Source: an uncultured Bacteroides sp. (GTDB lineage Bacteria; Bacteroidota; Bacteroidia; Bacteroidales; Bacteroidaceae). From it: a stretch of DNA of 39,310 bases. The notes under the pieces are model-generated. The model worked only from the letters and a program-made list of their open reading frames with translations, was not told the DNA's origin and searched no databases. The position numbers were made by a program, and so were the translations under genes. This document shows positions 1 through 39,310 of the stretch, one piece after another (positions within the stretch are counted from its first letter, which is position 1; every line of letters starts with the position of its first letter). The DNA lies in contig CAMWGU010000019.1 of NCBI GenBank assembly GCA_947173895.1, positions 1 to 39,310 on the forward strand, in the 5' to 3' direction.

Positions 1-495
1 TTCCGGCTCCACCTTAATATATAAGGGTTGGTATGCCAACGATACAAACAAGGTGATGGATGCAATGTCTTGTTTCTCTACGGGAGTTAGAACCACTTCA
101 TATCCTTGTTGTCCGTTTCGTTTTTTGCTGCCGGCGTACCGATAGTTGTATCCTTTTTTATAGATGGACAGCAAAGCGTATGGATGGATAGTTTGCAATT
201 CCTCCGCAGTAGGGGTTGTGACGTTCACTTCTTCACTGTTTTCCAGGTAGCTCCATTGCGTCTTTCCGTCGAACCAGCTTTGCACACCGCCACAGTTCAG
301 ATAAAACCGGTTGTCTTTCAGTAACAATGTTCCTTTATTGGTCCCATCGAAGGTGGTGCGTATTCCTCCGGCCTGTTGCAGGGCGCGGACGGTTTTCTCC
401 AATACGTCTTGTGCCTGTTTGTCTTTTTGGGCGAACAGGCTTGCCGACAAGAGAAGGGCTAGTGCCAGTAGATATGTTTTTTTCTTGTTTATCAT
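1..495 (-). CDS. LolA-like outer-membrane lipoprotein carrier family protein (3' end outside window)
   Basis: About 165 codons are visible, starting at an ATG at 495; the C-terminus lies beyond base 1. The N-terminus has two lysines, a hydrophobic Leu/Ala stretch and an A-Q cleavage site (SASLFAQ), a typical Sec signal peptide for a periplasmic protein. The mature part (LEKTVRALQQAGG, then alternating short beta-type stretches such as GTLLLKDNRFYL and QSWFDGKTQWSY) resembles the periplasmic LolA fold, which carries lipoproteins from the inner to the outer membrane. It starts 14 bases after the ftsK stop and is surely co-transcribed with it; ftsK-lolA adjacency is common in Bacteroidetes. Family assignment comes from sequence character only, so a related LolA-like role is possible. 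Confidence 0.8.
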   Translation of the reverse strand, partial: MINKKKTYLLALALLLSASLFAQKDKQAQDVLEKTVRALQQAGGIRTTFDGTNKGTLLLKDNRFYLNCGGVQSWFDGKTQWSYLENSEEVNVTTPTAEELQTIHPYALLSIYKKGYNYRYAGSKKRNGQQGYEVVLTPVEKQDIASITLFVSLAYQPLYIKVEPE

Positions 496-509
496 ACGGG
501 TTAAACTGT

Positions 510-3041
510 TTATTGTTGCAGATTGTTCAGTCTCATTTCCAAATCCGTTTCGTCCATACAGAGCACATCACGTGCCTTGCTTCCTTGGGTGGGTCCTACA
601 ATGCCCGCTTTCTCCAGTTGGTCCATAATGCGGCCCGCACGGTTGTAGCCGATGGAAAATTTGCGTTGGATCAGCGAGGTGGATCCTTGTTGATGAAGTA
701 CCACCAGTCTGGCTGCGTCTTCAAACATGGGATCCAGACGGTTCATGTCCACATCGCCTACACTGCTTTCGCTTTCCTCGCCTACGTATTCGGGTAGCAT
801 GAATGCAGTGGAATAACCTTGTTGTTTGCTGATGTAGTTAGCTATTTTTTCCACTTCGGGAGTATCGACAAATGCGCATTGCACACGCACAGGATCATTG
901 CCTTGCAAGTACAGCATATCTCCCTTACCAATCAGCTGCTGGGCTCCTGAACGGTCCAGAATGGTACGTGAGTCCATCATGGCGGCTACGCGGAAAGCGA
1001 CACGTGCGGGGAAATTGGCTTTGATGGTACCGGTGATGATATTGGTGGTCGGTCGTTGGGTGGCGATGATGGCGTGTATGCCCACTGCACGTGCCAACTG
1101 GGCGATACGGCAGATGGGAAGTTCCACTTCCTTGCCTGCGGTCATGATCAGGTCGCCAAACTCGTCAATGATGATCACAATGTAAGGCATGAATCGGTGT
1201 CCTTTGTTCGGGTTCAGTTGTCGATTGATGAATTTGGCATTGTATTCCTTCACGTTGCGGCATCCGGCCTTGCGGAGCAGGTCGTAACGGGTGTCCATTT
1301 CGATGCACAAGGAGTTCAAGGTTTGTACCACTTTAGTCACGTCGGTGATGATTGCATCTTCTCCGTCGGGCAGTTTAGCAAGGAAATGCTTTTCGATAGG
1401 CGCATAAATGGCAAACTCCACTTTTTTGGGGTCTACGATGACAAATTTCAGCTCCGCCGGATGTTTCTTATATAATAAGGAAGTGACGATGGCGTTCAGC
1501 CCCACCGATTTACCTTGGCCGGTGGCACCAGCTACCAACATGTGTGGAGCTTTGGCTAGGTCCACCATAAACACTTCATTGGTAATAGTCTTACCTAATG
1601 CCACCGGCAGTTCGAATGTGGTTTCCTGGAATTTTTTGCTGTTCAGGATGGATTTCATGGGGACAATACGCGGATTGGCGTTGGGAACTTCGATACCAAT
1701 GGTCCCTTTGCCTGGTATCGGAGCGATGATACGGATTCCCAGTGCCGACAGGCTTAGTGCAATGTCGTCTTCCAGATTCCTGATTTTCGAGATGCGCACG
1801 CCTTCTGCCGGAGTGATTTCATATAAAGTGATGGTGGGTCCTACGCTTGCCTTGATGGAACTGATCTCTATGCCAAAACTGCGTAACACTTTGATGATGC
1901 GGTCCTTGTTGGCGTTCTGTTCTTCCATGTCGATGTTGGGACCGTCGTTCTCATATTCGTTCAGTAGTTCTAGGCTGGGAAACTTGTAGTTTTCCAGATC
2001 TAGACGGGGATTGTATGGGGGAAGTGCAGGACCATCGTATGCTTGGTTTTCTTCGTTTGTATCCTCGTTGATTGAAAAGTCGGGCTCGTTTGCCATTTCC
2101 ATTTCCTCCTCTTCTTCTTCTTCTTCCGTCTGGGGCGTTTCCAGCTCTATTTCCAAATCGGTTGTCGGATTATTCTCTCTGACAAAAGGTTGGGAATCTT
2201 CTACTATAACCGCTATATTTTCCTCTTCTCTTTCTTCTTCTTTTGGTTGTTCTAATGGGAAATCTACAATGGTCGGTGTGGGGTTGGAGTATTCCTTCAA
2301 AGTTTCCTTCTCGGTTCGGACTTTTTCTGTCGGTTCTTCTTCTGTTGCATAGGGGACAGCTTTTTCTTTCTTCTTTCTCTTGAAGTTGGGACGCAGTGCT
2401 TTGCGGATTACGAGTATCGTTTCGTTCCTTAAATAGATAAGGAACAGCAACACCGTGATAAGCAATAACAATATCAGTCCCGGCACACCAACTTGCGAAA
2501 TCAACCAATTGCTTACATTGTATCCGTGTAGTCCGCCCGGATAGATGAAACTGTTGCCAAAGGTTCCGTCAAAAATGAAGCCCAGAGCGATGGAGAACCA
2601 GATGAGCAAAACGGAACAGGACATGAACCATTTCCAAATGCGGAACTGGTATGCCTTCATTAGCTTCATGCCTGTTATTGCCAGAAACAATATGATGAAA
2701 TAGGCTGCCAGCCCAAAACATTCGTTGATGAGAAATTCGGCAAGCTGTGCTCCGCGTGCGCCTGCATAATTCTTCACATGGTTGGCGGTTTGCATCAATT
2801 CGCCCGGCTGCCTGTTATCCAAAATACTTTGGTCGGCTGCTCCCGTGAAAAAGAAAGAGGTGAGCGCCAACAGCAGATAAACAGCGAATATTACACATAT
2901 TAATCCCACAACGAAATGGGTTGTTTCGTTCTTTAATAAATCGGATATCCGCTGGGTAGATATCTTCTTCAGCTTAGTCTCTTTTTCCAGTTCCGTTTCC
3001 TTCTTTAGTTCTGTTTCCTTATCTGATTTTTTTCTTGCCAT
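510..3041 (-). CDS. ftsK: FtsK/SpoIIIE-family DNA translocase
   Basis: 843-aa septal DNA pump that clears and aligns chromosome ends at division. The N-terminus is Lys/Glu rich and is followed by about four membrane segments (residues ~35-210). Next comes a charged linker with a run of Glu near residues 300-315 (much shorter than in E. coli FtsK). The motor domain has Walker A GATGQGKS near 505, Walker B IIIDEFGDL near 620 and the ATQRPTTNIITG segment. The C-terminal gamma winged helix (about 768-843, with QRKFSIGYNRAGRIMDQLE) is the part that reads KOPS-like sequences and contacts XerD. The ATG at 3041 is supported by a -7 box TACATTTG on the minus strand at 3075-3068. It is divergent from the DUF5063-like operon and followed by the lolA-like gene. 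Confidence 0.97.
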   Translation of the reverse strand: MARKKSDKETELKKETELEKETKLKKISTQRISDLLKNETTHFVVGLICVIFAVYLLLALTSFFFTGAADQSILDNRQPGELMQTANHVKNYAGARGAQLAEFLINECFGLAAYFIILFLAITGMKLMKAYQFRIWKWFMSCSVLLIWFSIALGFIFDGTFGNSFIYPGGLHGYNVSNWLISQVGVPGLILLLLITVLLFLIYLRNETILVIRKALRPNFKRKKKEKAVPYATEEEPTEKVRTEKETLKEYSNPTPTIVDFPLEQPKEEEREEENIAVIVEDSQPFVRENNPTTDLEIELETPQTEEEEEEEEMEMANEPDFSINEDTNEENQAYDGPALPPYNPRLDLENYKFPSLELLNEYENDGPNIDMEEQNANKDRIIKVLRSFGIEISSIKASVGPTITLYEITPAEGVRISKIRNLEDDIALSLSALGIRIIAPIPGKGTIGIEVPNANPRIVPMKSILNSKKFQETTFELPVALGKTITNEVFMVDLAKAPHMLVAGATGQGKSVGLNAIVTSLLYKKHPAELKFVIVDPKKVEFAIYAPIEKHFLAKLPDGEDAIITDVTKVVQTLNSLCIEMDTRYDLLRKAGCRNVKEYNAKFINRQLNPNKGHRFMPYIVIIIDEFGDLIMTAGKEVELPICRIAQLARAVGIHAIIATQRPTTNIITGTIKANFPARVAFRVAAMMDSRTILDRSGAQQLIGKGDMLYLQGNDPVRVQCAFVDTPEVEKIANYISKQQGYSTAFMLPEYVGEESESSVGDVDMNRLDPMFEDAARLVVLHQQGSTSLIQRKFSIGYNRAGRIMDQLEKAGIVGPTQGSKARDVLCMDETDLEMRLNNLQQ

Positions 3042-3067
3042 AAGTATGTATTCTATTTATTATTTCG

Positions 3068-3127
3068 CAAATGTACATGAAAAACATTAATTATTGCCTC
3101 ATTTAATCTCTTTTTTTCTTAACTTTG
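3068..3127. promoter_or_regulatory. Divergent promoter pair (ftsK / DUF5063 operon)
   Basis: Two exact matches to the Bacteroidetes -7 consensus TAnnTTTG face away from each other: TACATTTG read on the minus strand (3075-3068, towards ftsK) and TAACTTTG on the plus strand (3120-3127, towards the gene at 3147). A clear -33 TTTG is not seen for either; the nearest candidate for the plus promoter is TTG at 3094-3096. Confidence 0.6.
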
Positions 3128-3146
3128 CGATTCAAAATTATTGTTT

Positions 3147-3710
3147 ATGGAAAAGTACAGTCAGGTAATATTCGATAAAAACACGGTAGAATTTGTAACG
3201 GTGGCTGCCGAATATTGTTGCTTCCTAGAGCGTGCCCACGATGCAAGGCGTTGTGAATTTGTGGATACCGTTTTAAAAATACTGCCGTTACTTTACTTAA
3301 AGGCTACTTTGATCCCTGTATGCGAATCCATAGGAGAGGACGAGCCTGAGACGTTTGTTACGGAGGAGGATTATGAACTGATACGCAGGGCTGTGTCGGG
3401 AGTGCTGGGGCCGAAGGACGATTATCTGGAAGTGTTTCTACCGGATATGGCGTATAGTGATACCCCTATTAAAAAATGTATCTCTGAGGATTTGGCAGAC
3501 ATCTATCAGGATTTAAAAGATTTTATCAGTGTGTTCCAGTTGGGACTGAACGAGACGATGAATGACTCTTTGGTGATCTGCAAGGAACATTTCAGGGAGT
3601 TTTGGGGACAGCGTTTGGTCAATACCATGCGTGCCTTGCATGATGTGAAGTACAGTTATGCCGATGAGGATGATGAGGATGAAACGGAAGAGGAGAATTC
3701 ATTGATATGA
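3147..3710 (+). CDS. DUF5063-like hypothetical protein
   Basis: 187-aa soluble protein with no signal peptide or membrane segment. It looks all-alpha (VEFVTVAAEYCCFLE, VDTVLKILPLLYLKATL, then acidic helices) and ends in a strongly acidic tail (ADEDDEDETEEEN). I recognise it as resembling the DUF5063 family found beside 3'-5' exonucleases in Bacteroidales; the function is unknown. An in-frame TTG two codons upstream (3141) is possible, but ATG 3147 is preferred: it lies about 20 bases after the -7 box at 3120-3127. Its stop overlaps the start of the exonuclease by 4 bases (ATGA), so the two are translationally coupled and may act together. Confident as a gene, less so on family. Confidence 0.85.
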   Translation: MEKYSQVIFDKNTVEFVTVAAEYCCFLERAHDARRCEFVDTVLKILPLLYLKATLIPVCESIGEDEPETFVTEEDYELIRRAVSGVLGPKDDYLEVFLPDMAYSDTPIKKCISEDLADIYQDLKDFISVFQLGLNETMNDSLVICKEHFREFWGQRLVNTMRALHDVKYSYADEDDEDETEEENSLI

Positions 3711-4342
3711 AACAAATAAGAAGAACGATAACCAAGGCTGAGATAGCAGAAATGCCCAAAGTGCTTTTTTCGGGGCGTATTTTTGTAATATACACTGAGA
3801 GCGAGGCTGAAAAGGCGGTGGCCTATCTGAAAAGTCAGCATATAGTGGGGGTGGATACGGAGACGCGTCCTTCTTTCAAGCGTGGCACTTCTCATAAAGT
3901 GGCTTTGCTGCAAGTTTCCACGCAGGACACTTGTTTCTTGTTTCGCTTAAACCGGATTGGAATGCCCGATTCGCTGCAAGAATTCCTGATGGGCGACACC
4001 CTAAAGGTAGGTCTGTCGCTGAAGGATGACTTCAACTCGTTGAGAAAGCGTGAGAACCTGCATCCTGACAGAGGGAATTGGATTGAACTGCAAGATTATG
4101 TGGCGCGGTTCGGCATTGAGGACCGAAGCCTGCAAAAGATATTTGCCAATTTGTTCGGGCAGAAGATTTCGAAAAGCCAACGTTTGTCCAATTGGGAAGC
4201 GGATGCACTGAGTGACGGACAAAAACTATATGCGGCTACAGACGCATGGGCTTGTGTGAAAATTTACAATTGCCTGGTGGAATTGGAACGTACGGGCGAT
4301 TATGAAATAACTAAGGAAGAACCAATAGAAACAACAGAATAG
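3707..4342 (+). CDS. 3'-5' exonuclease, RNase D/WRN-type DnaQ fold
   Basis: 211-aa DEDDy exonuclease. Exo I is VGVDTETRP (Asp and Glu near residues 50-52), Exo II is LSLKDDFNSL near 105, and Exo III is YAATDAWA near 178-185 with the Tyr and Asp of the DEDDy subclass, so all metal ligands are present. There is no HRDC domain, unlike full-length RNase D, so it resembles the single-domain WRN-exonuclease-like proteins of Bacteroidetes. Substrate (structured RNA 3' ends or DNA) cannot be read from the sequence. It overlaps the upstream DUF5063-like gene by 4 bases and sits 2 bases before the methyltransferase, so a shared role in RNA maturation is a reasonable inference. Confidence 0.9.
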   Translation: MKQIRRTITKAEIAEMPKVLFSGRIFVIYTESEAEKAVAYLKSQHIVGVDTETRPSFKRGTSHKVALLQVSTQDTCFLFRLNRIGMPDSLQEFLMGDTLKVGLSLKDDFNSLRKRENLHPDRGNWIELQDYVARFGIEDRSLQKIFANLFGQKISKSQRLSNWEADALSDGQKLYAATDAWACVKIYNCLVELERTGDYEITKEEPIETTE

Positions 4343-4344
4343 AA

Positions 4345-5529
4345 ATGACATATAAGAAAGTTTACTTGAAACCGAGTAAGGAGGAATCGTTGAAACGTTT
4401 TCATCCATGGGTGTTCTCTGGAGCCCTTCAGAGTGTTGAGGGGGAACCAGAGGAAGGCGAGATAGTGGATGTGTATACTTCGAAGAAAGAATTTATTGCT
4501 TGCGGACATTTCCAGATCGGTAGTATTGCAGTGCGGGCGCTTTCTTTCCAACAGAGAGAAATTGATCATGAGTTTTGGAAGCACAAGCTGGAGGTGGCCT
4601 ACGAGTTGCGTCGCAGCCTAGGACTGGCCGGTAATCCGGAAAATAATACGTACCGCTTGGTTCATGGAGAGGGAGATAATTTGCCAGGGCTTATTATTGA
4701 TGTGTATGATCATACGGCAGTCATGCAGGCACACTCGGTCGGTATGCACGTTTGTCGCATGGAGATAGCCAATGCTTTGTCTGAAGTGATGGGCGATGTG
4801 ATACAGAACATTTACTATAAGTCCGAAACTACCTTGCCTTTCAAAGCTGAATTGGGGCAGGAGAATGGATTTATCAAAGGTGGAAGTTCCGATAACATAG
4901 CTATGGAATACGGATTGAAGTTCCATGTGGACTGGCTGAAAGGACAGAAAACAGGCTTCTTTGTGGACCAGCGCGAGAATCGGTATTTACTGGAACGTTT
5001 TGCTAAAGGGCGTAATGTATTGAATATGTTCTGCTATACAGGAGGATTCTCTTTCTATGCCATGCGCGGAGGAGCCCGTCTGGTACATTCGGTGGATAGC
5101 TCGGCAAAGGCCATTGATCTGACCAATATGAATGTGGAACTTAACTTTCCCGGCGATACTCGCCATAAAGCATACGCCGAAGATGCTTTCAAATATTTAG
5201 ATCGCATGGGAGACCAATACGATTTGATCATTTTGGATCCGCCTGCATTTGCCAAACACAGGGATGCACTCCGCAATGCGTTGCGTGGCTATACCAAACT
5301 GAATGCTAAAGCGTTTGAGAAAATCAAGCCAGGCGGTATTCTGTTTACTTTCTCCTGCTCGCAGGTGGTGGATAAGATCAATTTTCGTAATGCAGTGTTT
5401 ACGGCTGCTGCCCAAAGTGGCCGTAGTGTGCGCATTCTCCATCAACTGACCCAGCCAGGCGACCATCCTGTCAATATCTATCATCCCGAGGGAGAATACC
5501 TGAAAGGATTGGTATTGTATGTAGAATAA
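4345..5529 (+). CDS. Class I SAM-dependent rRNA methyltransferase, RlmI-like
   Basis: 394 aa. The N-terminal ~75 residues look like a PUA RNA-binding domain (KRFHPWVFSGALQSVEGEPEEGEIVDVY). The central domain has the SAM site LNMFCYTGGFSFYAMRGGA near 225 followed by an acidic VDSS. The C-terminal catalytic region has DPPAFAK near 298 and the catalytic-type Cys in TFSCSQ near 336. This matches the family that makes 5-methylcytosine at 23S rRNA position 1962 (E. coli RlmI, 396 aa); the precise target base is inferred from family only. It is last in the three-gene operon and followed by a strong terminator at 5583-5640. Confidence 0.93.
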   Translation: MTYKKVYLKPSKEESLKRFHPWVFSGALQSVEGEPEEGEIVDVYTSKKEFIACGHFQIGSIAVRALSFQQREIDHEFWKHKLEVAYELRRSLGLAGNPENNTYRLVHGEGDNLPGLIIDVYDHTAVMQAHSVGMHVCRMEIANALSEVMGDVIQNIYYKSETTLPFKAELGQENGFIKGGSSDNIAMEYGLKFHVDWLKGQKTGFFVDQRENRYLLERFAKGRNVLNMFCYTGGFSFYAMRGGARLVHSVDSSAKAIDLTNMNVELNFPGDTRHKAYAEDAFKYLDRMGDQYDLIILDPPAFAKHRDALRNALRGYTKLNAKAFEKIKPGGILFTFSCSQVVDKINFRNAVFTAAAQSGRSVRILHQLTQPGDHPVNIYHPEGEYLKGLVLYVE

Positions 5530-5582
5530 TTTTTTGCTATACGGATTGTTGTTTAGCACAGACTGTTGTCTGATGATATATG

Positions 5583-5642
5583 TTGCCCTGTGTCTTTTGG
5601 ACTTTCGGAATGAAGAGAAGACACAGGGCAAATTGTTTTTTA
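5583..5642 (+). terminator. Rho-independent terminator of the 3147-5529 operon
   Basis: A perfect 14-bp stem (TTGCCCTGTGTCTT at 5583-5596 with its complement at 5618-5631) and a 21-base loop, followed by TTGTTTTTT. It begins 53 bases after the methyltransferase stop. Confidence 0.85.
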
Positions 5643-5757
5643 TAGTGTGAGGGCAAATAACTGAGTAGTTACGGAAAAAAAAAGACTTAAAAGTTTAAAT
5701 AAGGTTAATTGAAGGCAGAAGGTTAGGGTAATATTATGTTTTATAACATAAAAGCCT

Positions 5758-5838
5758 TATCTTTGCACTGTGTTTTTCATGGTATTAGATTTAAGGTTAA
5801 TGAAGATTGGGTGTCTGGGATAGATACCCTTCTTTTTT
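5758..5838 (+). ncRNA. Small-RNA-like unit, copy A (promoter + shared box + terminator)
   Basis: A -7 box TATCTTTG (5758-5765) is followed five bases later by a box (5771-5800) containing CATGGTATTAGATTTAAGG, then GAAGATTGG, then a 7-bp hairpin with one G-U pair (GGGTGTC 5809-5815, GATACCC 5823-5829) and a T-run (5830-5838). Predicted transcript is about 65-70 nt. No ORF follows on this strand; mnmA lies on the opposite strand and ends at 5914, so the unit is convergent with it and stops before its coding region. The box is shared with copies at 7220 and 7481. The RNA is inferred from structure; no known RNA family is asserted. Confidence 0.6.
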
Positions 5839-5913
5839 TATATCTCCTTTGGTTCCGATAAAAGGCGGCTCAGCAGCAAATCAATGGAGATAGACATATA
5901 GAATTTATTTCTT

Positions 5914-6978
5914 CTATAGGCCGTTGATTTCACCGCTTCCCACACAGATTTTCGCATTTTTATCGTATAGCACTCCGAATTGTCCCGGAGCTATTCCTTG
6001 TATTGGTTCTTGGCTGTGTATCCGGAATAATCCGTTTTCCCGCATTAGCGTTCCTTTTGCAAATGGTTCGGTATGACGAATCTTGAAAGCGATGTCCACT
6101 GAAGATTCTTCTTTCCATAAATCATCTGTTATGAAGTGAAAATCCCGTAAGGCGAAATCAGTTCCATATTGTTTCTCAGTATCATAGCCGCGTGAAACGT
6201 ATATGATATTTTCGTCTATGTCCTTGCGGATGACAAACCACGGTCCTCCGCTTAATCCCATACCTTTGCGTTGCCCAATGGTATGAAACCAGTATCCTTT
6301 ATGGGTGCCAATTCGTTTTCCTGTCTCCAGCTCGATGATGGCTCCCTCTTTCTCTCCTAGGAAACGGCGGAGAAAATCGTTATAATTGATTTTTCCTAAA
6401 AAGCAGATACCTTGGCTGTCTTTGCGCTGGGCACTGGGCAAATTGGCGGTACGGGCAATATCTCTGACTTCGTTTTTCATAAGGCCGCCTAAAGGAAACA
6501 TCAGTTTTGAAACTTGCAGGTAATCTATTTGGGCTAGAAAATCGGTTTGATCTTTGACCGTATCTTGCGCGGTGCCCAGCCATATTTTCCCTTCCTTTTC
6601 TAGAATTCTAGCATAATGTCCGGTGGCTGTTTTGTCGTATAGATATCCCACTTCTTGTTCAAAGCATCCGAATTTTATCAGTTTGTTGCACATTACATCC
6701 GGATTGGGAGTGAGGCCATTTTTGACCTTGTCGATGGTGTATGCCACCACATTGTCCCAATAAGGGCGGTGCAAATCGATGATGTTCAGCTTCAATCCAT
6801 ATTTGCGGGCAGTAGCGGTACATAGTTCAATATCCTCTTCTGCCGTACAGGTAAGGTTTTCATCGCCTTCCATTCCAATCTTTATATAGAAAAGGTCGGG
6901 TTTATATCCTTGCTCACAAAGAAGGTGTACGACGACTGCGCTGTCTACACCTCCTGAAATTAATGTAGCTATGTTCAT
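5914..6978 (-). CDS. mnmA: tRNA-specific 2-thiouridylase MnmA
   Basis: 354-aa enzyme that thiolates U34 of Lys/Glu/Gln tRNAs. The PP-loop SGGVDSA (residues 8-14) binds ATP; the catalytic cysteines are present at C97 ([13 protein letters not shown]) and C192 (DSQGICFLG). The GLSGGPW and GIAPGQ motifs follow and the length is normal. An upstream in-frame ATG at 7023 would add 15 residues ([14 protein letters not shown]), which look non-coding, so 6978 is preferred. The minus-strand -7 box TATCTTTG (7082-7075) gives a leader of roughly 90 bases to this start. Bacteroidales often carry more than one mnmA paralogue; which one this is cannot be told here. Confidence 0.93.
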
Positions 6979-7074
6979 TTCCTTTATATTGTAATAGGTA
7001 TTCTGAGTATAACAGTTTGACATTGTTTTCTTGTCTTTTAATCAAAACATGGTTGTCAAATTGCTTTTGGTCGA

Positions 7075-7105
7075 CAAAGATAAGACTATTTCTTTAATAA
7101 ACAAT
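7075..7105 (-). promoter_or_regulatory. mnmA promoter
   Basis: On the minus strand TATCTTTG (7082-7075) is preceded, after exactly 19 bases, by ATTG (7105-7102), one mismatch from the -33 TTTG. This is a good Bacteroidetes promoter. Confidence 0.6.
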
Positions 7106-7219
7106 AGGCCGGCAATTTGTCGTTTTCTCTATTGTCGCATGATGAAAAAGATTGGTAGATTGAACATTTATTAAGAACTTCGGCTAAACCATTGCCGCTC
7201 TTTCCGTGTTATATAAATG

Positions 7220-7346
7220 TGTTTTTCATAGTATTAGATTAAAGGTTGAAGATTGCAATCGGCTTGTGAAAAGTAGTTGCGTCTGAAGTAGAAGCGTCTA
7301 CTATAAAAATATAGAAAGGTTGTTCCTCATCCGGAACAACCTTTTT
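7220..7346 (+). ncRNA. Small-RNA-like unit, copy B (long form, promoter decayed)
   Basis: The box at 7220-7247 (CATAGTATTAGATTAAAGG) matches copy C at all but one base over this stretch. It is followed by a copy-specific body of about 70 bases and a strong terminator: an 11-bp perfect stem (AAGGTTGTTCC 7316-7326 with GGAACAACCTT 7333-7343), a 6-base loop and T residues. Predicted length is about 127 nt. Unlike A and C, the position expected for the -7 box carries no TTTG (only TATATAAA close to the box), so transcription may be weak or lost, or come from further upstream. Confidence 0.45.
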
Positions 7347-7443
7347 GTTGGATTCAATCAAAAGTCTGATTCTGTGTGATTTGTTAATGAATAGCTTGTT
7401 TTTATTAAACAATGCTATAAATGATGTTTATTGGATTCATAAA

Positions 7444-7544
7444 TTTGCAGATAACAGAAAAGTCCGTATATTTGCATGTGTGTTTTTCATAGTATTAGAT
7501 TTAAGGTTAACAAAAGGTTGGAGTACGGCGGTACTCCTTTTTTT
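7444..7544 (+). ncRNA. Small-RNA-like unit, copy C
   Basis: This is the best-formed copy. A full promoter is present: TTTG (7444-7447), exactly 19 bases, then TATATTTG (7467-7474). Six bases on, the box starts (7481-7510, containing CATAGTATTAGATTTAAGG), followed by AAAAGGTTG and a 7-bp hairpin with a 4-base loop (GGAGTAC 7520-7526, GTACTCC 7531-7537) and seven T. Predicted RNA is about 64 nt. It ends 11 bases before the 3' end of the convergent acyl-CoA ligase gene. No downstream plus-strand gene exists, so it is not an ordinary 5' leader. Confidence 0.65.
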
Positions 7545-7555
7545 ATGCTTTGTAA

Positions 7556-9208
7556 TCAGATGATTTCAATTCCTTGCTTTTTGCATAATTCTAACCCTAT
7601 ATCCTTTAATTTGAATTTCTGTATCTTTCCACTGCCTGTCATCGGAAATTCATCGACAAAGAAGATGTATTTGGGTATTTTGTAGCGGGCTATTTTACCA
7701 TCGCAGAAATCACGGACATCAAATTCGTTCATCTCCACTCCTTCGTGTAGAATGATGAATGCACCTACAGCCTCTCCGTATCTTTTAGACGGAATTCCGG
7801 CTACTTGTACGTCTTTTATGCCTTTCATCTGATAAAGGAATTCTTCTATTTCCCGTGGATAGATATTCTCTCCGCCGCGAATGATCATGTCTTTTATGCG
7901 TCCGGTGATACGGTAATTACCGTCTTCGTCTTTCACACCTAGGTCTCCCGAATGGAGGAAACCGTTTGCATCAATCACTTCGGCTGTAGCTTCGGGATTT
8001 TTATAATATCCCTTCATGGTGTTATAGCCTTTGTTGCACATTTCGCCTTGTATGCCTACCGGACATTCCTCACCGGTTTCCGGGTCGAGGACTTTTACTT
8101 CCGTAAATTCAAAGTCGCGTCCCACGGTGTTGCAACGTACATCAAACGGATCGTCAAGGCGGGTTGCGGTCATGCCGGGAGAAGCTTCCGTCAGTCCGTA
8201 CACACTGGTGACTTTCATATACATTTTTTCTTCCACGCGTTTCATCAGTTCTACCGGACAGAGGGAGCCGGCCATGATGCCCGTGCGCAAAGAGGACATG
8301 TCGAACATATCGAACATGGGATGGTTCAGTTCGGCAATGAACATGGTTGGTACACCATACAGGGCAGTGCATCGTTCTTTATGGATGGAGGCAAGTACTA
8401 CCAAAGGGTCGAACCGTTCTACCATGACTTGTGTGCATCCATGTGTGAGACAGTTCATGGTGGCCAGTACTACACCGAAACAATGAAACAGGGGGACACA
8501 CACGCACAGTTTGTCGTCAGATGTGAATTTCATGTGCTCGCCTGTGAGAAAGCCGTTGTTGCTGATGTTATAGTGGGTAAGCATCACTCCCTTGGGAAAT
8601 CCTGTCGTACCGGAGGTGTATTGCATGTTCACCGTGTCGTGGCAATTTACTTGGGCTTTGGCTTCCAGCAGTTTGTCGTTGTCCACATTGCATCCTAGCA
8701 GTAGAATCTCGGACGTGTTATACATGCCCCGGTATTTTTCCGGACCGATGTAGATCACATTCTTCATGCAGGGAAAGCGTTTGCTTTTCAGGTATCCGCG
8801 TTGGCTGGTTTTCAGTTCGGGCAGCATGGTGTAGACCATATTGACGTAGTCATTGCTGCCACGATCTCCGTTCACGATACATAGTGTATGCATGTCCGAA
8901 TTCTGACAAAGATACTCCAGTTCGGCTTGTTTGTAGTTGGTATTTACGGTGACGGCTACTGCGCCAATTTTGGCGCAGGCATATAAAAAAGTCAGCCAGT
9001 CGGGCACATTGCCTGCCCAGATACCTACATGGGTGCCTCGCTTTACGCCGATGGCGAGTAATCCTTTTGCCATATTGTCTACGCGTGCATTGAACTGGCT
9101 CCAAGTGAAGCGCAGGTTGCGGTCGGAATATACAATGTATTCTTTGTCGGGGGTGGTGAGGGCCCAGTGTTCGAGCCAGTCACCAAGGGTTCGGGTACTT
9201 AATTCCAT
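7556..9208 (-). CDS. AMP-binding acyl-CoA ligase
   Basis: 550-aa member of the acyl-CoA synthetase/AMP-binding family, which activates a carboxylic acid through an acyl-AMP and then thioesterifies CoA. The P-loop [11 protein letters not shown] is near residues 197-207, [10 protein letters not shown] follows in the middle, HSGDLG and [16 protein letters not shown] mark the hinge, and the C-terminal catalytic-type Lys is in [11 protein letters not shown] near 523-533. Overall it resembles medium/long-chain fatty-acid CoA ligases, but the substrate is not readable. The start ATG is 6 bases after the stop of the XRE-cupin gene, so they form an operon, and the regulator probably senses something linked to this enzyme's substrate or product. 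Confidence 0.93.
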
Positions 9209-9214
9209 GATAAA

Positions 9215-9790
9215 TTAAATAGGGGTATAAATAACGGCCAGTATTTTGGCGGCCTGTCCTTGGTAACCGTGTACGTGGTGCGGAACGATAGAGTCGTAGT
9301 AGATGCTGTCGCCGGCTTTAATTTGATGAGTCTTTTTCCCGTGGCATACTTCGATGGTTCCTTCCATCACGTAAATGAACTCTTCGCCTTCGTGCGAGGA
9401 AAGTGAGTATTGGGTTTCATCGGTCGGTTCAACATCTACGATAAACGGTTCCATGTGTCGGTCGGCTTTCGATTTGGACAGCGAATGGTAACGCATGTGG
9501 GTACGCAGATCCATTGCATTGTTCGAGAAACTGATGGTGGCATCGGTTTCTTGTTTCCGGCAGATTACCGCTCCTTGTTCTTCTTTGTCGTCCAGAAATG
9601 TGCCTAGGCGCACGCCTAAGGCACGGGCTATTTTGATAAGGGGAGCCAGTGAGGGCAGGTCTACATTGTTCTCTATACGTTCTATTTGTTCTTCGGCCAA
9701 ACCCGAGCGTACGGCTAGTTCGGCAATGCTGATTTCTTTTGTTTCGCGTAGCGATTTTATTTTCTCACCAATAATCTTTGTGCTATCCAT
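9215..9790 (-). CDS. XRE-family regulator with C-terminal cupin domain
   Basis: 191 aa. Residues ~8-63 form a Cro/C1-type helix-turn-helix (SIAELAVRSGLAEEQIERIE). Residues ~110-190 form a small cupin (SSHEGEEFIYVMEGTIEV, then AGDSIYYDSIVPHHVHG) with the usual Glu/His metal- or ligand-binding residues. Such proteins (PuuR/SutR-like layout) usually repress or activate neighbouring catabolic genes in response to a small molecule. It is first in the operon with the acyl-CoA ligase and reads away from ribE. A perfect palindrome with 18-bp arms at 9862-9902, upstream of its -7 box (9839-9832), is the obvious candidate operator. Confidence 0.92.
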   Translation of the reverse strand: MDSTKIIGEKIKSLRETKEISIAELAVRSGLAEEQIERIENNVDLPSLAPLIKIARALGVRLGTFLDDKEEQGAVICRKQETDATISFSNNAMDLRTHMRYHSLSKSKADRHMEPFIVDVEPTDETQYSLSSHEGEEFIYVMEGTIEVCHGKKTHQIKAGDSIYYDSIVPHHVHGYQGQAAKILAVIYTPI

Positions 9791-9831
9791 GGTTTGTTCT
9801 TTATGTTTAAATTTGCAAAGTATAATAAATA

Positions 9832-9932
9832 CAAAGATATATAAAATCTGTGAGGTTTTATGCCTGTTGGATAAAGAAACTGTTTTTCTTTATCCAACAG
9901 GCGTGCGGATCGAGATTTTTTATCTACATTTG
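9832..9932. promoter_or_regulatory. Divergent promoters with central 18-bp-arm palindrome (putative operator)
   Basis: Minus-strand -7 box TATCTTTG at 9839-9832 serves the XRE-cupin operon; plus-strand -7 box TACATTTG at 9925-9932 serves ribE. Between them lies a perfect inverted repeat, arms 9862-9879 and 9885-9902 (arm GCCTGTTGGATAAAGAAA), 5-base centre CTGTT. The gap from each -7 box to the palindrome is 22 bases on both sides, so the dyad is exactly centred and covers the place of both -33 elements. No T-run suited to a terminator follows on either strand. Confidence 0.7.
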
Positions 9933-9963
9933 CTGTGGATTTTTAAATTAAAGACTATAACTT

Positions 9964-10566
9964 ATGTTCTCAGGAATTGTAGAAGAATATGCGGAGGTGA
10001 TACGCATTGTAAGGGAGCAGGAGAATCTGCATCTCACTTTGAAATGTTCGTTTGTAGACGAATTGAAAATAGACCAAAGTGTTTCTCATAACGGTGTGTG
10101 CCTGACTGTGGTCGGCCTGCAGGACGGCGCATATACGGTGACTGCCATGAAGGAAACGATAGAACGTTCTAATATCGGCTTGTTGGAAGTGGGAAATAAG
10201 GTGAACGTGGAACGTAGCATGATGATGAATGGAAGGTTGGACGGTCATATTGTGCAGGGGCATGTGGACCAGACTGCCAAGTGTATAGATATAAAGGATG
10301 CTGAAGGTAGTTGGTATTTCACGTTCAAGTATGCGTTTGACAAGGATATGGCAAGGCGCGGTTATCTGACGGTGGACAAGGGTTCGGTGACTGTCAACGG
10401 GGTGAGCCTGACGGTTTGCAATCCCACGGAAGATACATTTCAGGTGGCTATAATTCCTTATACATACGAGCATACTAATTTTCATACTTTCCAGGTAGGA
10501 AGTGTTGTGAACATAGAGTTTGATATCATTGGCAAGTATTTGAGCCGCATGATGCAACTTTCATGA
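9964..10566 (+). CDS. ribE: Riboflavin synthase alpha chain
   Basis: 200-aa enzyme that dismutates two 6,7-dimethyl-8-ribityllumazine molecules to riboflavin. It begins with the family hallmark MFSGIVEE and has two lumazine-binding repeats, each with an NGV(C/S)LTV segment (near residues 43 and 143) and HI(V)QGHVD at the start of the second. Length is normal for the family (about 200-215 aa). A -7 box lies at 9925-9932. It stands alone rather than in a rib operon, which is usual in Bacteroidales, and shares its upstream region with the XRE-cupin operon. Confidence 0.96.
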   Translation: MFSGIVEEYAEVIRIVREQENLHLTLKCSFVDELKIDQSVSHNGVCLTVVGLQDGAYTVTAMKETIERSNIGLLEVGNKVNVERSMMMNGRLDGHIVQGHVDQTAKCIDIKDAEGSWYFTFKYAFDKDMARRGYLTVDKGSVTVNGVSLTVCNPTEDTFQVAIIPYTYEHTNFHTFQVGSVVNIEFDIIGKYLSRMMQLS

Positions 10567-10679
10567 TCGGCCTTTTCTGTTACAGGCTGCACTGGTCGTA
10601 AGAAACAATGTCCGGCATGAAATTTGCATGTCGTGCAAAAGTGATCGGGTGTGGCCTGTAGCGGGTAAGGTGAGAAGGT

Positions 10680-11999
10680 TTACAGATCTTTCAGCAGAAT
10701 CTTGCTGGTACTTTGGTAATATTCCTTGCGCGCATTGGCCAATGCTTCCCATGTACCGCTGTATCGTTCTTTATCTATTTTGAAGGCTTCTGTTCCGGCT
10801 ATGTCCAGCCTGTTCAAAAGCATTGCCACATTCATTCGGTTTATATCAATCGATGGCAAGTAGCCTGTATTTTCGTCTTCATTCTCTGGCGATGTTTCAT
10901 ATATCATGTGCATGTCCTGTAGTTCGTATAAGATTTTTTTAGTAAGCCTTATCGGGATTTTATGTTCGTCGCTGAGCGTTTCGGCGGTATAGGGCGGCTC
11001 TTCCGTTTCAAAACGTTTGCATATAAGAGACATGATGAGGATGCATAGGAAATCGTGATAGCGGCGGCTGATGTGGGCCGTTTCTTTACTGAAGCTGTAA
11101 TTGCGCAGGTTTTGTGCCACGTAGCATAGTTCTGCACCATACAGGCAGATCCCCCATGAAATTTGCGCCCATAGCAAAAACATGGGGATGGCGGCGAAAC
11201 TACCATAGATGGCATTGTATCTTGATACCCAGATTTGGCTGCCTATATATAAGTATTGGAAGGCTTGAAAGGCGGTTCCTGCTATGATGCCCGGAATAAT
11301 GGCATACTTTAGTTTTACCTTGGTGTTGGGCATGAAGACGAATAGCCCGGTAAACATTCCCCATGTCAGGATAAAAGGGATGAGGCGAACCAGGAATTTT
11401 ACCAGTGGAGCCAGTAGTACGAAGTCTTCCATGTTTTTCACCATCGTGGACATGAAGATGGTAAGGCCGCTGGAGAGTACGATTAGTAGGGGAAGTAACA
11501 GCAGGATGGAGAAGTAGTCGGTCATTTTGCGATATAATGTGCGAGGTTTTTTCACCTGCCATATATAGTTGAATGTACGTTCGATGTTATACGTCAGACT
11601 CAGAATGGTCCAGAATAACATAATCAGGCCTATGCCGATAAAAATGCCGCTTTTGGCATGTACGAGGTAGGAGTCTATCAGGCCGAGAATGGTTTCTGCC
11701 GCCACGTTTTGTCCTTCAAAGCCATTGCGGAACTGGGTTTCCAGCAGGTTGGAGAAGCCAAAGCCGCGTGCGATGGCGAATAGGATGGCCAGTATGGGGA
11801 TGATGGACAGCAGTGTGCTGTATGTCAGTGCGGATGCTTTGTTCAGAATACGTCCTTGCGTGAACTCGCGGACGGAAAGGGTGGCGATTTTTATTGCATC
11901 ATAGAATATCCCGCGGGATTTGCTGACTTCGTCTTCCGTCACCCGCCATATATCTTCTTTGAGAAAGGATTGCAAGCCTTTCAGTCTTTCCTTGTTCAT
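10680..11999 (-). CDS. YihY/BrkB-family inner-membrane protein
   Basis: 439 aa. The N-terminal ~320 residues contain about six membrane segments, including NKASALTYSTLLSIIPILAIL, the conserved entry of the YihY/virulence factor BrkB family (once misannotated as RNase BN). The C-terminal ~120 residues are soluble and winged-helix-like (LICKRFETEEPPYTAETLSDEHKIP), an extension seen in Bacteroidetes members. Transport or envelope function is unproven for the family. It lies just downstream of rnpB on the same strand (about 26 bases between the RNA 3' end and this ATG). Confidence 0.9.
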   Translation of the reverse strand: MNKERLKGLQSFLKEDIWRVTEDEVSKSRGIFYDAIKIATLSVREFTQGRILNKASALTYSTLLSIIPILAILFAIARGFGFSNLLETQFRNGFEGQNVAAETILGLIDSYLVHAKSGIFIGIGLIMLFWTILSLTYNIERTFNYIWQVKKPRTLYRKMTDYFSILLLLPLLIVLSSGLTIFMSTMVKNMEDFVLLAPLVKFLVRLIPFILTWGMFTGLFVFMPNTKVKLKYAIIPGIIAGTAFQAFQYLYIGSQIWVSRYNAIYGSFAAIPMFLLWAQISWGICLYGAELCYVAQNLRNYSFSKETAHISRRYHDFLCILIMSLICKRFETEEPPYTAETLSDEHKIPIRLTKKILYELQDMHMIYETSPENEDENTGYLPSIDINRMNVAMLLNRLDIAGTEAFKIDKERYSGTWEALANARKEYYQSTSKILLKDL

Positions 12000-12025
12000 G
12001 TTGCTCGTGGATTTGGAATAGAAAA

Positions 12026-12403
12026 AGAAAGCAGCCGGTCTGTAAGCCGGGTTCTGTCCATCGCCTTATGGCGAAGTGTCTGTCATTTATCTACGCCTGT
12101 TGTCACCAACAGGCTCTAGCGGTCCACCCACCGACGTGGGGCGAGCAACCCTCATAATGCCGGTTTACATGACCTTACAACTCCTAAGACGCACAGCCCG
12201 ACATGTCACCATGTGGCTGGTGGGCTCTTACTCCACCTTCTCACCCTTACCTCGTTTCTCGAGAAGAGAAGCGGGGCGGTTGTTTTCTTCTACGTTACTT
12301 CACCCTCGCGGACGACTTTCTGTTAGGAAGTAGGATGCTCTGTGTTGCCCGGACTTTCCTCTTCCGCCTTATGGCGTCAGCGACAGACCGACCGACTGCT
12401 TTC
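12026..12403 (-). ncRNA. rnpB: RNase P RNA (bacterial type A)
   Basis: On the minus strand the P4/CR-I hallmark GAGGAAAGTCCGGGC lies at 12361-12347 and the 3' hallmark ACAGAACCCGGCTTACAG at 12057-12040. The ends pair as P1 (GAAAGCAGTCGGTC near 12403-12390 with GACCGGCTGCTTTC at 12040-12027, one G-U). Length of about 378 nt is typical for type A. It is the ribozyme that matures tRNA 5' ends. The -7 box TATATTTG at 12417-12410 puts transcription start near 12403, matching the P1 end. Several long reading frames across it on the plus strand (such as 12076-12333) are shadows of this RNA. Confidence 0.97.
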
Positions 12404-12409
12404 GGGGTG

Positions 12410-12417
12410 CAAATATA
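12410..12417 (-). promoter_or_regulatory. rnpB -7 box
   Basis: TATATTTG on the minus strand, seven bases before the predicted RNA 5' end. No convincing -33 element was found. Confidence 0.6.
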
Positions 12418-12420
12418 GTG

Positions 12421-12783
12421 TTTTTAGCTTAAAAGAGGAGACGGTTAGGTCGAAAAAGTGAGGAGTGTTACGAAAAAAAAGGAAATAACAGGAAGAAAGG
12501 GATGTGAATGGTGGCGAAAATGAATAAGACGAAGGTTATTATTGGTTTGGCGCATCCTTAGTTCTTTGGAGCCTTATATAAAGTTGTTCATGGCCGTCTC
12601 CATTCTTAAAACTCCGCCGGTGTTCTAATGAATACCGTCGGTGTTTTATAGAATTTCGGCGGTGTTCATTAGAACACCGGCGGAGTTTTAAGAATGGAGA
12701 CGGCCGATGGCAAGTATTCTTTGGTAAGTGAAGACGTTTCCGGCCGTAAAGGATGACGTTTGCGTGTTAGCGAGGCGCTGTAT
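12421..12783. other. Intergenic region between rnpB and cbpA
   Basis: 363 bases without a gene. Apart from the hairpin element (12592-12705) I see nothing recognisable. In particular there is no cbpM-like ORF downstream of cbpA. Confidence 0.6.
12592..12705. repeat. 114-bp near-perfect hairpin element made of 21-bp repeats
   Basis: The outer arms are perfectly complementary over 41 bp (12592-12632 and 12665-12705), and the stem continues about 9 bp more if G-U pairs are allowed, leaving a loop of about 14 bases. Within it, a unit of the form CCGnCGGTGTTnTA repeats every 21 bases exactly (12614, 12635, 12656, 12677). The best unit contains GTGTTCATTAGAACAC, itself a dyad. It lies between the 3' end of cbpA and the rnpB promoter, both on the minus strand. 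It lacks a T-run, so it is not a simple terminator. It may be a dispersed palindromic repeat (REP/BIME-like). Confidence 0.8.
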
Positions 12784-13743
12784 TTAGTTGCCACTGTTTT
12801 TTAATTGGTGGAATAATTCTTTTTGGCGTTCGGTCAGCAGAGTGGGAATTGTGACATGGAAAGTCACAATCAAGTCACCACACTTTCCTTCTTCCTTATA
12901 TATAGGGAAACCTTTGCCTTTCAGGCGTACTTTGGTTTCGCTCTGTGTTCCCGGCTTTATTTTCAGTTTTACCTTTCCGTTCCATGTCTCCACTGTTTCC
13001 TCTCCGCCTAGTATGGCGGTGTATAAGTTGAGTGGTGCTTTGATGTGCAAGTCGTTTCCTCGCCGCTTGAATACCGGATTGCCTGCAATGACAAATGTGA
13101 TGTACAAATCGCCGGCAGGGCCTCCGTTTATGCCCGGTGCTCCATGGCCGCGTAATTTGATGGTTTGCCCGTTGGCAATGCCTGCCGGAACGGTGATGCG
13201 TATGTTCTTTCCGTTCACACTGAGCACCTGTTTGTGTGTTTCGGCTGCTTCGCGCAGCGACAGGTGTAGTTCGGCATTGTAGTCTTGCCCGCGAAATCCG
13301 TCGTTTCGTCGGGAGCCGGCATATCCTTGGTGTCCGAACAGTTCTTCAAAGAAATCGGAGAATCCGTTTGTACTGTCTCCAAAATGTGCATTTCTGGCAC
13401 CTTTGAATCCTTCTTTCCCATTGTCCCTGTACCAACGGCTGCCATGCCCGTTTGTGCTGCTTCCGCTGAAACCGCCGGTGTTTCCGTAGGTTTTCTTTTG
13501 CCTATCAAATTCATCCGCATGTTTCCAGTGTTCGCCATACTCATCGTATTTTTTACGTTTCTCCGGATCGCTCAGCACTTCGTTGGCTTCGTTTATTTCT
13601 TGAAACTTATCTTTGGCCGCAGGATCATTGGGGTTTAGGTCAGGATGATATTTGCGTGCCAACTTGCGGAAGGCCTTCTTAATATCTTCTGCAGTGGCGT
13701 TTTTGTCCACTCCCAGCACGTTGTAATAGTCAATGTAAGCCAT
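12784..13743 (-). CDS. cbpA: CbpA-like DnaJ-family co-chaperone
   Basis: 319 aa. The J domain (residues 1-~70) has the HPD tripeptide at 33-35 that stimulates DnaK. A Gly/Ser/Asn/Phe-rich linker follows (~85-150). Then come the two beta-sandwich substrate-binding domains typical of DnaJ C-termini ([40 protein letters not shown]). There is no CxxCxGxG zinc finger, so it belongs with class II/CbpA proteins rather than DnaJ. It starts at ATG 13743. Bacterial cbpA is often followed by its modulator cbpM; none is present here. Confidence 0.9.
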
Positions 13744-14064
13744 ATTGGTAATTGTTAAAAAATCGTCTCTCTTTATGAAAACAAAATATCTGGCAAATAG
13801 GTTGTGCGTTGGTTTGATTTTCTCTGATATTTTGTGATGGCTTTATGGATGCGGCTCGAAGGAAGAGAAAAGTACTGTTGGCAGTGTCTTTCCTGAGTAT
13901 GTCGACTGGTGCACTTTTTATGTGGAGAAGGTTCACAAAGTGACAGCAAACTCATGCCGCAGAAACGGAAACGGAGATTAACGACACTTGAAGTTGGAAT
14001 TTCTAAGTAAATTTTGGCAAAATGTATTATATTTGCAACCGAAAAGGTTTTGCGTTATTATTTG
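13744..14064. other. Intergenic region upstream of cbpA
   Basis: 321 bases. It must hold the cbpA promoter (minus) and carries a plus-strand -7 box TATATTTG at 14028-14035 for the downstream genes. Frames in the middle part on the minus strand (such as 13730-13936) have no recognisable protein features. Confidence 0.5.
14028..14035 (+). promoter_or_regulatory. -7 box for the His-rich protein / TonB receptor genes
   Basis: TATATTTG matches TAnnTTTG exactly and lies 30 bases before the small ORF at 14065. The -33 position is weak. Confidence 0.5.
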
Positions 14065-14190
14065 ATGCAATATATTGAGCGGGTAAAAGTGTTACGTCCA
14101 TATGCAATGCACCAATGGAAATTTGTTCCAAAGGAATGGACCGTGCCTGCCACGAAAAGAGAGTATTGTTTGGCGAGGAAAAAAGAATAA
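14065..14190 (+). CDS. Possible small upstream ORF (41 codons)
   Basis: An ATG 30 bases after the -7 box opens a 41-codon frame (MQYIERVKVLRPYAMHQWKF, and so on) ending in TAA at 14188-14190, four bases before the TTG start of the next gene. It has no signal peptide or known motif and is basic. It could be a leader ORF that couples translation to the TTG-started gene, or chance. Only position supports it. Confidence 0.25.
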   Translation: MQYIERVKVLRPYAMHQWKFVPKEWTVPATKREYCLARKKE

Positions 14191-14194
14191 TTAG

Positions 14195-14539
14195 TTGGGT
14201 AAGAGGGTAAAACACATAACGGTTTCGTTGTTGTTACTGACGCTGTTCTTGGCGTATCAGATAGGCATAACATCGTTTACTCACGTTCATATAGTGAACG
14301 GGGTGATGATTGTGCATTCTCATCCATCGTCGGACAAGAACCATAAACATACTACCGGGCAAGTGATTTCTATTGCTCATTTGAGTACAGTTCAGACTTT
14401 AGAGGCTGAATTGAGCATAGAATTGGAGGTGCTGCGTCCTGTGCTGTATATTTTGGAATATAATGTAAATACGTTTCGTGTAAAAGCACTTCATACGAGA
14501 TGCGTTCATTTGCGTGCCCCTCCTGTCTTCTATTGCTAA
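14195..14539 (+). CDS. His-rich single-pass membrane protein, TTG start
   Basis: 114 aa. A hydrophobic segment at residues ~8-27 is followed by a His cluster (H30, H32, H41, H43, H50, H52, in the context FTHVHIVNG and VHSHPSSDKNHKH), then a C-terminus with CVHLRAPP. The frame has a TAG directly before the TTG at 14195 and no ATG ahead of the membrane segment, so initiation must be at TTG. The spaced His residues after an export segment suggest metal binding in the periplasm or at the inner membrane. It precedes a TonB-dependent receptor by 182 bases on the same strand. I recall similar proteins before TonB receptors in Bacteroidales, but the function is not known; metal handling is inference. 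Confidence 0.6.
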   Translation: MGKRVKHITVSLLLLTLFLAYQIGITSFTHVHIVNGVMIVHSHPSSDKNHKHTTGQVISIAHLSTVQTLEAELSIELEVLRPVLYILEYNVNTFRVKALHTRCVHLRAPPVFYC

Positions 14540-14721
14540 AGCCATATAAAGAATATGTGTATCTTGTTTTCTGCTGTTTCCCGGCATCGGTTTTTCTTGA
14601 TTTCTTAAGAGGACGAATGGCGGTGGAGATGTTGTCAAACCTTTTTCAGGCAGCGGTGGCGAACACGTATTCTGTCATTTGAGTAGGAAAACGAAGATAA
14701 ATAATTTGAGCAATAGAAAAG
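14540..14721 (+). other. Leader region of the TonB receptor gene
   Basis: 182 bases between the His-rich gene and the receptor. No clear terminator or separate -7 box is visible, so read-through from the upstream gene is likely. A frame at 14500-14682 here lacks protein character. Confidence 0.4.
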
Positions 14722-17055
14722 ATGAAACAATATATTTGGTTACTCGTGCTCATGGTGTTGGGCACGGGCATAAACGTGTATGCAGAAGATATAAATCCGG
14801 TTAAGGAAGGCAATACGATTACTGGTCATATAATAGAGAAAGGTACAGAGGAGAATCTTCCGTATGCCACAATTATGATTGTGGAAACCGGACAGGGTAC
14901 GGTGAGTAATGAAAATGGTGAGTTCCTGTTTAAGAAGATACCGGCAGGGAAATATACGTTGCGAGTTCAGTTGCTGGGTTATGAGACACAGGAAAAGAAG
15001 GTAACTGTCAGCAATGATTTTATGGTGGATGTCCATTTTTTGATGAGTGATGAAAGTGTTATGACAGACGAAGTGGTGGTCTCGGCCAATCGTAATGAGA
15101 CTAGCCGTAAGGTTGCTCCAGTAGTGGTTAATGTTATGAGTTCTAAACTATTTGAGACGGTTAATTCTACAGATTTGGCAAAATCGTTGAATTATCAGTC
15201 AGGGTTGCGTGTAGAGAATAACTGCCAGAATTGTGGTTTCCCTCAAGTTCGTATCAATGGATTGGAAGGCCCTTATTCGCAAATCCTTATTAATAGTAGG
15301 CCGGTAGTAAGTGCGTTGTCTGGTGTATATGGTCTGGAACAGATTCCGGTGAATATGATAGAACGTGTGGAGGTGGTTCGCGGAGGTGGATCGGCTTTGT
15401 TTGGTGCGAATGCAGTGGGCGGAACCATCAATATCATCACAAAAGATCCTGTCAACAATTCATTTCAGATTTCTTCGACGATGTCTAATATGAATAGCAA
15501 AGTATGGGAACAATATATGGGTGCCAATACTTCACTGGTGTCGAAGGATAATACGTATGGCATTGCTCTTTATCAGTCCTATCGGAACCGTAATCCGTAT
15601 GATGCGGACGGCGATGGGTTTTCGGAACTGGGGAAATTGAATATGAATACTTTCGGTTTGCGTACTTATTATCGCCCGACGCACTTCAGTCGTCTCAGCT
15701 TAGAATATCACACGACGAATGAATTCCGTCGTGGTGGAAACCTTTTTGATTTGCAGCCGCATGAAACAGATATTACCGAACAGACAAGACACGTCATTAA
15801 CAGTGGTGGTCTGAACTATGATTTGTTTTGGAAAGAATATAAGCATAAACTTTCCTTCTATTCTTCCATCCAGCATACCGACCGTAATAGTTATTATGGC
15901 GCACAACAAGATGCAAATGCTTACGGAAAAACGAAAGATTTGACTTGGGTGGCAGGAGGAATGTATGTAGGTAACTTCGAGAAAGTTTTGTTTTCTCCTG
16001 CTACTTTTACTGCCGGACTTGAATATCAGAATAATTCGTTGCATGATGTTATGACCGGCTATCATCGTGATATGAAACAAGATGTGCGTATTGCCAGTGC
16101 CTTTGTTCAAAATGAATGGAAAATGGAACAATTCGTGTTTTTGGCAGGATTCCGCTTGGATGACCATAATCTGATTGATAATCCCATATTCAGTCCTCGT
16201 TTAAATTTGCTTTATAAGCCTACCGATAAATTGCAGGCGCGTATCACTTGGTCTACAGGTTTCCGTGCTCCACAGGCATACGATGAGGATTTGCATGTTA
16301 CGGCCGTAGGAGGTGAAGGTGTATTGATCAAGCTGGCTGATGGACTGAAACCGGAACATTCTAATAGTATTAGTGGCTCTATAGACTGGACAGCGAATAT
16401 CGGTCATTTCCAGACCAATTTGTTGTTGGAAGGTTTCTATACCGGCCTTGACGACGTGTTTGTATTAGAAGATATGGGACATGATGAAAATGGGAATAAG
16501 GTGAAAGAGCGTCGCAACGGTAATGGTGCGCGTGTGTATGGAGTGAATCTGGATGGAAAAATCGCGCACGGTCGTGATGTGTCTTTACAGGTGGGATTCA
16601 CTGTGCAGCGCAGCAGATATACTAAGCAGGAAGCTTGGAGCGATGACTCTGAAGTGGTTCCAGTAAAACGTATGCCTCGTACTCCTGACTATTATGGTTA
16701 TTTTACTTTGGCATCTGCTCCGTTTAAAAACTTTGATTGGTCATTGTCGGGGGTGTATACAGGTAGGATGTATGTGCCTCATTTTGCCCCAACAGATTTA
16801 CCCGACGAGTATGTGGGCCAGTATATTTCTAAAGATGAGATGGTACATACTCCCGATTTCTTCGATCTAAATGTGAAGCTGAATTATACTTTTGTTTTAA
16901 ATGATCACATTAAATTGCAGTTGAACGGCGGAGTACAAAATATTTTCAATGCTTTCCAAAAGGATTTGGATAAAGGAGGCTATCGTGATTCTGGATATTT
17001 TTATGGACCGACACAGCCAAGAACATATTTTATAGGAATCAAGATTATGAATTAA
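14722..17055 (+). CDS. TonB-dependent outer-membrane receptor
   Basis: 777 aa. Signal peptide (residues 1-~21, ending NVYA), then a CarboxypepD_reg-like domain (~32-112, GHIIEKGTEENLPYATIMI), a TonB box-like DEVVVSA near 116-122, the plug domain (~125-240 with VRINGLEGPYSQILINSRPV, IERVEVVRGGGSALFGANA and GGTINIITK) and a 22-strand-type barrel ending in YFIGIKIMN. The plug holds a CQNC motif (C168, C171), found in a subset of Bacteroidetes receptors and suggestive of metal or metal-complex handling. With the His-rich neighbour, uptake of a transition metal or its chelate is inferred; siderophore, haem or vitamin uptake cannot be excluded. No SusD partner, so it is not a glycan SusC. A terminator follows at 17074. 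Confidence 0.92.
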   Translation: MKQYIWLLVLMVLGTGINVYAEDINPVKEGNTITGHIIEKGTEENLPYATIMIVETGQGTVSNENGEFLFKKIPAGKYTLRVQLLGYETQEKKVTVSNDFMVDVHFLMSDESVMTDEVVVSANRNETSRKVAPVVVNVMSSKLFETVNSTDLAKSLNYQSGLRVENNCQNCGFPQVRINGLEGPYSQILINSRPVVSALSGVYGLEQIPVNMIERVEVVRGGGSALFGANAVGGTINIITKDPVNNSFQISSTMSNMNSKVWEQYMGANTSLVSKDNTYGIALYQSYRNRNPYDADGDGFSELGKLNMNTFGLRTYYRPTHFSRLSLEYHTTNEFRRGGNLFDLQPHETDITEQTRHVINSGGLNYDLFWKEYKHKLSFYSSIQHTDRNSYYGAQQDANAYGKTKDLTWVAGGMYVGNFEKVLFSPATFTAGLEYQNNSLHDVMTGYHRDMKQDVRIASAFVQNEWKMEQFVFLAGFRLDDHNLIDNPIFSPRLNLLYKPTDKLQARITWSTGFRAPQAYDEDLHVTAVGGEGVLIKLADGLKPEHSNSISGSIDWTANIGHFQTNLLLEGFYTGLDDVFVLEDMGHDENGNKVKERRNGNGARVYGVNLDGKIAHGRDVSLQVGFTVQRSRYTKQEAWSDDSEVVPVKRMPRTPDYYGYFTLASAPFKNFDWSLSGVYTGRMYVPHFAPTDLPDEYVGQYISKDEMVHTPDFFDLNVKLNYTFVLNDHIKLQLNGGVQNIFNAFQKDLDKGGYRDSGYFYGPTQPRTYFIGIKIMN

Positions 17056-17073
17056 TTGGTATCCTTTTTTATG

Positions 17074-17125
17074 AAAATCCCCCTCTTATATGATCGTAAG
17101 AATGAAAATAAGAGGGGGATTTTTG
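17074..17125 (+). terminator. Rho-independent terminator after the TonB receptor
   Basis: 15-bp perfect stem (AAAATCCCCCTCTTA at 17074-17088 with its complement at 17109-17123), 20-base loop, T-rich 3' side. The flanking A/T runs would let it work on either strand. Confidence 0.85.
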
Positions 17126-17272
17126 TTGCAGAAGATCTGATATAAGACAAATTATGCACTATGCTTATTGAACAATCTGTCAGTTATTGATAACGAATGC
17201 AAATTTGGCAGATTATGCGGTTAACCCCTGTTAAGTGCCTATATACCTGTGTTAAAAGAGGAAAAAAATCTC

Positions 17273-17304
17273 TGACAATCTGTACAACAGTACAATATTT
17301 GTCA
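17273..17304 (+). promoter_or_regulatory. Nested dyad upstream of the HtrA gene
   Basis: An inner inverted repeat TGTAC-AACA-GTACA (17281-17294) lies inside an outer one, TGACAA (17273-17278) with TTGTCA (17299-17304). It sits 62 bases before the htrA start and includes ATATTTG, close to but not an exact -7 box. It may be an operator for a stress regulator. Confidence 0.35.
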
Positions 17305-17365
17305 TTACATTAGCGTCTGAAATGTTAAACCAAACTTGAAATTAACAATTAATAGATATTAAGTT

Positions 17366-18889
17366 ATGAAACAAGCAACTAAAATTGTGTTAGGCGCAGC
17401 TGCTATTGTAGCAGTCAGCGCAGGTGTGGCAGGAGTAACGACTTATTCTATGTTGAAACCCGAGCCAAACAAAAGCGTGGCCTTTAATGATGTGTTCCAA
17501 CAAACTCCGAATACAAGACTCGCTGCGCTGGACGCCACCCAAATGCAACCAGTAGATTTGACTCAGGCGGCGGAAAATTCAGTGCATGCAGTTGTTCATA
17601 TAAAGTCAACTCAAGAATCAAAAACTCAAACGGTTACCGTTCGCGACCCGTTTTATGACTTCTTTGGAGATATTTTCGGTAATGGCAGAGGCGGAAATCA
17701 ACAAAGAGAAGTAAAGACTCCTGAAAGAGTAGGTTTCGGATCTGGAGTGATCATATCGAAAGATGGGTATATCGTAACGAACAACCATGTGATTGATAAT
17801 GCGGATGTGATTAGTGTCAAGCTGAATGACGGGCGTGAGTACAAAGGCCGTGTCATTGGTACAGACCCCAGTACGGATTTAGCGTTGGTTAAAATTGAAG
17901 CAGATGAACTTCCTACTATTCCAGTGGGTGATTCGGAAATTTTGAAAGTAGGCGAGTGGGTATTGGCTGTAGGTAATCCGTTTAATATGACATCTACAGT
18001 GACTGCAGGTATTGTAAGTGCCAAAGCGCGTTCTTTGGGTGTATATAATCAAGGTGTGGAGTCGTTCATTCAGACTGATGCTGCCATTAATCAAGGTAAT
18101 AGTGGTGGAGCGTTGGTCAATGCGAAAGGTGAGCTGGTAGGAATCAATTCAGTGCTTTATTCGCCAACGGGAGCTTATTCGGGTTATGGTTTTGCTATCC
18201 CCACTAGTATCATGAAAAAAGTGGTGGCCGATTTAAAAGAATATGGAACAGTTCAGCGTGCGGTGTTAGGTATTGAAGGTAGAGCGATTAATGATGATCA
18301 GCAGCTGTTACCCGAAGAGACCAAGAAAAAAGTGAAAGAATTGGGTGCTACAGAAGGTGTGCTGATAGCTAGAATAATTGAAGGAGGCTCTGCTTTCGGC
18401 TATTTGGAGGTAGATGATGTGATTATAGGTATTGATGGAAAGCGCGTGAAGAGCTTCGCAGAATTGCAAGAAGGATTGGCAAAACATCGCCCGGGCGATA
18501 AGGTAACTGTTAAGGTGTTGCGTGATAAGAAGGAAAAAAATATTGAGATGACTTTGAAGAATGCGCAGGGAACAACAAAAGTTGTGAAGAGTGCGGGCAT
18601 GGACATCTTGGGTGCAGCGTTCCGTGAAGTACCTCAGGAATTAAAGAAACAATTGAACTTGGGATACGGTGTAGAAGTCACAGGTGTGACAGACGGTAAG
18701 ATGAAAGCTGCCGGTATCCGTAAAGGCTTCATCATCCTGAAAGCGAACGGACAATCCATTAAATCGGTGAGTGACTTGGAGGATGTACTGAAAGCTGCCA
18801 CCCAGTCGCCAGATCAAGTGTTGTTCTTGAGCGGAATGTTCCCATCAGGCAAGCGTGCAAATTATGCAGTCGATTTGACACAGGAATAA
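17366..18889 (+). CDS. HtrA/DegQ (Do family) periplasmic serine protease
   Basis: 507 aa, periplasmic protease and chaperone for misfolded envelope proteins. The N-terminus (KIVLGAAAIVAVSAGVAGVTTY) is a signal peptide or anchor. The trypsin-like domain carries the triad H141 (TNNHVID), D171 (STDLALVKI) and S246 (NQGNSGGALV). Two PDZ domains follow (~270-390 and ~405-505). The length agrees with the Do family. Between the His and the N-terminus there is a Gly/Asn-rich loop (FGNGRGGNQQR) corresponding to the LA loop. It is monocistronic by spacing. A dyad at 17273-17304 may regulate it. Confidence 0.95.
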   Translation: MKQATKIVLGAAAIVAVSAGVAGVTTYSMLKPEPNKSVAFNDVFQQTPNTRLAALDATQMQPVDLTQAAENSVHAVVHIKSTQESKTQTVTVRDPFYDFFGDIFGNGRGGNQQREVKTPERVGFGSGVIISKDGYIVTNNHVIDNADVISVKLNDGREYKGRVIGTDPSTDLALVKIEADELPTIPVGDSEILKVGEWVLAVGNPFNMTSTVTAGIVSAKARSLGVYNQGVESFIQTDAAINQGNSGGALVNAKGELVGINSVLYSPTGAYSGYGFAIPTSIMKKVVADLKEYGTVQRAVLGIEGRAINDDQQLLPEETKKKVKELGATEGVLIARIIEGGSAFGYLEVDDVIIGIDGKRVKSFAELQEGLAKHRPGDKVTVKVLRDKKEKNIEMTLKNAQGTTKVVKSAGMDILGAAFREVPQELKKQLNLGYGVEVTGVTDGKMKAAGIRKGFIILKANGQSIKSVSDLEDVLKAATQSPDQVLFLSGMFPSGKRANYAVDLTQE

Positions 18890-19148
18890 GAAAAAGAGCA
18901 TTTTTTTAAGGTAGAAAAGTTTCAATAGGTAAAGTCAGGGATGCGCGGTAAGGATTACTTCCGTGCATCCTGTTGTAGTATAATGAGGAAAGTGTCTCTT
19001 TTGTTTGTAGGAGCAGCCTAATAAAAATTGGTTGATAAAAGAAAGATAAAGGTGTTTTTTTGATTTATTGGCTAATCTTTTTCAAACAAAAACGAAAGTA
19101 TTCCATTTTAATGTTGTAACTTTGCATCCCAAATTTGTTTTATAGAGA
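18890..19148 (+). other. htrA-rpoD intergenic region
   Basis: A 10-bp stem with one G-U (GGATGCGCGG at 18939-18948 with CCGTGCATCC at 18961-18970) lies 50 bases after the htrA stop but lacks a T-run. A -7 box TAACTTTG at 19117-19124 serves the sigma factor. Confidence 0.45.
19117..19124 (+). promoter_or_regulatory. -7 box of the primary sigma factor gene
   Basis: TAACTTTG, an exact TAnnTTTG match, 24 bases before the ATG. The -33 element is weak. Confidence 0.6.
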
Positions 19149-20009
19149 ATGAGACAATTAAAGATTACCAAAAGTATCACTAACCGAGAGAGCGCATCTC
19201 TGGACAAGTATTTACAAGAGATAGGCCGTGAAGACCTGATTACTGTAGAAGAAGAGGTGGAACTCGCTCAACGTATCCGTAAAGGCGACCGGGTAGCATT
19301 GGAAAAACTGACACGTGCCAATTTGCGTTTTGTAGTGTCTGTGGCCAAACAGTATCAAAATCAAGGATTAAGCTTGCCAGACTTAATAAATGAGGGCAAC
19401 TTGGGACTGATTAAAGCTGCCGAAAAGTTTGATGAAACCCGAGGATTCAAATTTATCAGTTATGCCGTATGGTGGATCCGTCAGTCTATTCTCCAAGCGT
19501 TGGCTGAGCAGTCACGTATTGTTCGTTTGCCGTTGAACCAGGTGGGCTCACTGAATAAGATCAGTAAGGCTTTCTCTAAGTTTGAACAGGAAAACGAGCG
19601 TCGTCCTTCTCCGGAAGAGCTGGCCGATGAATTGGAAATACCTGTGGATAAAATCTCGGATACATTGAAGGTTTCAGGGCGTCACATATCTGTGGATGCT
19701 CCTTTTGTGGAAGGAGAGGATAATAGTCTGTTGGATGTGCTTGTCAATGACGATTCGCCTATGGCAGACCGTTCCTTGGTTAATGAATCACTTGCGAGGG
19801 AAATTGATAGAGCACTCTCTACGCTAACCGAAAGAGAGAAGGATATTATCCAGATGTTTTTCGGTATTAATACGCAGGAAATGACGTTGGAAGAGATCGG
19901 CGATAAATTCGGGCTCACTCGTGAGCGCGTGCGTCAGATTAAGGAGAAAGCCATTAGAAGATTGAGACAAAATTCGCGTAGCAAGTTGCTTAAGTCTTAT
20001 CTAGGGTAA
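19149..20009 (+). CDS. rpoD: Primary sigma-70 factor (RpoD/SigA, Bacteroidetes type)
   Basis: 286 aa. It opens with a short region 1.2 ([19 protein letters not shown]), then region 2 ([61 protein letters not shown] in three adjoining pieces), region 3, and region 4 with [19 protein letters not shown]. The lack of a long region 1.1 and the small size fit the Bacteroidetes primary sigma factor, which reads the -33/-7 promoters seen across this window. Followed by a terminator at 20034-20083. Confidence 0.95.
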
Positions 20010-20033
20010 GAAAAATCAGTTTCCGAAAAGAAA

Positions 20034-20083
20034 ACAAAGCATAAGGTGGAAGGTCACTTCCGTCTTGTGCTTTTGTTTTTTTA
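20034..20083 (+). terminator. Terminator after rpoD
   Basis: A long imperfect stem (ACAAAGCATAAGGTGGAAG with CTTCCGTCTTGTGCTTTTGT, G-U pairs and a bulge) and short loop, then a run of T. Confidence 0.75.
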
Positions 20084-20235
20084 TATAAGGACTTTGGAAG
20101 TGGAATAAATATTTCGTCAGCAAATTTCTGTTTGGCTCAATGTAGGCAATGGTGTGAGTTGTTACAATGATTGTATGGGATGGGGCTGCCTGTCATTCTG
20201 AGGTATGATTATAATGTTAATTAATCTATTCTTTT

Positions 20236-20265
20236 TTTGTATTTGTTCGTAAATGACTACTTTTG
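20236..20265 (+). promoter_or_regulatory. Promoter of the small exported protein / C11 protease operon
   Basis: TTTG (20236-20239), 18 bases, then TACTTTTG (20258-20265), which fits TAnnTTTG. The ATG follows 29 bases later. Confidence 0.6.
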
Positions 20266-20294
20266 TATATTAATAAAAATATAAAAGTTAGATT

Positions 20295-20696
20295 ATGAAG
20301 TTCATAAAAAGTTTTTGCTTTTTGTTGGGGGTGCTGATGGTATGCTCAGCATTTTCTTTAAAGGACGGTAAGGCGAAGTCTGTTTATATAGTAGGAGTAT
20401 CTGCTTCATTTACAGATTCATTGGTTTATTTTACGGAGATTCAATCGTTGGATAGTGTGAGTCTTGATAAAAACAAAATGTTGCCACAGCGCTCGCAATA
20501 TAGTTATCAGTTGAAAAATTATTTGGAGAATGAAGAGGGGTTGTCTAATCGGACTTGTTTCGTTTATTTTTCCTGTAATAAAAAGAAATTGCAAAAGACG
20601 ATCAATAAAATGAAGACCAACTATCAGAAAGGGAAATCTTTGTTAATTCGTGAAGTGAACCCCAATGCTTTTAGATTTGAAAAGGCAGAGGAATAA
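20295..20696 (+). CDS. Small exported protein of unknown function
   Basis: 133 aa. The N-terminus (MKFIKSFCFLLGVLMVCSAF) is a Sec signal peptide; C17 might be a lipobox Cys but the context (MVCSAF) is poor. The mature part is basic, with a Lys-rich C-terminal half (CNKKKLQKTINKMKTNYQKGK) and paired strands (SVYIVGVSASFTDSLVYFTEI). I do not recognise a family. It ends 10 bases before the ATG of a C11-family protease and shares its promoter, so it is likely a partner of that protease (substrate, inhibitor or accessory), which is inference. Confidence 0.8.
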   Translation: MKFIKSFCFLLGVLMVCSAFSLKDGKAKSVYIVGVSASFTDSLVYFTEIQSLDSVSLDKNKMLPQRSQYSYQLKNYLENEEGLSNRTCFVYFSCNKKKLQKTINKMKTNYQKGKSLLIREVNPNAFRFEKAEE

Positions 20697-20706
20697 CTCT
20701 TTACTT

Positions 20707-21966
20707 ATGAAGAAAATTATATTTTTGTTCTTAGTTGTGTTTTCTTTTTTTTCATGTGAAAAAGAGAAAGGGGATGACCCTCAACGCCATGCTGGAAGGA
20801 CCATGCTGGCGTTTTTTTGGGCGGATAATAGCTTAAGTTCCAACTTGCGTAATAATATCCAAACAATGATGGAAGGACTGCAAGCTGTAAAGACCTCAGC
20901 TACTTTATTGGTTTATTGGGATGGAAGCAGTTCTGATTCTAATTGGCCGATGCCTTGTATCATAGAATATGTAGCCGATGGTAAAGGGGGAATTAATGGT
21001 TTATCCAAGGAAACGTTGGATGGTATGATGAATACTACATCGGTTGATGAGTTGATAAACATAGGTACGATAAAAAAGCAATATGAGAGTCAGACGTCAA
21101 CGGAGAAAACGGTCATGAAGACTGTTATCGCTGATATGATGGATGCATATCCTTCGGATAGTTATGGCATCATATTCGGGTCTCACGGTTCGGGATGGCT
21201 GCCTACCATCTCTGGACGTTCGATTGGGCAGGATGGTGGTCGGTATTCTAGCAACACAGCACTGATTCCGGAACTGGCAGAGGTCTTGCATGAAGTGAAT
21301 CCTATGAAATTTGATTTTGTGTTGTTCGATGCATGTATGATGGGATGTGCAGAGGTGTATTATGAATTGAAAGATGCTGCCCGATATATAGTTGCCTCTG
21401 TACTTGATATTCCCGCTGCCGGATTTCCTTATGCTACCGTCATGCCTTTTTTATACGAATCGGATATTGAAGGGAGTTTGAAGACGGTTTGCAAACATTA
21501 CATAGATTATTATGATTATAACGGATGGGGTACTATTTCGTTGGTTGACTGCGGACAGATGGAGCCCTTGGCGCAGGTGACTCGTCAGGTACTTTTGTCC
21601 AATCAAGATAATTTGGCGAATGTCAATACGGATGATTTGCAGCAATATGGTAGGACAGGAGTTTCTTTTAAAGGTATTTCGTACGACATGGTGCAATTTG
21701 TTGAGAGTTTATGCGGAGGAAATGTACCTGAGGAATTTATGCAGCAGTTTGATAAAACGGTTTTGTATAAAGGATATACTCCTCATGTTGCTTCATCCAT
21801 ATACAGAATAGACGAAGAACATTATTGTGGTATGGGGATGTATATTCCCAATTCGCTTACATCTTCCAAATATTTGCTGTGGAATAATTATTTCAAAAGT
21901 TCCATAACATGGTATTCTGTCTCAGGGTGGGCTGAGACGGAGGCCATTTGGGGAGCCGAAGAGTAG
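20707..21966 (+). CDS. Clostripain-family (C11) cysteine protease, lipoprotein
   Basis: 419 aa. The start at 20707 is chosen because it begins a lipoprotein signal (MKKIIFLFLVVFSFFSC, lipobox FFSC) and follows the previous stop by 10 bases; a longer frame from 20665 would bury it. The C11 fold has the catalytic His160 in FGSHGSGW and Cys210 in LFDACMMGC, both intact. These proteases cut after Arg/Lys (clostripain, fragipain of B. fragilis); specificity here is not known. An outer-membrane or surface location is inferred from the lipobox. A bidirectional terminator follows at 22021. Confidence 0.9.
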   Translation: MKKIIFLFLVVFSFFSCEKEKGDDPQRHAGRTMLAFFWADNSLSSNLRNNIQTMMEGLQAVKTSATLLVYWDGSSSDSNWPMPCIIEYVADGKGGINGLSKETLDGMMNTTSVDELINIGTIKKQYESQTSTEKTVMKTVIADMMDAYPSDSYGIIFGSHGSGWLPTISGRSIGQDGGRYSSNTALIPELAEVLHEVNPMKFDFVLFDACMMGCAEVYYELKDAARYIVASVLDIPAAGFPYATVMPFLYESDIEGSLKTVCKHYIDYYDYNGWGTISLVDCGQMEPLAQVTRQVLLSNQDNLANVNTDDLQQYGRTGVSFKGISYDMVQFVESLCGGNVPEEFMQQFDKTVLYKGYTPHVASSIYRIDEEHYCGMGMYIPNSLTSSKYLLWNNYFKSSITWYSVSGWAETEAIWGAEE

Positions 21967-22020
21967 TAAAGCTGAGATAAACCGTTTGGAGAGTTATAAA
22001 TTGTAACTGATAAGCCTAAA

Positions 22021-22067
22021 AAAGGCCGTATCATTATTCGGAAGAGTAACACTGATACGGCCTTTAT
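22021..22067. terminator. Bidirectional terminator between convergent genes
   Basis: 13-bp perfect stem (AAAGGCCGTATCA at 22021-22033, complement 22053-22065) with a 19-base loop, flanked by A and T runs. It separates the C11 protease gene (plus) from the lipoprotein gene ending at 22130 (minus). Its stem closely resembles that of the terminator at 34513. Confidence 0.85.
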
Positions 22068-22129
22068 TGTAGATGTAATGGCCTTCTTGAAGTACGGCAA
22101 AACATTGGCTGGCAACACACTGGTGTTTG

Positions 22130-22528
22130 TCAGTGTATGTTGAAAGAAAATTCGGCCAGCTGTTCTTTGTTCAGATCCGAATGATAGATATAGTGGATGG
22201 AAGTATTTGCTTTACGGTATTCTTCCATCTCTACAGAATTGTCGATTGCTTCTTGCAATGCTTGTTTGAAGGCGATATAGTGGGTGGTCATATAGTCGGC
22301 GTCATCCAGCACTCCGCTGACGCTGTAAAAGTAGCTGATGGAATTTGCTTCTGCGTTGTAACGGGCACTGTCCAGCATGATGGTTTCACTCATGCGTGTG
22401 GGGCAATTCCGATTGATTTTCTCTGCCATTTGTTGGAACTTGTATGCTCGTGATCGTTGGCTGTTATCGCATCCTGTCAGAATAGCAAAGCATAAAACGG
22501 CTGTTATAACTATGTTTCTGTTCATCAT
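22130..22528 (-). CDS. Small lipoprotein of unknown function
   Basis: 132 aa (131 if the second Met, at 22525, is used). The signal and lipobox are clear: AVLCFAILTGC, with Cys at residue 20. The mature part is predicted alpha/beta (KFQQMAEKINRNCPTRM, SISYFYSVSGVLDDADY, HYIAFKQALQEAIDNS). I do not recognise a family with certainty; the NCPT segment followed by a short strand is seen in several small Bacteroidales lipoproteins. It is divergent from mntH, with no link suggested beyond position. Confidence 0.8.
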   Translation of the reverse strand: MMNRNIVITAVLCFAILTGCDNSQRSRAYKFQQMAEKINRNCPTRMSETIMLDSARYNAEANSISYFYSVSGVLDDADYMTTHYIAFKQALQEAIDNSVEMEEYRKANTSIHYIYHSDLNKEQLAEFSFNIH

Positions 22529-22597
22529 TATTAGGTATTTTGAGGCGAAAGTAAATTATAAGTTCGAACAAAACAAATAGAATGCCGTTTTTGTTTC

Positions 22598-22605
22598 TAT
22601 TTTTG
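22598..22605 (+). promoter_or_regulatory. mntH -7 box
   Basis: TATTTTTG fits TAnnTTTG and lies 22 bases before the mntH ATG. Confidence 0.45.
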
Positions 22606-22627
22606 TATCGACTAAAAAACGTAAGAC

Positions 22628-23881
22628 ATGCCTAACATAATAAAAGAATTGCAACGTACGGACCACAAACGGCATTTGGGTGGTCTTGACTTCTTTAAAT
22701 ACATTGGTCCCGGACTACTGGTGACCGTCGGTTTTATTGATCCGGGAAACTGGGCTTCAAATTTTGCTGCTGGTTCCGAATATGGCTATGCGTTGTTGTG
22801 GGTGATCACCTTGTCTACTGTTATGCTGATTGTGTTGCAGCATAATGTTGCCCATTTGGGCATTGTAACCGGTCTGTGTCTGAGCGAAGCAGCCACGCGC
22901 TATTGTCCCAAGTGGATTTCCCGTCCCGTTTTGGGCAGTGCGGTACTGGCTTCCATATCTACTTCGTTGGCAGAGATACTGGGAGGGGCTATTGCTTTGC
23001 AGATGTTATTGGGAATTCCCATTATGGGGGGAGCTGTTCTGACTACGATGCTTGTTGTCATCATGCTTTTTTCTAATTCCTATAAAAGGATTGAAAGAGC
23101 GATTATCACCTTTGTGTCTGTCATCGGGCTATCGTTCCTTTATGAATTGTTTCTGGTCGATATTGACTGGTCGGTAGCGGTGCGTTCGTGGGTGGTGCCC
23201 GATATTCCCCAGGGCAGTATGCTGATTGTCATGAGCGTGCTTGGCGCGGTGGTGATGCCACATAATCTTTTTCTGCATTCGGAGGTGATACAGAGCCATG
23301 AGTACAATAAACAGGATGAGGCTTCCATCCGCAAGGTGCTGAAATATGAGTTTTATGACACTTTGTTTTCTATGATTGTGGGATGGGCTATCAACAGTGC
23401 TATGATTTTGTTGGCGGCAGCCACTTTTTTCCGTACCCGGACTCCGGTGGAGGAGTTGCAGCAGGCAAAGTCATTGCTCGATCCGTTGCTTGGCAGTCAT
23501 GCCGGTATTGTTTTTGCATTGGCACTGTTGATGGCGGGAATTTCATCGACTGTGACCAGTGGTATGGCGGCAGGTTCTATTTTTGCAGGTATTTTCGGGG
23601 AGTCTTATCACAGTAAGGATATACATTCTAGAGCGGGTATTTTGATTTCGTTAGGGATAGCATTGGGGCTTATCTTTTTTATCCGCAATCCTTTTTACGG
23701 TCTTGTTGTTTCTCAGATGATTCTGAGTATCCAGTTGCCTTTCACGGTGTTTCTGCAAGTGGGCCTGACTTCTTCCAAACGGGTAATGGGAAAATATGCC
23801 AATTCACGATGGAGTTCTTTCGTCCTTTATGCCATTGCGGTAGTTGTTTCTGTGTTGAATCTGATGCTGTTGTTCGGTTGA
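22628..23881 (+). CDS. mntH: NRAMP-family divalent metal (Mn2+/Fe2+) transporter
   Basis: 417 aa with about 11 membrane segments. The two metal-binding signatures are intact: DPGN at 38-41 in membrane helix 1 (GFIDPGNWASN) and MPH at 210-212 in helix 6 (VVMPHNLFLHSEV). It takes up Mn2+ (or Fe2+) with protons. It is monocistronic. No MntR-type operator was recognised upstream. The repeat array at 24032 lies beyond its 3' end. Confidence 0.95.
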   Translation: MPNIIKELQRTDHKRHLGGLDFFKYIGPGLLVTVGFIDPGNWASNFAAGSEYGYALLWVITLSTVMLIVLQHNVAHLGIVTGLCLSEAATRYCPKWISRPVLGSAVLASISTSLAEILGGAIALQMLLGIPIMGGAVLTTMLVVIMLFSNSYKRIERAIITFVSVIGLSFLYELFLVDIDWSVAVRSWVVPDIPQGSMLIVMSVLGAVVMPHNLFLHSEVIQSHEYNKQDEASIRKVLKYEFYDTLFSMIVGWAINSAMILLAAATFFRTRTPVEELQQAKSLLDPLLGSHAGIVFALALLMAGISSTVTSGMAAGSIFAGIFGESYHSKDIHSRAGILISLGIALGLIFFIRNPFYGLVVSQMILSIQLPFTVFLQVGLTSSKRVMGKYANSRWSSFVLYAIAVVVSVLNLMLLFG

Positions 23882-24219
23882 TTCGTTCCTTTTTTTTATT
23901 ATGCATGTGTGTTGCTATGGAAACGGCAAACAGTTGTAATGGGGGTATAAGTCCATGTTCTATAGGATTTCCCATTTGCCTGCATAATGGATGCAAGGTT
24001 CTCTGTTTCAGGTCTATGTAGACGGCTGAAAACACGTACGTATGTGTAGGCTCACACATACGTACGTGTAGGCTTACACATACGGTCGCGAAGGCTCACA
24101 CGTACGTACGCGTTTTTCGACACGGTGGTAGGGGTGTTTCCTCCATGTCTTTTGCATGAAAATGCTGTGCTGTCAGGATGGGACGATTGTAAAATTGTTT
24201 TTGCTTTCGTGTGGCCTGT
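23882..24219. other. Intergenic region between mntH and antiporter gene
   Basis: 338 bases between two convergent 3' ends. Besides the 22-bp array (24032-24119) I see no gene and no ordinary hairpin-plus-T terminator. Confidence 0.55.
24032..24119. repeat. Array of four 22-bp palindromic repeats
   Basis: Units start at 24032, 24054, 24076 and 24098, a strict 22-base period. The consensus is ACACGTACGTACGTGT (a 16-bp palindrome) plus the linker AGGCTC; the third unit is the most diverged and the fourth lacks the linker. Units 1 and 2 together make a 15-bp-arm hairpin (24033-24047 with 24054-24068, loop AGGCTC). It lies between convergent mntH and the antiporter gene. It is not CRISPR: there are no unique spacers. 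Confidence 0.85.
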
Positions 24220-25668
24220 CTACTTTGTTTTATTTTCCGATATAATCAGCAATTTGTCTCCCGCTTGTAGCTGCAACGTGCCGTTTGGGATTATAAATTC
24301 GTTCTTCCGTTTTACCAACATGACCAGCATGCCTTGGGGCAGGTTCATGTCCTTCAGCCGGTTTCCCTTTTCCAGCATGTCCTCTGTCAGTACTATATCC
24401 CGAAGGTCGGTGTTTATTTCTTCAGGAATCTCCACCCCGAAATCATTGCCGGTTTTTTCTAACGGAGTGTCCAGTTTGAGTAGCTTGGCTATCCATGAGA
24501 TGGTGGTTCCTTGTACCGTAAGCGATAATATGGTAATAAAGAATACGATATTGAAAATCTGAGTGGATCCCGGCACATGCTCCACCACCGGATAAGTGGC
24601 AAATATGATAGGTACGGCTCCGCGCAGTCCTACCCAGGAGATGAACAGGCGTGAGTTGAAATTCATCTTTTTAAAGGGTAGAAGGCAGATCAGTACACTG
24701 AGCGGACGAGCGATGATGATCATGAAAATGCCGATCAGGGTGGCTGGTATGGCTATAGATAACATTTCGTGAGGATTTACCAGCAGACCCAGGCTCAGGA
24801 ACATGATGATCTGGAACAGCCAGGTCATGCCATTCATAAAAGTGGCTGTCTCCTTGCGGTTTACAATGCGTGCGTTGCCTACCATCATACCTGCTATATA
24901 GACAGCCAGGTAGCCGTTTCCTTTACATAGGTCGGTTATGGTGAAAATAAAAAAGATGAAGCTTAACAGCAGAATGGGATAGAGCGACTGGTTCTTTAGG
25001 TCGATCTTGTTGATGGTCAATACCGCCAATTTGCCAAGCAGGAATCCTGATGCACCGCCCACGATGAACTGGACTAGGAATGATTTCAGAATGTCGCTTG
25101 CATTCATGCCGGCCGAGGTGATGAATTGTATCAGGACGATGGTAAGCATGTATGCCATGGGGTCGTTGCTCCCGCTCTCCAGTTCCAACATGGGGCGAAG
25201 GTTATTTTTCAGGTTCATGCTTTGCGAGCGCAGGATATTGAATACGGAAGCTGAATCCGTAGATGACATGGTGGCTGCCAGCAGTAAGGCTGTCATTAGT
25301 GACATGGTGATGCTGACATTCGAAAAGCCGGATATCCAATGAATAAAGAAACCGGTGAAAATTGTGGTAAGCAATACGCCCAAGGTGGAAAGCAGTATGC
25401 CTTGCGGCAATACGGGTTTTATGTCTGAATATTTGGTGTCCATGCCGCCCGAGAACAGAATGATGCTGAGTGCCATCATGCCGATGAATTGCGCTTCGCC
25501 TGCATCATGGAATTGGAGACCCAATCCGTCGCTGCCGAACAGCATGCCGACTAATAGAAACACGAGAAGGGTGGGGACTCCGAAACGATATCCGGTCTTG
25601 CTTACCATGATACTGACGAATAATAGGATGGAACCTATCAAGAGAATGTTTTCTGCATTGAATATCAT
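24220..25668 (-). CDS. NhaP2/CvrA-type K+/H+ (CPA1) antiporter
   Basis: 482 aa. The first ~390 residues are a 12-13 segment CPA1 transporter (GVPTLLVFLLVGMLFGSDG, then SSTDSASVFNIL and ELESGSNDPMAYML, holding the conserved Asp residues). The C-terminal ~80 residues form an RCK_C/TrkA_C regulatory domain (LPQGMLVMLVKRKNEFIIPNG, LQAGDKLLIIS), as in NhaP2, where it senses the ion or a nucleotide. The ion (K+ or Na+) is inferred from family. The start at 25668 is divergent from the HAD gene. Confidence 0.92.
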   Translation of the reverse strand: MIFNAENILLIGSILLFVSIMVSKTGYRFGVPTLLVFLLVGMLFGSDGLGLQFHDAGEAQFIGMMALSIILFSGGMDTKYSDIKPVLPQGILLSTLGVLLTTIFTGFFIHWISGFSNVSITMSLMTALLLAATMSSTDSASVFNILRSQSMNLKNNLRPMLELESGSNDPMAYMLTIVLIQFITSAGMNASDILKSFLVQFIVGGASGFLLGKLAVLTINKIDLKNQSLYPILLLSFIFFIFTITDLCKGNGYLAVYIAGMMVGNARIVNRKETATFMNGMTWLFQIIMFLSLGLLVNPHEMLSIAIPATLIGIFMIIIARPLSVLICLLPFKKMNFNSRLFISWVGLRGAVPIIFATYPVVEHVPGSTQIFNIVFFITILSLTVQGTTISWIAKLLKLDTPLEKTGNDFGVEIPEEINTDLRDIVLTEDMLEKGNRLKDMNLPQGMLVMLVKRKNEFIIPNGTLQLQAGDKLLIISENKTK

Positions 25669-25829
25669 ACTGCTTAAATTGTTTATTTGTTTCTATCTGC
25701 TTGCTATATGTTGAAAGTTGTGCTTTTGTTGACCCTTTGCTTGCTTTTTTGTTATTTTTAAGTTTTGCAAAGTTAAGAATATGAAGGATTATTCAGACCT
25801 TTGTGACGTTAAATCAAACTAAAAGCAAT

Positions 25830-26480
25830 ATGAATTCAACGAAATGCATGGCAGCCTTATTCGATTTCGACGGAGTGGTGATGGATACCGAAACGCAATA
25901 TAGCATATTTTGGGACGAGCAAGGCCGTAGATATCATCCGGAACTGCCCGAATTGGGCCGGATTATAAAAGGACAGACTTTGGCGCAGATTTATGATAAC
26001 TATTTTGCAGGAATGGAAGAAGTGCAACAAAAAATAACAGAAGAGTTGAATCTCTTTGAGCAGAATATGTTGTATAATTATATTCCGGGTGTGGAGGCTT
26101 TCATGCGCGAGCTCAGAGCTAACGGGGTAAAGATAGCCATAGTCACAAGCTCGAATGAAATGAAGATGAGCAATGTATATAGAGCCCATCCGGAATTGAA
26201 ACAGAATGTGGACCGTATTCTCACGGCTGAGATGTTTACGCATTCTAAACCTGATCCGGAATGTTTCTTGCTGGGGGCTGCTGTTTTTGACACAGTGCCC
26301 GAGAACTGTGTAGTCTTTGAGGACTCGTTTCATGGACTGGAGGCGGGTAATCGTGCCGGAATGACTGTTGTAGGGTTGGCCACAACGAATACCGAAGAAC
26401 AGATATGTGATAAGGCAAGCATTGTAATTCAGGACTTTAATGGGTTCGGCTTTGAAAAAATGAAGAATATAATGAGGTAA
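25830..26480 (+). CDS. HAD-superfamily phosphatase / beta-phosphoglucomutase-like
   Basis: 216 aa. Motif I is LFDFDGVVMDTE (nucleophile D12, acid D14), motif II is VTSSN, motif III is the Lys in SKPDPECF, and motif IV is VVFEDSFHGLEAG, with a helical cap between I and II. This is subfamily IA, sugar-phosphate phosphatase or beta-phosphoglucomutase-like; the substrate is unknown. The frame can be extended to a GTG at 25803, but the ATG at 25830 gives the usual N-terminus and lies 20 bases after a CCTTTG that may be part of the -7 region. Confidence 0.88.
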   Translation: MNSTKCMAALFDFDGVVMDTETQYSIFWDEQGRRYHPELPELGRIIKGQTLAQIYDNYFAGMEEVQQKITEELNLFEQNMLYNYIPGVEAFMRELRANGVKIAIVTSSNEMKMSNVYRAHPELKQNVDRILTAEMFTHSKPDPECFLLGAAVFDTVPENCVVFEDSFHGLEAGNRAGMTVVGLATTNTEEQICDKASIVIQDFNGFGFEKMKNIMR

Positions 26481-26496
26481 TGTCAACTAAAACATC

Positions 26497-26504
26497 TACC
26501 TTTG
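26497..26504 (+). promoter_or_regulatory. panB -7 box
   Basis: TACCTTTG, an exact TAnnTTTG match, 27 bases before the panB ATG. Confidence 0.6.
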
Positions 26505-26531
26505 CAGCCGTTTTTTTAAATTAAAGTAAAT

Positions 26532-27353
26532 ATGGCAGGATATATTTCAGGTGATGCACGTAAAGTTACTACACATCGTTTGGTGGAAATGAAGCAAAGA
26601 GGTGAGAAAATCTCTATGCTGACTTCGTATGATTATACCACAGCACAAATTGTGGATGGAGCAGGAATTGATGTCATACTCGTTGGTGATTCTGCTTCAA
26701 ACGTAATGGCGGGAAATGTGACCACACTTCCTATTACGCTTGACCAAATGATTTATCATGGCAAATCGGTGGTTCGCGGGGTGAAACGTGCCCTCGTGGT
26801 AGTCGATCTGCCTTTTGGTACATATCAGACTTCGGAATACGAGGCGGTGACCAATGCAATCAAGGTGATGAAGATTACGCATGCCGATGCATTGAAATTG
26901 GAAGGCGGAGTGGAAATCATTGATGCGGTAAGAAAAATCATTGCTGCCGGTATCCCTATCATGGGACATTTGGGGTTGATGCCACAGTCTATTAATAAAT
27001 ACGGAACTTATACGGTGCGTGCCAAAGACGAGGCAGAAGCTGAAAAACTGTTGAGTGACGCACACTTGCTGGAAGATGCAGGATGTTTTGCGCTGGTGCT
27101 TGAGAAAATTCCCGCTGCATTGGCCGAGCGTGTGGCCCGTGAATTGACCATCCCGGTTATCGGCATCGGAGCAGGCGGAGCGGTGGACGGACAAGTGTTG
27201 GTGGTTACTGACATGTTGGGGATGACCAATGGTTTCAGTCCTCGCTTTTTGCGTCGGTATGCAGACTTGCATACTGTAATGACAGGCGCTATACAGCAAT
27301 ATGTGGATGATGTGAAAAACGGGGACTTCCCTAATCAAAACGAACAATACTAA
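26532..27353 (+). CDS. panB: 3-methyl-2-oxobutanoate hydroxymethyltransferase
   Basis: 273 aa, the first committed step of pantothenate synthesis (ketopantoate from 2-oxoisovalerate and 5,10-methylene-THF). Family motifs are [29 protein letters not shown] (metal-binding Asp), [17 protein letters not shown] and [10 protein letters not shown], and the length is normal. It is preceded by its own -7 box and followed after 16 bases by a broken MFS transporter gene, which it presumably co-transcribes. Confidence 0.97.
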
Positions 27354-27369
27354 AAAACGTTTGCTGATT

Positions 27370-28533
27370 ATGTATGATAACTTCTTCTATCCGTATGAAA
27401 AGGCAAAATTGTGGACGGGGAACATGATTGGACTCTCCCTTTCGAATTTTTTGCTTTATGCTTCGCTATACGTGATGCTTCCGGTCCTTCCTTCGTGGAT
27501 TGTGCAGCATTAGTATTGCAGCTATGCGGAAGCAGGAGCGGTTGTGGCTGCTTTTGGGTTGGGACTGTTTGTCTCGGGACCGTTCAACAGCTATCTTATC
27601 GATACATTCAAACGTAAGAGTGTCTGCATTGTTGCGATGCTTTTGTTTATATCCTCCAATCTGTTATATTTATATTTGTCGGCTGTATGGCAGATTGTTT
27701 TGGTCAGATTTATCCAGGGAGGATTGTTTAGTGTTATTACCATGACGACGGGTAGCACGCTGGCAATTGACATCACCGCTTCTCGTCGTCGTACGGATGC
27801 GAATATCGCTTTTGCTTGGGTTGGGCGTTTGGGCATGGTGGCGGGCGTAGCTTTAGGCATTTACATTTATCCTTATTGGAGTTTCCATCATGTGGTTTAT
27901 GCTTGTGTGGTTTTAGGTACGGGGGCATTATTGTTGATTTTAGCACTAAGAGTTCCTTTCCGCGCTCCGTTGCGCGTTTCATGGTTTTCGTTAGACCGTT
28001 TCTTATTGCCGCGCGCTTTGTGGCCGGGGCTGAATATGATGCTGGTTGCCATTGTTCTAGGCATACTGATAGCGCATATTTGTAATGAATGGTTCTATAT
28101 TTGCATGTGGGTTGGTCTTGTTGTCTCCTTGCTCCTTTCGTGTTATGTATTGTTTCATGTTCCCAGTCGTTCGGAAGTGGAACTAGGTCAGGCTGCAATG
28201 ATAGGGGGACTCCTGTTATTGCTCTTTTCCAATGGTTTGATGACTAGTTCTATTTCAGGCGTATTGCTGGGGATAGGAATCGGCATCACAGTGTCGCGGT
28301 TCTTTATAAAGATGATCAACCTGCCGATGCACTGCGAGCGGGGTACGGGAAACAATACGTATCAACTATTGTGGGAAACGGGGATAATAGGTGGATTTTT
28401 ATTTGAGAATATGTGGACAGAAATGCATCCCAATGCGATATATTGGATATGTATAGGTTTCAGTGTGGCTGGCCTGTTGATGTATGAATTGTTCACCCAT
28501 TCATGGTATTATAGACGAATGGAAGAAAAATAA
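27370..28533 (+). pseudogene. MFS transporter interrupted by an in-frame TAG
   Basis: Reading from ATG 27370 gives a normal MFS start (MYDNFFYPYEKAKLW, then a first membrane helix SNFLLYASLYVMLPVLPSW). Codon 48 is TAG (27511-27513), after which the same frame stays open to 28533: YCSYAEAGAVVAAFGLGLFVSGP, the MFS loop 2-3 motif region, and about ten more membrane helices. There are no frameshifts and no other stops, so a single base change explains it. An internal start at GTG 27544 would give 329 aa without helix 1, unlikely to be functional. Intact, the protein would be about 387 aa. Substrate unknown. It follows panB by 16 bases. Confidence 0.85.
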
Positions 28534-28566
28534 ACAGATAAAGTAATTTAATAAAGATAGAACGAT

Positions 28567-30255
28567 ATGGCAGATGACAAAAAGATTATCTTTTCGATGG
28601 TAGGTGTGAGCAAAGCCTTCCAAGCGAATAAGCAAGTATTGAAAAATATCTACCTGTCCTTTTTTTATGGTGCAAAAATCGGTATTATCGGTTTGAATGG
28701 TTCGGGTAAGTCAACCCTATTGAAGATTATTGCCGGATTGGAGAAAAGTTATCAAGGCGAGGTGGTGTTCTCTCCAGGTTATTCGGTAGGCTATTTGGCA
28801 CAGGAACCGCATCTGGATGATGAAAAGACAGTGAAAGAAGTAGTGATGGAAGGGGTGAAGAATGTGGTCGATACTTTATCAGAATATGAAGAGATAAACA
28901 ACAAGTTCGGACTTCCTGAATATTATGAAGATCCTGAGAAAATGGATGCGCTTTTTGCCCGTCAGGCAGAATTGCAGGATATTATTGATGCCACTGATGC
29001 ATGGAATTTGGACAGCAAGTTGGAGCGGGCTATGGATGCGCTGCGCTGTCCTCCCGAAGACCAGCCGGTAAAGAATCTCTCGGGAGGCGAACGTCGTCGT
29101 GTAGCGTTGTGCCGTTTGTTGTTGCAAAAGCCCGACATTTTATTGTTGGATGAACCTACTAACCATTTGGATGCGGAAAGTATTGATTGGTTGGAACAAC
29201 ATTTGCAGCAATATGAGGGTACGGTGATCGCTGTAACTCATGATCGTTATTTCTTAGATCATGTGGCAGGATGGATTTTGGAGCTAGACCGCGGAGAAGG
29301 TATTCCTTGGAAAGGGAATTACTCCAGTTGGCTGGAGCAGAAAACCAAGCGTATGGAAATGGAAGAGAAAGTGGCTAGCAAGCGTCGTAAAACATTGGAA
29401 CGCGAATTGGATTGGGTACGCATGGCTCCTAAGGCTCGTCAGGCTAAAGGAAAGGCTCGTTTGAATTCGTATGATAAGTTGTTAAACGAGGATGTGAAGG
29501 AAAAAGAAGAAAAGCTAGAAATCTTTATCCCGAATGGACCTCGCTTGGGCAACAAGGTGATTGAAGCCAAAGGTGTTGCTAAGGCATACGGCAATAAGTT
29601 GCTGTTTGACAACTTGAACTTCATGTTACCTCCCAATGGTATTGTAGGAGTTATAGGGCCTAATGGTGCAGGAAAAACCACTCTGTTCCGTTTGATTATG
29701 GGATTGGAAACAGTAGACAAAGGTACATTCGAAGTGGGAGAAACAGTGAAACTTGCTTACGTAGACCAGCAACATAAAGATATTGATCCTGCCAAGTCGG
29801 TTTATCAAGTGATTAGTGGTGGAAATGAACTGATACGTATGGGTAATCGTGATGTCAATGCACGCGCTTATCTTAGTCGCTTTAATTTTTCGGGTGCCGA
29901 TCAAGAGAAATTGTGCGGCATGTTGTCAGGAGGTGAACGCAACCGTCTACATTTGGCCATGGCTTTGAAGGAAGAGGGAAATGTGTTGTTGTTAGATGAG
30001 CCAACCAATGATATTGATGTGAATACCCTTCGTGCATTAGAAGAAGGTTTGGATGATTTTGCAGGTTGTGCGGTAGTTATCAGCCACGACCGTTGGTTCT
30101 TGGATCGTATTTGTACTCATATTCTTGCGTTTGAAGGAAATAGTGAAGTCTTTTTCTTTGAGGGCTCCTATTCAGAATATGAAGAGAACAAGATGAAGCG
30201 CTTAGGCAATGAAGAACCGAAACGTATGCGTTATCGCAAGCTGATGGAAGATTGA
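28567..30255 (+). CDS. ettA: Energy-dependent translational throttle protein EttA (ABC-F)
   Basis: 562 aa with two ABC ATPase domains and no membrane segments. Domain 1: Walker A GLNGSGKST near 43, signature LSGGERRR near 172, Walker B LLLDEPTNHLD near 195. Domain 2: GPNGAGKTT near 364, LSGGERNR near 453, LLLDEPTNDID near 475. The arm and linker between them (EEKVASKRRKTLERELDWVR, ARQAKGKARLNSYD) match EttA rather than Uup. EttA binds the ribosomal E site and gates the first peptide bond according to ADP/ATP. A terminator follows at 30283. Confidence 0.95.
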   Translation: MADDKKIIFSMVGVSKAFQANKQVLKNIYLSFFYGAKIGIIGLNGSGKSTLLKIIAGLEKSYQGEVVFSPGYSVGYLAQEPHLDDEKTVKEVVMEGVKNVVDTLSEYEEINNKFGLPEYYEDPEKMDALFARQAELQDIIDATDAWNLDSKLERAMDALRCPPEDQPVKNLSGGERRRVALCRLLLQKPDILLLDEPTNHLDAESIDWLEQHLQQYEGTVIAVTHDRYFLDHVAGWILELDRGEGIPWKGNYSSWLEQKTKRMEMEEKVASKRRKTLERELDWVRMAPKARQAKGKARLNSYDKLLNEDVKEKEEKLEIFIPNGPRLGNKVIEAKGVAKAYGNKLLFDNLNFMLPPNGIVGVIGPNGAGKTTLFRLIMGLETVDKGTFEVGETVKLAYVDQQHKDIDPAKSVYQVISGGNELIRMGNRDVNARAYLSRFNFSGADQEKLCGMLSGGERNRLHLAMALKEEGNVLLLDEPTNDIDVNTLRALEEGLDDFAGCAVVISHDRWFLDRICTHILAFEGNSEVFFFEGSYSEYEENKMKRLGNEEPKRMRYRKLMED

Positions 30256-30282
30256 TCATTGTATTTAATTTATCGAAATGCG

Positions 30283-30328
30283 AAGCTATATCCAAGCTTT
30301 ATATAAAGTGAAGGATATAGCTTTTTTA
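30283..30328 (+). terminator. Terminator after ettA
   Basis: 11-bp perfect stem (AAGCTATATCC 30283-30293, complement 30313-30323), 19-base loop and T-run, 28 bases after the ettA stop. Confidence 0.85.
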
Positions 30329-30534
30329 TGTTTTTTAGTACGAAGAACTCTGTAAGAATCAGATGGAAGCAAATCTCTTTAAGAATTTTATGTGAAGAAA
30401 AAATGTAAATAGGTAGGTGAATGTGGATATTTTACGTATTTTCGCAAAACAAAGAGAAATAACACACATTGGGATATGAGCCTACATCGTTCATGTTTCA
30501 ATAAACTACACACATAAAATATGTAAAATAAGTA

Positions 30535-33500
30535 ATGAACAATGAACAGTTAAACATTGCTAAAGTCCTTTGTCTGGTAGAGGACGATATTGAGCAGGAG
30601 TCGTTTGCATGTCCTTGTCCTGAAGTGACTGCCATATGGGAGAAAATGCGTTTGTTGCGTTCGGCCGGCAATTTGGAATGGATAGAACAAGCCGCTCTTT
30701 TTTATTTCCAGTATAGCCATTATCTGATTCAAGAAAAAGGGCCTGAAAATGAATATTCTAAGAAAGCACATAAATTATATGCATGGATGTGTGAAGGTTC
30801 CTTATATCTTCCAACCGTTTTTCCTGATCAGTTGGAAGAAAAAAGGATGCAAATAGAACGATACATAGATAGTTTGCGTAATCGCCTGAGCGCACTGAAA
30901 CTTTTGGAAGAAAACCAAGCAGTCTCTTTCCTTTCCAATATGCTTTCTAGGCTAAGATTGAGCAATTATGTCCTTTATCCGCTTCGAAGAGCAGAAACTC
31001 TTTTTTATTTTTTGTCCTATAATAATGAGTTGCTTAGGAATGAATTTCGTATGATAACAGAAATCCTTTATTTGCTAAAGGAAAATAAACTGATGGATCC
31101 TGTTGTAAATCTCAATATTCAGAAAATGTTGAAGCAGGAGATTGATCAATATGAGGAGATAATAGCCGGTTTGTGGTATACGGAAGCACAACATATATTG
31201 GAGTCAAAAATCATCGAGGCTGTAGGCATCATTACGCTGGCATTGCTCAATAGTGACAATCCCATTGAGGAAGGTATCAATCGTCAAGTCCTTTCGGCAC
31301 GTATATGCCGGTATCTTTCCAGAATGGATACTTCTTTGAGTACACAATTAAAAAACAAAGCTTATACGATGCTTACAAATGAAAGTACGCTGGAAGAAAG
31401 AATCACCTGGAATGAGTTGCTGAACTTTGAGCTGGATCATTTTATGAGACAGCTGGTGAACATTCGCATAGAAGATTTGAACGCTCCCACACACAATCAG
31501 GATAATAAATGGGAACAATATAGTAATAGCCACAATACTTTGATATTAGACAAAGATGGATTTACTCTGAGTCCTTTGCTTTCTGTCAATGCTCGCTCGT
31601 GGCGAGGAAGAAAAGATAAAGCGGCTTTGATGGACAACAGGGTTTTTATTGCTCTTTTCAGCAAACCTACCTATTTGTTCGGAACTTGTCGTACTATGGC
31701 TGATTACTTGCTTTATTGGCATCAACTGGAAGAAGATTTTCCTTTATATCAGTCTATTATTTCGAATATTTCCGATCAATATACTTCTGAAGAACAACAG
31801 CTTGATACTGAGGTAAATGAAAACTTTCCTGAAGTGGGTGAAACGATAACCATGGGTGTTGTCGGCTTATCTTCTGTAGGCCAATGTCTGGAAGGAGTCG
31901 TTTTGGATGAAGCTTACCGGGGACAAAAAGCTATTCTTCCGTTGACTCAGATAAATGAATGCTATTCTTTGATTCCTGATTTTGTGCAACATTTTTTGAA
32001 TGCTACTACTTATAAAGTGAAGGTAATAGAAAGAAATACTGAAGGAATCAGGGTGTCATTAGCTCAAAGTTATAACGAATTTATCTATGCGGAAAATGTA
32101 CAACGGAAAATGATACCAGCTATGATTGCCGCATGTGAGGGAAATAAAATAAAATGGTTGCTTGTTACCGGTACAACATACATTACTGCCGGTAGCCGAT
32201 GGATAAAGCCTAAGATAGGAGACCTGTATCAAGTGGAACTGGATGGTCGTGTGAGCCGAAATTCGAAAACAGCGGTCAGTCCCAGCAAGACGAAAGCGGA
32301 TTTGTCCAAACAGGATTTCTGGCAGGAACTGCATAAGCATTTGCAGGAGTTCGTTGATTGTTGTTCGGATACCTCCAGCCGTCATCGGGAGCGCGAGCAA
32401 GAAGAGAAATTGCTGAAGCAAAAGAACAATCCTATTGCCACTGCATTCCAAAAACTTAATCTGGTCTCGGTAGTGGATGAGGAAATTTCTTCTGTAGATG
32501 TTGCTTCCATTGTCGATGAGGGTGTAGATGATAAAGCTATAGTCATGATGAATGCAGTAGAAAAGATAGATACCTATACGGCCAAAGAACTAATTTACTG
32601 TCTTGATCAGCTGGCCAAAGACTTGGATGATCCTTGCGATCGATTTAATTCATATAATTTCTTGCGTCTGCTTTGTCTTTTCTCTGGGATGAAAGATACA
32701 GCTACTTATTATGAACTTTGTGCCGACTATCTTTATGCTATTAACCAAATGGCTGTACAGCCGTATGGTGAACGGTTTCCGGCTGGCGATGTAGAACGGC
32801 TTGATATTCTGATGGCTCGAATGGAGCAACTTGGCATTAAGCGTTATGGAATCATGTTCGAGTTCTGTAAGAATGTAATCAGCATAATTTGTTCGGTAGC
32901 CAAAGACGATACAGTCGAGTTACAACGATGGGTGAAGAGTTATGATAAAACCATATCAGAACTGGCGCGTTATTTTAGCTTGCTTATCCTTTTAAAAGAA
33001 AAGGACGGCGAATTGCGTCTATTGATTTCTAGAAACATCAATCGTTTGTTGGGTGTTAAAGAGAACAAGCAAGAGGAACTTCCTTCCATTCCTGTTTGTT
33101 TTGGATTTGAAGGAGTGGAGCGAGAGTTCAAATCTTCTGCCTTTATTCATCCGCGTCAAAAGCAAGGCGAGGATCAAAGTATGGTGCTGGCGCGTGTCAT
33201 TGCTTCCTTTATGAATACAGATGGAGGAACTTTATATATTGGAGTGAGCGACTTGGGCTACTTGATAGGAATTCACCAGGATCTGAAATTTGTACACAAT
33301 GATTATGATGTTTATTTACGGACTGTTAATCGGAATATCATTTGTTTGTTGGGAGAAGGAAAAGAAGATTTTAACCGCTATCAGGAATATATACGTTGTG
33401 ATTTTCACGATTACGGACGTGAACGGGTAGTATTGGCCTTTCGGGTTCCGCCTGTCAACGAAGTGGTGAAAGTAGGTGGCAAAGTATATACTCGTTCGGG

Positions 33501-34422
33501 TAGTTCGTGTATTTGCAAACCAGAAGAGAATGTCAGCGAATTTGTGACTGTTCGTCGTAAAATGAAGCTTGACTCGGTGCCTCGTAAACCGGAATTTCCA
33601 ACTTTCTTCTCCGAAGAGCGGAACGAATATATTTTTGAAGAAAAACAACCAGTGTTAGAGGCGGCAGAACCTGTATCTCTTTCCTTGTTCAAGGAAGAAG
33701 AATCTCTTGAGGATATCCCTGAAAAGGTGGACAACCTGAAGAAAGATCGGGAGGGGAAAAAGAAAGAAGAGACTTCCAAAAAGAAAAAAAACGAATTGAA
33801 CGTGCTAACTTCGTCGTTACGTCCCAATCCCTTGCAAAAAAAGGTGGAACAGGGTTATAGCAGCAGTTATGTTTTTGTCTCTATTTTTACCGATGGCAAA
33901 ATAGCCTGTTCGCCTAGTCCTCGTATCGGGGTATGGGGAAAAGATTGTCCGGGAAAGGTCTTTTTCTCGTATGATACAGAAAGCAATGAAGATTTGTTGG
34001 TTAGTGTATTTACCACAGGAGAAGTGGGTATATCGAATTTGAAGAAAGGATTTTCAGCCGTAAATTCGCCTATGGTGTTTACTGGAAATGTGAACAATTT
34101 GTTGTTTTGCAGCCCTGCTTCAAGGGAAAAATATCTCTTACTGGTGGCTATAAAAAATGAAGATAAGCGATATCGTATTATTCGTTTGTGTGATTTTGAG
34201 AAGTCCATGAGTATACAGCCTCGTCTTACGTTGACACTTGTACCAGAGAAAGGGGAATATATCTTTGCTGAAATCCTAGATGAAGATATGGTGAGGACTA
34301 TTGAGGATGAAAAGTTATCGTTGGACAGTTTTGATGAATATAATGCAGGCCGGATATGGGAACATACCTCCTATAAAAATGGATTGAAACAGATAAGCGA
34401 GTTATGTAATCTGTCTTATTGA
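30535..34422 (+). CDS. Large AlbA_2 (Schlafen-type) domain protein of unknown function
   Basis: 1295 aa with no signal or membrane segment, so probably cytoplasmic. Residues 1-~420 are mostly helical and unrecognised. Residues ~430-510 (VGETITMGVVG to GIRVSLAQ) resemble an OB/S1-type RNA-binding fold (weak). Residues ~640-655 are a charged coil. Residues ~857-1005 are a clear AlbA_2 domain (EREFKSSAF, ASFMNTDGGTLYIGVSD, KVYTRSGSSC), related to the Schlafen core; in Schlafens this fold binds and in some cases cleaves tRNA. A Lys/Glu-rich linker (~1035-1100) leads to a beta-rich C-terminus with repeats such as VFVSIFTDGKIACS and LLVSVFTTGEVGIS. It is a single gene with its own terminator at 34513. 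Nucleic-acid binding is likely; the role is unknown. Confidence 0.85.
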   Translation: MNNEQLNIAKVLCLVEDDIEQESFACPCPEVTAIWEKMRLLRSAGNLEWIEQAALFYFQYSHYLIQEKGPENEYSKKAHKLYAWMCEGSLYLPTVFPDQLEEKRMQIERYIDSLRNRLSALKLLEENQAVSFLSNMLSRLRLSNYVLYPLRRAETLFYFLSYNNELLRNEFRMITEILYLLKENKLMDPVVNLNIQKMLKQEIDQYEEIIAGLWYTEAQHILESKIIEAVGIITLALLNSDNPIEEGINRQVLSARICRYLSRMDTSLSTQLKNKAYTMLTNESTLEERITWNELLNFELDHFMRQLVNIRIEDLNAPTHNQDNKWEQYSNSHNTLILDKDGFTLSPLLSVNARSWRGRKDKAALMDNRVFIALFSKPTYLFGTCRTMADYLLYWHQLEEDFPLYQSIISNISDQYTSEEQQLDTEVNENFPEVGETITMGVVGLSSVGQCLEGVVLDEAYRGQKAILPLTQINECYSLIPDFVQHFLNATTYKVKVIERNTEGIRVSLAQSYNEFIYAENVQRKMIPAMIAACEGNKIKWLLVTGTTYITAGSRWIKPKIGDLYQVELDGRVSRNSKTAVSPSKTKADLSKQDFWQELHKHLQEFVDCCSDTSSRHREREQEEKLLKQKNNPIATAFQKLNLVSVVDEEISSVDVASIVDEGVDDKAIVMMNAVEKIDTYTAKELIYCLDQLAKDLDDPCDRFNSYNFLRLLCLFSGMKDTATYYELCADYLYAINQMAVQPYGERFPAGDVERLDILMARMEQLGIKRYGIMFEFCKNVISIICSVAKDDTVELQRWVKSYDKTISELARYFSLLILLKEKDGELRLLISRNINRLLGVKENKQEELPSIPVCFGFEGVEREFKSSAFIHPRQKQGEDQSMVLARVIASFMNTDGGTLYIGVSDLGYLIGIHQDLKFVHNDYDVYLRTVNRNIICLLGEGKEDFNRYQEYIRCDFHDYGRERVVLAFRVPPVNEVVKVGGKVYTRSGSSCICKPEENVSEFVTVRRKMKLDSVPRKPEFPTFFSEERNEYIFEEKQPVLEAAEPVSLSLFKEEESLEDIPEKVDNLKKDREGKKKEETSKKKKNELNVLTSSLRPNPLQKKVEQGYSSSYVFVSIFTDGKIACSPSPRIGVWGKDCPGKVFFSYDTESNEDLLVSVFTTGEVGISNLKKGFSAVNSPMVFTGNVNNLLFCSPASREKYLLLVAIKNEDKRYRIIRLCDFEKSMSIQPRLTLTLVPEKGEYIFAEILDEDMVRTIEDEKLSLDSFDEYNAGRIWEHTSYKNGLKQISELCNLSY

Positions 34423-34748
34423 TCAGTTTGGGGAATAACTGACAGGGTGTTAAAACTCAATCTTTAAAAAGATGAACTTATAATTTGAAATCTTGAGCAT
34501 TCTAAGACTAAAAAAAGGGTCGTATCATTACTCAATGTAGAGCTTGATACGACCCTTTTAAGGTGTTATAGTTTGTTACTTTTGGAAGTAGTCATTTTAG
34601 TTTTGACACCCTCTTGTTTTTCTGGGGGAATATTGCATCCTGATATGTCTATCACCTTGGTATCGAATATGCCTCTTCAGAATACTCAGTGGCAGGTCAA
34701 TTGTGTGATAAGTTTCATCAGGCTATACCGGCTCAATGGATATAATTG
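34423..34748. other. Intergenic region between AlbA_2 gene and glycosidase-like gene
   Basis: 326 bases. It contains the terminator at 34513-34559. On the minus strand a 32-codon open stretch ending in TAA at about 34575 (VIDISGCNIPPEKQEGVKTK is part) looks protein-like but has no start or upstream continuation. It could be the decayed 3' end of a lost gene. No function is claimed. Confidence 0.4.
34513..34559 (+). terminator. Terminator after the AlbA_2 gene
   Basis: 15-bp perfect stem (AAAAGGGTCGTATCA at 34513-34527, complement 34545-34559), 17-base loop, A-run and T-run on the flanks. It probably acts on both strands. Confidence 0.85.
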
Positions 34749-36863
34749 TTATATTCCGTCAGTCGGCTCATTATAAAAGATAGGCAAGGGTGGGGCATCG
34801 ACCGGCGTGTTACTATGAGGTAATTCATCCGGATCCACGCCTCCTAACCGAGAGCGATACACTTTCAAGCCGCGGATCGGAGCGTTCCAAATGCTGACTA
34901 ATGTGCCTTCACATCCCCGGTCGGGCATCATTTGCGCATGCGTTTCCATATACTGGTCGAACAACAGCAATGCCTGATTGCATATTTCAAGTGCACGGAG
35001 CTGTTCCGTTTCGGACACACTGCCATCTTCCTCTTTACGGATGGTTCGTATGTCGGCTGCCGTCTTGAAAGCATCCAAATAAATCACCGAACAAAGGATA
35101 CGGTTTCCCATAAAAGCCAAGTAATCGTAGGCAGGGTTAGCTTTATCCACCTGTTTGATTAGTTCGCCCAACAATTGCCCTGCTTTAAAATAATAGTTGC
35201 GGGCCGTCTGAATGTGTTCTACGTTCATCCAGGGAAAAGAACCTCCCGACCTCCAGGCTCCCATCCAGCAGAAACCAATATTGCCGAGATGAATTCGGGC
35301 ATGATCGTTGGCCTGTTGGAGTAATACCAATATTTTAGTATATTTCTCTACATCCCTGATGCCCAATCTTCCGGCATATTGTGCGTAGAAAGCATCCGGC
35401 GACATAACTCCTCCCAATATCGAAACCATGGCATAGCGGGCAGAGGTACGGTTCTCGGCCGTCCGCCAATGGTTGTACAAGATAGAACCTTGTTGTTCTT
35501 GCGGCAGAAGCTTTGTGACATGTTGCATCAGGCGGGCATTGCCTTCGATGGAGTTTTGGTAGAGGTACATCAGCCCGTCGAATTCTACCCACGAATAAAT
35601 TTCGGTGTGACGCATGTCGTCTGCCGTTTGGATCAGGTCGGCAACGGCTGTTGCCGTGCCTCCGCTCCCGTGTGAAGGCATCAGGCAGACTTTCGTATCC
35701 GGCAGAGAGAGGCGTGCCAAACGGTATGCGCCGCTCGTATAGCGTGTAATGGTGGAATAAATCCCCAGCTTCAACTCTGGCCCAAAGTCACCTTTCTTCT
35801 GCAATGCTCCGATGGCTTTTGTGATAATACCCAATTGTGCATATAGCGCGTTCAAGTCAGTTTGTTGGGGTTGTATCGGGGCACAGACAGCCGTGTCGTT
35901 GGCAAGCTCGGCGGGGAAATAGGTTTTCAAGGTATTTCTAACTTCAGTTTCTGTGCATTGTGGCCCCCAACCTCCGGTTTCTTCCGTAATCATTTCAAGT
36001 GCGTTTATGCGGGGATACGTTTTCCGGATATCCTCGGCAGTTTGTACCGCCTGTTCCACACTGGACATGCGCGGTTCGAAAGACATCTGTACGTAGAAAC
36101 CCAGGTCTGCCGCATAATTGACCAGCTCCTGCATCCAGGCAACGGCAAACTTGCTTCGCTTATCCGGATTGGTAAATATAGGTTCCGCTTTCGGAATGCA
36201 AAAGACACTATCGTTCGTGGGAACATGTTTCTTCAGGAATTTGCTGTCATACATGAAATGGGTATCGCCGTAAAAGAAATTCCCTGCCCATGCGATACTG
36301 TCTCCCACCTGTGTCTCATACCACTGTCCGGGATAACTATGGAAAGCGATTTTGTTGAAACGCATACGCAGCAAGGAATTAATATATTCTTTCGCATCGT
36401 CGATGGAGTAAGAAGAAATATCCATCGGAAAATTCACATGCTGGCGGATGCCTCGCCAACGTACTTTGGGAGTAATGCTTTTGTCAGTCAGCGATGAAAG
36501 GGCTTTTTTCGCAGTCGGAGCAGATACTCCCGTTACATCAAAGGTATAGCCCAATTCTTCCAGTAGGGTATAAAAAGCATGTGTTATTCCTATTTCGTCA
36601 CTGCCGAACATTCGGACTTGATTGCCTTTCCGTTGAAACCCGAAGGAGCCATCCGTGATGGTAGAATCCAAGCAGAACAAGTACTCGTATCCCGCAGCAT
36701 CGGGTATATCTGTGAAGTATTTCTTTAAATCACTTTCTGCTAATTGCATTGAGGCAGAGGGAGTAAAGCCTTCGTGTTTTATTTGTATATCCTTACAGCC
36801 CGTCATGAAAAGGCATCCCATAAACAGAGACCATATCAGTAGTATTTTATTATTTGTATTCAT
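34749..36863 (-). CDS. Glycoside-hydrolase-like lipoprotein, uncharacterised
   Basis: 704 aa from ATG 36863, chosen because it starts a lipoprotein signal (KILLIWSLFMGCLFMTGC, Cys23); the frame can be extended to 36917 but this would overlap the upstream gene. The N-terminal domain (~35-125; SDLKKYFTDIP, GNQVRMFGSDEIGITHAFYTLLEELGYTF in parts) resembles the small alpha/beta domain preceding the barrel in GH67 and GH20 enzymes. A TIM-barrel-like part follows (RWRGIRQHVNFPMD, MRFNKIAFHSYPG, FYVQMSFEPRMSS, EMITEETGGWGP) and then a helical C-terminus. Acidic residues that could be catalytic are present, but I cannot name a family. It starts 4 bases after the stop of the DUF4838-like gene, so the pair is one operon. 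Confidence 0.85.
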   Translation of the reverse strand: MNTNNKILLIWSLFMGCLFMTGCKDIQIKHEGFTPSASMQLAESDLKKYFTDIPDAAGYEYLFCLDSTITDGSFGFQRKGNQVRMFGSDEIGITHAFYTLLEELGYTFDVTGVSAPTAKKALSSLTDKSITPKVRWRGIRQHVNFPMDISSYSIDDAKEYINSLLRMRFNKIAFHSYPGQWYETQVGDSIAWAGNFFYGDTHFMYDSKFLKKHVPTNDSVFCIPKAEPIFTNPDKRSKFAVAWMQELVNYAADLGFYVQMSFEPRMSSVEQAVQTAEDIRKTYPRINALEMITEETGGWGPQCTETEVRNTLKTYFPAELANDTAVCAPIQPQQTDLNALYAQLGIITKAIGALQKKGDFGPELKLGIYSTITRYTSGAYRLARLSLPDTKVCLMPSHGSGGTATAVADLIQTADDMRHTEIYSWVEFDGLMYLYQNSIEGNARLMQHVTKLLPQEQQGSILYNHWRTAENRTSARYAMVSILGGVMSPDAFYAQYAGRLGIRDVEKYTKILVLLQQANDHARIHLGNIGFCWMGAWRSGGSFPWMNVEHIQTARNYYFKAGQLLGELIKQVDKANPAYDYLAFMGNRILCSVIYLDAFKTAADIRTIRKEEDGSVSETEQLRALEICNQALLLFDQYMETHAQMMPDRGCEGTLVSIWNAPIRGLKVYRSRLGGVDPDELPHSNTPVDAPPLPIFYNEPTDGI

Positions 36864-36867
36864 TTCT

Positions 36868-38649
36868 CTATTTGATAAAAGGTTTAAAAAAATCGTGCAT
36901 TCGTACATCATATTCATCCGGTGTCGTATGCCATTCGGAAAGGCGGGTCACTTCCGTTTTCCGGCATAGCTCGACAAACTCATCCAAACGGTTAATTACC
37001 TCCGGCCGAACCTGCCATTTGCCATTCACCTGCTCGAAACAACGACTTTCTGCCGTTCCCCGTTTCTTGGCGATATTGAACAAGGCGTATGTCAACGGCA
37101 TGTGAGCCACTTTCACCCGCAACAAGATGTCAGGCTGATCGGCGACGGCCTCCTGGGCCTGTTTGAAAAGTTCTTCATAACGCTCCATCAACTCGTCACG
37201 CAGAAATCCTTTTTCGCAATAATCCTCCGGATTCATAAAAATGCCCAGTTTTTCACCGGAAGTTTCCGATTCATCATGCATAAGTTCGATATACTGACGT
37301 ATATAAGGGGCAGCCTCCCGATAATAATGATTCAGAAAATCATCCATTTCTGCCTCTAGGTCACAATTCGGATTCCAAAGCAAACGGGAAATCAAATACT
37401 GTCGCAATTCATAGAACTCACCACCTATTTCACGATTGCCTTGTTGGAAATGTGCGTTGGTACCGTTCTCTACAAAGAATTGGATATTGGGCTGCAAAAC
37501 CCGTAAGTTAGGAAATGGGCTGACGAGATTCCGAAATTGTACTACATAATCCCAAATCATAATATTCCGGGTCAACTTGCCCCATGCACGGAGGTCATCC
37601 CCAAAATTGTCGTCCGGATTTGTCGCAATCGGCCTTTGGCGTTCCGACTCAATATCGCAAAGCATGATCTGTACATTTTCACGCGGCACAATCGTGCGAG
37701 GCGGTTTGCGGCTGTACTGATAAGCCAATGTCGATATTGTTTTGTCAGGAAAATGTTCGGCTACCCGATTGACAAAAGCTAGGATTGAACCACTATGGCT
37801 TTCTTCCTGTTCATCCATTGCCGCACACTTTTCACACTGGCAATATCCGTAATTGTCATTTTGGCTGACCGACCAGTAAGAGGCATTCGGAAACTGGCCC
37901 ATTGCTTCTTTCAGATTCTTCACAAGGACGTCAAACACTTCCGGATTGGAAAGACACAATTGTGCGGGATTCCGTTTTCCGTCAATCAAGGCGTAATATT
38001 CCGGATGAGCTTCAAAGTATTGCGAAGGGGAGACCAGCAATTCGAATGTATGTACCATATATCCCCATTCGCCATCCGTTACTCCGTCCAACGTGCAGTG
38101 ATCTATTTTATGCCAATCCGAATAGAACGGATCAAACGCATCGCGGTAATGCGTATCGCGGAATTGATTTACCGGCACTTGCGTATCATCTATTTCCTCA
38201 ATTTCTACTTGTTTTAGTTTCGGATAATCTAATACCTTCGATGACAGACAACGATAGCCCAAATATTGATCGAAGAACGAATATACACCATAAAGCGTTC
38301 CTTTATCCTTGCCACCGACAATTGTCAATCGCGATCCTTCCGTCCGAATGGTAAAGCCGTCTTCTCCAAGCGGTGCCGTATCAATGTCCGTACGTTGCGA
38401 AGCACCGATAAGGATTTCATGCTTCCTACCGGTCTCCGTATCCAAAACCACCGGGAGAGTGACCCCGCTGCTCAATGCCAACAGTCGACTAAACTCGCGA
38501 GCGGCCTGTTGTTCGCTCTCGGTAGCTTGTGGCGAAATTACAATCACATAGTTACTCTGTCCTTGATCGACCAAGATCAGTGGTCTCTTTTGACACGAAA
38601 GGAATAACGACATCACTGCCATTCCTCCTGCAATTAAATATTTCTTCAT
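36868..38649 (-). CDS. DUF4838-type, alpha-glucuronidase-like lipoprotein
   Basis: 593 aa from ATG 38649, chosen for its lipoprotein signal (KKYLIAGGMAVMSLFLSC, Cys19). Residues ~25-135 form a GH67-N-like domain (SEQQAAREFSRLLALSSG, EILIGASQRTD, GTLYGVYSFFDQYLGYR). The following region matches the DUF4838 pattern: PEYYALIDGKR, LCLSNPEV, SVSQNDNYGYCQCEKC (a C-x-C-x-x-C cluster) and a YQYSRKPP strand. DUF4838 proteins are probable glycosidases of unknown substrate. Minus-strand -7 box TAATTTTG at 38681-38674. Co-transcribed with the 704-aa lipoprotein; both should face the periplasm or the cell surface. No SusC/SusD or sulfatase lies in view. Confidence 0.87.
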   Translation of the reverse strand: MKKYLIAGGMAVMSLFLSCQKRPLILVDQGQSNYVIVISPQATESEQQAAREFSRLLALSSGVTLPVVLDTETGRKHEILIGASQRTDIDTAPLGEDGFTIRTEGSRLTIVGGKDKGTLYGVYSFFDQYLGYRCLSSKVLDYPKLKQVEIEEIDDTQVPVNQFRDTHYRDAFDPFYSDWHKIDHCTLDGVTDGEWGYMVHTFELLVSPSQYFEAHPEYYALIDGKRNPAQLCLSNPEVFDVLVKNLKEAMGQFPNASYWSVSQNDNYGYCQCEKCAAMDEQEESHSGSILAFVNRVAEHFPDKTISTLAYQYSRKPPRTIVPRENVQIMLCDIESERQRPIATNPDDNFGDDLRAWGKLTRNIMIWDYVVQFRNLVSPFPNLRVLQPNIQFFVENGTNAHFQQGNREIGGEFYELRQYLISRLLWNPNCDLEAEMDDFLNHYYREAAPYIRQYIELMHDESETSGEKLGIFMNPEDYCEKGFLRDELMERYEELFKQAQEAVADQPDILLRVKVAHMPLTYALFNIAKKRGTAESRCFEQVNGKWQVRPEVINRLDEFVELCRKTEVTRLSEWHTTPDEYDVRMHDFFKPFIK

Positions 38650-38673
38650 GATATTCCCAATTAATGTATCGTG

Positions 38674-38681
38674 CAAAATTA
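38674..38681 (-). promoter_or_regulatory. -7 box of the glycosidase-like operon
   Basis: TAATTTTG on the minus strand, 24 bases before the ATG at 38649. Confidence 0.5.
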
Positions 38682-38768
38682 GCCCTATTGTTTTTATTAA
38701 AAAATAGCATATTATTGCTAAATAAGTGTACTATTTCTACAAAAGTAGGCTTCTTCGTTGGTACATGA

Positions 38769-38796
38769 AGGCTTGTACGTACGTATGTGTGGCTCG
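38769..38796. repeat. Solitary degenerate unit of the 22-bp palindromic repeat
   Basis: TGTACGTACGTATGTGT followed by GGCTC (38774-38795), preceded by AGGCT (38769-38773), matches the unit and linker of the array at 24032-24119 with a few changes. Confidence 0.6.
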
Positions 38797-38811
38797 ATGC
38801 TTATGCAGTTG

Positions 38812-39224
38812 TCAGTCAAAAGAAGAAAATGTCAAAAAACGTTTTATGATGTGGTTGTCCTTGATGAGGTATAATTCATAGAAATCTGTCATTACTTTCT
38901 CATTCCAACAATCTTCGCCAACATTGATTATTTGGAAAGAGGATTGATTTCCAGCCTGCTTAGCGTAAAAAGAAAGGTTCTTATTATATAATGTATTTAC
39001 TACTGCAAATGTTTTCAAGCATGAACCCGAACTATTTACTTGATCTATAAACCGGAAAAAACCGGCTATGCAGTTCGAACAATCCGCATTGACTATGTAT
39101 AGAAAATACAGGTCGGACTCTTGTTATGTTGCTTAATCATAGATTCTCCCGGCCGGTTATATCCGCAAGCAGAAAGCAATCCGGTCAAGCAACATAAAAG
39201 AGTGATGTAAACTGTTCTTTTCAT
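38812..39224 (-). pseudogene. Frameshifted thioredoxin-like lipoprotein
   Basis: The frame from ATG 39224 starts with a good lipoprotein signal (MKRTVYITLLCCLTGLLSAC) and runs to KQHNKSP before meeting a stop at 39093. A second frame, open from about 39137 to 38812 and with no usable ATG, continues as SDLYFLYIVNADCSNCIAGF, with a CxxC typical of thioredoxin-like folds after a beta strand, and then VVNTLYNKNLSFYAKQAGN to the stop. Joining them near 39130-39137 requires one base shift; the total of 413 bases is one short of 138 codons. The intact product would be about 137 aa. This is either a real disruption or a sequencing error. Confidence 0.6.
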
Positions 39225-39261
39225 TTTTCCAGCACATATTTGTAAAGGGCATAATTCGTAA

Positions 39262-39310
39262 CTATTCAGCGGACACACTGAGATATTCGCCGTTCAGAAA
39301 AGGGCAAGTA
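39262..39310 (-). CDS. Possible 3' end of a gene entering from the right edge
   Basis: On the minus strand, from 39309, a 15-codon stretch (TCPFLNGEYLSVSAE) ends in TAG at 39264-39262, 37 bases before the ATG of the frameshifted lipoprotein. It looks protein-like and would make that lipoprotein a downstream operon member. Too short to be sure. Confidence 0.25.
   Translation of the reverse strand, partial: TCPFLNGEYLSVSAE

Follow-up and report, generated by a model that had tools for sequence, protein, structure and literature searches.

The small RNA GibS of Bacteroides thetaiotaomicron has been described experimentally, as the available text of PMC7366714 reports. The same organism carries 14 paralogous FopS small RNAs in which the GibS seed R1 is present (PMC11697453, in its available parts). 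There, FopS RNAs are described as bound by RbpB, as induced by bile salts, and as repressors of susC translation that pair near the start codon.

The stretch of DNA examined here (the window, 39,310 nucleotides) comes from the genome of a Phocaeicola. The box GTGTTTTTCATRGTATTAGATTWAAGGTT occurs three times in the window, always on the + strand and with 0 mismatches, at starts 5770, 7219, and 7480. No further copy within three mismatches is present in the window, and the box appears in 0 of 100 dinucleotide shuffles of it. These results bear out an earlier sequence-only reading, which had proposed three plus-strand sites with a common box, although its starts (5771, 7220, and 7481) lie one base late. 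That reading had also called for a comparison with Rfam, in which all three units now match named families over the cut-off. Units 5770 and 7480 score 76.9 and 81.3 bits with FopS (RF04319, cut-off 56), whereas unit 7219 scores 119.3 bits with GibS (RF04182, cut-off 115). Below the cut-off, each model matches the other kind of unit with an E value of about 0.001 because the seed is shared. The proposal of one three-copy family is therefore correct for the box but not for unit 7219, which belongs to a different Rfam family and, at 132 nt, yields the longer RNA. We estimate a probability of roughly 0.9 for the reading in which units 5770 and 7480 are FopS genes and unit 7219 is a GibS gene, with RNAs that pair at start codons as set out below. 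Two published RNA families account for the finding, which is ordinary in kind.

Table 1. Features of the three box-bearing units and their surroundings (window coordinates).
Feature	Coordinates	Strand	Basis or remark
Palindrome TATGTTTTATAACATA, candidate operator, -35 to -20 of unit 5770	5735..5750	+	only exact ATGTTN4AACAT in the window
-7 promoter box TATCTTTG, unit 5770	5758..5765	+	motif match
FopS small RNA, seed subtype CATGG	5770..5842	+	RF04319
Terminator hairpin, unit 5770	5809..5829	+	hairpin prediction
mnmA, context	5914..7023	-	gene annotation
GibS upstream stretch, probably the published PM2 type	7184..7218	+	likeness to other GibS promoters by eye
GibS small RNA, type A	7219..7350	+	RF04182
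Terminator hairpin, GibS unit	7315..7344	+ (listed on -)	fold and terminator prediction; followed by TTTTTG on the + strand
TTTG at -36 to -33 of unit 7480	7444..7447	+	sequence; scored as -33 TTTG (L071)
-7 promoter box TATATTTG, unit 7480	7467..7474	+	motif match
FopS small RNA, seed subtype CATAG	7480..7547	+	RF04319
Terminator hairpin, unit 7480	7520..7537	+	hairpin prediction
AMP-binding enzyme gene, context	7556..9208	-	gene annotation

Both FopS units have an unpaired 5' seed followed by a single terminator hairpin, with a canonical -7 box directly 5' of the seed. The exact -7 boxes noted earlier for units 5770 and 7480 are present, separated from the box by 4 and 5 bases; unit 7219 lacks such a box, as had been stated. 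The motif TAnnTTTG alone is frequent, with 47 occurrences in the window versus 35.8 expected. A terminator-like hairpin lies 3' of every box, and the stems match those listed in the sequence-only reading. These hairpins are not strictly private to their units, as had been thought: 14 of 105 collected FopS terminators also have the stem arm GGAGTAC. The fold of the GibS unit is stronger than that of all 200 shuffles. Folds of the short units 5770 and 7480 are moderately strong (equaled by 14 and 18 of 200 shuffles), and their seed parts fold no better than shuffles, of which 72 and 138 of 200 are as good.

No protein gene follows the units on the + strand, in agreement with what had been observed before. 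Both mnmA and the AMP-binding enzyme gene lie on the - strand and are convergent with the units. A + strand gene for a SAM-dependent methyltransferase with a PUA-like domain is also a neighbor. The MnmA proteins of the window and of P. massiliensis share 88% identity. Elsewhere in the window, a bacterial class A RNase P RNA is matched at 12027-12399 on the - strand (Rfam, 231.8 bits).

The idea of modular RNAs that share one 5' handle and differ in their terminators matches the description of FopS and GibS in the available text of Ruttiger et al. 2025 (PMC11697453). A rival possibility is that the box has no RNA function and represents a dispersed DNA repeat or a mobile-element end, as its multiple copies, some of them on phage contigs, could suggest. 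We compared 106 distinct FopS copies taken from covariance-model matches, a source that partly selects for the hairpin but not for the promoter. TAnnTTTG is present in 104 of the 106, its distance to the box is exactly 4 bases in 100, and a terminator-like hairpin is present in 105. Box, -7 box, and terminator thus keep a fixed spacing across these copies, whereas the sequence-only reading had expected a dispersed repeat to lack it. Moreover, the copies differ everywhere except in box, promoter, and hairpin, and northern blots of members from B. thetaiotaomicron have been published (available text of PMC11697453). A DNA repeat is therefore a scarcely credible explanation, and we favor RNA genes of the FopS and GibS families.

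The three units show three upstream layouts. Unit 5770 combines the -7 box with a palindrome, unit 7480 combines it with a TTTG near -33, and unit 7219 has neither but resembles the upstream regions of GibS genes. The TTTG is found in 47 of the 106 FopS copies. The palindrome, as TGTTN4AACA with up to one mismatch at about -34 to -21, occurs in 30 of 106 promoters (unit 5770 and 29 of the 105 others) and is exact in 22; shuffles give a mean of 1.6 and a maximum of 5 in 200 runs. By the family labels of the genome surveys, the 30 copies span 11 families, and two that are counted among them (L427 and L437) look like weak chance matches. The palindrome is carried by 27 of 55 copies of the CATGG subtype versus 3 of 51 of the CATAG subtype (Fisher 4e-7, a value that is too small because the copies are related and were picked from good matches). 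In 400 kb of the own genome, exact ATGTTN4AACAT occurs twice, and mononucleotide shuffles average 0.45. The second site (G000:C1, L459 17369) lies in a divergent intergenic region between thioredoxin-like and SerB-like genes, as named from their translations. Two exact sites per 400 kb are too few to name a palindrome regulon.

Neither the palindrome nor the three-promoter layout was met in the available parts of PMC11697453 and PMC7366714 or in a literature search. The FopS authors describe the regulator as unknown (PMC11697453, available text), and the palindrome is a candidate for its DNA site. From the arrangement of these promoters, we infer that three layouts on one seed could let different signals reach overlapping targets.

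Upstream of unit 7219, the likeness to other GibS promoters seen by eye consists of GTTATATAAAT beside the start and a degenerate TGAACA (the -30 part) further up. This promoter is probably of the published PM2 type, which has -10 and -30 boxes in the text available. The own genome contains a second GibS copy, of type B, at C8:53530. GibS exceeds the Rfam cut-off in only 5 of 61 Phocaeicola genomes. By eye, 29 of 30 fetched loci are GibS-like, with box, CUUGNGA motif, second hairpin, and terminator; the exception (L042) is a FopS. Among 27 aligned sequences, each of the seven pairs in the second hairpin varies at both positions, and pairing is kept in 93% of cells versus at most 46% in slid controls. 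However, 5 of 500 shuffles also give seven such pairs, and further pair types number 9 versus a shuffled mean of 11.9. The loop of this hairpin reads R-G-N-G in 27 of 27 rows.

Matches to GibS above 100 bits were obtained in nine genomes, whose fetched stretches hold type B in nine and type A in eight. Four of the eight type A genomes (G000, G060, G008, and G027) carry GibS and FopS in tandem, 261-262 bases from start to start. A conserved linkage to mnmA is ruled out, since the 1.5 kb 5' of GibS in G060 and G008 holds no mnmA match and the box, allowing two mismatches, occurs at 2 of 80 named mnmA loci (at one of them, L109, directly beside mnmA).

Nine boxes are present in the own genome, namely seven FopS over the cut-off plus unit 7219 and C8:53530, which are better GibS matches. 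At E values of 0.001 or better, FopS is matched in 61 of 61 Phocaeicola genomes, in 360 of 399 Bacteroidaceae genomes from 29 of 30 genera (302 over the cut-off), and in 88 of 393 genomes of the order (76 over the cut-off), in surveys whose filters lose weak matches and whose counts include some GibS units. Outside Bacteroidaceae lie 82 of the 88 matching Bacteroidales genomes. The available text of PMC11697453 speaks of Bacteroidaceae, and the words Parabacteroides and Prevotella are absent from its main text. FopS beyond Bacteroidaceae was likewise not met in the accessible portions of that paper and PMC7366714 or in a literature search. Genus g20 of the Bacteroidaceae gave no FopS match, and RRM_1 is absent in 10 of 10 of its tested genomes. 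The box (up to three mismatches) is found in 7 of 16 g20 genomes, five of which have GTAATAG and a GibS-like body.

For the constant 5' handle, a pairing seed, a protein site, and a processing site had been offered. The first two have published support, because R1/R1' is a pairing seed and RbpB binds the same RNAs (PMC11697453, available text). It might be argued that binding by RbpB or another RRM protein is the main reason for conservation of the box, with pairing being secondary. Such a view draws on CLIP and gel-shift data for RbpB on FopS and GibS of B. thetaiotaomicron (same source), and all 67 RRM-positive Bacteroidaceae genomes are FopS-positive (lists compared by eye; Fisher 0.001). 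However, proteins of the RbpB type (RRM_1) are found in only 67 of 399 Bacteroidaceae genomes versus 360 of 399 for FopS, so that 293 of the 360 FopS-positive genomes have no RRM_1 match. Among 33 Phocaeicola genomes, the 24 that lack RRM show no difference in FopS number from the nine that have it (mean 7.6 versus 8.7, p 0.28). The complementarity of the box to susC starts also speaks against a protein site as its main role, which we consider improbable, and a pairing seed is preferred. This distribution argues against RbpB as a necessary partner; the difference in range was not met in the available parts of PMC11697453 and PMC7366714 or in a literature search. The own genome encodes one RRM_1 protein. 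GibS matches above 100 bits occur in 7 of 9 RRM-positive and 0 of 24 other Phocaeicola genomes (Fisher 8e-6), an association that descent alone could explain since these genomes may be close relatives.

As a pairing seed, the box would act as follows. The small RNA made from each unit would have the box at its 5' end. Within the box, CAU would pair with AUG, and UUUAAGGUU would pair with the AU-rich leader. Ribosomes would thereby be kept from entering, chiefly on transcripts for SusC-type transporters, and polysaccharide utilization operons would be turned down as a result. The complement of the seed, TTAACCTTAAATCTAATACTATGAAAAACAC, is an idealized start region. By analogy with B. thetaiotaomicron, we infer that pairing, repression, and RbpB binding may hold in the present Phocaeicola too.

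Predicted seed duplexes in the own genome average -12.95 kcal/mol for 23 susC starts versus -9.40 for 45 other starts (p 6e-4), where the susC start is the most upstream in-frame ATG and the control starts include mechanical ORFs. The best of 200 shuffled seeds reaches -10.86 on the susC starts. With stricter controls, 22 susC starts versus 49 others give p 0.0016, and AT-rich controls only give p 0.009. In a relative (G060), predicted pairing is stronger for 29 susC starts than for 16 control starts (p 5e-5, and the same with AT-rich controls), and also relative to shuffled seeds. Part of the excess could come from base composition. No excess is seen for 14 starts of non-susC genes in the same stretches (p 0.34). 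Among the 23 susC starts of the own genome, five pair weakly, at -4.7 to -8 kcal/mol. The 19-base complement, allowing three mismatches, has 20 sites in the genome. The nine sites that have 0-1 mismatches correspond to the RNA genes, so that near-perfect trans targets are absent from the genome; the other 11 compare with 5 sites when the pattern is reversed. Taken in isolation, the 5' part of unit 5770 self-pairs weakly (-2.8 kcal/mol), which counts against the mechanism.

Viral contigs contain 110 matches to the 18-base core, of which 17 have the full box, 16 the -7 box, and 11 both; the remainder may be chance matches. One FopS sequence in a Caudovirales phage is already mentioned in the available text of PMC11697453. 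An unannotated FopS, preceded by a -7 box, is present in the temperate Bacteroides phage BX-TP2 (PQ571285.1 44817-44851; L339 974-1008), about 1 kb from the end of the phage record. Two phage units adjoin tRNA genes on the - strand. In L159, the box (3847) is directly 3' of a tRNA-Arg gene (3850-3922), whereas in L190 the box (1169) and a hairpin precede a tRNA-Leu gene (1002-1077). Both units have no -7 box and score below the FopS cut-off, and the 5' ends of their RNAs could come from tRNA processing. In L160, a tRNA-like stretch uncalled by ARAGORN lies 5' of the box, and the RNA passes the FopS cut-off. Boxes adjoining tRNA genes in phages were not met in the available portions of PMC11697453 and PMC7366714 or in a literature search.

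A broader reading would join these observations, and we give it slightly less than an even chance. FopS would provide start-codon silencing across the order independently of RbpB, and one seed in the window would be driven by three promoter types. An undescribed transcription factor would bind ATGTT-N4-AACAT over the -33 region on one lineage, mostly of the CATGG subtype. Phages would have taken up the seed, in some cases beside a tRNA gene, possibly silencing SusC-type receptors of the host. The main point is already explained, and the promoter palindrome and the differing FopS and RRM ranges are the parts worth following.

Compared with FopS of B. thetaiotaomicron (PMC11697453, available text), the two FopS units have the same seed, -7 box, unpaired 5' part, and terminator hairpin, and they are 73 and 68 nt long versus about 65-70 nt. 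Unit 5770 differs in having a palindrome at the usual place of the -33 element, for which that text holds no mention. The GibS unit shares with its B. thetaiotaomicron counterpart (PMC7366714, available text) the R1 seed, two inner hairpins, a terminator, and the lack of a TAnnTTTG box, but is 132 nt long rather than about 145 nt. It lies between mnmA and the AMP-binding gene, whereas GibS of B. thetaiotaomicron lies between PABA synthesis and glycogen genes (same source). The latter position is a property of the B. thetaiotaomicron locus and not of the GibS RNA.
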